Shown here: positions 1 to 64,000 of the stretch, piece after piece
Numbering within the stretch: the first letter of the stretch is position 1
How the letters are laid out: every line of letters begins with the position of its first letter
Assembly (NCBI GenBank): GCA_023150615.1
Contig: JAKLKO010000005.1
Location: 1 to 64,000, forward strand
Reading direction: 5' to 3'
Origin: Phycisphaerae bacterium
GTDB taxonomy: Bacteria; Planctomycetota; Phycisphaerae; UBA1845; UTPLA1
DNA length: 64,000 nucleotides
Position numbers and translations under genes: made by a program
The notes under the pieces: generated by a model
What the model was told of the DNA's origin: nothing
Databases searched by the model: none
Seen by the model: only the letters and a program-made list of their open reading frames with translations

Positions 1-594
1 GCCTTCGGCGACGCGGTGCACGCGTGGGAGTCCGTGCCTGGCCTTCCCGCGACGGCGACGCGGTACCTGTACGCGGGCGACTGGGGGTACGAGACGGGTC
101 TGCTGGCGGTGGGGCCGGAGACGCTGGTCCCGCCCTCGGCCGGCTGGCAGCACGTGGGCGAGCGCTTCTACGACCCGGCACTCGGGCGGTTCCTGCAGAG
201 GGATCCGATCGGGATCGAGGGGGGCATGAATGTGTACTTGTATGCAGCAAACATACCGAACTTATTGGTTGATCCAACCGGCGAGGCGTGGCTGGCGCCT
301 GCGCTTCACGCCCTCCGGGTAGGCGGACGATACGTTGCCCAAGGCGCGCGGTCGGCCTGGGGGGCTGCGGCTCCATACGCAAACCGCGCTTGGCAGTGGT
401 GCTCAAACAAGGCTGCCGAGTTCGCGCGTGCCTGCAAGTCGGCGACCAAAAACACTTTGCGCTGGCTCAATCGAGGAAAAGTCAGGATTGGCCCAAGTAC
501 GCACCAAGGCAAGACCTACTTGAGCATTCGTCTCGGAGATCGACATCTTGACTTGATCGAGATCGGGGATGGATGGAGAAAATGGTATGAATAA
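1..594 (+). CDS. Rhs-family protein, C-terminal part with toxin tip (5' end outside window)
   Basis: The frame is open from base 1, so this is the end of a much larger Rhs/YD-repeat gene. Rhs proteins form a beta-cage shell that encloses a polymorphic C-terminal toxin used against competing cells. The end of the Rhs core is clear: GERFYDPALGRFLQRDPIG followed by NVYLYAANIPNLLVDPTG, the point where shell and variable tip normally separate. The roughly 105-residue tip (about residues 94-197) is unlike known toxin domains that I can recall. It runs GGRYVAQGAR, then a Trp/Ala-rich helix, then a Lys/Arg-rich stretch, and ends GDGWRKWYE. A related tip lies displaced at 1455-1748. The gene at 670 is the natural candidate for its immunity protein. 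The Rhs call is firm; the toxin activity is unknown. Confidence 0.85.
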   Translation, partial: AFGDAVHAWESVPGLPATATRYLYAGDWGYETGLLAVGPETLVPPSAGWQHVGERFYDPALGRFLQRDPIGIEGGMNVYLYAANIPNLLVDPTGEAWLAPALHALRVGGRYVAQGARSAWGAAAPYANRAWQWCSNKAAEFARACKSATKNTLRWLNRGKVRIGPSTHQGKTYLSIRLGDRHLDLIEIGDGWRKWYE

Positions 595-669
595 GTCGCT
601 CGCAATTGTTCGCCATGCGAATTGATGCGATTCAATCAAATGTGAGCCCCACGACGATGAGTGCATTAA

Positions 670-1191
670 GTGGCTCCTGACGAGTTTGATCGCTGCTTAC
701 ACGACCGGCTGATCGATAGGATCAATCAGTGGTGCGCTGGCCTTCCCGTTGGTAGTGTAAGCATAAAGAGAGCGGCTCATCGAAAGAATTGGGAGAATTG
801 GGAAACTCTAGAAATACTGCCATCGAATCCTAGCGCTGCGGCCCTGACTGTTAATTTCATGATGACGCGCCCCCATTGGATCGAAATGCAGTTAGGACAC
901 CACGCTACCTTGTGCCTTCCGACAGATATAACGCTTAACCAGAAAACGGGCGATAATTGGGAGGACTTTATACTGGAGTTGATTGCGGCCGTCGCCGTAA
1001 GGGGGTTTTGGGAAAAAGTGGTCCTTTCTGACGGACGAATTCTCGTGATCGCGTTTGGCGTCGCGCTTACAGGCGGCGAAATACGATTCAGGCGCCGTCG
1101 GCTCATGCACACTATTTATACTATATTCAGGAAAAAGAGTGTGCAGCAGTACAAGTATGAGCCATATTTTTGTCAGAGCACTGATGACTGA
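670..1191 (+). CDS. Unknown protein, candidate Rhs-tip immunity protein
   Basis: I do not recognise the family. It is a 173-aa soluble protein starting with GTG, 75 bp after the Rhs stop and on the same strand, the place where immunity genes normally sit. No signal peptide is visible. It holds a mixed alpha/beta middle (WETLEILP, TRPHWIEMQLG) and a short hydrophobic helix (ELIAAVAVRGFW), and ends in a basic Arg/Lys-rich tail. Base composition is lower in GC than that of its neighbours, which is common for Rhs tip and immunity cassettes acquired by transfer. The immunity role is inferred only from position, size and composition. Confidence 0.55.
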   Translation: MAPDEFDRCLHDRLIDRINQWCAGLPVGSVSIKRAAHRKNWENWETLEILPSNPSAAALTVNFMMTRPHWIEMQLGHHATLCLPTDITLNQKTGDNWEDFILELIAAVAVRGFWEKVVLSDGRILVIAFGVALTGGEIRFRRRRLMHTIYTIFRKKSVQQYKYEPYFCQSTDD

Positions 1192-1318
1192 CCATGCCGT
1201 GGTGAGCCGATTGTGCCACTGCGCAGGCTCTGGTGTCGCGTTCTTTGGCAGTGGTCCTGATGTCACCTTGGGCGGTCCCGCCCCGATACGGCGGCGCGAC
1301 CCGATTTGGTTCCGTAAT

Positions 1319-1460
1319 CCGTCATTTCCGCGGAAGCGGGAATCCACGCCCCCTGTCGCACAATTACTTCTGGATTCCCGCTTCCGCGGGAATGACGTCC
1401 GCCGGGCGCGATTGTTTCTGGATTCCCGCTTTCGCGGGAATGACGGCCGCGGGAATGACG
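1319..1460 (+). repeat. Cluster of palindromic repeats (CATTCCCGC...GCGGGAATG type)
   Basis: Four copies of one short palindromic element lie here: an inverted copy at 1321-1346, direct copies at 1370-1397 and 1418-1445, and a partial copy at 1446-1460. The unit reads TGGATTCCCGC, a short loop, then GCGGGAATGACG, so each copy can fold into a hairpin. Elements of this sequence are interspersed in many bacterial genomes. The cluster sits exactly between the first immunity candidate and the displaced Rhs tip, so it may have served as a recombination substrate. Confidence 0.85.
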
Positions 1461-1748
1461 GCCGCCGCGCAACCGGGCGCCGCGCTGGGACACGCCGTCC
1501 GCGTCGGAGGGCGCTACGCCGCTCGGGGCGCGAAATGGGTCTGGAACAAGTCTGCCCCGGCGCGGCGATGGACGTACGACAAGGCTGTCGCCGCCTGCAG
1601 GTACATGACGCGACACATTCGCCTCGAAACACACCCTTTGCCAGGGTATCATAACTATCCAGGAGGAGTATTGCATCTTAATATCGGCCGCCTGCACATT
1701 GTCTGCGATCCGCGCGTAATACGTGATACTATCCGGAATTGGTGGTAA
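1455..1748 (+). pseudogene. Displaced (orphan) Rhs toxin tip without core
   Basis: The 97-residue reading frame matches the layout of the tip at the end of the Rhs gene at 1-594. Both contain GGRY-A-GA- near the start, a Trp-rich segment and a Lys-rich helix. Both end with a G..hxhxxG..H strand pair and R.W: QGKTYLSIRLGDRH versus PGGVLHLNIGRLH, ending WRKWYE versus TIRNWW. There is no Rhs core in front of it; the sequence directly upstream is the palindromic repeat cluster. It is therefore best read as a silent C-terminal cassette of an Rhs locus, usable by recombination with the full-length gene. It is followed after 3 bp by its own candidate immunity gene. Whether the ATG at 1455 is used is doubtful. 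Confidence 0.65.
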
Positions 1749-1751
1749 GCC

Positions 1752-2399
1752 ATGATGGCCCCGATCGGGCCCGATGCGAACATGTCGGAGCATACAGACT
1801 ATTTCCTCGAAGCCGATGCAACGCGACCGGCGCAGGGCCAAACTCAGTGCGGAACGAACCTCAGCCTGAGTTGGCCGTCCCGGCGCTGGGGAACCCCGGA
1901 GGCACGATTCGTCGCGGAACTTCTCTTCGCGCTGTCGGACCCATGCCCTACGATCGCCTTTTGTCGGAACATTGACCATCGGCGCAGGGAGTTTGATACG
2001 GCGGTCAGCGCTGATTGTTCGATCGTTCTTCCGGCCCCGCCGCATCACCGGGCTCATGGGTGGCGCATGGCACCTGTGTATACTGTTCCCGTATTACGGA
2101 GCGATCGTCTTGCCGCTGTCATGGAGGAATACTGGCGTGTTTACGATGGTAGTTGGATATTCATGGATTGGCCGATGGATGGCGCGCATCACGCACGTCG
2201 GATAAGTCTATTGGAGTTCGATTGGAAGCGTACCGTGGATATGCTGAATGCGTCCGCCGTCGCCTGTCCGCTCGTCGGTGTTACATATGATGATTGGATG
2301 CTGGACATGAAGCTGCACGCCGGCGCAGACCAGGTTGGTCCGGTGCTGAATGCGGTGGCGGGACGTTGCTCCGTCACGCTTCGACCGGAACGGGCGTGA
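1752..2399 (+). CDS. Unknown protein, candidate immunity for the orphan Rhs tip
   Basis: The 215-aa frame starts 3 bp after the orphan tip, as tip/immunity pairs usually do. I do not recognise the family. The N-terminal half (to about residue 105) is low in recognisable structure. The C-terminal half looks like a compact globular domain (EEYWRVYDGSWIFMDWP, then LLEFDWKRTVDMLN, then TYDDWMLDMKLHAG). An in-frame ATG at 2067 preceded by GGGTGG would give a 110-aa protein with only this domain, which is also a typical immunity-protein size. Either start is possible. Function is inferred from position alone. Confidence 0.45.
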   Translation: MMAPIGPDANMSEHTDYFLEADATRPAQGQTQCGTNLSLSWPSRRWGTPEARFVAELLFALSDPCPTIAFCRNIDHRRREFDTAVSADCSIVLPAPPHHRAHGWRMAPVYTVPVLRSDRLAAVMEEYWRVYDGSWIFMDWPMDGAHHARRISLLEFDWKRTVDMLNASAVACPLVGVTYDDWMLDMKLHAGADQVGPVLNAVAGRCSVTLRPERA

Positions 2400-2400
2400 T

Positions 2401-2691
2401 GCGGGCCGCATCGACGCGGACGATCCGGTTTGCGTGATCCGCCATCCGGTCGGGACGGACGACTACGCCGCCAGCGTGCTGTACTACGACTCGGCCGGTC
2501 GCGTCTGGCTCGTGCTGGACCAGCAGTGGTCGGTGGCGGATGGCGAGCCGGAGAACTGCCAGAAGACGCGCCTGACCGTGTTCCGCTACGACCTGACCGG
2601 CCGGCGGCGGGCGACGGCGACATCAACGACGCTGAGCGCACAGCCACCCGGTCCGGTGCCCGACCTTGATCTTAAGTCCCTTTTCCGATAG
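2401..2691 (+). pseudogene. Fragment of Rhs core region
   Basis: The frame encodes YYDSAGRVWLVLDQQW followed by VFRYDLTGRRR, the Y-YD..GR-W pattern of planctomycete Rhs/YD repeat proteins. It has no obvious start or signal and stops at 2689-2691 after a short unrelated tail. It is read as a broken piece of an Rhs core left behind by rearrangement of the locus. The assignment rests on the repeat pattern only, so an unrelated small protein is not excluded. Confidence 0.5.
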
Positions 2692-2782
2692 GATTTGCCT
2701 CAACGAGGCGGAAATTCGGGTCGCTCGTTCCCTCGTTCCAACCATTCACCAACGCCCATCGGCTCGGGCAGAGAGGGTTGCC

Positions 2783-4402
2783 ATGAACTCGCGGTACCGT
2801 GCGCTCGTCGTCTGTGCCTCGGCAATCGTCGGCCTGCTCACGCGGGCCGCTCTCGCACCGGCGGGCAGCCTGACGCCGCCCCTCGGACCGATCGGCCCGA
2901 CGATGAAGACGCTCGTTGAGGTCGAACCGCGAACGCCCGTCCAATCCCTGCCCGGATCGGCCTCGGCCGTCCACGTCATCAGCGCCCCCGGCTCGTACTA
3001 CCTGACGGCCGACGTCCTCGGCCAGCCGGGCAAGCACGCGATCGATGTGACGGCGGTCAACGGCGTGACGATCGATCTGCGCGGGTTCGCGCTGCGGGCC
3101 GTGGTCGGATCGCTCGACGGGATCAACGCGGCGGGCGACCTGGCGGTGCGGAACGGCTCGGCGATCGGCTGGTCGAACGGCGTAAACGTGTGCAACAACG
3201 CGCTGCTCGAGAACCTGCGTTTCAGCGGCTGCGCGGTCGGCGCGACGGTCTGCCGCGGACAGGTGATCGATTGTGTCGCGCAGCAGAACCAGATCGGCTT
3301 CGCGGGCTTCGGCGTGCTGTTTCAGCGCTGCACGGCCACGTCGAACGCCAGCGCAGGGTTCTCCGCGGCGAACGGCTCCGCGGTGATCGACTGCGTCGCG
3401 TCGTCGAACGGCCGCGGCATTGCCGCGTCCGGAGGATCGCAGATCGAACGCTGTGCCGTGTTCGCGAGCAGCACCATCGGCATCGAGCTGGCCGACTTCT
3501 GCCGCGTCGCCGGGAACAACGTCGACAGCAATGGCACGATCGGCATCTTCGCGTATGGCGAAGGCAACACGATCGACGGCAACATGCTCAGCCGCAACCC
3601 GGTGGGTATCCGCGTCACCTACATCGGGAACTTCGTCGTCCGCAACCGCGTTCGCAACGCGACGACGGGCTACGACATCGCGGCCGGCAACGATTATGCG
3701 CAGATCATCGGCGCGCCGGGCGCGAACTTCGTCGTGACGAATGCGTGGGCGAACTTCGGCGATCTCGCCACGCCGACGTGCACCGACGGCATCCAGAACG
3801 GGGGCGAGACGGACGTGGACTGCGGCGGCGGGAACTGCCCGCCGTGCCAGAACGGGCAGATGTGCGCCACGGCGTCCGACTGCGTCAGCGGCGTGTGCAT
3901 GGGCGGCGTCTGCCAGCCGTCGGGATTCTGCCAGAGCGCCGGCGATTGTCCGCCGAAGCCGAACGCCACGGCGACCTGCGTGGCCAGCGCGTGCCAGTAC
4001 GCGTGCCTGGCCGGGTTCGGCGATTGCGACAACAACATGATGTTGAACGGCTGTGAGGCGAGCGTCCTGAGCGACAACAACCACTGCGGGGCGTGCAACA
4101 ACGTCTGTCCGCAAAACCTGCCGAACGCGACGACGCAGTGCGGCAACGGGAACTGCAACCTCGTCTGCAACGCGGGTTATGCCGACTGCAACGCGACGTT
4201 CGGCGACGGCTGCGAGGTGAACACGCAGTCGGATGTGGACCACTGCAGCGCCTGCAACGTCGCGTGCCCGAACCGGCCGAACGCCACGCGGACCTGTGTC
4301 AATGGCGTGTGCGGCTACGTCTGCAACGCCGGTTACAACGATTGCAACGGCAACCCGAACGACGGCTGCGAGGTCTTCGGTTCGTGCATTCCGAATCCGT
4401 GA
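2783..4402 (+). CDS. Secreted right-handed beta-helix protein with Cys-rich C-terminus
   Basis: The 539-aa protein is exported: an N-terminal signal (RALVVCASAIVGLL then ALA) follows the ATG at 2783, which has GAGAGGG 5-11 bases upstream. The frame continues further upstream but without a better start. Residues 70-320 contain repeated short strands with Asn/Gly turns (VNGVTIDLRGFALR, CRGQVIDCVAQQNQIGFAG, DSNGTIGIFAYGEGNTIDGN), typical of right-handed parallel beta-helix (NosD/pectate-lyase-like) proteins. From about residue 330 there are tandem Cys-rich modules of about 40 residues with C-x-A-GY-DC-....DGCE, resembling repeats of secreted myxobacterial and planctomycete proteins. No catalytic residues are evident. 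It is probably a surface or extracellular binding protein. Its 3' end converges with the sulfatase-TPR gene. Confidence 0.8.
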   Translation: MNSRYRALVVCASAIVGLLTRAALAPAGSLTPPLGPIGPTMKTLVEVEPRTPVQSLPGSASAVHVISAPGSYYLTADVLGQPGKHAIDVTAVNGVTIDLRGFALRAVVGSLDGINAAGDLAVRNGSAIGWSNGVNVCNNALLENLRFSGCAVGATVCRGQVIDCVAQQNQIGFAGFGVLFQRCTATSNASAGFSAANGSAVIDCVASSNGRGIAASGGSQIERCAVFASSTIGIELADFCRVAGNNVDSNGTIGIFAYGEGNTIDGNMLSRNPVGIRVTYIGNFVVRNRVRNATTGYDIAAGNDYAQIIGAPGANFVVTNAWANFGDLATPTCTDGIQNGGETDVDCGGGNCPPCQNGQMCATASDCVSGVCMGGVCQPSGFCQSAGDCPPKPNATATCVASACQYACLAGFGDCDNNMMLNGCEASVLSDNNHCGACNNVCPQNLPNATTQCGNGNCNLVCNAGYADCNATFGDGCEVNTQSDVDHCSACNVACPNRPNATRTCVNGVCGYVCNAGYNDCNGNPNDGCEVFGSCIPNP

Positions 4403-4462
4403 CGGGCTTGCCGCGCCCGCGGGCTGGGTCTGCGGAATTGTCGGCGCTGGCGCCGGGACGCA

Positions 4463-6667
4463 TCAATCCGCCGCTGCGCGCGGGGCGTCGCCGCGGCGTC
4501 CGGATTCGCGGATACGCTCGATGATCTCCTGGAACCCGGACATTTCGCGCAGCGGTTTGAGGTCTTCGTCCGATCGCACGAGCTGCTCGTCGCGCAGCCC
4601 GCGGATCACGGCCTCGTCGAGCAGCGCGATCGCGCCGTGCGGATCGCCCGTCAGCGACTTGATGCACGCGAGGTTGTACGGCGGCAGCCACGAGTCCGGC
4701 CGCAGCGCATCGGCCTGGTCGAAGTACTCGGTCGCGCTCGGGTATTCGCCGAGTCGCAGCGAGCAGAGCCCGGCCTGAATCAGCGCGTGGAAGTACCTCG
4801 GCATCGTCTGAAGGCATCTGCGGTAGTACTCGCGGGCGTTCGCGTAGTCCTTCCGCGCCACGAGCATGTCGCCGTACTGCGAATAGGCCCGAGGATACGA
4901 CGGGTCCTCGGCGAGCGCCTTTTTGCACCACGTCTCGGCCTCGTCGGTTCGGCCCCGCTGCAGCGCGATGAACCCGAGGTGGACCATCGATTCGACGAAT
5001 TTCGGCGTGACGGCCAGCGCCTGCTTGTAGTAGCGCTCGGCCTGGTCGAGGTCGTTCTGCTTGAGTCGCAACAGTCCGAGCATGTGCATCACGCGGTGCT
5101 GGCGCGGATCATCGGCGAGCGATTGCAGGTATTCGTGCTCGGCCTCGGGCAGCCGGTTCATGCGCATCAGCGCGATGGCGAGCGTGTTCCGCGCCGACGT
5201 GTTTCGCGGCGTCTGGCGGAGGAGTTCGCGCAGGAGCGGTTCGGCCTGCGCGGGGCGGCCGCGCTGCATGAAGTGCCGTGCATCCTCGAGCATGTTATGG
5301 AGTTTGATGCCGTCCTTGGGGTCGATGCCGCCCATGGCGGCGCGGTTGGCGTCGGACGTGAGATATCCGAGGGCCTGGAGCATCTCGACCGTCTCGCGGT
5401 CCATCGGGTTCTCTTTGGTCTGTTTGGCGCGCTTCTTGCAGTCGTCGAGGATCGCCTGAAGCTCGTCGTCGAGCCGGTCGGCGACGGCGGGCTGCGCGGC
5501 GAAGAGGTTCTTGAGTTCCTTCGGATCGGTGCGCAGGTCGTACAGTTCGGGCTTCGGCGCGCGGATGTACTTGAAGCCGTTGTGGCGCACGCCGTACAGC
5601 GGCGCCATGCCGAAGCCGACCTCGCAGAGCAGGCTCTCGCAATACTGCGGCAGGTCCGGTGGCGGCGAGGCGCCCCGGAGGGCGTCCCGCAGGTCCACGC
5701 CCTGCGTTTCCTCCTGGCCGGGCAAGCCCAAGATACCGAGGATCGTCGGTACGATGTCGGCGGTGCGAACTGGTCCCTGGTAGACGCGCGCCGCGGGAAA
5801 AACCGGTGGATAACGCCAGATGAGCGGGACGCGGATCGTCGCGTCGTAGATGAAGATCGCGTGCGTCTTTTCGCCGTGCTCGCCGATGCTCTCGCCGTGG
5901 TCGGCGGTGAAGACGACGATCGTGTTGTCCAACTCGCCGCTCTCTCGGAGCCGATCGACGACCATCCCGACGCCGATGCTCGCGGCGGAGATCTCGGCAT
6001 CGTAGGGCGTCGGGATCAGGAACTGTTTGGGCACCCTCGCTTCGTGTGGATGATGCGGGTCGAAAAAGTGAATCCAGGCAAAAAAGGGAGACTTGGTAGT
6101 TTTCGAGGCTCGGGCGTTGTACCACTCCAAGAACTTCGTGGCCGTCTTGTCGGCTGATCGATCGCGGATCATGAACATCTTGGGCTGGTCCTCGGCCCAG
6201 AGGTCGTCGTCGTAGCCGTCGAAGCCCTGCGTCAGGTTGTAGCGCCGATTCAGGACGAGCGCGGAGACGAAGGCTTGTGTTTCGTAGCCGGCGGCCTTAA
6301 GTCTTTCGGCGAGCGTAACTGCCTCATCTCCCAGAGCATACGCGCCGTTGTCGCGGACACCGTGCGCGGGTGGATAGAGGCCGGTCAGGATGGTGGAATG
6401 GGAAGGCATGGTAATTGGGGCAGCGCTCGCGGCGTCGGTACAGAGCACCCCCTCGACTGCGAGGCGGTCAATCGACTTCGTACGCGCGAGTCCGAATCCG
6501 TAGCATCCGAGCCGGTCCGCTCTAAGGGTATCCACGGTGATGATGAGGACATTGGGACGACGGGCGTCGGAGTGCTCCGAAGTTGGCGTCGCGTCGTTGC
6601 GACAACCGGCGAGGATCGCCGTCGCGGAAACGAGCGCGCTGACAATTGCGTGTTTTGATGTTGACAT
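4463..6667 (-). CDS. Sulfatase-like lipoprotein with C-terminal TPR repeats
   Basis: The 734-aa lipoprotein starts MSTSKHAIVS and has a lipobox LAGC with Cys22. Residues 38-430 form an alkaline-phosphatase-superfamily (sulfatase) domain: NVLIITVDTLRADRLGCYG with the metal-binding Asp46, and later VVFTADHGESIGEHGEKTH with the second metal site. At the formylglycine position true sulfatases carry C/S-x-P-x-R; here it reads T-M-P-S-H (Thr86), so formylglycine cannot form and Thr may be the nucleophile, as in related phosphotransferases and phosphohydrolases. Residues 470-720 hold about six TPRs (RYYKQALAVTPKFVESMVHLG and similar), a protein-interaction scaffold. It is probably anchored in the periplasm. 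Substrate is unknown. It is transcribed divergently from the sorting-tail protein at 6741. A longer frame exists upstream but overlaps that gene. Confidence 0.85.
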   Translation of the reverse strand: MSTSKHAIVSALVSATAILAGCRNDATPTSEHSDARRPNVLIITVDTLRADRLGCYGFGLARTKSIDRLAVEGVLCTDAASAAPITMPSHSTILTGLYPPAHGVRDNGAYALGDEAVTLAERLKAAGYETQAFVSALVLNRRYNLTQGFDGYDDDLWAEDQPKMFMIRDRSADKTATKFLEWYNARASKTTKSPFFAWIHFFDPHHPHEARVPKQFLIPTPYDAEISAASIGVGMVVDRLRESGELDNTIVVFTADHGESIGEHGEKTHAIFIYDATIRVPLIWRYPPVFPAARVYQGPVRTADIVPTILGILGLPGQEETQGVDLRDALRGASPPPDLPQYCESLLCEVGFGMAPLYGVRHNGFKYIRAPKPELYDLRTDPKELKNLFAAQPAVADRLDDELQAILDDCKKRAKQTKENPMDRETVEMLQALGYLTSDANRAAMGGIDPKDGIKLHNMLEDARHFMQRGRPAQAEPLLRELLRQTPRNTSARNTLAIALMRMNRLPEAEHEYLQSLADDPRQHRVMHMLGLLRLKQNDLDQAERYYKQALAVTPKFVESMVHLGFIALQRGRTDEAETWCKKALAEDPSYPRAYSQYGDMLVARKDYANAREYYRRCLQTMPRYFHALIQAGLCSLRLGEYPSATEYFDQADALRPDSWLPPYNLACIKSLTGDPHGAIALLDEAVIRGLRDEQLVRSDEDLKPLREMSGFQEIIERIRESGRRGDAPRAAAD

Positions 6668-6740
6668 GGCCCAATTGGCTTTATACGTTGCAGGTCCGGT
6701 TAAGGACGCAGTTCGAACGGGCTCAAGTGAGGTGCACGTC

Positions 6741-7769
6741 ATGAAACGAACATTCGGCATTGGACTCTTCCTCTGTTTCGCGGTTTCCGCGACGGCGTTC
6801 GGCGCGGCAGGCTCGGTCAGCCTGATCGACGAGAGCTTCGTTGAATATTTCATCAACACGTCGGTGACGTTTACCTCGTCCTCGGCGTCGGCCGCGGCGT
6901 CGGACGCCTCATACACGCAATCGGTGCTTTGTACCACAACGAGCGGTGATACGACGTCCTCAACGCCGTCGGACGCGTTTGACGGGTACGGCGGCGTCCG
7001 GATCAACGGTGCGGCGTACACGGACAACGGTGCGCCGACATTCGAATGCAACAACGACCGTTCGGTCGTCTTTGCGTTCCAGGACATCGGGAACCTGCGT
7101 GTGACGCGCAAGGTCTTCGTCCCGGAAGATGACGCGTTCATCCGCTGGCTGACGATCATCGAGAACCGCGGGGACTCGACCGAAACCGTGAACGTCATCT
7201 TCCTGAACAATTTCGGCGCCGACGGCGACACGCAGATGATGGCGACGTCGGACGGGGACGCCTTTGCGGAGGCCAGTGATTGCTGGGTTGTCTGCGGAAG
7301 CTTCGCGGGACCCGAGACGCGAATCGTCAGCCTGTTCGCGGGTGACGGCGCGGCGGTCAGCCCGACCGATCTCGATTTCGTCAACTACTTTGACATCCTT
7401 AATTACCGCTTCCAGTTCGAGTTGTCGGCCGGCCGGACGGTGATCCTGATGACGTTTGCGTCGGTCCAGTCGACGAAGTTCGAGGCGATCCTCAAGGCGC
7501 TGGAGATGAAGGAAGTGACCGAGACCATGCTCGACTGCATGTCGGACGACGAGCTCGCTCAGGTCATCAACTTCTTCGTCGGCGACTGCAACAGCAACGG
7601 CGTGCCGGACTTCGATGAGGCGGACAGCGACGAAGACGGCATCATCGACGATTGCGAAGGCCTGCTGCCGGGATTCCCGTGCGCGGTCATGGGCGGCGCC
7701 CCGCTGCTGATGATGTTTGGCGGTTATTTGTTCGTGCTGTTTGCGCGCCGACGCCGGATCGGCTGGTAG
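6741..7769 (+). CDS. Secreted protein with C-terminal Cys-TM-poly-Arg sorting-like tail, paralogue 1
   Basis: The 342-aa protein has a signal peptide (MKRTFGIGLFLCFAVSATAFG), a beta-rich body, and an acidic calcium-binding-like segment (DCNSNGVPDFDEADSDEDG). It ends with FPCAVMGGAPLLMMFGGYLF and a short RRRR tail. The Cys plus hydrophobic stretch plus Arg cluster resembles C-terminal protein-sorting tags such as MYXO-CTERM, recognised by a membrane protease; I infer this role from layout only. The gene at 7918 is a close paralogue with the same domain order. GAGG lies 8 bases before the ATG, and the leader sequence just before the start is shared with the paralogue. The body contains FDGYG, a conserved CN-DR and VFVPEDDAF-RW. 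Function of the body is unknown. Confidence 0.8.
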   Translation: MKRTFGIGLFLCFAVSATAFGAAGSVSLIDESFVEYFINTSVTFTSSSASAAASDASYTQSVLCTTTSGDTTSSTPSDAFDGYGGVRINGAAYTDNGAPTFECNNDRSVVFAFQDIGNLRVTRKVFVPEDDAFIRWLTIIENRGDSTETVNVIFLNNFGADGDTQMMATSDGDAFAEASDCWVVCGSFAGPETRIVSLFAGDGAAVSPTDLDFVNYFDILNYRFQFELSAGRTVILMTFASVQSTKFEAILKALEMKEVTETMLDCMSDDELAQVINFFVGDCNSNGVPDFDEADSDEDGIIDDCEGLLPGFPCAVMGGAPLLMMFGGYLFVLFARRRRIGW

Positions 7770-7917
7770 GTGCGTGTTGTTCCGGTCGTCGGGTCGGCGG
7801 CGCGTCGTCGCCGGTCCCTGGGGCCGGGGTTGGGTTCGCGAACCGTTCGTCGTCATCCGCCGGTGCGAGCGACGGCGAAAACCGAAAAGTGAATCGGGCT
7901 CTGAAGAGGTAAACGTC

Positions 7918-8937
7918 ATGAAACGAATCACATCGAGCGTGGCCGTTCTGTGTCTCGCGTTTGCGTCGCCGGTGTTCGCCGGTGCGGGCGACATCGCCCT
8001 GATTGACGGGAGCGGGTTGGAGTTCTTCATCAACTCCGATGTCACGTTTTCGACTTCGTCGGCGTCGGGCGCGGTGTCCGAGGCTTCCTTCACGGCGTCG
8101 GTCTCGGCGACCACGTCGTCGGGCAGTCCGACGCTGACGACGCTCAGCGACGCTTTCGACGGCTATGGCGCGGTCGAGGTCGACGGGACGTATTACACCA
8201 ACAACGGCACGCCGACCATGGAGTGCAACGACCGGCAGCTCGTCTATCCGGTCCAGACCATCGGCGACCTCGCCGTCTGGCGAAAGGTATACGTCCCGGA
8301 CGATGACGCGTTCTGCCGCTGGGTCACGTTCATCCGTAACGACGGCGCGGCCGATGCCATGATCACCGTATTTCTCGACAACAACATGGGCTCGGACGGC
8401 GGGACGAACTTTGTCGGGACGTCGGACGGCGACCTCGAGGCCACGACCGACGATCATTGGGTCATCAGCAACGGCGACGAAGATGACCCCCGGATCGTGC
8501 ACGTCTTTTCGGGCGTGGGCGGCGCCATCGGCGTGTCGAACCCGAACTTCGTCGTGGGCGACGACGACACCGAGTGGGAGTATGAGCTGACGATCGCCCC
8601 CGGCGAGACCTGCGCGGTGATGCACTTCGTCGCCGGGCTGCCGACCAAGTTCGAGGCCATCCTCAGGGCGCTCGAGATGGAGAACGTCACGCCGGCCATG
8701 ATCGCGTGCCTGACGGATGAGGAGTTGCAGCAGATCAAGAACTTCCTCGTCGGCGACTGCAACGAGAACGGCATCAACGACGCGGACGAGTCGGACAGCG
8801 ACGGCGACGGGATCATCGACGACTGCGAGTCGGGCCTGTTTCCGATCTGTGCGCTCTTCGGCGGCGGACCGCTGTTGATGATGTTCGGCGGCTACCTGCT
8901 CGTGCTGTTCGCCCGCCGCCGGCGGATGTCCTGGTAG
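7918..8937 (+). CDS. Secreted protein with C-terminal Cys-TM-poly-Arg sorting-like tail, paralogue 2
   Basis: The 339-aa paralogue of the preceding gene has a signal peptide (VAVLCLAFASPVFAGAG), the same beta-rich body (DAFDGYGAVEVDGTYY, VYVPDDDAFCRWVTF) and the acidic segment DCNENGINDADESDSDGDG. The same ending appears: PICALFGGGPLLMMFGGYLL then RRRR. The two proteins are similar along their whole length, so they arose by tandem duplication. The ATG at 7918 has GAAGAGG about 8 bases upstream, and MKR-I is shared with the paralogue. A terminator follows at 8970. Conservation of the tail in both copies, more than of the body, suggests that it is functional (cell-surface anchoring or processing). 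Confidence 0.8.
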   Translation: MKRITSSVAVLCLAFASPVFAGAGDIALIDGSGLEFFINSDVTFSTSSASGAVSEASFTASVSATTSSGSPTLTTLSDAFDGYGAVEVDGTYYTNNGTPTMECNDRQLVYPVQTIGDLAVWRKVYVPDDDAFCRWVTFIRNDGAADAMITVFLDNNMGSDGGTNFVGTSDGDLEATTDDHWVISNGDEDDPRIVHVFSGVGGAIGVSNPNFVVGDDDTEWEYELTIAPGETCAVMHFVAGLPTKFEAILRALEMENVTPAMIACLTDEELQQIKNFLVGDCNENGINDADESDSDGDGIIDDCESGLFPICALFGGGPLLMMFGGYLLVLFARRRRMSW

Positions 8938-8969
8938 CGCACGCCGCGACGATTGATTGTGATTCCATC

Positions 8970-9015
8970 GCGGGCCTCGGGTCGGCTTCGGCCGGTTCGA
9001 GGCCCGCGGTGTTTT
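8970..9015 (+). terminator. Rho-independent-type terminator after the paralogue pair
   Basis: A 10-bp perfect stem, GCGGGCCTCG (8970-8979) with CGAGGCCCGC (8998-9007), is followed by GGTGTTTT. It lies between two convergent genes (7918 on + and the transporter on -) and fits termination of the + strand transcript. Confidence 0.75.
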
Positions 9016-9056
9016 GATCGGGCGGGCCGCACGACGGTTGGGGTGGGGCGCTGGTG

Positions 9057-10598
9057 CTATCTCGACGACGGGCGTGCGAAGGCGAGCATCAGGGCGGCGT
9101 GGACCGTCCCGGCGATGCCGAAGCTGATGAACCACGCGTAGTGGTACATCTCGATCCAGAACGGCGAGACCTGCACCACCTCAATCGTCCCCAGGAACCC
9201 GGGCGCGCAGGGCGCGATGCCGGCGGCCAGCGCGATCATCGCGATCCAGTTGAAGCCGCCGCGATACCAGTACGGGCCGTTGCGATGGTACAGCCCGGCC
9301 AGGTCGAGCCGGGTGCGGCGGACGACGAAGTAGTCGGCCACGAGGATCCCGCCGACCGAGCCGAGCAACCCGGAATACGCGATCAGCCACTTGAAGATGT
9401 AGCCCGAGGGATCGGCGTAGAGCTTCCACGGCCGCATGGCGATGCCGATGACGCCGGTGATGAGGCCGCCGGTTCGGAACGAGATGCCCTTCGGCCAGAG
9501 GTGCGCGAAGTCGTTGGCCGGGCTGACGACGTTTGCGGCGATGTTCGTCGCGAGCGTTGCGAGGCAGAGAGCGAACATCGCGATGACGAGAACGACGGGG
9601 TTCTTGAACTTCGCGAGCAGCAGCACGGGGTCCCAGATCGCGGCGCCGTAAATGACGATCGTCGCGGACGTCACGGCGACGCCGATGAACGAGTAGAGCG
9701 CCATCGTCGTGGGCAGGCCGAGCGCCTGGCCGAGGACCTGATCGCGCTGGGAGTAGGCGTAGCGCGTGAAGTCCGGGATGTTGAGCGAGAGCGTGGCCCA
9801 GAACCCGACCACGCCCGTCAGGGCAGGGAAGAAGAACGCCCAGAACAGTCCGGCCTTGGGTCCGCCGGTGATGAAGGCGGAGGGCTGGGTCAGCATGGGA
9901 CCGAATCCGCCCGCCTCGCGATAGGCCCAGGCGAGCAGGGCAAGTCCGAGGGCGATCAGCAGCGGGGCCTTGATATTGAGCAGGATTCGGATCGACTCGA
10001 TGCCGCGGTAGATGACGAGCATGTTGATCGACCAGAAGAACAGGAAGCAGAGCAGCTCCGGCAGGTTGATGCCGATGCGCGGCAGCTTGGGGAGTTCCTG
10101 CCACGCGGGGAAATAGACGGTGAGGATGACGTAAATGGCCGAGCCGCCGATCCAGCACTGGATTCCGAACCAACCGCACGCGACCAGTGCGCGGAGCAGC
10201 GCCGGCACGTTCGCGCCGAGGATTCCGTATGCGGCGCGGCAATAGACCGGGAACGGGATGCCGTACTTCGTGCCGGCGTGCGCGTTGAGGACCATCGGGA
10301 TCAGCACGATCACGTTGCCGACGAAGATCGTCAGCACAGCCTGCCACCAGTTCATGCCGCCGTCGATCAGGGACGACGCGAGCGTGTACGTCGGTACGCA
10401 GGCCGCCATGGATATCCAGAGTGCGGCGATGTCCTTCAGGGCCCATTTCCGCGCAGCGCGGGTGGTGGGCGCAAGGTCCTCGCTGTGGTGGGCCGAGTGC
10501 GAGAGGTCGAGGGCCAGCTCGTGAATGCCGTCGGCGACGATGACCGCGGTCCGGCCGTCGGGCGGAAGCGCGTGCGGTCGGGGTTCGGATGGAGGCAT
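9057..10598 (-). CDS. NCS1-family nucleobase/hydantoin:cation symporter
   Basis: The 513-aa integral membrane protein of the nucleobase:cation symporter-1 family (cytosine, allantoin and hydantoin permeases; LeuT fold) has about 12 hydrophobic segments. Recognisable family features are the N-terminal WISMAACVPTYTLASSLI segment, KYGIPFPVYCRAAYGI in helix 3, PDFTRYAYSQRDQ, and NIAANVVSPANDFAHLWP. The ATG at 10598 starts MPPSEPRPHA; a GTG nine codons upstream is the alternative. The substrate cannot be told from sequence by eye; a purine, pyrimidine or hydantoin is expected. No catabolic gene stands next to it. The 298 bp between this start and the protease gene at 10897 hold nothing I can name. 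Confidence 0.9.
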   Translation of the reverse strand: MPPSEPRPHALPPDGRTAVIVADGIHELALDLSHSAHHSEDLAPTTRAARKWALKDIAALWISMAACVPTYTLASSLIDGGMNWWQAVLTIFVGNVIVLIPMVLNAHAGTKYGIPFPVYCRAAYGILGANVPALLRALVACGWFGIQCWIGGSAIYVILTVYFPAWQELPKLPRIGINLPELLCFLFFWSINMLVIYRGIESIRILLNIKAPLLIALGLALLAWAYREAGGFGPMLTQPSAFITGGPKAGLFWAFFFPALTGVVGFWATLSLNIPDFTRYAYSQRDQVLGQALGLPTTMALYSFIGVAVTSATIVIYGAAIWDPVLLLAKFKNPVVLVIAMFALCLATLATNIAANVVSPANDFAHLWPKGISFRTGGLITGVIGIAMRPWKLYADPSGYIFKWLIAYSGLLGSVGGILVADYFVVRRTRLDLAGLYHRNGPYWYRGGFNWIAMIALAAGIAPCAPGFLGTIEVVQVSPFWIEMYHYAWFISFGIAGTVHAALMLAFARPSSR

Positions 10599-10896
10599 GC
10601 GGTTGTTCCGATCGGGGCCGGCCACGGCCGAACGGGTGAATGATAACCACGCCGATCAGCGGCGTGCGAGCGATCTCGCGACGAGGAGGCGACCGTTCGC
10701 AGCGGCGGGAGGGGTTGCCTTCGCGGGCAGGACCTGCTCTAATAGACCACGGCGAGCGGCGGGGTGCAGTTCGGCAGGGCTTATCGGGCTTGATTCCTTT
10801 CTCGGCTCGTCTTTCCCTGAATCGCTAACGCGACCCTGACAGATCGGTTCCACGGGTAGTGGCCCGCCTTGCGGTGCGGGTTGCGGAGAATCACAC

Positions 10897-13059
10897 ATGA
10901 CATGTGCGAACGCGCGCCGGTGCGGTTCCGGGCAGTCTGCTCTCATTCCTTGCGGGTTCGCCGTACTCGTGATCGCAGCGCTCGGCCGAGGCGCCGTGGC
11001 GCTCGACGCGAACGGCGCCGAACCGTGCTGCGGTCCGCACGGCGCGTGCGCCGGCGATCACGCGGGATCCGCGGCCACGCATGGCGCGGTGACGTGCTAT
11101 CCGGCCAACCTGACCAAGGAAGAGCTGGCCCGCCTGATGGAGCGCACGCAGTTGCTCCCGCCGGCGATGCTCGGCGCGGACACGCGCTACTTCACCGATT
11201 CCAGCGTCTGGACCGGCGATCTTTCGATCGGGCCTTCGGCCCGTGCGCAGCCGGCGCACCTGACGTACAGCTTTCCGGCGGACGGGACGACGTGGGGGCT
11301 TTCGTCGGTGTCGGCGACGGGGCCGAACGATCTGAATTCGCGGTTTACGACGCTGTTCGGCGCGGGGAACGTCGATCGCGGGCGGGAGTTGCTCCGGCAA
11401 GCGCTCGGCGGCTGGCGGCGCGTGACGGCGCTTACCTATGACGAGGTGGCGGATGACAACGTCTCGATGAATCAGACGACCACGCGCGTGAGCACGCGAG
11501 GCGACATCCGTGTCGGCGGGCTGGGCTTCGGAACGAGCTCGTTCCTGGCGTACAACGCATTTCCGACGGCCGTGTTCGCCGGCGTCGGCGGCAGTGACAT
11601 GTGCATCAACACGTCCTTCTTTATCGCCGGCGCGTTCAACAGCTCGACCAACAACTACCGCTACTTCCGGAACACCGTCGCGCACGAGCACGGACACGGT
11701 CTCGGCTACATCCATACCGTGCCGTGCAACGGCGTGTTCCTCATGGAGCCGGCGATTTCGACGGCCTTCGACATGCAGACGATTGACGAACGGCGCGGCG
11801 GACAGCGAAACTACGGCGACCGCTTCGCGGGGAACAACTCGACCGCGACGGCGTGGAACTTCGGAGACCTGACGTCCCCGTCGATTCGATCGGTGATCGA
11901 ACTCGACCTCTCGACCAACGGCACGGGCGGCTTCGCCGACACGGACGAGGACTGGTTCCGCTTCACCATCGGCTCGAACCAGAACGTGACCATCACCGCC
12001 ACGCCGACCGGCGGGACCTACACGCAGGGCCAGCAGTCCTCGAGCTGCAGCGGATCGACGTCGAGCATCGTCGCCTCACAGGCCGGCAACCTCTCGCTCG
12101 AGCTGCGTGACGCCGCGGGCACGACCGTGCTCCAGACGTCGGCAAGCGGCGGAGCGGGCGTGGCCGAGACGCTGACGAATACGCCGCTCGCGGCGGGCAC
12201 GTACACCATCCGCGTCTTTGACATCGGTCCGAACGCCAATCAGACCTTGCAGCTCTATGACCTGATGATCCGCGTCGGGACGTCGAAGGCGCCGCCGCAG
12301 GCGATTGCCGGCGTCAACAAGCGCATCGCCGCCAATGCGAACTGCTTCTTCATGGGCAACATTACCTCGCGCGTGACCGAGGCCGGCGCGAACATCACCG
12401 GCAACCCGCCATTCGACTGGGACCTTGACGGCGATGGGACGTTTGAGGTGCTCGACACGCCGCAGCCGAACCGGCAGTATCCGTCCAACGGCGTCTATAA
12501 CGTGACGCTGCGCGTGACCGACTCGAACGGTTCGGTCGATACCGACACGATCAGCGTCACCGTGTTCGGCGCGACCACGACGGTCACCAGCGTCCCGCCT
12601 TCGAGCGGCGCGCAGGGTCTGACCGTGCCCGTGACGATCAACGGCACGAACCTCAAGAACGTGACGAGCGCCAGCCACGTCAGCGTCTCCGGCTCGGGCA
12701 TCGCGATCACCGGAACGCCCTTTCCCAACGCGCTCGGCACGTCGGTGACGGGGCTGTCGTTCGTCATCGATTGCAACGCGCCGACCGGGGCGCGAAACGT
12801 CACCGTGTCCAATGCCGACGGCACGGGGACCGGCGTCGGTGTCTTTACGGTCACGCCCGCGCCGCAGATCGCCGGCGACTTGGATTGCAACTGCATCATC
12901 AACAGCGCCGATGCGATCGCATTCGCCCTCGCGCTGACCGACGCGGCCGGATATGCGTCGGCTTATCCCGGTTGCGATATCAACCGCGCGGACATCAATG
13001 GAAACCTGTCGATCGACGGCGACGACTTGCAGGAAATGGTGGACCTGCTGATTCCGTAG
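10897..13059 (+). CDS. Secreted matrixin-like metalloprotease with PKD, IPT/TIG and dockerin domains
   Basis: The 720-aa exported protein has a hydrophobic segment near residues 16-34 and GGAG before the ATG. The catalytic zinc site HEHGHGLGYIH (about residues 267-277) fits HExxHxxGxxH of matrixin/reprolysin-type metzincins. It is followed by a Met in FLMEPAIS that could be the Met-turn. Then come a pre-peptidase-like beta domain (ADTDEDWFRFTIGS), a PKD-type domain (FDWDLDGDGTFEV then YNVTLRVTDSNG), an IPT/TIG-like domain (VTSVPPSSGAQGLTVPVTI), and a C-terminal dockerin-like pair of calcium loops (GDLDCNCIINSADAIAF and DINGNLSIDGDDLQ). It likely degrades extracellular protein. Dockerin-like tails are common in this phylum and do not by themselves imply a cellulosome. 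Confidence 0.85.
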   Translation: MTCANARRCGSGQSALIPCGFAVLVIAALGRGAVALDANGAEPCCGPHGACAGDHAGSAATHGAVTCYPANLTKEELARLMERTQLLPPAMLGADTRYFTDSSVWTGDLSIGPSARAQPAHLTYSFPADGTTWGLSSVSATGPNDLNSRFTTLFGAGNVDRGRELLRQALGGWRRVTALTYDEVADDNVSMNQTTTRVSTRGDIRVGGLGFGTSSFLAYNAFPTAVFAGVGGSDMCINTSFFIAGAFNSSTNNYRYFRNTVAHEHGHGLGYIHTVPCNGVFLMEPAISTAFDMQTIDERRGGQRNYGDRFAGNNSTATAWNFGDLTSPSIRSVIELDLSTNGTGGFADTDEDWFRFTIGSNQNVTITATPTGGTYTQGQQSSSCSGSTSSIVASQAGNLSLELRDAAGTTVLQTSASGGAGVAETLTNTPLAAGTYTIRVFDIGPNANQTLQLYDLMIRVGTSKAPPQAIAGVNKRIAANANCFFMGNITSRVTEAGANITGNPPFDWDLDGDGTFEVLDTPQPNRQYPSNGVYNVTLRVTDSNGSVDTDTISVTVFGATTTVTSVPPSSGAQGLTVPVTINGTNLKNVTSASHVSVSGSGIAITGTPFPNALGTSVTGLSFVIDCNAPTGARNVTVSNADGTGTGVGVFTVTPAPQIAGDLDCNCIINSADAIAFALALTDAAGYASAYPGCDINRADINGNLSIDGDDLQEMVDLLIP

Positions 13060-13385
13060 CGGTCCGCTCCGCGTCGCGGGGTGGCCGGTTGAACGATGAA
13101 CCGACTGCGTGCGGCCGCTCCGCCTGTCGGAGAGGTTGCGGGGGGTGGCCGTTCGGCCGACGGCGTGGTGGAGCACCGGCGCGGTTGCTCGGCGGACGGA
13201 GCGGCTGCGCGGGTCGGGGGTTGGCCGTTGGATACGATGGTGGGGCGTCCGTTTGGCCGATGGATGGGCTGTGCCGGCGGTCGAGCGGGCGGTCTTGACG
13301 CTTGCGCGGTCGGGGCATAAGGTAACGTGTCTTGTTGCGACGCCGGCGGCAACGCCGGTGGCGACGTCGGCGTCCGAGAACGCGA
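13060..13385. other. Intergenic, no gene seen
   Basis: This GC-rich spacer lies between the protease and the tRNA. Several frames are open by composition alone, but none shows a start with a ribosome binding site or a recognisable domain. A tRNA promoter must lie near its right end, but I cannot place it. Confidence 0.5.
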
Positions 13386-13457
13386 TCCCCGATAGCTCAA
13401 TGGTAGAGCGGCCGGCTGTTAACCGGTAGGTTGTAGGTTCGAGTCCTACTCGGGGAG
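13386..13457 (+). tRNA. tRNA-Asn (anticodon GTT)
   Basis: A complete 72-nt cloverleaf is present without an encoded CCA. The acceptor TCCCCGA pairs with TCGGGGA at 13450-13456, with G as discriminator base. The D-stem is GCTC/GAGC, the anticodon stem GCCGG/CCGGT with loop CTGTTAA (anticodon GTT), the variable loop 5 nt, and the T-stem GTAGG/CCTAC with loop TTCGAGT. It stands alone in the window; a terminator lies about 220 bp downstream. Confidence 0.97.
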
Positions 13458-13675
13458 GTAGACGAGTCGTCTCGATTTGAGACGTACCGTCTGGTTGACA
13501 GACCGCCTCAACGAAAGAGAGGTGACCTTTGACCAAACTTTTGTCGAAGCCGGTAAACACCCCGTTGCGGGGATAACCACGGCCGCGTCGGCAGAAACCC
13601 ACGGTTCGGCGTGGAGAACGCGGCTTTCGAGACGTGGGATCGCGGCGAGGCAAGGCATGGGTGTCTTTGACACGA

Positions 13676-13709
13676 GGCCGCCAGGTCCGAACGCTTGGCG
13701 GCCCTTTTT
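13676..13709 (+). terminator. Rho-independent terminator downstream of tRNA-Asn
   Basis: An 8-bp stem, GGCCGCCA (13676-13683) with TGGCGGCC (13696-13703), is followed by CTTTTT. It probably ends the tRNA transcript. The 220 bp between tRNA and hairpin hold no gene I can see. Confidence 0.75.
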
Positions 13710-14078
13710 CTTGTGCTGGCGCTCTCTGTTTTGATCGCCCCATTCGACGGCCCGAACGCAACCCCAAGGTTTCGGTTCGCTCCCCCGCTCGGCGCTCTCA
13801 AACTCTCTGCCTCTCTCGGTTGACACCCCGATTCGGTTAACGCGGGGTTGCGTCCGTAGCCCGGATGGAACACGAACCCTATTCGAGTACCAGGGCACCG
13901 CCCGCGCGCGCATGCCGGCCCCAGTTCGGACGTCCGCGCGCATTTGGCTGGCGAGCAGGCGTACCGCACGGCGGACACTGCCCCGGCGATGGTGACGAGA
14001 CGCCGAGACTCGCGCGTCGGGCGACGCGGTGGACGATGCTGCGTCAAGAGGCGCGCGACCGGGCTGTGCGCGCGACCG
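13710..14078. other. Intergenic, nothing recognised
   Basis: Open frames here are due to GC-rich composition and overlap on both strands. I see no conserved domain, RNA gene or repeat. Confidence 0.45.
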
Positions 14079-14285
14079 CTACGTCGTCGTGAATGAGATG
14101 GGATCAGGCGCGCTCGACTCTAGGACGATTTCGCGCAGTCTGGCGATCTCGTCGAGCTCCTCGCGGGAAACTTCCCCACCGTGCCGGATCGCCACGGTTG
14201 CGCGCTGAGGCTCCTTCCGAGTTTCGTCGTCCAAGACCTGTTGCATCTTGGTGTACACCAGTTTGAACCGCTGACCTTCGCTCAT
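14079..14285 (-). CDS. Small hypothetical protein coupled to SDH-type protease
   Basis: The 68-aa protein starts MSEGQRFKLVYTKMQQVLDD and has TGAGGGC 5 bases before its ATG. The stop of the protease gene at 14293 lies 8 bp upstream, so the two are co-transcribed and probably translationally coupled. The sequence is charged and predicted helical (EVSREELDEIARLREIV) with no membrane segment. I do not know the family; an accessory or regulatory subunit of the protease is the simplest guess. Confidence 0.6.
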   Translation of the reverse strand: MSEGQRFKLVYTKMQQVLDDETRKEPQRATVAIRHGGEVSREELDEIARLREIVLESSAPDPISFTTT

Positions 14286-14292
14286 GGTGCCC

Positions 14293-15456
14293 TCAGGACC
14301 ACTCGTCAACCAATGGCCTCTTTGATTGTACCTCAATCTGACGCCGAGCGGCAGCCAAGTTTATTTCGGCCCCGCAGCCAGGGCACTTGAATCGGTTATC
14401 GGCCGGAAAACGGTGGTTTCCGGGCTCCAACGGCATCTTTTTCAGGTTGGCCTGGATTCTCGACACCGCATGGCATTTCTGGCACTCAACTTGAAAGATC
14501 GCGCAGTCGGCGTCTTTCGGCGGAGGGACCGCCGGCGCGACGAACCTGATTATCTGCGAGTTCGGCGTCTCGAACACCTTGTAGATGTTCGTCGAGTCAA
14601 ACGTGATTTGGAGCAGCGTGTGATAACGCCGGATCGCCTCCGCGAGTTCGGGCTGCTGCGAATAATCCGTGATCTTGAGCCGCATCTCCTCCAAATCGCT
14701 GAGCTTGATCGAGCGACCATGCGTGAGCCATCGCCGATGATCACAAAGCGCGGTTGCAACCTCCTTGGCCCGAGCGGCCTTCTCTTCCAGCGTGACATCC
14801 TGTCCCGTGCTCGAATGCGTTTTCCAATTCTTGAACTTGTATCGGCTCAGCCAATCGGTTACGAGCGTCTTTGCGAAGTTGAGCGCGTTCTCGGCGCTTT
14901 GCAGCTCGCCGGGTGAGAGCGCCTGCAACATTGGAATGTAGGCGCGGTTCAGTGTGCCCGATTGCTCGACCTCCCGCTTGATCTTCTCCATTCCTTCGAT
15001 AAGTGCGTCGGCGGAAAAGACCTTCCCCTGCCAAGAAAGCTGGGCGTCGATCGGCCCGAGCGAGGACGCGGGCTCCATCAGAATCTCATCGCCCGCCATC
15101 GCGATAATCGTGCCGGCGCTTTTCGCCCAACCCGGAATGATGACCGCCACCTCAGAGTACTTGTCGTGGAGGCTGCGGACGATGTCCTCGGCGACTTCGC
15201 CAGAGCCGCCTCCTGTTTCCAAGACGAAATCGAGCTTTGAACCGCTCAGATTCGAGAGCTGATCGTGGAATGGTACCAGGTCGCTGTAGCCGATGGAGAG
15301 CAGAGCCGGCGGCGTGTTCGCCTTATCAATGTCCGCGGCGAATACGAGAACATCCCGGCCGCGGAGCTCGGAGATCCGCTTGAGCTGCCGTTTTCGCTCC
15401 TCTGCAAGCTGCTGCGCGTTGAACTGCCGGTCGAGGTACTCAGTGTAGTAGCCCAT
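14293..15456 (-). CDS. SDH/SppA-type serine protease with C-terminal zinc ribbon
   Basis: The 387-aa protein belongs to the Clp/crotonase-fold serine proteinases of the SDH_sah (serine dehydrogenase proteinase) type. The core reads FVLETGGGSGEVAEDIVRSL then VIIPGWAKSAGTIIAMAG, with the Ser of KSAGT as predicted nucleophile, and EPASSLGPIDAQL after it. A helical middle domain follows (residues 180-290). The C-terminus has a zinc ribbon, CQKC then CPGC, which is unusual for the family. I chose the ATG at 15456 (MGYYTEYLDRQF) because the family begins close to here; in-frame ATGs lie further upstream. No signal peptide is seen, so it is likely cytoplasmic. Substrate is unknown. Confidence 0.8.
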   Translation of the reverse strand: MGYYTEYLDRQFNAQQLAEERKRQLKRISELRGRDVLVFAADIDKANTPPALLSIGYSDLVPFHDQLSNLSGSKLDFVLETGGGSGEVAEDIVRSLHDKYSEVAVIIPGWAKSAGTIIAMAGDEILMEPASSLGPIDAQLSWQGKVFSADALIEGMEKIKREVEQSGTLNRAYIPMLQALSPGELQSAENALNFAKTLVTDWLSRYKFKNWKTHSSTGQDVTLEEKAARAKEVATALCDHRRWLTHGRSIKLSDLEEMRLKITDYSQQPELAEAIRRYHTLLQITFDSTNIYKVFETPNSQIIRFVAPAVPPPKDADCAIFQVECQKCHAVSRIQANLKKMPLEPGNHRFPADNRFKCPGCGAEINLAAARRQIEVQSKRPLVDEWS

Positions 15457-15787
15457 CCTGGCCGTTCCTTCATGGGTCTCGTTCGCTTCCGCGTCGTCGC
15501 CCATCCCGATCATCGCGGCCGCCTTTTCGCCCCACGGGATGGCCCCGCGAGTTGACGGAGCGGGCCGGCTGGTGCTCCTCGCGAGCATTCTGCGCCGGCA
15601 GCGCGGACGCACCGGGAATGAAGCACGTCACGGCCCGACCGTGGGCCGCTTCGCCGGACCCGAGGATTATTCAGCTGGGCCGAGGGAATGTCCAGACCGG
15701 CTGGGCGGCGGCGCGGCTACTCCCGTTGGCGGGCTGGGCAGGCCAGGCTCTCGGGCCGGTCGGGACCTCCACCCTACCGCGACCTTA

Positions 15788-15844
15788 AGGGTTACGTCCG
15801 CACCCTCGGCGGCAACGCGAACCGCGATTGCGTACATATCAGAT
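15788..15844 (+). repeat. Direct repeat copy 1 (AGGGTTACGT ... TGCGTACATATCAGAT)
   Basis: The first of two copies of a short bipartite sequence: AGGGTTACGT at 15788-15797 and the exact 16-mer TGCGTACATATCAGAT at 15829-15844. The second copy lies at 16338-16394 with the same spacing between halves. The two flank the small membrane-protein gene on both sides. The segment 15457-15787 to its left holds no gene I can see. Confidence 0.7.
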
Positions 15845-15873
15845 GGGCCGCCGGATCGAGCCGGCGGTGCAAC

Positions 15874-16224
15874 TCAGCGGATCGCTCGAACAAATGCCGT
15901 GAGGGCGATGACGCCGATTGTGGCTTTGATCAATACGACGACGAAGTTCGGCAGGCCGGAGATGTCGGTCGCCGACGCACTGCGCAACTGGCCGAAGAAG
16001 CTGTAGTACATCCCTCCGCAGACGATTCCCCACGCGCCGGATAGGAACCGCCTGCCGCAGCTGACGCCGCGCGACGTGCAGTAGGCGGCGGCGACCAGCA
16101 GCGCGCCAATGATGAGGTCGTCCAGGTAGGCTGCACGGTCTGAGAAGTCCGTGCGCCGGCGCAGTGTCTCAAGGACCGGTAGCGCGATGCCAAGCGCGTA
16201 GGCAGCTCGTACCTCGAATCGCAT
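15874..16224 (-). CDS. Small integral membrane protein
   Basis: The 116-aa protein has about three hydrophobic segments: LDDLIIGALLVAAAYC, LSGAWGIVCGGMYYSFFG and FVVVLIKATIGVIALTAFV. The ATG is at 16224. No conserved motif allows a function to be named. It stands alone and is flanked by the repeat copies at 15788 and 16338, so it may have been moved or duplicated with them. Confidence 0.65.
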   Translation of the reverse strand: MRFEVRAAYALGIALPVLETLRRRTDFSDRAAYLDDLIIGALLVAAAYCTSRGVSCGRRFLSGAWGIVCGGMYYSFFGQLRSASATDISGLPNFVVVLIKATIGVIALTAFVRAIR

Positions 16225-16337
16225 GATTCGGCATGGTACCGACTTTCGATTGCTACAGCTACCGCATGGACGGCCCCACGCTGGACGCGTTGAGCCACCG
16301 CCTCCGCGCGATCGGGCACCCGCGCGAAGCCGAGGAG

Positions 16338-16394
16338 AGGGTTACGTTCGGCCCCCGTACGACAACTCGAAGCTCCTCTGCGTACATATCAGAT
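16338..16394 (+). repeat. Direct repeat copy 2 (AGGGTTACGT ... TGCGTACATATCAGAT)
   Basis: The second copy of the bipartite sequence described at 15788; the 16-mer at 16379-16394 is identical. The rest of 16225-16691 holds only composition-driven open frames and no recognised gene. Confidence 0.7.
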
Positions 16395-16691
16395 AGCGCC
16401 GCCGCGACGAGCCGGTCGCCACAGCGACTCGACCGGCGCGAGCGGCCGAGCATCGACACCTTCGCCGGACGACCGGCCGGGCGCGGAGCGCACGTCGGCG
16501 TGGGCGCACCCTTGACACAGCCGGTGCCGCATGGCGGCACCGATCGCTGCGCGACCTTCGAGCTTCGCTCGCACCGCTGCGTCAATGGCGAGCGCAGGCG
16601 ACACCCATGCGGCCCGCGCGCGTTACCGGCTGCGCGACGCGTCGCGCCGGTGGCGGCGTAAGCTCTCCGGTCCCGGTGATCCCAGGGCCGT

Positions 16692-19109
16692 TCAGTCCTT
16701 CGACAGCTCATTGCCCGCCGGGAACGCGGGGCCGGGCATTCGGTCCTCGAGCCTGAACTTCTCGGGGGCGGGCAAGGGCGGCTGACCAGCTTGCCGCCGG
16801 CGCTCCTGTTCAAGTTTGTATGATTCGGTGATGACCCGCGTGCCGGGTGATTCGACACCGAACTTGTCAATCTCCCACTCCACGCCGAAGTTGCCGAGGT
16901 CCGTTTTCGCTATGACACCGATCTGCACAAACCGACGGGGGTCCCCCTTGGTCGCTATTCCAGACATTGTCGCCGAATACGCGTCTAGCCGCGCAAACTT
17001 GTCTCCTTCCATGCAATACCACCTGTACCATGCCAGCCACGCTGGTCCGCTGCCGTTCTTATGAGCCGCAAGTGTCGCGCTGCTATTGAGATAGTCATCA
17101 CGGTTGATGCTGTACTCCATCGGTCGAAGCGCGAAGGCCACGAGCGGGGCGGCCTCCGGCGTCGTTGCCCTGCCATCTTCGTCCCAGCCCCGCCCATGGT
17201 CGTCGCCGACGGAGACCAACAAGCCGGGGTCGGCCAGCCACGCCCACAAACCGACACTTCCATCATGCCATGCCTCGAACAGCAATGTTCCGCCCAGGTC
17301 GTAGATGCGGATAATCCGTTGCGAAAACGTCGTGGCGAATGTTGCTACGATCTCGTTCCCAGGATGTTCGTCGCCTGGAAACACGTCGGCGACCATGCCG
17401 TACTGAACCGCGAAGTGTTCGGCATCGATCTGCCTTTTCTCCACGAGCTTGGACAGGACTTCCCCTCTCTCGATTCTCCGCTGCCAGACGGGCTTGGTGC
17501 GGTCGCCGTCGACTTCGTAGACGCAGAGGGATTTCGCGTAGGGACCTCCGTCGGCGGCAGTGTGACCGATCACCGCGACGCGGCCGCCCCCGAATAGCGA
17601 TGGGCGTTTTTCGAGATACGCGAACGCATTGGCACCCGTCGCCCCACCCCAGCGGTGCAATTCGTTTCCACCGCTGGACCTTAACCGGGCCTCGTCCGCC
17701 GAGGAGAATCGTTCTTGATCGTTCACTAATGCGCCATCGCGATAACGAACTACGTGATCCGGTCGGATCGTGCGATACCAAACGATGAGCGACGAGGCGG
17801 CCAGCGTCGCGAGCACTATCACCGCACAGACCGCGCCTGTTACGACGAACGGGTGGTGCGTCGCCCAGCGGACGGCTTTCGTCCACCACGTCGGCGCGCG
17901 GGCTGAAATCGGCTCGCCGCGCAGATAGCGATTGAGGTCCTCGGCCAGCGCGGCCACCGACGAGTATCGCGTCGCCCGGTCCTTCTCCAGACATTTGAGG
18001 ATGATCGTGTCGAGGTCGCCGCGGAGTTTGGCCGGCGAGACGCCAGCGCCCCGAGCATTTGAGGGAGGGCCGCACGCAATGGTGCTCGGCCTCGCCGGCT
18101 CCTGTTCGCAGATCACCCGCGCCGCGGAGGCGATGGTCATGTATGACACGTCGTACGGCAGCCTGCCCGTCAGCAACTCAAAGAGCACGACGCCGAGCGA
18201 ATACACGTCGCTGCGCGTGTCGATGTCGCCTGCGCCCCCTCTCCCTTCGGGAGAGGGTCTGGGTGAGGGCACGCCCGCCAGACCAACGCCGACACTGCTC
18301 GCGCCGCCGCACTGCTCCGGACTCATGTAGGCCAGCGTGCCGATCAGCGCGCCCGTCTCGGTGTGCATTGTCGTCGCGGCAATGTCCGAATCCGTGGACC
18401 GCGCAACGCCGAAGTCGATGACCTTCACGTGGCCGTCGGCGTCGACCAGGATGTTGCTCGGCTTGAGGTCGCGGTGAATAACACTTTTCTGATGACCGTA
18501 GTGGACGGCCTCGCAGACGTGACAGAAAAGCCGCAGCCGGGCGCGCAGGTCCAGGCCGATTTCGTCGCAATACCCGGTAATCGGCCTCGCGTTCGGGATG
18601 TACTCCATCGCGAAGAAGGGCACGCCGCGAGCCGGTTCGTCCCCGAGCCGAGTCGTCCCCGCTTCGTACACCAGGGCGATGCTCGGATGATGCAGGCGAC
18701 CCAGGATTTCCGTCTCGAACTCGAACCTCCGCTGCGCCGAGCGCGACCAGAATCCGCCTGTCATGATCTTCAGCGCCACCTCGCGCCGCGGCTTCTCCTG
18801 CTCGGCCAGATACACCGCCCCCATGCCGCCGCGGGCGAGCAATCGCTTGATGGTATAAGCGGCAATCATCTGGCCAAGTAACGGGTCCGGACCATCGACT
18901 GGCGGAAGGCCCTGGTGTCCGCTTACGGCCGCGGGCCGCGCCAGAAAATCGGGCCCCGCTCGCTCGTGGTCGTGCAGAAGGCGCTCGACGTGCATCCGAA
19001 GGTCGGAGTCGCCACCGCAGCGGCTTGCCAGGAAGTGCTTTCGCTCGTCCGGCGGCAGCGCCAAGGCCTCGCCGAACAGTTCGTCGATCTGTCGCCAGTC
19101 TTGCCTCAT
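16692..19109 (-). CDS. Membrane-anchored Ser/Thr protein kinase (PknB type)
   Basis: The 805-aa kinase has an N-terminal helical segment typical of planctomycete sigma-linked kinases (WRQIDELFGEALALPPDER), then a complete kinase domain at about residues 84-400. Visible are the glycine loop LLARGGMGAVYL, the catalytic HRDLKPSNILV, metal-binding DFGVA, and MSPEQ in the P+1 region. One transmembrane helix follows (VVTGAVCAVIVLATLAASSLIVW), then an extracytoplasmic beta-rich domain of about 350 residues with WD/propeller-like strands (SLFGGGRVAVIGH, IIRIYDLGGTLLFEA). Two short low-complexity insertions interrupt the kinase domain after the APE-equivalent segment (see 18235). It lies 95 bp downstream of the ECF sigma gene at 19205 on the same strand, so the two probably form one signalling unit. 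Confidence 0.88.
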   Translation of the reverse strand: MRQDWRQIDELFGEALALPPDERKHFLASRCGGDSDLRMHVERLLHDHERAGPDFLARPAAVSGHQGLPPVDGPDPLLGQMIAAYTIKRLLARGGMGAVYLAEQEKPRREVALKIMTGGFWSRSAQRRFEFETEILGRLHHPSIALVYEAGTTRLGDEPARGVPFFAMEYIPNARPITGYCDEIGLDLRARLRLFCHVCEAVHYGHQKSVIHRDLKPSNILVDADGHVKVIDFGVARSTDSDIAATTMHTETGALIGTLAYMSPEQCGGASSVGVGLAGVPSPRPSPEGRGGAGDIDTRSDVYSLGVVLFELLTGRLPYDVSYMTIASAARVICEQEPARPSTIACGPPSNARGAGVSPAKLRGDLDTIILKCLEKDRATRYSSVAALAEDLNRYLRGEPISARAPTWWTKAVRWATHHPFVVTGAVCAVIVLATLAASSLIVWYRTIRPDHVVRYRDGALVNDQERFSSADEARLRSSGGNELHRWGGATGANAFAYLEKRPSLFGGGRVAVIGHTAADGGPYAKSLCVYEVDGDRTKPVWQRRIERGEVLSKLVEKRQIDAEHFAVQYGMVADVFPGDEHPGNEIVATFATTFSQRIIRIYDLGGTLLFEAWHDGSVGLWAWLADPGLLVSVGDDHGRGWDEDGRATTPEAAPLVAFALRPMEYSINRDDYLNSSATLAAHKNGSGPAWLAWYRWYCMEGDKFARLDAYSATMSGIATKGDPRRFVQIGVIAKTDLGNFGVEWEIDKFGVESPGTRVITESYKLEQERRRQAGQPPLPAPEKFRLEDRMPGPAFPAGNELSKD
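18235..18275 (-). repeat. Palindromic element inserted in frame in the kinase gene
   Basis: The perfect hairpin CCCTCTCCC-TTC-GGGAGAGGG (18237-18257) and its flank TGGGTGAGGGC belong to an interspersed palindrome seen in many GC-rich genomes. On the coding (-) strand it is translated as PSPRPSPEGRG between the activation segment and kinase subdomain IX. Its length keeps the frame. A second insertion-like stretch (NARGAGVSPAK, near 18040-18070) precedes the conserved RGDLDTIILKCLEKD. Confidence 0.7.
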
Positions 19110-19204
19110 AGGTAGAACACTGGCGGCACGGTCCGGCAGCGTCGTTCCGTAGCGGCCGACTTCCGAGGGCCGAGCGCTCGCTCAAGCGAGGCGGCGCTCG
19201 GTGA

Positions 19205-19792
19205 TTACTGCTGCGGCTCGTCGCCGCTGAGCAATCCGTAGAGCATGGCCCGCGCGACCTGCCACTGGTTGGCAATGGTGCGTCGGGCAACGCCGAGCAC
19301 CTCGGCGGTCTCGTCCAACGTCAACCCGACGAAAAACCGAAGCCGGACCAGTTCGACCAGGTCGGGCCGGTCCTGGGCGAACTTTGCCATCGCCTCGTCG
19401 ACCGCCAAGACGAGGGTCGGGTCGTCTGCGGGACCGTCGCACTCAGCGGAATACGCGACCGTCCGCGCGAGTCCGCCGCGCTTCAGCCGTCCACGTCTGC
19501 GTGCGTCATCCACGAGGATTTGGTGCATCGCGCGTGCGGCGGCCGCGAAAAAATGCCGCCGGTTCTCAAAACGGGCAGCACCGGCATCCCCGCCGCCGAC
19601 GCCGAACAACTTCAGATACACCTCGTTCACCAGCGCCGTCGGCTGGAGCGTTCGCAACCCGTGTTCGGCGGCCATCCGGGACTTGGCCATCGCGTGCAGT
19701 TCATGATAAACCGCCTGCCAAAGCCGCTCGGCGGCGGCCTCATCGCCCCGGCCCACGGCGTCCAGAAGTTGTGTGACGGCATGAGTTTCCAT
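19205..19792 (-). CDS. ECF RNA polymerase sigma factor (planctomycete kinase-linked type)
   Basis: The 195-aa ECF sigma factor has region 2 in VTQLLDAVGRGDEAAAERLW and FENRRHFFAAAARAMHQILV. Region 4 is a helix-turn-helix, LVRLRFFVGLTLDETAEVLG then VARRTIANQW. Start ATG 19792 has GGAGG 8-12 bases upstream. A TATAAT hexamer lies at 19828-19833 on the same strand. The kinase gene follows 95 bp downstream. In this group phosphorylation by the linked kinase, rather than a membrane anti-sigma factor, is thought to control activity; that part is inference from the family. Confidence 0.9.
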   Translation of the reverse strand: METHAVTQLLDAVGRGDEAAAERLWQAVYHELHAMAKSRMAAEHGLRTLQPTALVNEVYLKLFGVGGGDAGAARFENRRHFFAAAARAMHQILVDDARRRGRLKRGGLARTVAYSAECDGPADDPTLVLAVDEAMAKFAQDRPDLVELVRLRFFVGLTLDETAEVLGVARRTIANQWQVARAMLYGLLSGDEPQQ

Positions 19793-19827
19793 CGCGGCAA
19801 CCTCCGAAGTTGAAGCGAATCAGCGCC

Positions 19828-19833
19828 ATTATA
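19828..19833 (-). promoter_or_regulatory. Consensus -10 hexamer upstream of the ECF sigma gene
   Basis: A perfect TATAAT on the - strand lies 35 bp before the ATG at 19792. No good -35 hexamer stands at 16-18 bp, so this may be a weak or activator-dependent housekeeping promoter, or chance in GC-rich DNA. Confidence 0.45.
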
Positions 19834-20031
19834 CACGGTCGCGTTGCCTTGCCTGGGCTCTCTTGTCGCATGGAATTGTGAGTGGCGGGCTAACGGGGTC
19901 CGCCCGACAAGACAAGAGATGTATCTGTTTACGGTGTCAGCGGCGCCCCGAACGGCGTTTCTCGCTGAAAGACAAGGGTGCGGCCGCGAACTAAAAACAC
20001 CTACACACTTCTCCGGAAAGCGCCTTCCCCG

Positions 20032-20483
20032 TCAGCGCTCCTCGCGCGGGGCGACGGCGGAGAGCGCGTCCCCAGCCACCGCCGCGCGGATGGGCCGCAG
20101 CGTCACGTCGATCTGCTCGGGCACCAGCTTGTTGTCGGCGCCGGTGGAGGCATCGACGGCCAGGCCGATCAGGCCTCCCACCCAGATGCTGTTGACCACC
20201 TTGCCGGTGGGCACCCGGGTCACCTCGAATTCCTCCCGGGTGTAGCCGGGCATCTCGATCACCACGGAGTGATCCCGCTTTCGCTCGAGCTGAAAGGAAC
20301 AGGGCGTGGTCGCCTCACGGCAGTCGTCGACGAGAACGCGGACCCCGGGTGGTCGGGATTCACCACCACGGCCGGGGTCGTCCCATGGATCGCAGAGGCA
20401 CACCCTGGGAGCCAAGGCAGGACGCACAACGCGGGAAAGATTTGGGCCCGTCTTAAAGCACGATTTCGCGTCGGCTGAAACAT
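20032..20483 (-). pseudogene. PEGA-type lipoprotein gene interrupted by a frameshift
   Basis: Two frames together encode one familiar protein. The first, from ATG 20483 (AGGAGA upstream), gives a signal peptide with lipobox LPGC, then TPAVVVNPDHPGS. The second continues RVLVDDCREATTPCSFQLER, then VVNSIWVGGLIGLAVDASTG and LVPEQIDVTL, the usual end of PEGA-like envelope lipoproteins. The switch falls at the run CCCC at 20343-20346 (GGGG on the coding strand), where one extra G would restore a single frame of about 150 residues. It is either a real inactivating mutation or an assembly or sequencing error in a homopolymer. It sits between the two sigma-kinase modules. Confidence 0.7.
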
Positions 20484-21071
20484 GGGATGGTTCTCCTGAT
20501 CTCCGCCATCCCTGATGAAGTACTTGATTCCTTACGGGTCCGCCGCTCCAACCTGTACATGCGTCATCCGCGGGTCGTCGACGCAAAACAACCTCGCGGC
20601 CGTTTTCGGCTTCCCTTGGTTTCGGTCGGGGATTAGCCCTGGTGTCGGCCGAGCCTGGCTCGTTGGCGGAAACCTGGAATATCGGATTCGCAGCGTGAGA
20701 GGTTGCCAAGATAGTCGTGAAGTCTGCTTCTACTCGAGCTGGCCGACCATGCCGAGTCTCGCCGGTCGCTTCGACTCGACTGCACGTGACCGCCGGCCTT
20801 GCCGAGAGCGAGCCCCACTAAGGCTCACAACGAGTCGGATCCTTGCAGCCCCTCGGGGCCGGAGCATCAAGAAACCCGGTTCGTCGGCATCGAGACATGC
20901 TGTCCTCCAGCCAGCAGTCCGAGGCTATCGGTAACGAGGCGAGGTACGCGTGGAATCGGCCGACCGTGCCCGACGAGCGTGTCCCCTTGATCCGATTCCA
21001 CACCCCCCAACCCGCCGAGTACAATGGCGAGCGTATCCGTCCGTCCGCTTCTACCTGGGAGTCGAGTCGGT
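20484..21071. other. Intergenic region between divergent lipoprotein and sigma genes
   Basis: These 588 bp have no recognisable gene. It must hold promoters for both sides; TACAAT at 21020-21025 is a possible -10 for the sigma gene at 21072, but no matching -35 is seen. Confidence 0.45.
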
Positions 21072-21689
21072 ATGGACGAACCTGGGTCAGGTACGGTGAC
21101 GCAGATTCTTGAGGCCGTCGGCCGCGGCGACGAGACTGCGCGCAGCCGCCTGTGGACAATTCTCAACGATGAATTGCACCGCCTTGCCCGGCGCAAGGTC
21201 GCCGCCGAGCCGGCCGCCTGCGAAATAGGGACGACCTCACTGGTCCACGAGGCCTTCATCCGTCTGACCGCCGGCCAGGTCGTCGAATTTGCGAACCGCC
21301 GGCATTTCTTCAACGCCGCGGCCGAAACCATGCGACGAATCCTCGTCGATGCCGCACGTGCCCGCCTGCGCGTCAAACGCGGGGGCGGACAAAAGCCAGC
21401 CGCATTGGAGGAAGACCCTCCGGTGCTCGCGAGGGACCCTGCGGAGATTCTCGCCGTCCATGAAGCCGTTGACAGGCTCGCGCTCTTGGAGCCTCGCCAG
21501 GCGGAAGTCGTGAAGCAGCGGTACTTCAGCGGCCTCAATGTCGAAGAAACGGCACATGTCCTCGGTGTTTCGCCGCGGACGGTGGAGATCGATTGGAAAC
21601 TTGCTAAGGCCTGGATGCACCGAGAGCTCTCGAAAGGACCAAACCGACAACTGCCGTCCACTCGTGATGGAAGCAGGGATGACGCCTGA
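21072..21689 (+). CDS. ECF RNA polymerase sigma factor (planctomycete kinase-linked type)
   Basis: The 205-aa ECF sigma factor of the same type as the one at 19205 reads VTQILEAVGRGDETARSRLW, then FANRRHFFNAAAETMRRILV in region 2. Region 4 reads VVKQRYFSGLNVEETAHVLG then VSPRTVEIDW. I start it at ATG 21072 (MDEPGSGTVTQIL) because GGGAG precedes it and the family begins just before VTQIL; an ATG 16 codons upstream is in frame. Its 3' end overlaps the start of the kinase gene, so sigma and kinase are translationally coupled. Confidence 0.9.
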   Translation: MDEPGSGTVTQILEAVGRGDETARSRLWTILNDELHRLARRKVAAEPAACEIGTTSLVHEAFIRLTAGQVVEFANRRHFFNAAAETMRRILVDAARARLRVKRGGGQKPAALEEDPPVLARDPAEILAVHEAVDRLALLEPRQAEVVKQRYFSGLNVEETAHVLGVSPRTVEIDWKLAKAWMHRELSKGPNRQLPSTRDGSRDDA

Positions 21690-24147
21690 GCAATGGAAGA
21701 AGGTCCGTTACCTCTTCGAGCAGGCCCTGGAACTGCCCGTTCAAGAGCGCGTCCAGTTCGTTCGTCACGAATCGCAAGGGGATGTTGAGTTGCGCGGTGA
21801 GGTTTGTTCGCTTCTCGAGCATTACGAGGACAGCGGCAACAGCTTCTTGGAAACCACAACCGCGCAGCCGCAGGCTTCCGAGCGCGGCCGGTCTGAGAAC
21901 GGCGGCTCGACGGAGCATTCCCGCCCCGTCGAAGCCGACGCATTTGATGCGCCCGAAAGTTACGAAGTCATCCGCGAAGTCGGGCGGGGCGGGATGGGCC
22001 GTGTTTACCTGGCTCGCGACAAGAAACTCAATCGCAACGTCGCAATCAAGACGATCGCAGCGGCTGATCTGTCCCCCCAACATCTCGACCTGTTCACTCG
22101 CGAGGCCCAGCTAACCGCCAACTTGCGGCATCAGAACATCGTCACGCTGTACAGCTTCTCATCATCGGGCTCGACACCGTTCTTCGTCATGGAGTGGATC
22201 GATGGTGACCCCCTACACGAGTACTGCCGACGCCGCCGGCTCTCGATTGACGACTCGGTAAGGCTGCTTGAGCGGATCGCGCGGGCCCTCGCATACGCGC
22301 ACACCCGCCGAGTCATTCACCGCGACCTAAAACCACAGAATATTCTTGTTGACGGAAGCGGCGAGCCTCGCATTTTGGACTTTGGTTTGGCGAGATTAGC
22401 TGCGACTGTGGCAGAAGGGAGCTCAATCGGTGAACCGGTCAAGGGCACGCCGCAATACATGGCACCGGAGCAGGTTGCTGACCCGGAGGAGGTTGGGCCC
22501 GCGGCCGATATCTTCGCGCTCGGCCTGATCATGTATGAGCTGCTTACGGGCGTGCCTCCCCCAAAGCCTCCGGCCATGACCGACCACAAAGCATGGAAGT
22601 GCCGCGAGATCCCCCTACTCCGCGATATCAACGCCGATATCCCAGAATCCTTACAGCGGATTTGTCTGAAGGCGACCGAGCCGACTCCTGGAAACCGTTA
22701 TCAAAGCGCTGATCACTTTGCAGACGACCTCCGCCGTTACCTTGATAACAGGCCCATCACAACCAGACCAACAAGGTACGCGCGACTGCTTGAAGGTCGC
22801 GTGCGTGAGCACATCGATGTGCTCAGCGGTTGGCATCAAGAAAACCTGATCTCGCATCGTGAACTTGATATGCTGCAGGACAAATATCTCGGGCTGCTTC
22901 GCGCCGAGTCGCTGTGGGTTCCTGGCGCGCGAAGGCTAAGAACGGGTCCGATCCTCACGCAACTCGGCGGATGGCTCCTTGTTGTCAGCGCCGTCCTGTG
23001 GCCTAAGTTCTATTGGGACTACCAATTTGGGCACAACATCAATCTGGCGAAATTCGGTAGGGTGTTCTTCGAAGCGATCCCTACAATCATCGTTAATGCA
23101 GGCGCCTTCCGCCTATGGAAACGTGGAAACAAGCTCAACGCCCTCATCTTTACGGTTACCGGCGTGCTACTCGTCCCCATCTGCCTCGCTGTGATGCTGG
23201 GCGTCGGCGGTGTCTTTGCCTGGAGGCGTGGGAACGAGTATGAGGTTTTTCCAGAGAAGTACTTCTCAAATACTCAGGTCACGTTGGCGATCTCTGTTGC
23301 GCTGGGGTACGGCATATGGTGGTTGCGCCGAAGGCCTTACGCGTTGCTTTCGATGGTCGTCGCCCTGCTTGCCGCCCTCTTCTGGGCGAGCATCCTTTTC
23401 TGCCTTGGGATGATGAAGTGGCTAAACAGCAACGATTTTGCGTTCACGGCCCTATGTTGGGTGCCTTTCCTCGTGGTGGTGTTATCGGTCGCACGCCGTC
23501 TTGATCGTCCAGCATGGGAGCACCTGGCGGTACCGTATTATGCCGCAGCCGCAATCAGCTTTGTGCTTATCACGGCGACGCTTGCCTGGGATGCCCCGAA
23601 GTCCTGGTTGCATCTTGGGAGTGCCCCGGCAACAACTCAACCCGCCAATCGTCAAGTTGATCCACTCCAATTCACCCAAGGGATCAGTTTGTTTGGATGT
23701 GGCTTGGCATACCTGCTCGTGGCATTGTTACTCGATCGCTCTCGGAGCAGGCTGCGGCGACTCTGGGGCGCGATCATTTTCAGAATTGTGCCGCCGGTAT
23801 GTCTGTTGTCCTGGGATTGGCTGGGCGATCAACCAATCCGGTCGTGGACGCACCGGCTTCACCATGGTGAAGTGTACTTCCTGACGCCGATCGAGGTTTC
23901 GGTTCCCATTCTCTGCTTCGGCCTAGCAGCGGTTGCTATGAGGTTTCAGCTGCGATGGTTCCTCTACTACAGCCTCATCCATTTGGCATGGTTTATCTTC
24001 CGCACAACCGAAAGGTTTCTGCAAGACAACTTCGCATGGCCCTTCAGCCTCCTCGGCATCGGCATCGTGGCGCTCATCGCCGGCCTTCTCATCGAATATC
24101 GACGGTTGATGGCGGCCCGACCTGAAACACCAAGCCCGTCACCATAA
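21679..24147 (+). CDS. Ser/Thr protein kinase with polytopic membrane domain
   Basis: The 822-aa protein starts at MTPEQWKKVRYLFEQALELP, the usual N-terminus of this family; an ATG four codons upstream is also in frame. The kinase domain (about residues 92-370) shows EVGRGGMGRVYLARD, HRDLKPQNILV, DFGLARL and MAPEQ. Instead of a single anchor, the C-terminal half (residues 445-810) has about ten to eleven hydrophobic helices, such as LLVVSAVLWPKFYW and GVLLVPICLAVMLGVGGVF. It may sense a membrane or small-molecule signal. It overlaps the sigma gene by 11 bp and overlaps the end of the convergent membrane-protein gene by 9 bp. Confidence 0.88.
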   Translation: MTPEQWKKVRYLFEQALELPVQERVQFVRHESQGDVELRGEVCSLLEHYEDSGNSFLETTTAQPQASERGRSENGGSTEHSRPVEADAFDAPESYEVIREVGRGGMGRVYLARDKKLNRNVAIKTIAAADLSPQHLDLFTREAQLTANLRHQNIVTLYSFSSSGSTPFFVMEWIDGDPLHEYCRRRRLSIDDSVRLLERIARALAYAHTRRVIHRDLKPQNILVDGSGEPRILDFGLARLAATVAEGSSIGEPVKGTPQYMAPEQVADPEEVGPAADIFALGLIMYELLTGVPPPKPPAMTDHKAWKCREIPLLRDINADIPESLQRICLKATEPTPGNRYQSADHFADDLRRYLDNRPITTRPTRYARLLEGRVREHIDVLSGWHQENLISHRELDMLQDKYLGLLRAESLWVPGARRLRTGPILTQLGGWLLVVSAVLWPKFYWDYQFGHNINLAKFGRVFFEAIPTIIVNAGAFRLWKRGNKLNALIFTVTGVLLVPICLAVMLGVGGVFAWRRGNEYEVFPEKYFSNTQVTLAISVALGYGIWWLRRRPYALLSMVVALLAALFWASILFCLGMMKWLNSNDFAFTALCWVPFLVVVLSVARRLDRPAWEHLAVPYYAAAAISFVLITATLAWDAPKSWLHLGSAPATTQPANRQVDPLQFTQGISLFGCGLAYLLVALLLDRSRSRLRRLWGAIIFRIVPPVCLLSWDWLGDQPIRSWTHRLHHGEVYFLTPIEVSVPILCFGLAAVAMRFQLRWFLYYSLIHLAWFIFRTTERFLQDNFAWPFSLLGIGIVALIAGLLIEYRRLMAARPETPSPSP

Positions 24148-24960
24148 GCCGGCAGCCAGCGACACCAACTTGGGAATGGAAAACGACCAATAGGTCAGGT
24201 ATCCGATCCAGTACGCAAGACTACTGGCCCCGTAGATGGTCGGCACACAGAGAATCTTGGCCCAAGTACGACGGGTTCGCACACAAACGAAGCTTAACAG
24301 GATCGCCGTCCACCAGAGGAAGAACGCCGTCCGCCCCAAAAGCTGAGGGTCACAACGTCCACCTGGACGCAGGTCGAGTGTGTAAACAGGAAAGAGGAAG
24401 TTCAGATGCCATCCATCGGTTAGCGGTGCACCGAAATATGGCCACGTAGCGACGAAGCAGGTTGCGTAAAGCGAGACTTCCAGGAGCAGGCGGAATCGTT
24501 GCGGCCAACTGAGTGTCTTTGAGCGGTCCTGACAGAACGTCGCGAGGACTGCGCTGTTCGTCAGGATGCAAGCCATCATCCCACTCGCGTATGTCATCCC
24601 CCAGCAAAGGTCGCTCTTGCCGATCCGTCCGGAGATCAGGAAAGGAGCAACCGCGAACAGGCATGACGCCGCTGCGACCGCGAAGGCAGCCCACAAAGGT
24701 TCGTCGTATCGAAGTCGCCGCGCAAATGCGATCGGGCGAAACAACATAAGCCCCAGAGCCGCCGGGGCCGCCCACAGACGATGCCATCCTCTCGCACGAT
24801 GGGCAGGGGTTCCTGTCCGTCGCTGTTCGTCGTTGGTGTACGCCAGGGCCCAGTCAACGATCCAACCGCACTCGGGACATCGAGGTGAAACAAGGCCCGA
24901 CAGGTTGTATTCGCAACAAAGACAGGTTGGCGGTAATGCCTTACGCCGCTCGCGGTTCAT
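24139..24960 (-). CDS. Zinc-ribbon membrane protein
   Basis: The 273-aa protein has an N-terminal zinc ribbon (CLCCEYNLSGLVSPRCPECG), a form very common in planctomycete membrane proteins. About six hydrophobic segments follow. No catalytic motif is seen. Its start overlaps the end of the STAS-like gene at 24941 by 20 bp, so the two are probably one operon. Function is unknown. Confidence 0.7.
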   Translation of the reverse strand: MNRERRKALPPTCLCCEYNLSGLVSPRCPECGWIVDWALAYTNDEQRRTGTPAHRARGWHRLWAAPAALGLMLFRPIAFARRLRYDEPLWAAFAVAAASCLFAVAPFLISGRIGKSDLCWGMTYASGMMACILTNSAVLATFCQDRSKTLSWPQRFRLLLEVSLYATCFVATWPYFGAPLTDGWHLNFLFPVYTLDLRPGGRCDPQLLGRTAFFLWWTAILLSFVCVRTRRTWAKILCVPTIYGASSLAYWIGYLTYWSFSIPKLVSLAAGLW

Positions 24961-25360
24961 GGTCTATGTCCACGGGGTCTTCAGCCGGTTGGATCAAGCG
25001 CATCAACTCACCGCTGGTTCGATGGATGGCTGCGACACTTGCGGGTTGATCGTGGAGGTGGCGGGCGCTGAGGGCCAAGGGAGTTCTTCGGCTTAATCGG
25101 ACAAGCAGTGCGAGTACTGGCGTCCACGGTCGCTGGATCTCCATGATTCCCTGAAAATCGATCGCGGCGGCTCGCAGCTGGGTACCCGAGGCGAGCGTCT
25201 CGAGTCGCTCAACGACGAGACGAAGGTCTTCGTAGCCTAAGTTCGGCCCCAGCAGGCGGATGTCCAGCACTCCGTCCGCCGAGACCACAAAGCGGCAGAC
25301 CCGCGATAACGCCTCAAAGCTCACAGTTGGATCCGCGTTGAGCTTCCGGTGGAACCACAT
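24941..25360 (-). CDS. STAS-like small protein
   Basis: The 139-aa soluble protein starts MWFHRKLNADPT at 25360; an in-frame ATG ten codons upstream is the alternative. The pattern ADGVLDIRLLGPNLGYEDLR, then RAAAIDFQGIMEIQ, then alternating helices and strands resembles a STAS (anti-anti-sigma) fold, though without a clear phosphorylatable Ser motif. Next to sigma-kinase modules and upstream of a zinc-ribbon membrane protein, a signalling role is plausible but unproven. Confidence 0.45.
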   Translation of the reverse strand: MWFHRKLNADPTVSFEALSRVCRFVVSADGVLDIRLLGPNLGYEDLRLVVERLETLASGTQLRAAAIDFQGIMEIQRPWTPVLALLVRLSRRTPLALSARHLHDQPASVAAIHRTSGELMRLIQPAEDPVDIDHEPRAA

Positions 25361-25377
25361 GAGTCGGCCTCCGGTCG

Positions 25378-26943
25378 ATGGCTTCCCCACAGATTAAATG
25401 CGTCGGAATGGGGCACGTGGCGCAAACAAATGTCCACTGGGCGCGGTACCGGCCTGGGATGACGCCCCTGGAACAGGCCATCGGCGCGTTGTCTGGCCGC
25501 CGTGGTCCCATGTCTGCAAACTGGGCCGGCTGCTTCGACGTTGTGGCCCCGGGCGACTGCTCATTGCTCCATGAGGACGTTGCAGCGTGTCGGATCGATG
25601 CTGACCTGGAGCGGGCGCGAAAGCGTCGTGAAGGAGACGACCGCCTGGCCGGCGCGATGCAGCGCGTCGGCATGTCGCAGGTCGAGATTCTCGCCGGCCT
25701 CCGGCTGGTCAACGCCGTGTCGAAGCGGCTGGCGGCGCTCGGGGCGCTCACCAAGGGCGAGCGGCAATCGCTCTCCGGCGAACTTTTCCGGCCGGAGGAT
25801 GTAACGGATGAATACGGAAAGGCCGCGCTCACGCGGCTCTATCGGGAAGTCGAGCGGAACCAGCATGCGGCCGCCGGCATCGGCATGAAGGACTTGGAGC
25901 GGATGGGCGTGCTGAACAAGGAGAAGACCACCGTCCGCGAGGCGTACGCGGGCAACGTCGAGCAGTTCCTGAACCGCATCATGGTGCTGCATGTCGAGAA
26001 GCAGAATCGATTCTTCGAGCTTTTCTACGAACGCTACCTCGAAGCGGTCGAGGCGGCCAAGCGGGCCGGGGCATTCGACTTCGGCGTTGAGGAGATCCGG
26101 GCGCTCAACCTGGGAAGCGTCGCCGAGCCGCAGACGCTCTTCGTTGATCCGTCCTCGGGGGCGAGGACGATGCTGCACGAGTTGGAGGGCGAGGTGGACG
26201 TGCTGCGCCACACATTCGCCGAGGCGGCCGGGTCGTTCGCGTCGGAGGGCTTCTATCGCAACAAGCGAAGCGGCCGCATCTACGCCGTCTCGCCGCATCA
26301 CGACACGCGACCGGGCGAGGTGCTTCTGACCGGCGTGAAGGGGCCGCGTCGCGGGTTGGAGGCGTACGAACTGGCGGAGAAGTACGAGCTGGTGGAGCGG
26401 GAGGAGGCCCGCGGCTGGTGGGATGCCGAGCACGCCAAGACGCCGGCGACGGAGGCACAGCGGTTTCACATCCTGGGCGGCGCGATTTTCCCCATCTACG
26501 ATCGTGTCATGGGTTCGTCGGGAATCCAGAGCGTGAAGATCGCCCGTGCGATCCTGGCCGATGGCACTGCTCTGGTGGGGCTGAACCTCAGCCCCTCCGA
26601 CGTTCCGGGCGTCAAGCAGCGCCTGGGCATCGGCACCCCGCTGGCCGAGGCGACCCCAGACGAGATTCTCGACCAGGTGCTAGGCGGCAGTATGATCGAG
26701 CTCGACAACGGCTGGCGGCTGACCAGGGGCCGGATCGCCGGTGACGAGGTGGTCGAAGTGGTGCTGAATGGCGTCCCGGCCAACCGTGAGGAACTTCGAC
26801 GCTACGGGCTTTCGGAGGAGATCGTCGGCTACAAGCGCCGGTGGTTTGCGCCGCAGGGCGGTGCCGCGTCGGCTCTCAGGCGGCTTCTGCTGCATCGGCG
26901 GGCGATACGCGATACGAGTGCAATGATGTCGGCACCGGAATAG
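25378..26943 (+). CDS. C-terminal part of a strawberry-notch-like helicase (N-terminal ATPase missing)
   Basis: The 521-aa reading frame matches the second half of large bacterial strawberry-notch (SBNO)-like NTP hydrolases. It includes ALGALTKGERQSLSG, DEYGKAALTRLY, and the Helicase_C_4-like block FLNRIMVLHVEKQNRFFELF followed by AKRAGAFDFGVEEI. The AAA_34 ATPase half with Walker A and DEAD-type motifs, and any methylase domain, are absent. The first 25 residues look unrelated to the family, so the frame probably begins at a deletion junction. Such proteins are usually carried by phages, plasmids or other mobile elements. This looks like a remnant of a mobile or defence gene, although the remaining frame is intact for 1.5 kb. 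Confidence 0.65.
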   Translation: MASPQIKCVGMGHVAQTNVHWARYRPGMTPLEQAIGALSGRRGPMSANWAGCFDVVAPGDCSLLHEDVAACRIDADLERARKRREGDDRLAGAMQRVGMSQVEILAGLRLVNAVSKRLAALGALTKGERQSLSGELFRPEDVTDEYGKAALTRLYREVERNQHAAAGIGMKDLERMGVLNKEKTTVREAYAGNVEQFLNRIMVLHVEKQNRFFELFYERYLEAVEAAKRAGAFDFGVEEIRALNLGSVAEPQTLFVDPSSGARTMLHELEGEVDVLRHTFAEAAGSFASEGFYRNKRSGRIYAVSPHHDTRPGEVLLTGVKGPRRGLEAYELAEKYELVEREEARGWWDAEHAKTPATEAQRFHILGGAIFPIYDRVMGSSGIQSVKIARAILADGTALVGLNLSPSDVPGVKQRLGIGTPLAEATPDEILDQVLGGSMIELDNGWRLTRGRIAGDEVVEVVLNGVPANREELRRYGLSEEIVGYKRRWFAPQGGAASALRRLLLHRRAIRDTSAMMSAPE

Positions 26944-27205
26944 CCGTAACTCAAGTATCAACAATGAGTTGCAATTGCCGCCACGGCGCGGCCGCCCCGG
27001 CAAGGACTTTTTTATCGATCTGCTTTGCGCTCAGGGCGCCCGTATGACGCATGGTTATTCAGAGAAGTTGAGTCCTTGGGTACAATGAGGTTTGCGACGC
27101 AGGTCTCAATCGTGCCCATCGTAGTGGCTCGCTTGAGATGCGGTCCGCTGCGACCGGGCAGCGGCATCGCGAGGTGGCTTCAGCGTCGCTGAAGGCGAGC
27201 GACAC

Positions 27206-27832
27206 ATGACTGCATTGTTGCATCGGGCCACGCCCCCGAAGCGCCATCGCAGATTCCGCCTCCTCACGCTGGGTGTTTTGGCTTTGCTGATCGGCTGCGG
27301 CACCCAACCCAGCGGCTGCCAGCCGCCAGCCACCGATCCAAATTACGCCTTCGATGTTGCACTCATCGAAGACCCCAGCACGAACATCGTGGGCGTCGCA
27401 ACGGATTTGATGAGCGGAAACAAGCTAGTCGTTCTTGGGAACAAGGCTTCTGATGGCAATGTTCTCAAGATTACCGGCGGGGCCTTCGTTTACGCCGATG
27501 GAACATCGCTGGTGAGTTGGTTGGGAAGCGATGGGCTACCAGAGGTCGTAATCATCGGCGCTGCTGGCTTGCGACTTAGCAACTACGGAACAGATACCGT
27601 TGATGCTACTTTCTTCGCGCCCGACGGAAGCGCAGCGTACTACCCTGACCTGCCAATCGATCCTGGGATCCTTGCTGAAGCACGTTCTGTTGGGTCGTCG
27701 GCGCGATCTGTGGTCAATGAGCATAAGCAGCACTCGACCAGCAGACTGACATATGAGGGTGCCTTGGAGTGGTTTCAGAGCACGCGTAAATGGCTGGCCA
27801 TTGCTGCTGTATTGGCAGCGCAGTCGCAGTAG
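27206..27832 (+). CDS. Lipoprotein, N-terminal part of a frameshifted RCC1/Kelch protein
   Basis: The 208-aa frame has a signal peptide and lipobox (LGVLALLIGCGTQ), a beta-rich domain (GNKLVVLGNKASDGNVLKI, LPEVVIIGAAGLRLS) and a C-terminal hydrophobic helix (KWLAIAAVLAA) that is cut by a stop. The next frame (27790) overlaps it by 43 bp in another phase and continues with a Gly/Cys/Ala-rich hydrophobic segment but lacks its own signal peptide. The simplest reading is that both are one gene, split near the repetitive sequence GCAGTCGCAGTAGCAGTA at about 27815-27832. Confidence 0.6.
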   Translation: MTALLHRATPPKRHRRFRLLTLGVLALLIGCGTQPSGCQPPATDPNYAFDVALIEDPSTNIVGVATDLMSGNKLVVLGNKASDGNVLKITGGAFVYADGTSLVSWLGSDGLPEVVIIGAAGLRLSNYGTDTVDATFFAPDGSAAYYPDLPIDPGILAEARSVGSSARSVVNEHKQHSTSRLTYEGALEWFQSTRKWLAIAAVLAAQSQ

Positions 27833-30312
27833 CAGTACCGGAACCCGTCTCCACTGGTGCTGGCTTGCTGACTGCAAAACTCTGCTGTGGCGGTGCCGCG
27901 CTTGCCATTTTTCAGGACCTTACCCTGAACGAATATCAAGTAAGGGTTCAGACTATTGGCCCTGAGGAACTTGAATCAGCAACATGGCTGGCCATCACTG
28001 AGGCAGAAGAAATCTCGAACGGGCTACCGCCTAGCATGCCGTCGGGGCCGAGCCCTGCGAATGGGGCGACGAATGTTTCGATCAACACACAGATCAGCAT
28101 TTTGCCGAGTTCGGGCGCGACGAGCTACGACGTGTACTTCGGTACGGGCTCTCCCCCTCCGTTTGTAGGGTCGTTCTCCTCATCGAGTACGTCGAACGCC
28201 CCGCTGAACCTCTCCTATAACACAAGCTATTACTGGAAGGTGGTAGCCAAGAACAGTGCGGGCAGCATGAGTGGACCAATATGGTCGTTCACAACCTCTA
28301 ACTCATCGGCGGGCGCCTCCATCGTGGCGTGGGGAAGTAATGCGTATGGCCAGACTAGCGTGCCGTCACCTAATAGTGACTTCGCGGCCGTGGCGGCGGG
28401 TCATTGGCACAGCCTCGGGCTGAGGCGAGACGGCTCGATTGCCGCGTGGGGCGCCGGAATGACAAACACGGGCAATCCTCCTGACTTTGGCCAGGCGATC
28501 GTCCCGTCGCCGAACGGTGGCTTCGTGGCCCTCGCCGCTGGCGCCTTTCACAGTCTGGCGCTGAAGGCTGATGGCTCCATTGTGGCCTGGGGGCAGAATG
28601 TCGTCGGACAGACCAACGTCCCCTCGCCGAATGGCGGCTTTGTGGCTATCGCGGCTGGCGAGTTTCATTGCCTGGCACTCAGGGGAGACGGCTCAATCGT
28701 CGCGTGGGGAAGTAACCACCACGGTCAGACCAACGTGCCTGTCCCGAACAGTGACTTTGTGGCAGTAGCGGCGGGCGAGGGTCACAGCGTAGGACTCAAA
28801 TCCGACGGATCTATCAGGGTGTGGGGATACAGTTCTTACGGCGACGTCACTGTGCCAGCGCCAAACAGTGGCTTCATGGCGGTCGCGGCCGGCCTTTACC
28901 ATTGCGCTGGGCTCAAAGCCGACGGCTCAGTTGTTGCGTGGGGATGGAACTTCTGGGATCAGACAATCGTTCCGACGCCGAACAGCGGATTCGTAGCGGT
29001 CGCGGCAGGTGGACACCACAGCCTAGGGTTGAGGGGCGACGGATCGATCGTGGCGTGGGGTTGGAACGCAGATGGTCAGGCGACTGTGCCGTCGCCGAAC
29101 GCCGGATTCGTGGCTATGGCAGCAGGCAGGGAGCACAGTCTAGGGCTGAAGGGGGATCCGGCGAGCCCGGTGCCGACACCGACGATCTCGCCGAATGGAG
29201 GAACATTCACCGGATCGGTCCAGGTGACCCTGGCATGTTCCGACGCGCTCGCGACGATTCAATATACTACGAACGGCAGTGATCCAACCAGTACTTCGAC
29301 GCTGTACGCGGCGCCGTTCACGTTGACGAACTCGGCCACGGTAAAGGCTCGCGCGTTTCGGTCCGGGTACAACGACAGTGAAGTCGCGGCTGCGTCGTTT
29401 ACGATTCAGCCGCCTGTTTGGATTCAGCGAGCGCCCCTGAGCAGCCCGCTCTCGAGGTGGTTGCATGCGATGGCTTTTGACAGCGGCCGCCAAGTAACCG
29501 TTTTGTTTGGGGGATTCAATTCAGATCCAGTGGATGACAGGCTTAACGACACATGGGAGTGGAATGGCACGACATGGGTGCAGCGTAGCCCACCGATAAG
29601 CCCATCAGCGCGCACGGGCCATTCGATGGCTTACGACAGCTCTCGCGGCATGACTATGTTGTTCGGCGGAGGCGACGGCAACGACACATGGGAGTGGAAT
29701 GGTAGCGGCTGGATACAGCGCAGCACCTTGGCCGCTCCGCGAGGGCGGAACTACCACTCGATGGCGTATGATGCCGCTCGCGGCGTCATGGTTCTCTTTG
29801 GCGGTGCGTATTATGACGATGGCACCCAATATTTGGCCGACACATGGGAATGGAACGGCACGAATTGGGCGCAACGCACGGCACCAAGCAGTCCGCCCGC
29901 TCGCAGGCTGCATGCAATGTGCTACGACAGCACGCGCGGTGTGAGCGTCCTTTTTGGGGGAGATGCAGGTAACACTGTTTGGGGTGACACTTGGGAGTGG
30001 AACGGTACCACTTGGACCCAGCGCAGCTCAGCAACGAGCCCACCATCGCGGGCTCAACACGGCATGGCCTACGATAGTTCTCGACGCGTGTCGGTGTTGT
30101 TTGGAGGATGGAATGGTAGTAATGGTAGTCGATTCAGTGATACTTGGGAATGGAATGGCCTAGACTGGGTGGAGCGTATGCCTATCACTGCACCTCAGCC
30201 GCGTACTGATCACGCGATGGCTTATGACGCGGCCCGCAGCCACGTTGTGTTGTTTGGTGGCCTCGTCGGTGGTTCGCTGTCGGCGGATACCTGGGAATAC
30301 GGGGGGCCATGA
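27790..30312 (+). CDS. RCC1-repeat and Kelch-repeat protein (downstream part of the split gene)
   Basis: The 840-aa frame contains in order: a hydrophobic Cys-rich start, and a fibronectin/Ig-like domain (PSPANGATNVSINTQISI). At about residues 178-455 come seven RCC1 repeats of 39 residues (IVAWGSN--GQT-VPSPN-- F-AVAAG--HSL-L--DGS), enough for one seven-bladed propeller. A chitobiase/FN3-like domain follows (TPTISPNGGTFTGSVQVTL), then six Kelch-type repeats of about 50 residues (HSMAYDSSRGMTMLFGG, DTWEWNGTTWVQRS), a probable second propeller. It is expected at the cell surface if joined to the lipoprotein part at 27206. No catalytic residues are seen, so binding or adhesion is likely. Confidence 0.8.
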   Translation: MAGHCCCIGSAVAVAVPEPVSTGAGLLTAKLCCGGAALAIFQDLTLNEYQVRVQTIGPEELESATWLAITEAEEISNGLPPSMPSGPSPANGATNVSINTQISILPSSGATSYDVYFGTGSPPPFVGSFSSSSTSNAPLNLSYNTSYYWKVVAKNSAGSMSGPIWSFTTSNSSAGASIVAWGSNAYGQTSVPSPNSDFAAVAAGHWHSLGLRRDGSIAAWGAGMTNTGNPPDFGQAIVPSPNGGFVALAAGAFHSLALKADGSIVAWGQNVVGQTNVPSPNGGFVAIAAGEFHCLALRGDGSIVAWGSNHHGQTNVPVPNSDFVAVAAGEGHSVGLKSDGSIRVWGYSSYGDVTVPAPNSGFMAVAAGLYHCAGLKADGSVVAWGWNFWDQTIVPTPNSGFVAVAAGGHHSLGLRGDGSIVAWGWNADGQATVPSPNAGFVAMAAGREHSLGLKGDPASPVPTPTISPNGGTFTGSVQVTLACSDALATIQYTTNGSDPTSTSTLYAAPFTLTNSATVKARAFRSGYNDSEVAAASFTIQPPVWIQRAPLSSPLSRWLHAMAFDSGRQVTVLFGGFNSDPVDDRLNDTWEWNGTTWVQRSPPISPSARTGHSMAYDSSRGMTMLFGGGDGNDTWEWNGSGWIQRSTLAAPRGRNYHSMAYDAARGVMVLFGGAYYDDGTQYLADTWEWNGTNWAQRTAPSSPPARRLHAMCYDSTRGVSVLFGGDAGNTVWGDTWEWNGTTWTQRSSATSPPSRAQHGMAYDSSRRVSVLFGGWNGSNGSRFSDTWEWNGLDWVERMPITAPQPRTDHAMAYDAARSHVVLFGGLVGGSLSADTWEYGGP
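28321..29155 (+). repeat. Seven tandem RCC1 repeats (117-bp unit)
   Basis: Seven in-frame units code for IVAWG...DGS. Five are exactly 39 codons, the second is 47 (8-residue insertion MTNTGNPP), and the last is slightly short. DNA identity between units is moderate, so these are old protein repeats and not a CRISPR or satellite. Confidence 0.85.
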
Positions 30313-30338
30313 TCGCCGGTTAATGTGACATTGGATGC

Positions 30339-30665
30339 ATGGAATACACGATGGACGAAACAATTCAACGCTACAGCGATCCGGTTCTGCTGATTCCCGT
30401 CGGGCTGATGTTCGTCATCCTGCTCGTCGCGGTTTACAGGACGACGGCGGACATCCCCTTGTTTCAGGGCGGCGCGCGGTTCGTCCTCGCGTTCTGCGTC
30501 ACGTCGCTGGCCATCTACGGCTTCGATCGCGCCATCGTGCAAACCATCGTCAACAACTACGTCGTAATGGGCGCCGCCATCCTGATTTCGATCGCGGGCC
30601 TGATCCTCACCACCTGGAGGCGTGTGTCCAAGCAATCAACGAACGATGAGCACATCCAGTATTGA
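30339..30665 (+). CDS. Small membrane protein
   Basis: The 108-aa protein has three hydrophobic segments (PVLLIPVGLMFVILLVAVY, FVLAFCVTSLAIYGF, YVVMGAAILISIAGLIL) and a polar C-terminus. It starts 27 bp after the RCC1/Kelch stop at ATG 30339 (MEYTMDETIQ); the ATG four codons later is also possible. Function is unknown. Confidence 0.6.
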   Translation: MEYTMDETIQRYSDPVLLIPVGLMFVILLVAVYRTTADIPLFQGGARFVLAFCVTSLAIYGFDRAIVQTIVNNYVVMGAAILISIAGLILTTWRRVSKQSTNDEHIQY

Positions 30666-30713
30666 CCGCGGTCAATGCCCGGCAGTTTGCAATGGCTTCC
30701 TTGGTCCACAGAT

Positions 30714-30953
30714 CTAAACTCTGACCCAACCGGTTCCGCCACACGCCTCACACATGTTTCGAGCAAAGCCCCGTGAACCGGGATCGACACCGTCTCCGCC
30801 ACAACGGCCGCACTGGACCAACTGTGATTCCCCGGTACAACTCGAAGGCGGCGTAGGAGTTCGGAACTTTCGGCCGCAGTAAGGGCAGTATTGAGCGCCT
30901 GCTGGTAGCGGATAGTTGCCACAACCATGACACTGGAGCGGTTGCATAGCCAT
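30714..30953 (-). CDS. Small zinc-binding protein with DnaJ-type Cys repeats
   Basis: The 79-aa protein has two zinc-binding parts: an N-terminal ribbon CHGCGNYPLPAGAQYCPYCG and two CxxCxGxG-like motifs, CGRCGGDG and CEACGGTG, as in the zinc domain of DnaJ-type chaperones. No membrane segment is seen. It is probably a small protein-binding or nucleic-acid-binding factor. Between it and the intron remnant (30954-31248) I see no gene. Confidence 0.6.
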   Translation of the reverse strand: MAMQPLQCHGCGNYPLPAGAQYCPYCGRKFRTPTPPSSCTGESQLVQCGRCGGDGVDPGSRGFARNMCEACGGTGWVRV

Positions 30954-31248
30954 CTAACCTCCTTAATGCATGTTTCGTTGGCAACATGCGTGGCCGCCGG
31001 CGAGCAATCTGGCACCTGCTAAAGCGCCGGAGCACAAAGTTGTATCCTAACAGCGGCGCGGCAACCAGTCGACGGGCAAGACTACGTGGTCGCGTATGAC
31101 GCGTGCTGTCGCGTTCATGGCAAGGCCACCGGGCGTTGTTCGCTTCGGTGGAGCCGACGCCGCATGGGCTTCGCTAACCGCCGGCTTTCGAGCGACTCGT
31201 TTGTGAATAGATGATTACGCGACGGGTTTGCGATATGGTGATTCCTAG

Positions 31249-31450
31249 CGGGACCACCGTCCCGCGGCTGTCAGGAACGCAACCGCGTATCTGACGCTTT
31301 AAGAGGGACGTGGGCCGCCCGGTAAATCCGCCCTCACCAGGCGGGCTAAGGGGACGCGCCTCACCAGCCGTCAAGGTCCACGACCCGTAGAGCCGGATGC
31401 CACGAGAGTGGCTCGTCCGGTTCGAGGGAGGCTCTACAGAGTAATCCCTG
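31249..31450 (+). mobile_element. 3' end of a group II intron (domains V-VI), no reverse transcriptase
   Basis: Bases 31390-31423 have the exact 34-nt architecture of group II domain V. An 8-bp lower stem GAGCCGGA/TCCGGTTC is followed by an upper stem TGCCAC/GTGGCT (five pairs plus a U-U), closed by the GNRA loop GAGA, with a 2-nt CG bulge on the 3' side. Bases 31426-31448 can form a domain VI-like hairpin with unpaired A residues (GGGA/TCCC and CTC/GAG). Upstream hairpins, GGGAC-cacc-GTCCC near 31249 and a two-part stem at about 31268-31294, may be remains of domains III-IV. No intron-encoded protein is present on either side. The element is therefore a truncated or ORF-less intron. Confidence 0.75.
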
Positions 31451-31521
31451 CGAAGTAGTTCGTTGGAGCAATCCTGTAGTTCTATCCCATAGTGCAACTG
31501 GAAATCGGGCGACCGGGACAT

Positions 31522-31707
31522 GCCCTTGACGCGCCGCGCCCGCCTTCGGCGGGCGATTTGCGATGCAGCCATCGGGCGATGCTCGATGCGGCGTGTCAAG
31601 GGCCGCGATGGTCGAAGGGGTGATGCCCTGGACACGGCGAGTGCCGCAGCGGCGGCACGGATCGCGCTGCGGTCCTCAAGCGATGCTTGATTCGCCGAGT
31701 CAAGGAC
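31522..31707 (+). ncRNA. Tandem pair of structured units of about 82 nt (candidate structured RNA)
   Basis: Two adjacent units, 31522-31603 and 31625-31707, share the same fold while differing in sequence. Each begins GCCCT-GAC-CG-CG and ends CG-CG-GTCAAGG-C, which pair with each other (15 of 15 pairs with one wobble in unit 1, 12 of 15 in unit 2). Inside each come a strong GC hairpin (31538-31554; 31641-31658), a middle hairpin (31561-31574; 31659-31675), and a hairpin with the identical loop CGATG on different stems (ATCGGG/CTCGAT versus TCAAG/CTTGA). Changed stems with conserved pairing argue for RNA or single-strand DNA function. I do not recognise the family. Confidence 0.55.
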
Positions 31708-31712
31708 GTAAT

Positions 31713-32135
31713 CCCCCAAGCGGGGTCCGGACCACAGGCCGCCACGGCGGACAATTCGGGTGCAAGTCCCGTCAGGTTCGTTCAACGCTTGCCGGCGTCG
31801 GGAGCTTCCGCGTGGCGACACGCGGAACCGGGCGATGACACGCTTGGCATTCGGGTGAGCGGCGTGAGCCGCCTTGATAAGCCCGATGGCGAAAAGCTCA
31901 ACGATGAACGGGGCATCAAGCCCTTGCCGGTCAGTGCAATCGGAGACGGTGCCGAACAGGGAACATCTCGCAGCGAAGGGTAGGGGCGAGCTTCTGTATT
32001 CTGCGCCTCGAAATGGTCCGCAACCCTTGCGGACCGAAACTATGCCGGGGCGGGAGCCTCGGACATACGCTGCCGGACCGGGCTTTAACCAGCCCTGCCG
32101 ACGTGACCGATTGTGCAACGACTATCACTAACCGG
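31713..32135 (+). ncRNA. Densely structured non-coding region, unassigned
   Basis: There is no gene in this stretch, but many strong hairpins follow one another: CCCC-caagc-GGGG (31713), CCGCC-ac-GGCGG (about 31740), CGGG-tgcaagt-CCCG (31757), a TTCCGCG/CGCGGAA stem (31806-31827), and GCGGC-gtga-GCCGC with a GNRA loop (about 31859). GGTCCGCAA-ccc-TTGCGGACC (32015-32035, nine perfect pairs), CCGGGGC-ggga-GCCTCGG (about 32045) and GGGCT-ttaacc-AGCCC (about 32080) complete the set. Such density suggests a long structured RNA, possibly the 5' half (domain I) of a group II intron whose other half is lost, or another large ribozyme-like RNA. The assignment is open. Confidence 0.45.
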
Positions 32136-32160
32136 GGAATGACTGCGGCTGACGGGTACC

Positions 32161-34113
32161 GTGTCTGGGCCCTGTTGCCTGTGTGAGATTTGGAATCTCG
32201 TCGTGCTCGAGTATCAGGGAAGCGGCGTATTCCAACCCGTCTACTCGTCGAACTACACGAGCCCGACGTATAGCAGCCGGCGCCATGATTTCTCGGAGGG
32301 CCTGCTCGTCCTCTGGAAGAAGGCCTGTGGGCACGAATTCGACGTGTTCGACTACTCCAATGGCGGCACACTCTACCATCCCGTGCTTCCCGATGCACAG
32401 CTGCCAACGGGGGCGGCGTTCGGACGGTTCGTATACCAATGGGAAGGAGCAAACTCCGATGACGATCATATCAGCATGTGGCGGACAAATGGCCAAATTG
32501 AAGATGTCGTGCCTCGCGTGGATTTTGGTAACGAAGACTATTGCAACCCTGGAGATGACGTAGTCGCTATTGGAGGACCAAATGGAAGCGACATAGTTGT
32601 CTATGACTATGATTGCAGGCAAAGAAATCACGGCCTCTACTATTGGGATAGAGCGACGAACCCCGAGGGTGTCCTGAGTACTACCGGCTCGGCTTCGGGG
32701 TTGCGGATGAACGGGTATGGTGCAGTGTGGCTAGAATACCCGGGACCACACTTGAAGTATGCGTTTTTCAAGCAACCGGAGCTAGCGGTGGCGGGAGGTG
32801 ACATCGCGAGCAGCGACAGCACGCCCGTTGAGGGAGCAATGTTCGATGTTATGGTAACGGTGCGAAACGTATCTGATGTTGCGACTGGGGAAGACGTCGT
32901 CGCCCGTCTTTACTTTGGGGATCCGGAGCAGGGGGGGGGGGGGCAACAGGGTGCGGAGCAGATCATTCCGCCCGGGCTCGCCGGGCACGGTCAGGTGGTC
33001 GTTTCCTTGGTGGGGCTGGTTGCGCCGACCGTCACGCAGGGCGATAGGCAGAGATTGAGTCTTTGCGTGAAGGTAACAACGCTTGAGATCGAGGAGTTGG
33101 CAAACAATCAGGCATGCTCAACCGTCAACGTCGAAGACGACGACGTGGAGGCGCCGGTGTTTGAGTTCGTTTCGATAGGCGAGCATCTGGGCAACGGGGA
33201 CGGAATCATCTCCGACACGGAATTCTGCCGAATCGCATGGTTGGCGACGGACGCGGCCGGAATATCGCTACAGCAACTTTGGTTGGACGGTAATCCTATC
33301 GACTTGGGTGGTCAATCCATCGTCGTTGTCGGGCCACTCCCCGAGGGCGCCCATTCGGTCAGGATCAGCGTCACCGATGGTGACGCAACCCCTGAGTCGC
33401 GCGAGATCACGGAGCGGTTTGTCGTCGACGCTTGCCCAGATGATCCAGACAAGATTGAGCCGGGCGTGTGCGGCTGCGGTGCGGTCGATACGGACACGGA
33501 CTCTGATGGAACGGCAGATTGCATCGACAATTGTCCATCAGCGCCAAACGCCGGTCAGCTTGACAATGACGGCGACGGGCTGGGCGACAGCTGCGACAAC
33601 TGCCCCGCCGTTGCTAACGGCCCGGGGCAATCGGGTATTCCCGGCGTTGGGAACCAAACGAACACCGACGGCGACAGCGCAGGCGATGCGTGTGACGATT
33701 GTCCGACTGACGCGGCGAAAGTTCTACCTGGGCAATGCGGTTGCGGTGTGCCAGATGTCCATTCCGATTCCGATGGCGTCGCCGATTGCGTTGATGAATG
33801 CCCGGACGATCCGAACAAGACCTCTCCCGGCGCATGCGGCTGCGGTGCGGCCGATACGGATACGGATGGTGATGGGACGCAGGATTGCCACGACAACTGT
33901 CCAAATGACCCCAATAAGACTAATCCAGGGACGTGCGGCTGCGGCGTTGCCGACACGCTGAATTGCTGCCAAGGGCCTGGGCCATCGTCGACTTGCTGTG
34001 TGCAGCTCTGCGGGATCTGTATGGTACCGGCCGCGATATTGAGCTTTGTGGGAATGATCGGTATGATGAGAGTGTACCGGGGTCGTCGACATAGACGGGG
34101 TCACAACGTCTGA
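32161..34113 (+). CDS. Secreted TSP3-repeat protein with Cys/TM/Arg tail, 5' end lost
   Basis: The 650-residue frame encodes an extracellular-type protein. It has a beta-propeller-like N-terminal part (FGRFVYQWEGANSDDDH), a CARDB-like domain (DVMVTVRNVSDVATGEDVV) and several thrombospondin type 3-like calcium repeats (DTDSDGTADCIDNCP, DNDGDGLGDSCDNCP). The end CCVQLCGICMVPAAILSFVG plus RGRRHRRG resembles a C-terminal sorting tag. It has no signal peptide: an in-frame stop stands at 32140-32142, and directly upstream lies the structured intron-like region. The original N-terminus has therefore probably been cut off by insertion or deletion there. The GTG at 32161 is only the first possible start. 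Confidence 0.65.
   Translation: MSGPCCLCEIWNLVVLEYQGSGVFQPVYSSNYTSPTYSSRRHDFSEGLLVLWKKACGHEFDVFDYSNGGTLYHPVLPDAQLPTGAAFGRFVYQWEGANSDDDHISMWRTNGQIEDVVPRVDFGNEDYCNPGDDVVAIGGPNGSDIVVYDYDCRQRNHGLYYWDRATNPEGVLSTTGSASGLRMNGYGAVWLEYPGPHLKYAFFKQPELAVAGGDIASSDSTPVEGAMFDVMVTVRNVSDVATGEDVVARLYFGDPEQGGGGQQGAEQIIPPGLAGHGQVVVSLVGLVAPTVTQGDRQRLSLCVKVTTLEIEELANNQACSTVNVEDDDVEAPVFEFVSIGEHLGNGDGIISDTEFCRIAWLATDAAGISLQQLWLDGNPIDLGGQSIVVVGPLPEGAHSVRISVTDGDATPESREITERFVVDACPDDPDKIEPGVCGCGAVDTDTDSDGTADCIDNCPSAPNAGQLDNDGDGLGDSCDNCPAVANGPGQSGIPGVGNQTNTDGDSAGDACDDCPTDAAKVLPGQCGCGVPDVHSDSDGVADCVDECPDDPNKTSPGACGCGAADTDTDGDGTQDCHDNCPNDPNKTNPGTCGCGVADTLNCCQGPGPSSTCCVQLCGICMVPAAILSFVGMIGMMRVYRGRRHRRGHNV
32931..32943 (+). 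repeat. Run of 13 G inside the TSP3 protein gene
   Basis: A 13-base poly-G tract lies in the coding sequence (Gln-Gly-Gly-Gly-Gly-Gln). Tracts this long are prone to slipped-strand change and could switch the downstream frame. They are also prone to sequencing error. Confidence 0.9.
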
Positions 34114-34148
34114 ACGTGGACCAACGGGGAGTGAGTCGTTTTCCTTCG

Positions 34149-34382
34149 GGCTCGATGAGCGCCCTTGCCGCTTGTCGTTGCTTGGCACGGACTTGCACCG
34201 TCAGGAACTCGATGATGCGGTCTACTCGCGGAGCGGCGTCGGGGCCGGCGCTGCTCACGATCCACGATCACGACCTCTTGGCCGTCCCCTCCCCCCCCGC
34301 GCACGTTGACCGCATCATCGCCTTCTTCGGCCTCGCCGTCCGCCCCGAGCAGCGCCAGGCGGCGATTACGTTAATTGAACCG
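34149..34382. repeat. Diverged inverted repeat derived from coding sequence
   Basis: The arm at 34149-34225 read on the - strand gives VDRIIEFLTVQVRAKQRQAA then LIEP. The arm at 34305-34382 on the + strand gives VDRIIAFFGLAVRPEQRQAA then LIEP. The arms are clearly homologous at protein and DNA level but not identical. Neither is part of a convincing gene. The repeat marks the left edge of the defence island starting at 34518; 34114-34517 holds nothing else that I recognise. Confidence 0.65.
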
Positions 34383-34517
34383 CAGTGGAGGAAGTTCTGA
34401 ATCGCCAAGCCCGGGGCACGATCGGCCTGCTATTCCGCTCCGTTCGGGTATGCTAAGCTACCGCCGAATACGACGATACAGTGATGCCGTGGCCCGGCGT
34501 TCGATGGTGGATACTCC

Positions 34518-35726
34518 ATGCGGACGATTCCTCTCCTGACGCTTGAATCGCAGATCAAACGCGGCTTCCGCCGCCATCTTCTGGGTCTCGGGTTTTCCCG
34601 GAACGCGGACGGCGGGCTCACACCTCCCTCGGGCAGCAAGGAAGCCGTACGAGCCCTGCATGCAGAACAGCGTCGCGCAAGGCTGGCAGCCGAAAAGGGG
34701 TTCGTGGCGACTGAGTGGCCGAAGCTCAAGGAGTATTTCGCTGACGGTTCCGATGTCGATCCGACTCAAATCAGCCCCCGACTCGAGCTGATTGCCTCGG
34801 ATACCTGGCAATCGCGGCTCTTCCGGCTGGCGTCCTTGACGTGGAGTGTTCCGGTCTCGCAAGGTTATGGGCGCCGCATGCGGTTTCTCGTGTGGGACGA
34901 TTTCAACGGAAGATTGATTGGTCTGATTGCTCTAGGCGACCCGGTTTTCAACCTCTCGGTTCGGGACGAGTACATCGGCTGGAACGCCGAGCAACGTCGA
35001 CAGCGCCTTGTCAACGTCATGGATGCATACGTGCTCGGAGCGGTGCCCCCGTACAACTCGCTTCTTGGCGGAAAGCTCCTCGCGTCGCTGGTTCGATCAC
35101 AGGAAGTGCGCGACGCGTTCGCCGAGCGGTACGCTGACGCAACTGGGATAATCTCGAAGACGAAGAAGAGACCAGAGCTCGTTCTCGTTACGACCACGTC
35201 GGCACTGGGAAGATCGTCGGTCTACAACAGGCTTAAGCTCAAGGGGTCGCCCCTATTCAAGCCGATCGGCTTCACGAAGGGTTGGGGGCACTTTCATGTT
35301 ACGGACTCGACGTTCGATCAGATTCGGCAGTATCTGAAGCGGAAGCGGCACCGCTACGCATCCGGCTTCAAGTACGGCGACGGTCCTAACTGGCGGTTGC
35401 GGGCCACGCGACTGGCCGTGCAACTGGTCGGCCTGCGACCGGAACTCCTGCGTCACGGCGTTCAGCGAGAAGTCTATGTTTGCGAACTGGCTACGAACGC
35501 AAAGGCCGTGCTACGCGGCAGGCACAAGCGCGCCAAGTATCCCGACCTCCTTTCCGCTAAGCAGGTTTCCGATCTTGCCCGCGAGCGGTGGGTCGAACCG
35601 CGAGCTGGCCGATGCCCCGAGTACAAGCTCCACAAGAGGGATGCCATCGTCGAATTGTTGCGTCGCACACCGGTTCGGTCCGCGATTTCCTTGCAGGTAG
35701 CAACCCGTGGCTCTTGCGCAACTTGA
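34518..35726 (+). CDS. DruA-like protein (DUF4338), Druantia-type anti-phage component
   Basis: The 402-aa protein matches the DUF4338 family, the domain of DruA from the Druantia defence system, also in length. Family landmarks are MRFLVWDDFNGRLIGLIALG, VRDEYIGWNAEQRRQRL, VMDAYVLGAVPPYNSLLGGK, VLVTTTSALGRSSVYNRL and LLRHGVQREVYVCEL. No signal peptide or membrane segment is seen. It is the first gene of a tight three-gene operon; the NurA-like gene starts 20 bp before its stop. The biochemical role of DruA is not settled. In classical type I Druantia it is followed by druB-druE, which are not recognisable here. Confidence 0.85.
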   Translation: MRTIPLLTLESQIKRGFRRHLLGLGFSRNADGGLTPPSGSKEAVRALHAEQRRARLAAEKGFVATEWPKLKEYFADGSDVDPTQISPRLELIASDTWQSRLFRLASLTWSVPVSQGYGRRMRFLVWDDFNGRLIGLIALGDPVFNLSVRDEYIGWNAEQRRQRLVNVMDAYVLGAVPPYNSLLGGKLLASLVRSQEVRDAFAERYADATGIISKTKKRPELVLVTTTSALGRSSVYNRLKLKGSPLFKPIGFTKGWGHFHVTDSTFDQIRQYLKRKRHRYASGFKYGDGPNWRLRATRLAVQLVGLRPELLRHGVQREVYVCELATNAKAVLRGRHKRAKYPDLLSAKQVSDLARERWVEPRAGRCPEYKLHKRDAIVELLRRTPVRSAISLQVATRGSCAT

Positions 35727-36870
35727 TCTCGAGGCACTTCGGGCTCGCGTCGTCGCCGCTTACAGACGCGACGATCCCCTGTTTCAGCAATTCCGCGGCT
35801 TCGCGCGGCGGCTTAAGGAGAAGATCAGGCCCCTCCGGACGTATTCCGTAAATGCTGTGTCCTTCGTCTCGGCGGATGGCGGCGACAATCGCCTTGTCTT
35901 CAATCCTTCGACGATCGAGCTCATTCGTGTGGTGGACTCCCGGGGCGTAGAGTGCGTGCTGGACGCTGTTGCGAGCACCGCGAAGCTCGATGAACTTGAG
36001 GCCAGGGCCACGACCGGCGGCTCGGCGACAGTTGGACCGTTGGAACGGCTCTGCTCGGCCCTGGGCAAGAAGTTGTCGGAATTGTCCTACATCCTCGGTT
36101 CCATCGATAAACCCGGAAAGAGCACGGGGGCCATTCGCTGCTACCGGGACATTGTCGAATGGGCGGTCCTGTACGATTTGGTGACCAATCCCTCCATTCA
36201 GTGGGGGACTGACACAATTCTCGTACGCGATGGGCTCTTGCGAACGAAGTCGTTCCGACGGGACGTATTCCCACTGATCGACAAGCTGCTGCGCGAGGGC
36301 GTGGCGACACACGGCAGGCGGAATATCCTGTTGTCGGTCGTTGGCGTTGCGAAGCTGAGCGCCGTGCTCAGTCGACTCGCCGTCGCGCTCGAACTCGAGG
36401 CAACTTTCCACAAGCCGTATCCGTGCTACGTTCAGGTCGACCGGGAAATCGAGGAGGCGTGCTACAATTTCGATCGAACCTGGCTTGATACGTATGAGTC
36501 TTCCGAACCCGGCGAGGAAGGCCAAAAGCTCTACCAGGCGTTAGGACGGCTGTTCCTGGTGAAGTTCGGGGATCGGCCGCTTGACCCGGTATGGCCGGTG
36601 GACATCGCCGAGTGGCAGGTTCAGCAGGTCGATAAGATCCTTGGGCAGTTGACAGTCGATGCTCAGCAGGGCTTTCCAATCCCCGATTATCCGATGTGTA
36701 TCCAGCGTGCTCATGACTACGCAAAACTCACCGGGCTCGAAATCGCGGTCTTGCAGGATGTTCTTGTGGAGGGGATGTGCTCGCAACTCAAACCGGACGA
36801 GGTAGAACGCCTGCTCCGTCTGAAATACCTGAAACAGTCGCTGACATCGCTGCGATACAAGGAGGCCTGA
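35707..36870 (+). CDS. NurA-like nuclease
   Basis: The 387-aa protein has the motif layout of NurA, the RNase H-fold nuclease that works with the HerA ATPase. A first acidic motif, VSFVSADGGDNRLVF, has DGG at the place of the catalytic Asp. A second, DTILVRDGLLRTKSF, carries Asp-Gly before a Leu, then ILLSVVGVAK in place of the usual strand, and a C-terminal region (MCIQRAHDYAKLTG) typical of the fold. It starts with GTG inside the end of the druA-like gene, and the HerA-like gene follows after 4 bp, so expression is coupled. NurA-HerA pairs resect DNA in archaea and act in several bacterial defence systems. The NurA assignment rests on motifs plus the HerA neighbour. Confidence 0.7.
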   Translation: MALAQLDLEALRARVVAAYRRDDPLFQQFRGFARRLKEKIRPLRTYSVNAVSFVSADGGDNRLVFNPSTIELIRVVDSRGVECVLDAVASTAKLDELEARATTGGSATVGPLERLCSALGKKLSELSYILGSIDKPGKSTGAIRCYRDIVEWAVLYDLVTNPSIQWGTDTILVRDGLLRTKSFRRDVFPLIDKLLREGVATHGRRNILLSVVGVAKLSAVLSRLAVALELEATFHKPYPCYVQVDREIEEACYNFDRTWLDTYESSEPGEEGQKLYQALGRLFLVKFGDRPLDPVWPVDIAEWQVQQVDKILGQLTVDAQQGFPIPDYPMCIQRAHDYAKLTGLEIAVLQDVLVEGMCSQLKPDEVERLLRLKYLKQSLTSLRYKEA

Positions 36871-36874
36871 CCCG

Positions 36875-38929
36875 ATGCTATTCGCCGATTCCCAGGCCAT
36901 GGGCACCTTCAAGGGGTTTAATGAACGCGGCTTAGAATTCGCCGCCGAGATCGTCGCCCCCTACGAAGCTTCCATGCTCGACCGTCCCCAGCTCGGTCAG
37001 TTCGTGCTCATCGAGCTTGGCTCCGTCGAGGAAGCTGCACTCGGCCGGATCACGCGGTTTGTGCCGTCTGGGCTTCTGGCGACCGCCGAGGGAGAGGACT
37101 ACGTGAACACGATGCAGCGGCGGCAGCAGGCGGTTCCCGAGGATCTGAAACAGCAGCGGCTCAAGTATCGCGTGCAGCTCAAGCTGCTGGGTGCCGTCCG
37201 CATCGTCGATGGCAGGGTCGTCTACGTTCCTTCTCAGCGCCGGCTCCCGCACCTCGGGGCAAGGGTTGCGTTTCCAAGCGCCGCGGTAATCCAGGAGCTG
37301 TGCCGCCTTAGCGGCGGGCAGACCGACCTTGGCGACTACGTGCTCGGTGAGTTCGTGTTCGCTGGCGCACCCACGCCGCCTCCGGCGCCACACTTCCGGA
37401 CCATCGACCCGAAGCTGACCGTCACGTTCGACATCCACAACCTCGTTTCGCGTCGCAGCGTCGTGTTCGCACGTGCCGGTTACGGCAAGTCAAACTTGAT
37501 GAAGTACCTGATCGCGGAGCTCTATCGCGAGACTCCCAAGACTGAAAATGGCCTTCCGGTAGGCACGTTAATCTTCGACGCTGACGGCGAGTATTTCTGG
37601 CCGGACACAGTGAAGACCCCGCCGCGTCCGGGCCTATGCGACGTGCCGCATTTGAACGACAAGATCGCGGTCTTCACAAATCGCCCGCCGCCTTCGCCGT
37701 ACTACGGGAGCTGGAAGGTCGGCGAAGTCAAACTCGACATTCGCGAGTTGCCTCCCCGCGACGTGATCGGGATCGCCGTTTCGCCGGACCGGCAGGAGCA
37801 CCAGAACGTGCTCAAGCTGAAGGGCGTATCGCGTGATAACTGGACGCGGCTCGTGGATTTGGTCTACGACAAGAGGCTGCAAGCCACTGACGCCGAGATC
37901 GGACCGCTCCTTGGCTATCAGGGCCAGCAACATATTCAGCAGGCGACCGCCGAAATCGCCGCGGCCCGCAGCAACATGAATGCGGTCGTCAGCGTGCTCC
38001 ACGATCCCAACAGCCGCGTGTTGTCTGGGACCATCGAAGGGCTGCGCCGCGGCGGCATCGTCGTTATCGACATCAGCCTGCTCAGCTCTGCTGCCGGCGA
38101 GATGCTCGCGGGGCTGATTCTGCGCAAGCTGTTCTCCTTCAACCAGGAGAACTTCACCGGTGGCCTGCCCATCATCCCGACACTTGCGGTCATCGAGGAG
38201 GCGCAAAGCGTCCTGGGCGGCCGTCTGTCTGAAACCAGCCCCTTCGTCGAGTGGGTGAAGGAGGGGCGCAAGTACGAGCTCGGCGCGATGTTGATCACGC
38301 AACAGCCGGGCTCTCTCGCCGGCGAGCTGCTGAGCCAAGCGGACAACTGGTTCACGTTTCACCTGCTTTCGGAGGGCGACGCGGGAATCCTCGGCAAGTA
38401 CAACGCCCACTTCTCTGACGACGTGCTTGCCCACCTGATCGGCGAGCCCATTCCCGGCAACTGCTTCATGTGGAGCGCCCCGAAACAGCCGTTCGTACTG
38501 CCGGTTCGTATTCGCAGCTTCGAGGACCTGTACCGGGCCAACGTCAACACGAACAAACAGGCCGGGGCGATTGGCGGAACATTGGCAGGCGAGATCACAA
38601 ATATGACAGCCGGCGCGATCGACCGGCTTGCGAAGGCGCTCCTCTCGAAACTCAAGGAGCCGAATACGAAATTTCGCCAAATGGATGATGTAGCTGGCGG
38701 CGAGGGTCTGATCGCCATCAAAGGCGGGCAGCTCTACTACCTGATCAAGGACGTCAAGACGCCGGCAGACACGACGCCCGAGGACAACCTTAAGCTACCG
38801 CTCCTCACGGAATTGCTCGGCCAGGGCGTCGTTCAGGTGCTCAAGGATGCACAGGGCAGCGACTGGTTCTGCGCCCCGGAGGCAAACTGGCAAAAGGCGG
38901 GCGTTCGGCCAAATATCCGACCTTTATGA
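36875..38929 (+). CDS. HerA-like ATPase/helicase
   Basis: The 684-aa protein has an N-terminal HAS-barrel-like domain (residues 1-150), then a FtsK/HerA-type ATPase core. Walker A is ARAGYGKSNLMKYL (Lys205), followed by GTLIFDADGEYFW, Walker B LAVIEEAQSVLGG (about residues 437-445) and the sensor motif LITQQPGSL. These rings translocate on double-stranded DNA and usually feed a nuclease such as NurA, which is encoded immediately upstream. The gene ends 8 bp before the end of the convergent large helicase gene, so the two operons are packed tail to tail. There is no sign of decay. Confidence 0.85.
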   Translation: MLFADSQAMGTFKGFNERGLEFAAEIVAPYEASMLDRPQLGQFVLIELGSVEEAALGRITRFVPSGLLATAEGEDYVNTMQRRQQAVPEDLKQQRLKYRVQLKLLGAVRIVDGRVVYVPSQRRLPHLGARVAFPSAAVIQELCRLSGGQTDLGDYVLGEFVFAGAPTPPPAPHFRTIDPKLTVTFDIHNLVSRRSVVFARAGYGKSNLMKYLIAELYRETPKTENGLPVGTLIFDADGEYFWPDTVKTPPRPGLCDVPHLNDKIAVFTNRPPPSPYYGSWKVGEVKLDIRELPPRDVIGIAVSPDRQEHQNVLKLKGVSRDNWTRLVDLVYDKRLQATDAEIGPLLGYQGQQHIQQATAEIAAARSNMNAVVSVLHDPNSRVLSGTIEGLRRGGIVVIDISLLSSAAGEMLAGLILRKLFSFNQENFTGGLPIIPTLAVIEEAQSVLGGRLSETSPFVEWVKEGRKYELGAMLITQQPGSLAGELLSQADNWFTFHLLSEGDAGILGKYNAHFSDDVLAHLIGEPIPGNCFMWSAPKQPFVLPVRIRSFEDLYRANVNTNKQAGAIGGTLAGEITNMTAGAIDRLAKALLSKLKEPNTKFRQMDDVAGGEGLIAIKGGQLYYLIKDVKTPADTTPEDNLKLPLLTELLGQGVVQVLKDAQGSDWFCAPEANWQKAGVRPNIRPL

Positions 38930-38937
38930 TCGCGTAA

Positions 38938-44019
<5,082 letters not shown>

Positions 44020-44046
44020 CATCGAACCTCGCGATGACTCGTCCTG

Positions 44047-44736
44047 TCAGCCCGCGTTCGCAAGCGCGCCATTGACCGCCGTGCAGAACATGGCTGCCGC
44101 GTCCAGCAATTGCTTTGCAAATGTTCGCATCTCGTCTTTCTTGCGCTGCCTCCGTCTGCGAGATCCCCTTCCGCGAGTTTGCGTTTCGATGGCATCCATC
44201 TCGTGAACGATCTGATTGCGCGCCGCAAGCGCATCTCGAACCCCCTGGGGCACCTGGAAGCCCTCAAGCCCCAAGTAGCCCGCGGCTCGCTGGAGCTCTT
44301 CTACACTCTGCAAGCTTTCACCGGTAATGTCGTCGATGATGAAGCCAACGATTGCGGCCTGTGGCGACTCCGAAAGCAGTGCCTCGGCGAGGCGCTGTCC
44401 GCCCCGATCGTCAATGGTCTTGAGCAAGCGGCGATGAACATGGTCGCGAGCAGCCTTCAGCGCCTTAGCGTTCTTCGTGACGAGAGCATGCAGGGAGTCC
44501 CGAATGATCCTCTTGACCACAATGTCCAGCGTCGCGCCGGCCATCACAAGCATCGCCCGCAGAAGGTCCTGATCCTCGTGTGTCGGCGCGCCTCGACCGC
44601 GGGATTCCGTGAGCGTGTCGTAGAGGTCCGCCAACGAGTTCGTGGATGCGATCCCGTATTCCAGTAGTTCGTGCGCTCTCTTCAGGAGCTCGGTGCTCGG
44701 CGCGTTTGGCGGCGCCATCACTGGGGTCCTAGCCAT
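44047..44736 (-). CDS. HEPN-motif protein in the defence island
   Basis: The 229-aa helical soluble protein starts at ATG 44736 with AAGGAGA about 9 bases upstream. The C-terminal third contains ARNQIVHEMD, which fits the R(N)xxxH motif of HEPN ribonuclease domains, preceded by long helices (LLRAMLVMAGATLDIVVKRI). HEPN proteins often act as RNA-cutting effectors in abortive infection or toxin systems, but no partner nucleotidyltransferase is present. A basic patch (RGRGSRRRRQRKKDE) follows the motif. Its start overlaps the end of the chimeric gene at 44729 by 8 bp, and the helicase follows after 27 bp, so all three are one operon. The HEPN assignment rests on the motif and the helical layout. 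Confidence 0.6.
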   Translation of the reverse strand: MARTPVMAPPNAPSTELLKRAHELLEYGIASTNSLADLYDTLTESRGRGAPTHEDQDLLRAMLVMAGATLDIVVKRIIRDSLHALVTKNAKALKAARDHVHRRLLKTIDDRGGQRLAEALLSESPQAAIVGFIIDDITGESLQSVEELQRAAGYLGLEGFQVPQGVRDALAARNQIVHEMDAIETQTRGRGSRRRRQRKKDEMRTFAKQLLDAAAMFCTAVNGALANAG

Positions 44737-45136
44737 GCCGTTGGTCTCCTTGACTGATGCGGATATTGAGGTCCAACAGGCGCCGAAGAATCTGCCGCCG
44801 GGTGTCGGGGCTGATAGTGTACCGCGTCTGGCCGCGTTCGTTGGCGTGGAAGCCGTGCCTGGGGTCGAGGTCCGTCCAGCCGTAGCAGGCCAGGATCGCC
44901 CGGTCCATTGACGCATGCAACTCGTGCAGCCGGCCCTGGCCGGCCAACTCGTCCACCGTCGCCGCACGGGCGTACGAAGGGCTGACCTGAAGCAGAAAGT
45001 CCGGCCACAGGCGTGACTCCTCGTCGAGGGCCTGATCGACGAACGCCCTGGCCCGCGCGTCGGCGGTCAGGAAGAACGACCGCACGAAGTCGCGGTAGTC
45101 GGCGAGGACGGCGGAATGGAGGTCAAAAATGCCCAT
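44729..45136 (-). CDS. Chimeric small gene: helicase N-terminus joined to a methylase C-terminus
   Basis: The 135-aa frame starts [20 protein letters not shown]. Its first 71 residues are nearly identical to the N-terminus of the large helicase. After QGRLHE it changes to LHASMDRAILACYGW, then RYTISPDTRRQILRRLLDLN, a sequence typical of the extreme C-terminus of Eco57I/PglX-type DNA methylases. The shared part is the 213-bp repeat at 44924-45136. The gene is thus a recombination product that lost the middle of both parents. It may be a decaying relic, but its frame is intact and overlaps the HEPN gene start, so it could serve only as a translated leader. Confidence 0.8.
   Translation of the reverse strand: MGIFDLHSAVLADYRDFVRSFFLTADARARAFVDQALDEESRLWPDFLLQVSPSYARAATVDELAGQGRLHELHASMDRAILACYGWTDLDPRHGFHANERGQTRYTISPDTRRQILRRLLDLNIRISQGDQRHG
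44924..45136 (-). repeat. 213-bp direct repeat, copy 2 (in the chimeric gene)
   Basis: Second copy of the helicase 5' end, see 43807-44019. Recombination between the copies would delete the chimeric gene and the HEPN gene and restore one intact helicase start. Confidence 0.9.
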
Positions 45137-45299
45137 ACTCTCCGGGCCCGCGGCAAAGTTTCGATAAGTCGTTGCATGCCAAGACGTTAGAGCCAGCAGG
45201 GCGAACATCTCCGCTAACGCGATCGCGGCGCCCGCGCCCGCCCGTAGGCGTGGCGGCCAGATGCGCTAAGATGCTCTCCGTGGTTGGAGGAAGCGAACG

Positions 45300-45913
45300 A
45301 TGGACCTGCAGTACGTCGTATTCACCTACCGAGAGGTCCAGCTCGCCCTCAAGGGCGAGCGCGGAAAGATCGGCGACCCGCAGTTGGAGTTTGCTCGAAC
45401 CGGAAGTCAGTATGTGCTGAAGGTTCATGCGTTCGTCCAGGAGGCGTGGGATTCCGCACGCGATCCGCAGGATCACCTTGACTTTTACGTCCATCAGGAC
45501 CTGATTGACGACCTTGAGTCCGAGGTTCAAGCTTGGGCTGGTCCCGCTAACGCCCAACAATTCCCAGCTACTAACCCACGGTGGTCTGCGACCGGCGCCA
45601 CTCGGCTCTTCTACGTTTTCGATAGATCTGAGATTCCGACCATCCGCGCAGAAATCGTGCTCGGCGCCGGTATTCATGGGCCGCGCTCTTTGGCGAGCGA
45701 CTCGATTCGTCTCTTTGTTGATCGCGAGGTACCGCAGCGCGGTCGAGGTTTTCAAGCACGTGTGCACTTCGGGGCTGTCGGGGCGTTCGTCCTCGGCGCT
45801 CCAGTTCAAGGCGGAGCAAGCGACGAAATCGCGATTCACTTCGATCGTGCCCAGGCATCTATGGTTGCATCGGCGGTACAATACGTCATCGATGAACATA
45901 GATCGCGCAATCC

Positions 45914-45917
<4 letters not shown>
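45300..45917 (+). CDS. Unknown protein encoded against the island direction
   Basis: The 205-aa protein has GGAGG 9 bases before ATG 45300. I do not recognise the family. It is soluble and mixed alpha/beta (MDLQYVVFTYREVQLALKGE, then DFYVHQDLIDDLESEV, then IRAEIVLGAGIHGP), with no membrane segment or catalytic motif I can name. Its 3' end overlaps the 3' end of the methylase gene by 4 bp on the other strand. It is the only + strand gene between the methylase and the helicase group, so it has its own promoter in 45137-45299. It could be a regulator, immunity or accessory factor. Confidence 0.7.
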
Positions 45918-49441
<3,524 letters not shown>

Positions 49442-49443
49442 CG

Positions 49444-52344
49444 TCAAACCACCGGCTGCAGTACAAGGACGCCGAGCAAATCCGGCGGGAGCTGCGGCTT
49501 GACCGAGAGTTCACGAACACGAAGCGAAACGGCCTGACGAACGCGCTTGTGACTCTTTTCGAGCTCAGCGGCGCGGGCAGCGATCTGGTCGCGCAACGCC
49601 GGCTCGTGCCGGGGCCACTGATCCAGTGCCTCCGCGACGAGTTGCCGCTTCTCCGGCATCGGGACGTTCGCGTCGGGCTTGGCGTCGGTGAGGAGGCGCC
49701 GCGCCTCGTCCTCATTGAGCCAGGTCGCTCGACTTGCATCAGCGTCGGTGTAACCGCGGACGATCACCTCCTCAGAAAGCAGCGGAACGCTCTGGCCCGG
49801 CTGTTCGATCAGATATCGCACGCGCAACAGCAGGATGGTCGTAAGCCGGCTGACCGAGCGAGTGCGAATCACGCCGCAGCGAGACGCCTTGGCCTCGCTG
49901 CCCTTCGTCAGCGCCTCCTCGAAGAGGAAGCGCGCGAGGGCGGCCACGAAGCGATGATTACGACCGAGGTACTCGGCACCCTCGGGCGTCGGCGACGTAA
50001 AGCTGATCAACCACTGTCCGTCTTTTCTCGCCGGCAGGGCATAGCCTACTGCCGCAGGCACCGTTGCCGTGGCGCCTTCACTGATCGCGACGCGGAACAC
50101 GTCGCGCTGCCTTGTCTTCGTGATACTCAAGCCGATGCGTTGGGCGGCGCTCAGGACGAACTCGCGGACTTCGGCCGGGTCGCCCAGGACGGCGTCGGTC
50201 GCTTCCAGCTCTTGGCGGACCTCGGCCGGCTTCAGCGCCCGCTGCGCGAAACGAGTGCGGTTGATCTTCTCCCGCTCGGCGTCGCGTTCCCAGCGACGGT
50301 GAAACTTCGTAACCGGCGATTCCTCACCGCCGAAATGAAACTGCATTTGCGGCTTGTCTGCCTTGTCGCCGCGCAGGAACAAGGCGTTCAACACGGCCTC
50401 GGTGACGGACTCGCTTTCCACCGGCACGGGCACGTGTGTGCCGAGCGTCCTGTGGATTTCGCGGGCCTTGTTGAGCAGAACTTCGAGCACGACGCCATCG
50501 ACGGCGCTGTCAGGGCTGAAGTAGCGGATCGTCTTCACGACCTTGGCCGTCTGGCCGTATCGATCCACACGCCCTTCGCGCTGTTCGAGACGGTTCGGAT
50601 TCCACGGAAGGTCGTAGTGGAGCGCGGCGTTGAACGCGTGCTGAAGATTGATGCCCTCGCTCAGGCAGTCCGTTGCGACGAGGACCCGCAGCGGCGCTTG
50701 GGCGAGCTCCTCGACCTTCGTGCGTCGCTCGTCGTCGCCGATTCGACCGGTGATCGCGACAACGCGGATTCCCGCGTGCCGATCCCGAAGCGCGCGCTCC
50801 AATCCTTCGGCGACGTAATCTGCAGTTGCGATGTACCGGCACCAGATAATCGGGTGGAAGCCCTCGCGGAGAACCTGGTCCACGAGATCGGCGCAACGGA
50901 CCACTTTTGTATCAGCACTCGAGTGAAGCAATGCTGCTGCCTGGCGGCCAAGCTCGCGCAGGCGACGGCGGTCGGATTCCTCCAACGTGGCTTCGGCGGC
51001 CTCGACGGGGGGCGTCGGCTGCTCGTCGTCGGTTACGTCGTCGCTGGATTCAAAGACGAACGGCCGGAGGTCGAGTTCGTCCTCACCAGTGGGCAGCCCT
51101 TCCAGGCGAGTGCTCAGCGCCGCCACTGCGGCGGCCGGACTCGACATGACGCAACGCAGCAGCGCCAGGGCGCCCCAATAGCGCACGCGCTGCCGGCGCC
51201 TGTCGAGGGACTGCCCTGCCTGGACGATCTCCGAGCAGAAGTTGTAGGTGCGCGTGAACAGGTCCTTGTAGTCCGGCGACAGGGGGTACGTTTCGTCCAC
51301 CGGCTCGCGCGTCGGGAAGCAGTGCTCACCTTCCCAGTCTTTTTCGATGTCGCGTCGCGTACGCTGGACGAAGTGCCGCGCAAGCTGAATCCGGTGGTCT
51401 TCGGAGAGCTCCCCCATGACCCACGAGCCAAATTCTGATCGCAGGAGGCTGAGCAGAGATCGAAACGCACTTTCGATGCCGCTATGCGGCGTGGCCGTGA
51501 GCAGGATCAGGTGCCGACCTTCAAGGCCGGCAACCTCTCGCGCGAGCGCGTGGCGCTGATGTTGGCTCTCGCTGCCATCGGCGGCCGCGGACCCGTGCGC
51601 CTCGTCGATGATCACGAGTTCCGGACAATGCAGCAGGAACTGGTGCTTGTTGCGGTCGCTCTTGAGGAAGTCGATGCTGGCAACCTGCACCGGGTAGAAG
51701 TCGTAAAGCGACATATCCCGCGGCTTCCGTGGGTCGCGATCAAGCTGGTTGATCGTACCGGAGCGGATGACCACCGCGTCCAGGTTGAACTTCTCGGACA
51801 ACTCCTTTTGCCACTGCTCGCACAGATAGGGCGGACAGAGGACACAGAACCGCCGGATCTCGCCGCGATCGAGCAGCTCGCGTGCGACGAGTAACGCCTC
51901 GATGGTCTTGCCGACACCAACGTCGTCCGCGATGAGAAGCCGCACGGAGTCGTGGCGCAGCGCCATCAGAAGAGGAACGAACTGGTAAATTCGCGGCCGG
52001 ATCGAGATGCGTCCGAGGGAGCGGAACGGCGTCGCACCCTCGCGCAGCATGAGGCGCGCTGCCTGCCAGAGCAGGTGCGCGCTCGCCGCGTCGGCAAGGT
52101 CGGCCTGTGTTGGCAACGGAAATGCCGCCGAACGAACGCGCTCCTCGGGGAGCGAGTAAAGGCTCAGGTCACGGTGGACGGAAACCGTGTCATCCGTAGC
52201 GCCGGTGAGGGGTCGCAGCCTGAGGATCAAGGCGTCATCGCTAGGCAGAAGGACCCAATCGCGGTTTCGACACCGGACGATCGCGCCCGCCCTCAGCGCC
52301 GGTGGGCCGTGAGCCGCATCTTCTGCCTGACCGCCGATACTCAT
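49444..52344 (-). CDS. SNF2-family helicase (DrmD-like)
   Basis: The 966-aa SNF2 ATPase has motif I, LLIADDVGVGKTIEALL (about residue 140), motif II VIIDEAHG (near 246), motif III LLTATPHSG, and the C-terminal lobe VLVATDCLSEGINLQHA plus REGRVDRYGQT. I start at MSIGGQAED (ATG 52344) because GGAAGGAACC stands directly before it, although the frame runs 140 codons further upstream. Next to a PglX/DrmMI-like methylase this resembles drmD-drmMI of class 1 DISARM and the helicase-methylase pairs of other defence systems. It is the first gene of the - strand operon; the methylase follows with 2 bp spacing. Confidence 0.88.
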   Translation of the reverse strand: MSIGGQAEDAAHGPPALRAGAIVRCRNRDWVLLPSDDALILRLRPLTGATDDTVSVHRDLSLYSLPEERVRSAAFPLPTQADLADAASAHLLWQAARLMLREGATPFRSLGRISIRPRIYQFVPLLMALRHDSVRLLIADDVGVGKTIEALLVARELLDRGEIRRFCVLCPPYLCEQWQKELSEKFNLDAVVIRSGTINQLDRDPRKPRDMSLYDFYPVQVASIDFLKSDRNKHQFLLHCPELVIIDEAHGSAAADGSESQHQRHALAREVAGLEGRHLILLTATPHSGIESAFRSLLSLLRSEFGSWVMGELSEDHRIQLARHFVQRTRRDIEKDWEGEHCFPTREPVDETYPLSPDYKDLFTRTYNFCSEIVQAGQSLDRRRQRVRYWGALALLRCVMSSPAAAVAALSTRLEGLPTGEDELDLRPFVFESSDDVTDDEQPTPPVEAAEATLEESDRRRLRELGRQAAALLHSSADTKVVRCADLVDQVLREGFHPIIWCRYIATADYVAEGLERALRDRHAGIRVVAITGRIGDDERRTKVEELAQAPLRVLVATDCLSEGINLQHAFNAALHYDLPWNPNRLEQREGRVDRYGQTAKVVKTIRYFSPDSAVDGVVLEVLLNKAREIHRTLGTHVPVPVESESVTEAVLNALFLRGDKADKPQMQFHFGGEESPVTKFHRRWERDAEREKINRTRFAQRALKPAEVRQELEATDAVLGDPAEVREFVLSAAQRIGLSITKTRQRDVFRVAISEGATATVPAAVGYALPARKDGQWLISFTSPTPEGAEYLGRNHRFVAALARFLFEEALTKGSEAKASRCGVIRTRSVSRLTTILLLRVRYLIEQPGQSVPLLSEEVIVRGYTDADASRATWLNEDEARRLLTDAKPDANVPMPEKRQLVAEALDQWPRHEPALRDQIAARAAELEKSHKRVRQAVSLRVRELSVKPQLPPDLLGVLVLQPVV

Positions 52345-53429
52345 GGTTCCTTCCATCCAATCCGGTGCGCGTGGCCCGCCTGGGTCACTCAGCCTGCATT
52401 CTGGGTATCCACGCCGGCTCGGCCTGACGAGGGACGTCTTCGGTCTGACATCCGAGACGGCCGCCGCACTTGGCTTGATCTTAAGTCCTGTTGCGAGCGA
52501 GGGGTAGCGGCACGCCCTGCATTCCCCGCGTTTCACGGGCGAGCGCTGCTGCCTCCGCCGGCGCCTCTGGAAAACCGTGGCTGGCTTGATTTCCGTCGTC
52601 CCGGAAGGCAAAGGCGCCAATTGCTGCGGAAGGGTTCCGCTGAGGGGTGTGTTTTGCGGTCGCCAACCCGCCCTCGATTCCCTGCTGCCCGCGGCCAGGT
52701 TGTCGGGGACGAGTGGCCTCGACAGCGCGAGAGTTGCTGCCAGGGTAACGTTCGGGGAGGTCAACGATCGGTCACGAGTCTGGCGACCGGCCAGTTAGCG
52801 CGAAAGCCCGGGCTAGAGAGCGCCCGGGGTTACTCGTTTTGTCGCGAGGATTTGCAACGGTTTGCGCAATGTGTCCGTCACGCGATTCCTCCGTGAGAGT
52901 GCGCCAGGAGCTACGAGAATCTGCCGACCGGGCGTCCGGACGATCCCTTCGTCGCTGTTCCCTCTCTGTTTCTCTGGTTTACATGATGCGTCTGGTTAAC
53001 GCTTCGCGTTCCGCGCCGCGCGACGCGCAACCGTGTTGCTTCATCGGGGGCGAATCCGATCCAGCAGGCCGGAGTCACACGGATTCCAACGCGAGCATGG
53101 ATTGGACCATCGTGCCCAGGCGCCCCGGACGCCCGGGCCAGTGTCCCCCCCGCCTCGAGGATTGATATCAACAGCGGGACATGGTAAACTGACGGGCCGC
53201 GGAACGGACGGGGCGAGCACGAGCACAGGCCCGGTCCGTCCGGCCTCCTCTCCGCCGACCGCAAGGCCGGCAACATCTGCGCGGAACGAGGGCGGCTCAT
53301 GTCCCCGCCGGTCGTTTGGCACGAATACTTTCCTGGAGGGCCGCGTCGGCCCATGCAGCCCGATACCCGGCCGGGCCCGGGCCATGATCCGCATTGCGAA
53401 AAAGGGAGTCTCAACCCAGGAGTCCAGCC
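52345..53429. other. Right edge of the defence island, no gene recognised
   Basis: This region of about 1.1 kb holds no convincing gene. The promoter of the SNF2-methylase operon should lie near its left end. A 7-bp inverted repeat CCCGGGC/GCCCGGG is at 52807-52828. The 15-mer CTTGATCTTAAGTCC at 52474-52488 also occurs at 2665-2679. Open frames on both strands here are short, overlapping and without domains. Confidence 0.5.
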
Positions 53430-54662
53430 ATGCCACGACGCCTGCATTCCCCGCTCGTTCTGATGGTGCTGTTCGTCGCCCCCGCGATGGCCCTGGCCAA
53501 TTCGCCGCCGGTCGTCAGCAACGTCACCGCCGCCCAGCGCAACGACGGGTCGAAGCTGGTCGACATCCGCTACAACCTGGCCGACGCCGATGGCGACGCC
53601 TGCGCGGTCTGGTGCGTCGTCAGCGCCGACGGCGGCGCCACCTGGACCGTCCCGGCCCTCACCTTCAGCGGCCACGTCGGCGGCGGCATCGCGCCGGGCG
53701 TGAACAGGCAGATCATCTGGGATGCCGGCGCCGACATCGCGGGCGCCGTGCGTCCGAACATGAGGGTCCGCGTCTTCGCCGACGACGGCCGCGGCCCCGC
53801 GCCGATGGTCCTGGTTCCCGCCGGCACGTTCAACATGGGCGACCCGTTCTACGAGGCGAACAACGACGAACGCCCCAGGCACCTGGTTTTCCTTTCCGCT
53901 TACCGAATCGACAAATACGAGGTCACCAACGCCTTCTACACCCAGTTTCTAAATGCCGGAGGCCACGATGCCAACTGGGACGCGAATCAGAAGATCATCC
54001 AGATGGGCCAGTCGGGCAGTTACTTTTACGCTCCCATCTCCGGCTACGAGAATCATCCGGTCGTCTACGTGTCTTGGAACGACGCAACCGCTTTCTGCGA
54101 CTGGCGCAGCCAGGTCGAGGGGCTGCCGCCCGGGGCCTACCGGCTGCCCACCGAGGCGGAATGGGAGAAGGCCGCGCGGGGCGGCGCGGCCGGCCACCGC
54201 TTCCCGTGGTCCGACCAGGACACGATCCAGCACGCGCGGGCGAACTATTACAGCTCGGCGAGCTACGCCTACGACACGAGTCCGACGAGAGGGTACCACC
54301 CGTGTTGGGGCGTCGGAACAAGCCCGGTGGGCTTCTTCACCGGGGCGCTCCAGCAGAAGGCGGAATGGAATTGGCCGGGCTCGGCCACGAGTTACCAGAC
54401 GGCGAACGGGGCCAACGGGTACGGCCTGTACGACATGGCCGGAAACGTCTGGGAGTGGTGCAACGACTGGTATTCGTACAGCTACTACTCATCTTCGCCC
54501 TCGTCGAATCCGACCGGGCCGGCCAGCGGGACTGGCCGTGTCCTTCGCGGCGGCGATTGGAGCGGCCTTCCGAACAACTGCCGGTCCGCGCTGCGCCTCA
54601 ACCTCACGCCCGGCAGCCGCGTCAGCAGCATCGGTTTTCGTTGTGCGTCGGGGACTCCGTAA
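53430..54662 (+). CDS. Secreted FGE-sulfatase-fold protein, DGR variable (target) protein
   Basis: The 410-aa exported protein starts at ATG 53430 with AGGAG 8 bases upstream. Its signal peptide (LVLMVLFVAPAMALA) is followed by a beta-sandwich domain (residues 25-130) and an FGE-sulfatase/C-type-lectin-fold domain: PMVLVPAGTFNMG, RIDKYEVTNAFYTQFL, HPVVYVSWNDATAFCDW, YRLPTEAEWEKAARGG, GLYDMAGNVWEWCNDW. The end, RGGDW....NNCRSA-R ... IGFRCA, is the classic variable region of diversity-generating retroelements. An Avd gene follows 77 bp downstream, so I read this as a retroelement target used for ligand binding and not as a formylglycine-generating enzyme. Confidence 0.85.
   Translation: MPRRLHSPLVLMVLFVAPAMALANSPPVVSNVTAAQRNDGSKLVDIRYNLADADGDACAVWCVVSADGGATWTVPALTFSGHVGGGIAPGVNRQIIWDAGADIAGAVRPNMRVRVFADDGRGPAPMVLVPAGTFNMGDPFYEANNDERPRHLVFLSAYRIDKYEVTNAFYTQFLNAGGHDANWDANQKIIQMGQSGSYFYAPISGYENHPVVYVSWNDATAFCDWRSQVEGLPPGAYRLPTEAEWEKAARGGAAGHRFPWSDQDTIQHARANYYSSASYAYDTSPTRGYHPCWGVGTSPVGFFTGALQQKAEWNWPGSATSYQTANGANGYGLYDMAGNVWEWCNDWYSYSYYSSSPSSNPTGPASGTGRVLRGGDWSGLPNNCRSALRLNLTPGSRVSSIGFRCASGTP
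54545..54655 (+). other. Putative DGR variable region (VR)
   Basis: This is the last coding part of the target protein. Invariant codons (CGG TCC GCG for RSA, ATC GGT TTT CGT for IGFR) alternate with positions whose codons are AGC, GGC, CTC, GTC or AAC. All of those differ from AAC only at the first two bases, as expected from adenine-directed mutagenic copying of an AAC-rich template. No template copy is seen between here and 55146. Confidence 0.7.
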
Positions 54663-54702
54663 TGCTTTGCTCTTTTGTCCTGTTACTCTTTGTTTCCGGG
54701 GT

Positions 54703-54721
54703 CCAGGGGCGAAGCCCCTGG
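54703..54721 (+). terminator. Hairpin CCAGGGGC-GAA-GCCCCTGG between target and Avd genes
   Basis: A perfect 8-bp stem with a GAA loop lies in the 77-bp gap between the two genes. There is no T-run directly after it. DGRs often have a GC-rich hairpin just after the variable region that is needed for retrohoming; position and shape fit. An interspersed palindrome is the alternative. Confidence 0.55.
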
Positions 54722-54739
54722 TCGCGTCAAAAATGAAGA

Positions 54740-55159
54740 ATGGCCCGCGACGAGTTGTTAGTCATCGACCGGACCTACGAGCTGCTCAAGTGGTTTCTCG
54801 GGCACTTGGGCAAGTTTCCGCGCTCGCACTGTTATGGGCTGGGGCAACAGATCGAGCATCGGCTGTATGCCATTTTCCACGGTCTGTTGCGGGCCAAGTA
54901 CGCCGGCGCAGACGCCAAGCAGGCCACCCTGACCGAAGTGAACCTGGAGCTGGAATCGATGCGGATGCTGTGTCGATTGGCGCACGAACTGGGCTTTCTC
55001 CCGCACAAGTCGCAGGAACATGCCGCGCGGGAGATGATTGAGATCGGCCTCGACCGGCCTATGCAGCCATTGCCCCGGTCGAGGCCGGACGATCAGACCC
55101 GTTTGCGCCCATCGAGACGAGCGATCGCGGTGGCGAGGGTTGGCCCATGTTGTGCGTAA
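54740..55159 (+). CDS. DGR accessory protein Avd (bAvd-like), altered C-terminus
   Basis: The 139-aa frame matches the four-helix-bundle Avd family: VIDRTYELLKWFLGHLGKFP, HCYGLGQQIEHRLYAIFHGL, LTEVNLELESMRMLCRLAHE, LGFLPHKSQEHAAREMIEIG. Avd forms a pentamer that binds the DGR reverse transcriptase and template RNA. The conserved part ends at about residue 103; the following Arg/Pro-rich 36 residues do not look like Avd and overlap the start of the next gene. This suggests that the end of avd, with the template repeat and reverse transcriptase that normally follow, has been deleted or moved. Confidence 0.8.
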   Translation: MARDELLVIDRTYELLKWFLGHLGKFPRSHCYGLGQQIEHRLYAIFHGLLRAKYAGADAKQATLTEVNLELESMRMLCRLAHELGFLPHKSQEHAAREMIEIGLDRPMQPLPRSRPDDQTRLRPSRRAIAVARVGPCCA

Positions 55160-58100
55160 CGGGCAGGCGTTTCGCGGTTCCGAAGCATGGCCACAGCGCC
55201 GCACGGTGTGGTCCGGCCGTGTGCGCTGCGATCATGTTAGCGACGGTGCACGCCGCCCACGCCGACGTCCACTGGGACGATTCGCCGGACTTTACGCTGG
55301 ACCTGTCTCCCGCACGGGGAGTCGGTTGGTCGGACAGCGGAGACTTTGGCATCGATCTGCGGCTGGTCCATCGTGTCTGGGGCGATTCGAACGCCTTCGG
55401 CGTCAGTTCGCCCGGCGGCGTGGGCACGCATCGCGTGGTCGGCCTGACGGCCAGCTATGGCGGCGTGTTCGCGCAGGGCGTCGACGTCATCAACACGATC
55501 ACGGCCACGGTCGACTGGGCCGGCCGAACGCCGTCGATGGTCGTGTTTCAGTTGAACGGCGCGATGACAACCGTCCCGACGTCCTCCAGCACGGCCCAAA
55601 CGACGTATAACATGGCCAGCGCTCTTGCATACAGCAGCGGGGGGACGCGGAACGATCTGCTGGCTTACGCCGTCGCGGCGGATGGCTCCGCGTCGCCGCC
55701 GGTGTGGTTGAATCTGTATGGTTTGGCGCTGCCGCAGTGGGCGACCTCGGAACTGACCAAGCCCGGCAACCACCCGCCAGGCCAGCCGCGGGTCGGCTGG
55801 CGGATCGAGCCGCTTACCGGCAAGCTGACGTTTTTCGGCGAGGTCGAGCTTCTGAAGGACCCGAACGACGGGGATGGGAAGGTCAGCATCCCGGAGAGCA
55901 TCCCCGAGGTTGGGGGCGAGTATGGCCTGGACCTGTCGCCCTTCACGTTCGGCTGGGAGCTGTCGGCGCAGCCGCGCTTTGGCGACGGGGCGGGGCTGAC
56001 CGGGTCGTTCGGCCTGAGCGGCTCCTGGGGGGCCGAGGTGAAGGCCGGGAGCCGCCGGCGGGGCGAGGTCTCGGCGACGCTCAGCGGCGCGGGCGAGTTT
56101 TACCCGCAGTTCAGACTGACCGACGTGTCGGCGGAACTGGCCGGGAGCTTCACGTTTCTGTCTCAGCGCTGGCCGCTGCTGTGCGGCCCGCCGACGTTCT
56201 GCTGCCACACGGGGTACTGCCCCTACTTTCAACTGAGCATCAAGCCCGAGATCGCCGGAACGGTCGGAATGGAGGAGGGTGAGCCGGCGCTGATCGCGGG
56301 ATTGAAGTTCAGGAACGCGGCGCTGGACCTGGCGGTGACGGTCGCCGGGACCGTCGGGGCCGGCTCGGAAGGCAGCATCTACTACATCGCGGGGACCATC
56401 GGTGGAAGACCGAGCGTGACGCTCCAGTATCCGGGCGATGCGTCGAGCATGTGCCTGAACGAATACGTCCAGCAGGCGCAATTCGATCTGCTGGCGCGAT
56501 TCGTGGTCGAATGCGCCTGGTGGCGGATCGAGCGGAACATGACGTTCAACATCTTCCGCTGTCCCGATGGCGGGCAATACTTGGTTGGAACACCGATCGG
56601 CGAACCCCAATTCGACCTGGTGGACCGCGGGTATTTGCACGCGGCGGAAGGATATTGCGTGTTTCCGCCCGCGGGCCAACGGTCGGTCGGGGCGCTGCCG
56701 GATCCGATTCTCAATGTCGGGACCGGGCCGACGCCCGCCCTGGCGACGGCGAGCGACCGCGGCTTATTGCTCTTTGTGTCGGACAATCCGAGTCAGCCCA
56801 CTGGTCGGCACCAGGAGATCTACTTCGCCCGCTGGACCGGCGCGAGCTGGACCGCGAACGCCCTGCTGACCGACAACGATCGGCCCGATTTTGAGCCGGC
56901 GGCCGCGATTGACTCGGGCGGGACGGAGGTCGCCGTGTGGGTGCAGGCCCCGACGCCGACCGGCAGCGAGACCGGACCGCGCGACATCCTGCCCGGCTGC
57001 GAGATCGTGTATTCGAAGTACGTCGGCGGGAACTGGACCGCGCCGCAGGCGATCACGAACAACGGCTACGCCGACTTGTTGCCGTGGTTCGAGAAGCTGC
57101 CCGGCGGCGGCCTGCGCGTGTGTTGGGTGTCCAGCGCCACGAATGCGGTTCCGGTGTGGCATGACGAGCGTATTGCGCCGCTGCTGGATGTGATGGCGGC
57201 CGACTGGGACGGCAGCGCCTTCGGCACGTCGTATGCCGTGACGACGGGGTTGCAGACCGCCTCGCCGCCCGGAGTCGCTCGCTCGACGACGACGGAGTTC
57301 ATGACGTACCTGTTGGATACGGACAACGATTCGGGCACGGCTGAGGACCGCGAGGTCGTGGTGCGCTCGCGGGATCTCGGCCAGGCCTGGGGGCCTGACG
57401 TGCAGCTTACCACGGACGCGCTGTCGGATACGTCTGCCCAGATTGCCGTGGACACGAGCGGCAATGCGCTGGTCGTCTGGGTCAAGGGGATGGTGCCGGT
57501 GACGCTGCCGGACCTGACCGAGACGAGCGTAGATCAACTCTGGTTCTCGACATGGGCCGGCGGGGGCTGGACCGCGCCGGCGCTGGCATTTGAGAACGAC
57601 GGTATTACCGAGGCGAAACTGATTCGGAACGACGCCGGGAGGCTGCTGATCTTCTGGGTCGCGGCATCCCCGGAGTTCGCCGACCTGTATTACAGCGTAT
57701 TCGACTCCAATCTGACGCAGTGGGGCGTGCCGCAGCAGGTGACGCATGACCAGGGGGCCGAGACCATGACGGCCCTGAGCGAGAGCGGCGGCAACATCCT
57801 GGCGGCGTTCGTCAAGCGGCGAATCGACCTGGTAAGCGATCCGAACGGACTGCCGCAGATCGGGCTGTCGGACATTTACCTCCTCCAACATGTGCCCGCG
57901 CAAGACCTGTTTGTCGCCGCCGGGGACATCTCGTTTACGCCCGACCCGGTTGTTCCAGGGCAAAGCGCGAATGTCTGTGCGAATGTGCACTTGTCAGGCG
58001 ACTTCACTACGGCCGACGTGTCCGTGAGTTTCTATGACGGCGATCCGGCCGCTTCGGGCGTCCTGATCGATTCAACCACGATTCCATTGATCTTGCCCGG

Positions 58101-59058
58101 TCAGGCGCAACCGGCTTGCGTGAGTTGGACCGTTCCGAACGACGGGCAGGCGCATCAGGTTTTCGTGGTTGTTGACCCCGCGAATACCATTCCCGAGACG
58201 GACGACACGCTCAACAACAACGCCAGTCGCGGCCTGTTTGCGCCGGACTTGAGAAATAGTGCGCCGTCGGTCACGGCCTATCCGAGTCCGGATTCGGTGC
58301 TGGTGGGCTGCACGATCCGCAATGATGGGAATGCGATTGCAGGGGAAAGCGCTCTGGAAGTTCGTCAAGATTCGCCGGCGGGACCGGTGGTTTACTCGAC
58401 CCAACTTCCGCCGGTTCCCGCGGGCGGCTCGTCCAGCGTACAGTTCGCCTGGGACGTGACCAGCTTGCCGATCGGGACCTATACACTGGTCTTTCTAACG
58501 GATGCCAGCAACGCCGTGGTCGAATCGAACGAAACGAACAACCTGGCATCGCTCCTGGTCCGCGTGATGGGCGATCTCCAGGCCGAACCGTGGAGCGCGA
58601 CGTACGACGGGGCAAACGCTCAAGTCGTCGTGCGGAACGTCGGGGCCAAGCCGATGGCGGTAACCGTTGTTCGCGCGACCCAGTACGGCCAGACGCTTGC
58701 TGAGGCGCCGCTTGGGGCATTGGCCGCAGGCGACTCGGCGACCGTGACCATCCCAATCGCCGGGCCGATCCCTGCGGGCCTGATCTTGCTGACGGCCAAC
58801 CCCGATTCCGACGGCTCCGATGAGGTCTCGCTGTTGAACAATGCCGCGTATGCAGCCGTGGCCGCGAACCCGGACATGAACTGCGACGGCGTGGTCAACA
58901 CCGACGACATCGCGCATTTCGTGCAGGCACTGCTCGACCCGGCCGGCTATGCGGCCGATCATCCTGCGTGCAACGGGCTATTGGCAGATATGAACGCCGA
59001 CGGTCAAGCGAATGGCGGCGATATTCAATTGTTTATCAACCGCTTGTATGCGCCGTGA
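55147..59058 (+). CDS. Large secreted protein with CARDB domains and dockerin-like end
   Basis: The 1303-aa exported protein has an N-terminal signal (AAIMLATVHAAHA) followed by unrecognised beta-rich domains (residues 40-540). A propeller-like region of about 70-residue repeats follows (ATASDRGLLLFVSDN, IYFARWTGASWTANALLTD, VDTSGNALVVWVKG), then two CARDB-type domains (FTPDPVVPGQSANVCANV and PSPDSVLVGCTIRNDGNAI, each ending ETDDTLNNN or ESNETNN). A dockerin-like pair of calcium loops closes it (DMNCDGVVNTDDIAHF, DMNADGQANGGDIQLF). It is probably a surface or exported binding protein. The ATG at 55147 overlaps the altered avd tail by 13 bp. Confidence 0.78.
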   Translation: MLCVTGRRFAVPKHGHSAARCGPAVCAAIMLATVHAAHADVHWDDSPDFTLDLSPARGVGWSDSGDFGIDLRLVHRVWGDSNAFGVSSPGGVGTHRVVGLTASYGGVFAQGVDVINTITATVDWAGRTPSMVVFQLNGAMTTVPTSSSTAQTTYNMASALAYSSGGTRNDLLAYAVAADGSASPPVWLNLYGLALPQWATSELTKPGNHPPGQPRVGWRIEPLTGKLTFFGEVELLKDPNDGDGKVSIPESIPEVGGEYGLDLSPFTFGWELSAQPRFGDGAGLTGSFGLSGSWGAEVKAGSRRRGEVSATLSGAGEFYPQFRLTDVSAELAGSFTFLSQRWPLLCGPPTFCCHTGYCPYFQLSIKPEIAGTVGMEEGEPALIAGLKFRNAALDLAVTVAGTVGAGSEGSIYYIAGTIGGRPSVTLQYPGDASSMCLNEYVQQAQFDLLARFVVECAWWRIERNMTFNIFRCPDGGQYLVGTPIGEPQFDLVDRGYLHAAEGYCVFPPAGQRSVGALPDPILNVGTGPTPALATASDRGLLLFVSDNPSQPTGRHQEIYFARWTGASWTANALLTDNDRPDFEPAAAIDSGGTEVAVWVQAPTPTGSETGPRDILPGCEIVYSKYVGGNWTAPQAITNNGYADLLPWFEKLPGGGLRVCWVSSATNAVPVWHDERIAPLLDVMAADWDGSAFGTSYAVTTGLQTASPPGVARSTTTEFMTYLLDTDNDSGTAEDREVVVRSRDLGQAWGPDVQLTTDALSDTSAQIAVDTSGNALVVWVKGMVPVTLPDLTETSVDQLWFSTWAGGGWTAPALAFENDGITEAKLIRNDAGRLLIFWVAASPEFADLYYSVFDSNLTQWGVPQQVTHDQGAETMTALSESGGNILAAFVKRRIDLVSDPNGLPQIGLSDIYLLQHVPAQDLFVAAGDISFTPDPVVPGQSANVCANVHLSGDFTTADVSVSFYDGDPAASGVLIDSTTIPLILPGQAQPACVSWTVPNDGQAHQVFVVVDPANTIPETDDTLNNNASRGLFAPDLRNSAPSVTAYPSPDSVLVGCTIRNDGNAIAGESALEVRQDSPAGPVVYSTQLPPVPAGGSSSVQFAWDVTSLPIGTYTLVFLTDASNAVVESNETNNLASLLVRVMGDLQAEPWSATYDGANAQVVVRNVGAKPMAVTVVRATQYGQTLAEAPLGALAAGDSATVTIPIAGPIPAGLILLTANPDSDGSDEVSLLNNAAYAAVAANPDMNCDGVVNTDDIAHFVQALLDPAGYAADHPACNGLLADMNADGQANGGDIQLFINRLYAP

Positions 59059-59174
59059 ACACCCGATTGTGGCGTGTTCTGTGCTGCCTCCTATTTCACC
59101 GCCAACGGGCACCGAGAAGCTGTTCGGCCGAATATCCCCCCATTCTGTTAACCCGCCGCGTATGTAACAGGTAG

Positions 59175-59348
59175 CGGGCCGCGCTGGCCCGAACCCGCCG
59201 CGGCGACGACGTCGATTCGTTTGTCCGCTGTCTGCTCGCGGGCACGGGACAGTGCCGCTGCGCCGACACCAACGTGGCCAATGGTCTGACGATTGACGAC
59301 GTGCCCGTCTTCGTCAATCAACTGCTGGCGGGGATCCCGTGCCCTTAG
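59175..59348 (+). pseudogene. Fragment: dockerin-like tail of a lost gene
   Basis: The frame between a stop at 59172 and the TAG at 59346 encodes GDDVDSFVRCLLAG, then CADTNVANGLTIDDVPVFVN and QLLAGIPCP. That is the end of a dockerin-tailed secreted protein like those at 10897 and 55147. There is no start codon and no upstream body, so it is a remnant. It is too short and startless to be called as a gene. Confidence 0.7.
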
Positions 59349-59617
59349 CGGGCGGAACGAGAACGATTCTCGTCGATGGCAAGAAGGTCGTCCAAGCCCG
59401 GATCGAGCGCACGCAGGTGACGATGTACTTGGCGGAAGAGCCGGCCGACGTGGGGCTGGACAATGCGACCCCCGTGATGGAGGATCAGAAGGAGCGCGAC
59501 AACCAGTTCACCGGCCGGATCGGCAAGGTGACGATTGACATCGCGCCCGGTAAGCTCGGCGCCGCCGACGAGGAGGAACTCCGGCTGGCAGAACACCGCC
59601 TCAGGATGAGCGAGTGA
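59339..59617 (+). pseudogene. Fragment: arylsulfatase C-terminal tail
   Basis: The frame encodes GGTRTILVDGKKVVQARIER, then TQVTMYLAEEPADVGLDN and FTGRIGKVTIDI, which match the C-terminal subdomain of type I arylsulfatases. The catalytic N-terminal 400 residues are absent. With the dockerin fragment just upstream it shows that several secreted-protein genes were deleted here, leaving only tails. Translation from GTG 59339 is formally possible. Confidence 0.65.
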
Positions 59618-59702
59618 CGGACCGGCCGAATCCCCGCTCGGCAAGCGGGCCCGCCGCTGCGCGGGGCATGGTGAACCGGAACAACAACCTGGAGGACGTG
59701 CA

Positions 59703-60314
59703 ATGACCCGAAACGTGAGAGCGGCTTCGATCGCTGTGTTTTCGATCATCGCGATCGTCGGCGGCGCGGGCTGTCATTCGCCGGTCGGGATGGCCGTTCA
59801 ACTGGTCGGCAAGGCGGTCGACTCCGTCGAGACGAAGCAGCTCGGCGACGAACTGATCGGCAAGCCGGCGTCGGCGGCCGATTCCCGGCTGGGGGAGCCG
59901 ATGGATGTCCTGTCCGAGGTCGGCGGACCGCGGATTTGGCGGGTCTACTCAGTCCCGAGCGACATCGCCGGCAATGAACGCTACGTCGTGGAGGTCTCCG
60001 GAGAGTCGGTTGCAAGCGTCGTGAAGGTGAAGCGCGACGCAACCGGGATTGATCTCGCGCGGAAGATGCTTCTGGATCAGAAGCTGGATGGCAAGACGCC
60101 GGTGGAGTGCGAGGCGGCGCTCGGGATGGGGCGGCCGCTCCTGACGGTCCGTAGCCGGACGGCGGGCACGATCAGCCAGCTCTATGATGCGCGGCCGCTG
60201 CGCGGCATCGGGAGTCCGAAGTACTGCCGCCTTCAATACGATGTGGGCGAGCACTGCATTGAGGTGCACATGATCGACGTGGGCGCTTCTTCGGGCGGCG
60301 AGCCGCCCACGTAG
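59703..60314 (+). CDS. Lipoprotein with two SmpA/BamE-like repeats
   Basis: The 203-aa protein starts at ATG 59703 with GGAGG 8 bases upstream. Its lipobox is VGGAGC (Cys24). Two similar segments follow: LGDELIGKPASAADSRLGEP and LDGKTPVECEAALGMGRPLL. Both resemble the helix-turn of SmpA/OmlA-type domains (G-s..dv...lG.P), each followed by strands (RIWRVYSVP, RYVVEVSGESVASVVKV). An envelope role is likely. No operon partner is close by. Confidence 0.65.
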   Translation: MTRNVRAASIAVFSIIAIVGGAGCHSPVGMAVQLVGKAVDSVETKQLGDELIGKPASAADSRLGEPMDVLSEVGGPRIWRVYSVPSDIAGNERYVVEVSGESVASVVKVKRDATGIDLARKMLLDQKLDGKTPVECEAALGMGRPLLTVRSRTAGTISQLYDARPLRGIGSPKYCRLQYDVGEHCIEVHMIDVGASSGGEPPT

Positions 60315-60459
60315 CATTGCGATGGCGTTTGGGTCGTTGCCCTTGCGCCGGACGATGCGTCGATCCGCGGCGGAAGCGTATCGTCCCCATCGTTGAATGA
60401 GACCGGGGCGCCGGACAGCGGGTTGCTGTTCATCGAAACTGCCGGTCAGGGGTCCTGCG

Positions 60460-61899
60460 ATGGGTGAGGAATCGCCGGGTCGTTCGCCCACCGGCGTCGC
60501 GGCGTCGCCGCCGGCGCGCAGCGCGGCGGCCGATGAACGGTTGCACCTGGCGATTCAGAGTTCCGAACCGCGGCGGTTGTGCCTGCTGCTCGTCGTGATC
60601 GCGCTGGCATGCGGGACCGACCTGGTCCGGCATTTCACCGGCGGAAAGGTCATGCAAGGGCAGACGTTCGTCCTCCGCATGGCCTTGTTGGCGATCACCG
60701 GGGTCTATGCACTCGCGCTTCTCCGGTTGGTCCGTCGCGCGAACGGAGCGAACCGACTGCTGCCGGTCGGGCTATGGGCCGCGACCACCGCGTTCGAGGC
60801 GCTCGTGCCCACGATCGCAGTGGCCGAGGTCGTGATCTCCGGGCGCGAGAGTCGCCTTGATGCGCTCTCGGCCCCGGCGATTCTCCTGTATGGCATCGTC
60901 ATTGCGCTTTCGATCGTCCGCATGCGACCTTGGCTCTGCCTTGTTTCGGGGGGCGTGTGCGCCGGCGGGCACGCGTGCCTGGTCGTCCGGGCGCTCGTCA
61001 CGACGCAGGGACCGCTGACGCCGGGGCAGTGGCCGTACTACTCGAGCTATCCGATCTACCTGGCGGTCACGGGGGTTGCGGCCGCGGTCTTGAGTCGGGA
61101 AGTGCGGGAGTATTTCCGCGCAGCGATGCGCGAGGCGGAGGCGCGGCGCCAACTGGATCTCGTGCATCAGGAAGTCGAAATCGCAGCGACGATCCAGCAA
61201 GGACTTATGCCGACGAAGCCGCCTGAGATTCCCGGCTTCGATGTCGCCGGTTGGAATCGCCCCGCAGAACAGACGGGCGGCGACTACTTCGACTGGCAGA
61301 TCCTGCCGGATGGCCGGCTGGTCGTGGTGATCGCCGACGTGACCGGCCATGGGCTGGGACCTGCGCTGCTGATGGCGGTCTGCCGCGCGTACACGCGGGC
61401 GTGCGTTCCGGTCGGGCCGGAGCTGCGCTCGGCACTGCGCCGCGTGAATTCGCTGCTTCACGAGGATGTGAGCGAAGGCCGCTTTGTGACGTTGGCCGTC
61501 TCGATCATGCACCCGCAGACGGGTGAGTGCGAGTTGCTGTCCGCCGGACACGGCCCGCTGCTCCGCTTTCGCGCCGCCGATCGTCGGATCGATGAGTTCA
61601 ACGGGGACGGCGTTCCGCTGGCGATCCTGGAGGACGAGGACTACGGCTCTCCGCAGCGGCTGCATCTCGATCCCGGGGACGCACTCATGTTCGTGACGGA
61701 TGGGTTTTTCGAATGGGCGAATCCCCGTGGCGAGCAATACGGGCTGCCGCGATTGCGGGAGTTTCTCGAGCGCAACGGCGGAATGGACGCTCGCGCGATG
61801 ATCGAGCGACTGGATGAAGACGTACGCGCGTTCGGCGCCGGCGTGCCGCAGGGCGATGACATGACGGCCGTCGTGATTCGGCGGCTGCCGGCCGCTTGA
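60460..61899 (+). CDS. Membrane-anchored RsbU/SpoIIE-type PP2C phosphatase
   Basis: The 479-aa protein starts at ATG 60460 with AGGGG about 8 bases upstream. About six transmembrane helices occupy residues 35-220 (LCLLLVVIALACG, ILLYGIVIALSIV). A coiled linker (REAEARRQLDLVHQEVEIAATIQQGLMP) leads to a SpoIIE/PP2C domain with metal-binding acidic residues: GGDYFDW, VVVIADVTGHGLGPALLMA, FVTLAVSIM, LLSAGHGPLL, LMFVTDGFFEW and GDDMTAVVI. Such phosphatases act in partner-switching cascades that free sigma factors. The cognate STAS and anti-sigma genes are not adjacent; the STAS-like gene at 24941 is the only candidate in the window. Confidence 0.88.
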   Translation: MGEESPGRSPTGVAASPPARSAAADERLHLAIQSSEPRRLCLLLVVIALACGTDLVRHFTGGKVMQGQTFVLRMALLAITGVYALALLRLVRRANGANRLLPVGLWAATTAFEALVPTIAVAEVVISGRESRLDALSAPAILLYGIVIALSIVRMRPWLCLVSGGVCAGGHACLVVRALVTTQGPLTPGQWPYYSSYPIYLAVTGVAAAVLSREVREYFRAAMREAEARRQLDLVHQEVEIAATIQQGLMPTKPPEIPGFDVAGWNRPAEQTGGDYFDWQILPDGRLVVVIADVTGHGLGPALLMAVCRAYTRACVPVGPELRSALRRVNSLLHEDVSEGRFVTLAVSIMHPQTGECELLSAGHGPLLRFRAADRRIDEFNGDGVPLAILEDEDYGSPQRLHLDPGDALMFVTDGFFEWANPRGEQYGLPRLREFLERNGGMDARAMIERLDEDVRAFGAGVPQGDDMTAVVIRRLPAA

Positions 61900-61946
61900 G
61901 CGGGCCGCGCCGTCGCGACGGTCGGCGCTTAACGTGGAGGCGAGCG

Positions 61947-63410
61947 ATGGCACGGTGGCAATGGCCGTTGATGTTCGTGGTTGTGGCTCGAGTGATGGCC
62001 CAAGATTCGGGATCCGGGGCGGGTTCCGACGCCGATGCGGGGCAGCCTTCGCCGGGTGCGACGACCACGCAGCCCGTCACGGCGTCGCCCGCCGCGACGC
62101 CTTCACTGATACAGAAGCTACCTGACTACTCGGGCGACTGGTGGTCACGCGGGTACCTCACCGGCGACTGGGGCGGCGCACGGACCGAGTTGGCGGAGAA
62201 CGGCATCCTCTTCGACTTCGGCCTGACGCAGATCATCCAGGGGAATGCCCACGGCGGGAAAGACACGCACAACGCGTTCCGATACTCCGGTTCGGTCGAT
62301 TACACGCTCCGGCTCGACACGGCGCGGATGAAGCTCTGGCCGGGCGGGCTGATCACGCTGCGCGGCGAGACGCAGTTCGGTCAAAGCATCAACAGCAAGG
62401 CCGGCTCGCTCGGCGTGGCGAACTTCGACGCGCTCCTGCCGATTCCCGATGAGGGCGGAAAGACGACACTTTCGGAGTTCTACATCACGCAGGCCCTGTC
62501 CGAAAAGCTGGTCATCGTGGCCGGGAAGATGGACCTCACGAGCGGGGACGCGAACGAGTTCGCGCACGACGAGCGATCGCAGTTCCTGAACTCCGCGTTC
62601 CGCATCAATCCCGTGCTGTTCACCGCCGGGCCGTATACCGCAATGGCCGTCGGCGTGATCGCGTTGCCGACCGACTGGCTGACGATCAGCACATTCGTGA
62701 ACGACAACGATCCCGAAGGGGCGGCCACGAAGACCGGCTTCAACACCGCATTTCACGATCGCGACTGGCTGTCGGTTGCGCAGGAATACACGTTCAAGAT
62801 CCGGCCGTTCGAGAAGCCCGGGCATCAGCGCTTCGGCTGGTTCTGGACATCGCGCGACTTCGTCGATTTCGCGGGCGATCCGCGGCTTCCGCTGCCCGGC
62901 CGCGTGCAGAGCCTCGGGTTCGCGCGCCGCGGCGGGATCGGTTCGCGCGGGATCCGCCCGATTCGCCTTGGGAACACGGTGCTGCGCGCGGACGGGCCGG
63001 ATCGCCGGCCGGACGACTGGGGCCTGTATTACAACTTCGATCAATACCTGCACACGGAGGCGGACGACGCGACGCAGGGCTTCGGCGTCTTCGGCCGGTT
63101 CGGATGGTCGACCGGCGAGTCCAATCCGGTCGAGCAGTTCTACAGTCTGGGCGTCGGCGGCCGCGGGTCGATCCCGACGCGCGACCGCGATACGTGGGGC
63201 ATCGGCTACTACCACGTCAACGTGAGCGACGATCTGCCGGAGCTGCTGGACATGCACAGCGAACAGGGCGTCGAGCTGTACTACAACATCGAGGTGACGC
63301 CCTGGTTGCACATCTCGCCCGACGTGCAGGTGCTCATCGATCCGGGCGCCGGCTTCGACGATCGCGATGTCGCGCTGGTGTACGGCCTGCGCGCGCAGAT
63401 GAGTTTTTGA
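61947..63410 (+). CDS. OprB-family carbohydrate-selective porin
   Basis: The 487-aa outer-membrane beta-barrel has a signal peptide (WPLMFVVVARVMAQ), a low-complexity linker (to about residue 55), then WWSRGYLTGDWGGARTELAE, the typical start of OprB proteins. Amphipathic strands follow (LITLRGETQFGQSIN, LVIVAGKMDLTSGD, EQFYSLGVGGRGSIPTRDRD), ending in LRAQMSF with the terminal Phe recognised by the barrel assembly machinery. GGAGG lies 7-11 bases before ATG 61947. It probably takes up sugars or similar small solutes. It starts 47 bp after the phosphatase gene on the same strand. Confidence 0.88.
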   Translation: MARWQWPLMFVVVARVMAQDSGSGAGSDADAGQPSPGATTTQPVTASPAATPSLIQKLPDYSGDWWSRGYLTGDWGGARTELAENGILFDFGLTQIIQGNAHGGKDTHNAFRYSGSVDYTLRLDTARMKLWPGGLITLRGETQFGQSINSKAGSLGVANFDALLPIPDEGGKTTLSEFYITQALSEKLVIVAGKMDLTSGDANEFAHDERSQFLNSAFRINPVLFTAGPYTAMAVGVIALPTDWLTISTFVNDNDPEGAATKTGFNTAFHDRDWLSVAQEYTFKIRPFEKPGHQRFGWFWTSRDFVDFAGDPRLPLPGRVQSLGFARRGGIGSRGIRPIRLGNTVLRADGPDRRPDDWGLYYNFDQYLHTEADDATQGFGVFGRFGWSTGESNPVEQFYSLGVGGRGSIPTRDRDTWGIGYYHVNVSDDLPELLDMHSEQGVELYYNIEVTPWLHISPDVQVLIDPGAGFDDRDVALVYGLRAQMSF

Positions 63411-63665
63411 TTCATGCGCCGCGAGGCTCTAATCGAACTTGTACGATAAGCTCCTCGGCGCATCCGCTGAGAGGATCGCTGGTCCGGACGGGACTGGAGG
63501 CCCGGCCGCGTGGTCGGGTGTCGGAATCGAAGGCTCAGCGCCCGATCATGCCGCGTTTCCGCGGACGTTAGACCGATTATCAGACATCGCTTCGCCGGAA
63601 CTGCGTTGATCCGGCCGCGCATCCTTACGTATACTTGAGACGCCGCGCCACAGGAGAGGGACGAC

Positions 63666-64000
63666 GTGCCGACTCGGGCCGTGCCGCCGACAAGACCGAT
63701 CTTGCGACCCGCCCCGCGCAGCGCGGCGTCCGTCGCGGGCTGCATCCTCGCCATTGGCGCGATGGCCGCCCTGCTGGCGTGCCAGACGAACAACGGCGTC
63801 GTGCCGACCGGCTCGATCAACGTCAACGGCGACTGGGTGATTACGTCGACCGTTCCCGACTTCGAATCGGCCTGTATCGCCTTCGCCGACGGTTACCTGG
63901 CAGAATGGCTCGATGGATGCACGACCGATTACCCGGTCATCGTCAGCCAGCTCGTGACCATCTTTGGTGAGCAGGTCTTCGTCGGCGCGACGGTCAACGT
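63666..64000 (+). CDS. Lipoprotein, N-terminal part (3' end outside window)
   Basis: The frame starts with GTG at 63666 with AGGAGAGGG 6 bases upstream and is open to the window end. It has an exported N-terminus with lipobox LLAC (SVAGCILAIGAMAALLACQT), followed by VNGDWVITSTVPDFESACIA and ITSQ-like strands. I do not recognise the mature part. The 255 bp between the porin and this gene hold nothing I can name. Confidence 0.6.
   Translation, partial: MPTRAVPPTRPILRPAPRSAASVAGCILAIGAMAALLACQTNNGVVPTGSINVNGDWVITSTVPDFESACIAFADGYLAEWLDGCTTDYPVIVSQLVTIFGEQVFVGATVN

Follow-up and report, generated by a model that had tools for sequence, protein, structure and literature searches.

The window, by which we mean the whole 64,000-nucleotide stretch of DNA that was analysed, carries three genes in a tight operon on the forward strand and an ARMADA-like set on the reverse strand. 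The features are as follows:

34518..35726, + strand: druA, encoding a predicted GNAT-like protein of 402 aa (DUF4338/PF14236, matched over 40-334 with E = 6.4e-88; PADLOC DruA1, E = 2.5e-177)
35707..36870, + strand: nurA-like nuclease gene with a GTG start, 387 aa (predicted TdpB/NurA fold, from a TdpB profile match and an AlphaFold2 (AF2) model)
36860..36865, + strand: AGGAGG ribosome-binding site of herA, read from the sequence within the 3′ end of nurA
36875..38929, + strand: herA, encoding a HerA/TdpA-type DNA-translocating ATPase of 684 aa (PF01935/DUF87, E = 3.9e-23)
38938..44022, - strand: YprA-family helicase with an MZB domain and a weak C-terminal DUF559/Vsr-like domain (ARMADA type I-like), outside the system
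45914..49447, - strand: PglX/DrmMI-like DNA methyltransferase, in the ARMADA-like set (Eco57I PF07669, E = 9.8e-27; DrmMI, E = 4e-89)
49444..52374, - strand: DrmD/BrxHII-like SNF2 helicase, also in the ARMADA-like set (NCBIfam DrmD, E = 5.4e-98, short of the model's cut-off)

The first-pass annotation had described a druA gene overlapping nurA by 20 bp and a herA gene starting 4 bp after nurA. All three ORFs were found where it had placed them, overlap and spacing are both borne out by the sequence, and its reading of a tight three-gene operon, of the identities of all three proteins and of a HerA-NurA machine was judged right. The GTG start of nurA (VALAQLD) aligns with M-A-L-A-N-L-D of its relatives. 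Neither promoter-like nor terminator-like matches were more numerous in this region than in shuffled sequence.

The gene for the YprA-family helicase is convergent with herA and lies 8 bp from it. The SNF2 helicase possibly starts as far out as 52764. ARMADA is described in PMC12458937, where HerA and NurA are unmentioned. Homologues of the window's YprA, PglX-like and SNF2 proteins were not found within the fetched flanks of the other triplets described below. Since those triplets occur without the ARMADA-like set, the triplet was treated as separate from these neighbours, and its membership of the set was rejected.

HerA and its NurA-like partner

HerA conserves both a Walker A (ARAGYGKSN) and a Walker B (VIEEAQ) motif. 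Among solved structures it is nearest to TdpA (E = 6.9e-40), with archaeal HerA (E = 4.2e-16) and the anti-phage HerA entries well behind.

The middle gene was less readily named. Family models had been put forward for each of the three proteins, and while those for DruA (DUF4338) and HerA (PF01935/DUF87) were matched, that for NurA (PF09376) was not; the middle gene had no significant family match in Pfam, NCBIfam or PADLOC. A homologue from another genome (G337, loci L006/L048; 31% identical, same class) passes the Pfam NurA cut-off with 21.2 bits against 21. The window gene falls below the PF09376 gathering score and is therefore called NurA-like here. Searched against PDB sequences, a profile built from its relatives gave a single significant match, to TdpB (8wet, the cryo-EM structure of TdpAB; E = 5.1e-11); NurA 2ygk came next at E = 1.3, and its AH motif lined up. 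The AF2 model (pLDDT 69.3, pTM 0.75), built on a thin alignment, resembled TdpB with a Z of 19.9 over 284 residues and NurA chains with a Z of 9.2-9.9 (3taz, 9.9; HerA-NurA 9x1m, 9.2), with Argonaute PIWI rows below these at about Z 7. A NurA/TdpB fold is therefore seen in the model, the feature on which the first-pass annotation had beforehand made its identification depend.

In an alignment of 14 middle-gene sequences D57, E151-W152, D175-G176 and A335-H336 are invariant. E151 and D175 align with the EW and DG motifs of TdpB, and AH336 with the AH of Sulfolobus solfataricus NurA, whilst D57 was assigned solely from its DG motif. By sequence alignment, the acidic and histidine catalytic set of NurA nucleases (D, E, D, H) is kept. 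Judged by these alignments and by the modelled fold, the middle gene is NurA-like and nearest to TdpB among solved structures. The HerA-NurA pair is nearer to Tdp defence than to the archaeal HerA-NurA of end resection.

Distribution of the triplet and a sister clade

A search of genome contigs recovered close relatives of the NurA-like protein from 10 other contig loci, with Eisenbacteria, Nitrospira/Nitrospirales, Latescibacterota, Gammaproteobacteria, Bacillota and Acidobacteria among the hosts, plus one locus (L082) from the Acidobacteria group. The order DruA-NurA-HerA is intact in the window and in 9 other genomes (L008-L013, L015, L016 and L082) from at least six phyla, and L017 is a decayed copy. 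Therefore, the arrangement is neither due to chance nor unique to this contig, the latter being a doubt that the first-pass annotation had raised. DruA lies directly upstream of nurA in 11/11 loci of this clade (clade A) that have upstream sequence, the window and the decayed copy included; L014 ends at a contig edge, has no upstream sequence and was left out of the DruA count. Across triplet loci, identities are 61-73% for NurA and 66-70% for HerA, with DruA the most divergent (43-58%). The system is rare. Counting all clades, NurA relatives were found in 6/392 genomes of the window's phylum and in 2/247, 2/198 and 3/229 genomes of other groups, and a plasmid collection gave no match for either NurA clade.

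Clade B, the sister of the window's NurA-HerA, comprises 7 loci (L053, L054, L055, L063, L083, L084 and L085), in which NurA shares about 33% and HerA about 43% identity with the window proteins. In all 7, the pair is adjoined by a DNA methyltransferase, always of the PF01555 family (E = 3e-11 and 4e-10; PADLOC MTase_II), whose motifs are intact (DPFCGRGTT and SPPY) and whose position varies, being upstream, downstream or convergent on the opposite strand. DruA was found near none of the 7 clade B pairs, and a methylase inside none of the clade A operons (11 loci with upstream sequence). Within this sample, the DNA methyltransferase and DruA are mutually exclusive partners of HerA-NurA. Both the NurA and the HerA trees show the two partner states separated by one split, and the switch is therefore one evolutionary replacement, not a set of independent repeats. 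Two more divergent NurA-HerA pairs (L056 and L057) have neither DruA nor a recognised modifier nearby.

DruA and its relation to Mom

The closest relative of the window's DruA, 60% identical and grouped with it at support 96/93, comes from L051, a Druantia I locus that also encodes DruD and DruE; the DruAs of the other triplets do not group with the window's in the tree. This clustering with a Druantia I DruA indicates that DruA moves as a module between effectors. Relatives on plasmids adjoin a large DEAD/DEAH helicase, in a Druantia-like order in 2/3. Two homologues on viral contigs lie near replication genes (L061) and near tail and head genes (L062), with no HerA-NurA or DruE in view, and another occurs in a Pelagibacter phage. 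Such solitary viral copies are more in keeping with DNA modification than with loading of HerA-NurA. The setting of these lone homologues, on the viral contigs and in the Pelagibacter phage, resembles that of Mom.

The possibility that DruA is here the transposase of an insertion sequence was considered and rejected, because the gene is single-copy in its genome.

The AF2 model of DruA (pLDDT 76.6, pTM 0.74) resembles acetyltransferase-like folds. Of the 999 chains ranked by VIA-align, phage Mu Mom (8bv8) came top with a Z of 9.2 across 181 residues, in effect a tie with other GNATs at 8.8 and lower. Nearly all other matching chains were GNATs, and Mom was the sole DNA-modification enzyme among the matches listed. 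A Foldseek search with the same model gave no match with E < 0.001. At the level of sequence, the Pfam Mom family (PF25680) was matched by 5 of 14 DUF4338 members (E 0.0026-0.02, below cut-off) and was the only other Pfam family matched by more than one of the 14; the window's DruA did not match it. In hhalign comparisons, transposon-type DUF4338 matched Mom with 95.9% (E = 6e-9; the best of 200 column shuffles reached 5.6%) and DruA matched transposon-type DUF4338 with 97% (E = 9e-11). DruA-only profiles gave no signal against Mom directly, and profile A7 had no match among PDB sequences. The homology is therefore transitive, as DruA reaches Mom only through transposon-type DUF4338. Taking profiles and modelled fold together, DruA belongs to a GNAT-like superfamily that includes Mom. 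DUF4338 has independently been called a GNAT domain (PMC10853773). The Mom sequences used for comparison came from phages; a search for the family in 124 gammaproteobacterial genomes gave no match and was uninformative.

A joint alignment revealed how far DruA departs from Mom. In DruA, H48-Y49 of Mom is replaced by a gap or S, D139 by T, N153 by K/R and Ser124 by Gly. Ser124, numbered in the 241-residue frame (S114 in the 231-aa frame), is mutated (S124A) in the inactive structure 8bv8. Of the Mom-conserved residues tested DruA retains only Y149, plus some glycines; transposon-type DUF4338 retain nearly all (H48, Y49, S114, mostly D139, Y149 and N153). DruA has an invariant set of its own, namely R119, R149, D150, W155, P177, Y205, G231 and Y236. 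Since most Mom-conserved residues are lost, either the chemistry of DruA must differ or DruA may be only a reader. With its own invariant set it may, on this alignment, carry out a different reaction, or none. The literature searched yielded no mechanism for DruA.

A putative self-marking defence system

We propose that DruA-NurA-HerA may be a compact, self-contained system resembling restriction-modification, in which DruA would mark self DNA and HerA-NurA would degrade unmarked DNA; we give this a probability of roughly one half. Beyond what was computed (the conserved operon, each protein's fold and relatives, and the switch of partners), we infer a modification by DruA, a block by its mark and an invading target. 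DruA, as a GNAT-like relative of Mom, would put a chemical mark on the cell's own DNA. HerA, a TdpA-like hexameric pump, and NurA, a TdpB-like nuclease, would load on DNA, translocate along it and degrade it unless stopped by the mark, and their target would be phage or plasmid DNA. DruA probably marks self DNA because it is distantly related to Mom and a methylase stands in its place in the sister operons. A further hint comes from Druantia type II and its component DruM, which we take to be a methylase. Type II requires DruM and DruG, and type I has DruA in their place (PMC8565338).

The first-pass annotation had cast DruA as a loading or recognition factor for HerA-NurA, a role that we do not favour; the methyltransferase of the sister clade, the kinship with Mom and the likeness to TdpAB, which comes from a self-marking system, all point to a writer, and a modification writer is the likelier role. 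In a reading close to that of the first-pass annotation, DruA would be a non-catalytic reader or loader with a degenerate Mom-like fold that recognises certain DNA ends, structures or phage modifications and recruits or licenses HerA-NurA. The loss of Mom-conserved residues agrees with this, as does the faster divergence of DruA than of NurA and HerA among triplets, which is expected of a recognition subunit. However, the large invariant set of DruA suggests an active site, the sister clade has as its counterpart a writer, a methyltransferase whose motifs are intact, and on viral contigs DruA has no neighbouring HerA-NurA that it could load. We consider this role unlikely, albeit the best placed of the alternatives.

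Less probable still is a GNAT-type activity of DruA on protein or tRNA, either as an effector or as a regulator acetylating HerA or NurA, with HerA-NurA acting on DNA. Its fold is that of a generic GNAT, and GNAT domains fused to DndF may be suicidal effectors acting on proteins (PMC10853773). Against this, among all Pfam models DUF4338 members match Mom and not acetyltransferase families, the lone phage copies and transposase fusions of DUF4338 fit action on DNA better, and it is a methylase that replaces DruA in the sister clade.

We think it very improbable that the operon is a machine for DNA end resection and repair with no role in defence. Archaeal HerA-NurA resects ends (PMC12977600), and canonical-like pairs without partners do occur in this phylum (L056 and L057). 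The sporadic occurrence noted above argues otherwise; moreover, the high identity across phyla, the defence-island neighbours of the window and the DNA-modification partners point to a mobile defence module. Finally, a hybrid Druantia/ARMADA locus in which DruA serves the adjacent ARMADA-like YprA helicase and not HerA-NurA can be given hardly any credence, for although DruE, the known partner of DruA, is a YprA-family helicase (PMC12458937) and the window's YprA gene ends so close to herA, that gene is on the opposite strand and the fetched flanks of the 9 other triplets hold none of the YprA, PglX-like or SNF2 genes.

Returning to DruA as a writer, a broader and more tentative proposal, to which we give somewhat less than even odds, is that DruA founds a family of GNAT-fold DNA-modification enzymes with a chemistry unlike that of Mom, serving as an interchangeable self-marking module for two or more unrelated restriction engines (HerA-NurA and Druantia DruE), for phages and for transposons. 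If so, HerA-NurA with an exchangeable writer (of phosphorothioate, methyl or a DruA mark) would form a general class of restriction-modification. As the triplet is minimal and the rest of it has a solved counterpart in TdpAB, it offers a concrete, testable role for DruA, a component of Druantia. Should DruA write a DNA mark, this would hint at how Druantia I leaves its host unharmed and point to a new DNA modification; HerA-NurA would be a common restriction engine with interchangeable writers, and many transposon genes annotated as 'Druantia anti-phage system protein DruA' would be mislabelled Mom-like enzymes.

We file the triplet as a variant of the Tdp-like HerA-NurA defence systems, and an apparently new one. 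The literature was searched on Tdp, on DruA with Mom and on HerA-NurA with a methylase, with few subscription papers covered, and DruA was nowhere described there together with HerA-NurA, though an earlier description may exist.

Among the closest known systems is Tdp (TdpABC). It is a self-marking system that pairs TdpAB with the phosphorothioate writer TdpC, and TdpAB is thought to pump and degrade DNA without the phosphorothioate mark. TdpA and TdpB are the closest to HerA and NurA among solved structures, and both systems combine a pump and nuclease pair with a third gene; here, however, that place is taken by DruA in clade A and by a DNA methyltransferase in clade B. With Druantia type I (DruA-DruE) the operon shares the DruA subfamily, its DruA matching PADLOC DruA1, but DruB-DruE are absent from it and the effector is HerA-NurA. 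A DruE (YprA-family) gene in the same operon, a feature of Druantia I, is not found, the window's YprA gene being convergent and part of the ARMADA-like set. Phage Mu Mom, which modifies DNA adenine, shares with DruA a GNAT-like fold and a profile homology by way of transposon-type DUF4338, whereas DruA lacks most Mom-conserved residues and is cellular and the operon-mate of a nuclease. The HerA-NurA of archaeal and bacterial end resection has the same enzyme pair and folds; the window's system differs in its third, modification-like gene and in being sporadic and horizontally spread. Lastly, the anti-phage systems SIR2-HerA and DUF4297-HerA (PADLOC HerA models) likewise couple a HerA translocase to a defence effector, but in the present operon a NurA/TdpB-type nuclease fills that role and DruA comes in addition.

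Decay and possible mobility of NurA-HerA operons

The loci compared here (locus-internal coordinates) come from other genomes:

L017:6699-9938, Nitrospira, decayed whole triplet, DruA, NurA and HerA frames broken
L012:12386-17161, Latescibacterota, region downstream of the triplet
L054:1320-2921, serine recombinase just upstream of a methylase-NurA-HerA operon
L056:9754-13171 and L057:10126-13367, two NurA-HerA pairs that branch deeply, from genomes in the same phylum as the window

The Nitrospira copy displays joint loss of DruA, NurA and HerA. The Latescibacterota triplet is followed downstream by a weak homologue (24.9 bits) of the methylase that replaces DruA in clade B, the sister NurA-HerA clade, and by further uncharacterised genes; these are possibly a second defence system. 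The position of the serine recombinase suggests that the L054 operon is carried on a mobile element. No recognised modifier was found near the two deep-branching pairs, which are possibly a repair-type or ancestral form.

DUF4338 proteins in transposons and viruses

L027:1198-3516, L041:1429-3453 and L032:1189-2094, DUF4338 with transposase
L130:2551-3846, DUF4338 gene, marine Pelagibacter phage Mosig

The first three loci join a DUF4338 domain to a transposase, either by fusion (Tn5/IS4-type or DDE_5) or by adjacency (IS66-like), and such genes are multi-copy in several genomes. As they retain Mom's conserved residues, their products may be Mom-like modifiers of DNA carried on transposons, labelled 'Druantia DruA' by annotation pipelines. 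In phage Mosig, the gene lies in one block with MazG and two dioxygenases of the 2-oxoglutarate/phytanoyl type, a grouping that suggests a role in DNA base modification. Searched with the DruA model, predicted structures from the giant viruses Faunusvirus, Yasminevirus and Dasosvirus gave Foldseek E-values of 4e-14 to 3e-7, outscoring every PDB entry.

The ARMADA-like neighbour

Window 38938-52374, - strand, ARMADA type I-like set, convergent with the triplet
Window 43806-44019 and 44923-45136, 214-bp direct repeat (93%), copying the 5' end of the YprA gene

The set comprises a YprA helicase (with MZB and a weak C-terminal DUF559/Vsr-like domain), a PglX/DrmMI-like methylase and a DrmD/BrxHII-like SNF2 helicase. 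The repeat copies flank an ORF (44047-44967) that matches HEPN weakly, together with sequence similar to the C-terminal end of a methylase; this region within the operon is a recombination scar or an inserted gene. The gene order of the set is the reversed order described in PMC12458937, where it is reported from many archaea and cyanobacteria.

Follow-up and report, generated by a model that had tools for sequence, protein, structure and literature searches.

A probable diversity-generating retroelement remnant in a Phycisphaerae genome, with a target gene and an avd fragment but neither reverse transcriptase nor template repeat

Targets of diversity-generating retroelements (DGRs) that lack the machinery of diversification are already known. 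Isolates of Treponema denticola carry left-over DGR targets whose variable regions (VRs) have diverged from related templates chiefly at adenines; these genomes have neither a reverse transcriptase (RT) nor a template repeat (TR) (PMC4891356). Anabaena all3226 and other remote cyanobacterial variable proteins show remnant TR-VR homology with no RT nearby (PMC7517822). The target site of the Bordetella phage BPP-1 DGR includes a GC-rich hairpin of 7 to 10 bp after the VR, in which pairing matters and the sequence is free (PMC3240598). The locus described here belongs to a planctomycete of the class Phycisphaerae. Like the Treponema denticola left-over targets, it has an adenine-diverged VR in a genome without RT or TR, but unlike them it keeps an Avd fragment, a hairpin, and a spacer motif beside the target. 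Anabaena all3226 is likewise a comparable variable protein without a nearby RT; however, the cyanobacterial case concerns proximity to RT genes, whereas here the whole genome is without one. Targets without RT or TR are a known kind, to which the present locus adds a well-preserved anatomy. The recurrent and directional loss of RT and TR within the Phycisphaerae appears to be a new addition.

The window analyzed comprises bases 1 to 64,000 of a 217-kb contig, which is part of a draft genome of 4.10 Mb in 70 contigs with an estimated completeness of 99.6%. The target gene (53430..54662, on the forward strand, as are the VR, the spacer motif, the hairpin, avd, and the gene after avd) is an intact open reading frame (ORF) of 410 amino acids with an FGE-sulfatase (C-type-lectin-like) domain (PF03781; E = 1.2e-61). 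Its product matches the Treponema denticola variable protein 2y3c (E = 1.4e-23) and is predicted to be secreted, based on a signal peptide judged by eye. An earlier note on this DNA had described, at 53430-55159, such a target gene followed by a hairpin and an avd gene, and it was right in both coordinates and description. Intact DGRs of other Phycisphaerae (G003, G021, G027, G045, and G083) share the target fold, the VR register, the spacer, and the Avd family with the window but, unlike its locus, have a complete Avd, an RT, and a template.

The VR (54536..54658) lies at the 3' end of this C-type-lectin-fold gene and closes with a conserved IMH-like end at approximately 54633-54658. The earlier note had taken RGG-W...GFR to be the canonical DGR variable motif, a view that we do not share, as RGG-W...R...GFR is a general C-terminal motif of the FGE family and is present in the enzyme of PDB 2q17. 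Because this motif also occurs in genuine FGE enzymes and alone proves nothing, the test for adenine mutagenesis used the templates of relatives, the window VR's own template being gone. In comparison with the closest of these, from G003, changes in the window VR affect 19 of 29 adenines and 13 of the 83 remaining bases (p = 1e-6), and an adenine bias was also obtained with four further templates (p = 1.1e-4 to 9.5e-4). In control comparisons of template against template among the relatives, adenine positions had no excess of differences, and the unlinked FGE paralogues encoded in the window's genome differed from the G003 template at 46 to 47 of the 83 non-adenine bases. At the AAC codons of the G003 template, the first two bases are changed in the window VR in 13 of 20 cases and the third base in none of 10; the third base is changed in 8 of 27 non-AAC codons. 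The earlier note had read a mutagenized-AAC signature from the VR codons; the pattern against the G003 template is the mark of adenine mutagenesis and not of ordinary coding drift. What identifies a DGR here is adenine-specific divergence from the templates of relatives, taken together with the linked hairpin and avd.

By sequence, the target shares its fold family with formylglycine-generating enzyme (FGE; PDB 2q17 and 6muj). FGE carries a catalytic cysteine pair in its C-terminal motif, within the segment LCHDSYC. When aligned to 2q17 and 6muj, no cysteine of the target falls on either cysteine of that segment, and the candidate function of an active FGE enzyme was rejected on the absence of the pair. 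A tree built from target domains places the window's target near other RT-less targets (G086, G089, and G095) and away from the RT-linked ones.

The target stop codon is separated from the avd start at 54740 by 77 nt. Between the stop codon and the hairpin lies a pyrimidine motif of 28 nt (54665..54692), with the sequence CTTTGNNCTTTNNYCCTNTTACYCTTTG, which has one match in the window where 0.00 are expected. Across 22 sites, the 32 nt after the target stop have a pyrimidine fraction of 0.80, compared with 0.50 downstream of the window's other ORFs. In its fuzzy form, the motif occurs solely after target stop codons (in the window and the fetched order-level loci), and it is also found in other families of the class. 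It occupies the same place in L065, L070, L071, L075, L076, L144-L151, L153, L155-L158, L166-L170, L172-L175, and L179. The template 3' flanks examined are free of it (pyrimidine fraction of 0.38 to 0.56), and a literature search found no mention of it. This VR-side motif appears to be an addition to the known DGR features, with a function that is only putative.

The hairpin follows 40 nt after the target stop and downstream of the VR (54703..54721) and consists of a GC stem of 8 bp with a GAA loop. A genome-wide REP element was considered for this hairpin and rejected, because its 24-nt context is a single-copy sequence in this genome. The stem sequence varies among relatives with the pairing retained, which is expected because the BPP-1 work found a requirement for a GC-rich stem whose sequence is free. 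A VR followed by a GC-rich hairpin is thus common to BPP-1 and the Phycisphaerae sites, but BPP-1-type sites have 4-nt GRNA loops (PMC3240598) whereas those of the Phycisphaerae are mostly 3-nt GNA, the window's GAA being one base shorter than GRNA. The pyrimidine motif between stop codon and hairpin is a further feature of the Phycisphaerae sites, unlike BPP-1. The remnant thus retains a complete target site, consisting of the VR with its IMH-like end, the pyrimidine motif, and the hairpin. At RT-less sites, spacer and hairpin are no more decayed than at RT-linked sites, which is odd for long-dead elements. For example, G086 and G095 belong to two other families, and their spacers align to that of G000 without gaps at 84 to 86% identity, compared with 66 to 67% for the target genes. 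Either the losses of RT and TR are recent, or the target site is still constrained.

The avd frame (54740-55159) matches bAvd (PF22296) at 50.5 bits, above the cut-off of 40, and the NCBIfam model DivGenRetAVD (NF033474) at 73.2 bits, just below its cut-off of 80. Its homologous part covers codons 1 to 103 (54740..55048) and is 56 to 68% identical to Avd of the closest relatives, in which the protein has 117 to 122 amino acids. At codon 103 the homology stops where relatives continue to a conserved end (..RMVGGWLKQQR..), so the normal end is indeed lost, as the earlier note had stated. The rest of the frame (55049..55159) is a tail of 36 unrelated codons without an RT or TR remnant. An inverted repeat with 13-bp arms straddles the breakpoint (55045..55087; DNA fold z = -3.1); a repeated mobile element was rejected here, the palindrome being unique in the genome. 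The break falls approximately 14 nt upstream of the point at which RT starts in relatives. The next gene (55147..59058) encodes a large secreted protein with CARDB and dockerin domains, assigned with Pfam. Homologues of it adjoin DGR targets in relatives, the genomes including G095, G108, G045, and G086 and the loci including L147, L155, L072, and L157; this argues against a chimeric contig. Upstream of the target, the genes at 36875-52764 include matches to models of defence systems (HerA, DruE-like, DrmMI-like, and a DpdE-like helicase at 594 bits) and probably belong to a defence island.

Neither an RT nor a TR is present in the window, as the earlier note had reported, and this absence extends to the whole genome. 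RVT_1 had no match in the 4.1 Mb of the 99.6% complete genome, the same search being positive in control genomes that have RVT_1, and a profile built from seven relatives' DGR reverse transcriptases had none either. BLAST of the VR and its flank against the genome returned only the VR itself. The same was true of a template-compatible pattern in which any VR base may be A, with at most 3 mismatches, a condition that any template of this VR must satisfy. Downstream of avd (55049-59400), nothing resembling an RT or TR remnant rose above the shuffled or random level. Of the parts of a complete DGR, the genome is without an RT and without a template repeat differing solely at adenines, and has an avd that ends at codon 103. 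The earlier note's description of a DGR remnant, with target and Avd but no RT or template, therefore holds genome-wide. Its alternative of a dead element or a target diversified in trans is narrowed in favor of the former. It had also named the lack of a VR near-copy in the genome as evidence against its reading; no such copy exists, and this half of its test counts against ongoing diversification only and not against remnant status.

Relatives of the window's avd locus are found in Phycisphaerae and other planctomycete MAGs, and the genomes compared were taken one per species. Within the same order, at loci in G002, G003, G021, G027, G045, G050, G083, and G095, TR/VR pairs mismatch almost only at template adenines, and the gene order of intact relatives is target-VR-avd-RT-TR. 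The survey covered the order with 114 genomes and the class with 397; avd length and any adjacent DGR RT were tabulated by hand, and two weak matches (G069 and G003:C3) were omitted. Among avd genes extending to the C-terminal end, 28 of 33 had an adjacent RT, compared with 0 of 20 truncated ones; p = 2.6e-10 is indicative only, as the loci are mutually related and some contigs end nearby. Partial avd genes are nearly all N-terminal, meaning that the target-side end survives. Some relatives carry such a scar. In a second element of G045, avd is cut to approximately 17 codons and joined directly to the template 3' end; in G042, it stops at about codon 99 and is followed by filler with an inverted repeat and then the 3' part of a template. 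In G086, it stops at codon 39; a PDDEXK_3 (GxxExxY-type) gene follows, together with a full template, and there is no RT. Because RT adjoins most full-length but no truncated avd genes, and because of the template ends in G045 and G042, loss of RT by deletion with retention of the target is recurrent among the Phycisphaerae relatives.

We consider it probable (roughly 0.77) that the window locus is a DGR remnant that lost RT and TR by a deletion from avd while keeping its target. The original element would have been arranged as target-VR-hairpin-avd-RT-TR. A deletion that began around avd codon 103, approximately 14 nt before the relatives' RT start, would have removed the end of avd, the whole RT, and the template and joined the remainder to the next gene. 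The target gene would have survived intact, its last adenine-mutagenized VR now frozen, while the site that would serve mutagenic homing (IMH-like end, pyrimidine motif, and hairpin) is retained. A deletion from avd through TR is the best account because of the association between truncated avd and missing RT, the scars in relatives, and a break just upstream of the RT start. No scrap of TR or RT is left at the locus, and the far end of the deletion therefore cannot be seen. The layout of the locus, the adenine signature of its VR, the lack of RT and TR in the genome, and the scars in relatives are observed; we infer that a single deletion occurred, that the truncated Avd is non-functional, and that the target may have been retained for a frozen binding specificity.

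Several other histories could produce a target without RT. The target and its 3' flank into avd may have been copied as an accessory cassette from a complete DGR and never have had an RT of their own, the main DGR being lost later. The second target of G045, which has an avd fragment only, gives this some substance: an intact DGR lies on its contig, and its VR matches the template of that DGR, the mismatches in the last 66 nt all being at A. The grouping of the window's target with other RT-less targets points the same way. However, the G045 avd fragment leads into the remnant of a template, meaning that this copy too once had RT and TR, and the window keeps 103 of approximately 120 avd codons with a break just before the RT start, which a deletion fits better; we regard a copied cassette as unlikely. 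A somewhat bolder proposal is that target and site are kept working on purpose as an RT-less, part-time DGR, whose VR could be rewritten whenever another lineage supplies RT and template; the 28-nt pyrimidine motif would be a hitherto unreported recognition element that marks VR and not TR. This we hold to be a long shot. Diversification in trans, with RT and template encoded at another place in this genome, would suit the complete target site and intact ORF, and remote targets do exist in cyanobacterial DGRs (PMC7517822). It is nevertheless very unlikely, because the genome has no RT by RVT_1 or DGR-RT profile, no VR near-copy, and no possible template.

Assembly error deserves similar scrutiny, as VR/TR repeats are able to break assemblies and the draft is in 70 contigs: RT and TR could have fallen into a gap, or the contig could be chimeric at 55048. 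Misassembly through VR/TR collapse was rejected, since it would have taken avd as well, yet avd is present. Moreover, the contig continues for more than 160 kb, nothing DGR-like lies on other contigs, and the independent assembly of G108 has the same succession of target, avd fragment, and type of next gene. Although a slight chance persists that an RT sits on a missing contig, an artefact is highly improbable. That an ordinary FGE-family gene simply stands next to an unrelated four-helix protein, with no DGR history, could draw on the family-wide RGG-W...GFR motif but is scarcely credible given the adenine-specific divergence, the DGR-type Avd, and a motif and hairpin of the sort found at DGR targets.

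If deletion from within avd is the correct reading, the locus illustrates how DGRs die: deletions that start inside avd remove RT and template, and the diversified binding protein stays. Repetition of this in one bacterial class would make frozen products of hypermutation a common end state there. RT-based surveys must miss such loci, and the combination of VR, pyrimidine motif, hairpin, and avd fragment could serve as a finder for these fossils. The pyrimidine motif is also a testable candidate for the feature by which the machinery of these organisms distinguishes VR from TR.

Other loci of the relatives have structures of their own. L157 (6460-6825), L149 (2668-3039), and L147 (7177-7542) are RT-less, with a PDDEXK_3 (GxxExxY-type) gene after the avd fragment; these genes are flanked by CGCAGATT-type repeats, and their points of entry into avd differ slightly, near codons 30-39. 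At L144 (6815-7240; G095 C91), the place immediately before the avd fragment, where the VR is expected, is occupied by a template-like, AAC-rich repeat, as if TR and VR had recombined. A different route of decay is seen at L160 (4817-5086; G051), where a DGR RT with its middle deleted persists as two pieces after the target. L075 (3110-5874; G056) is a second, differently built orphan, with a protein kinase-FGE fusion target, a full-length avd, and a perfect hairpin in a genome in which no RT was found. In another clade of DGR targets (L065, L071, L069, L076, L158, and L160), a PEP-CTERM sorting signal directly follows the VR, and the hypervariable domain would, by prediction, be sorted to the surface.
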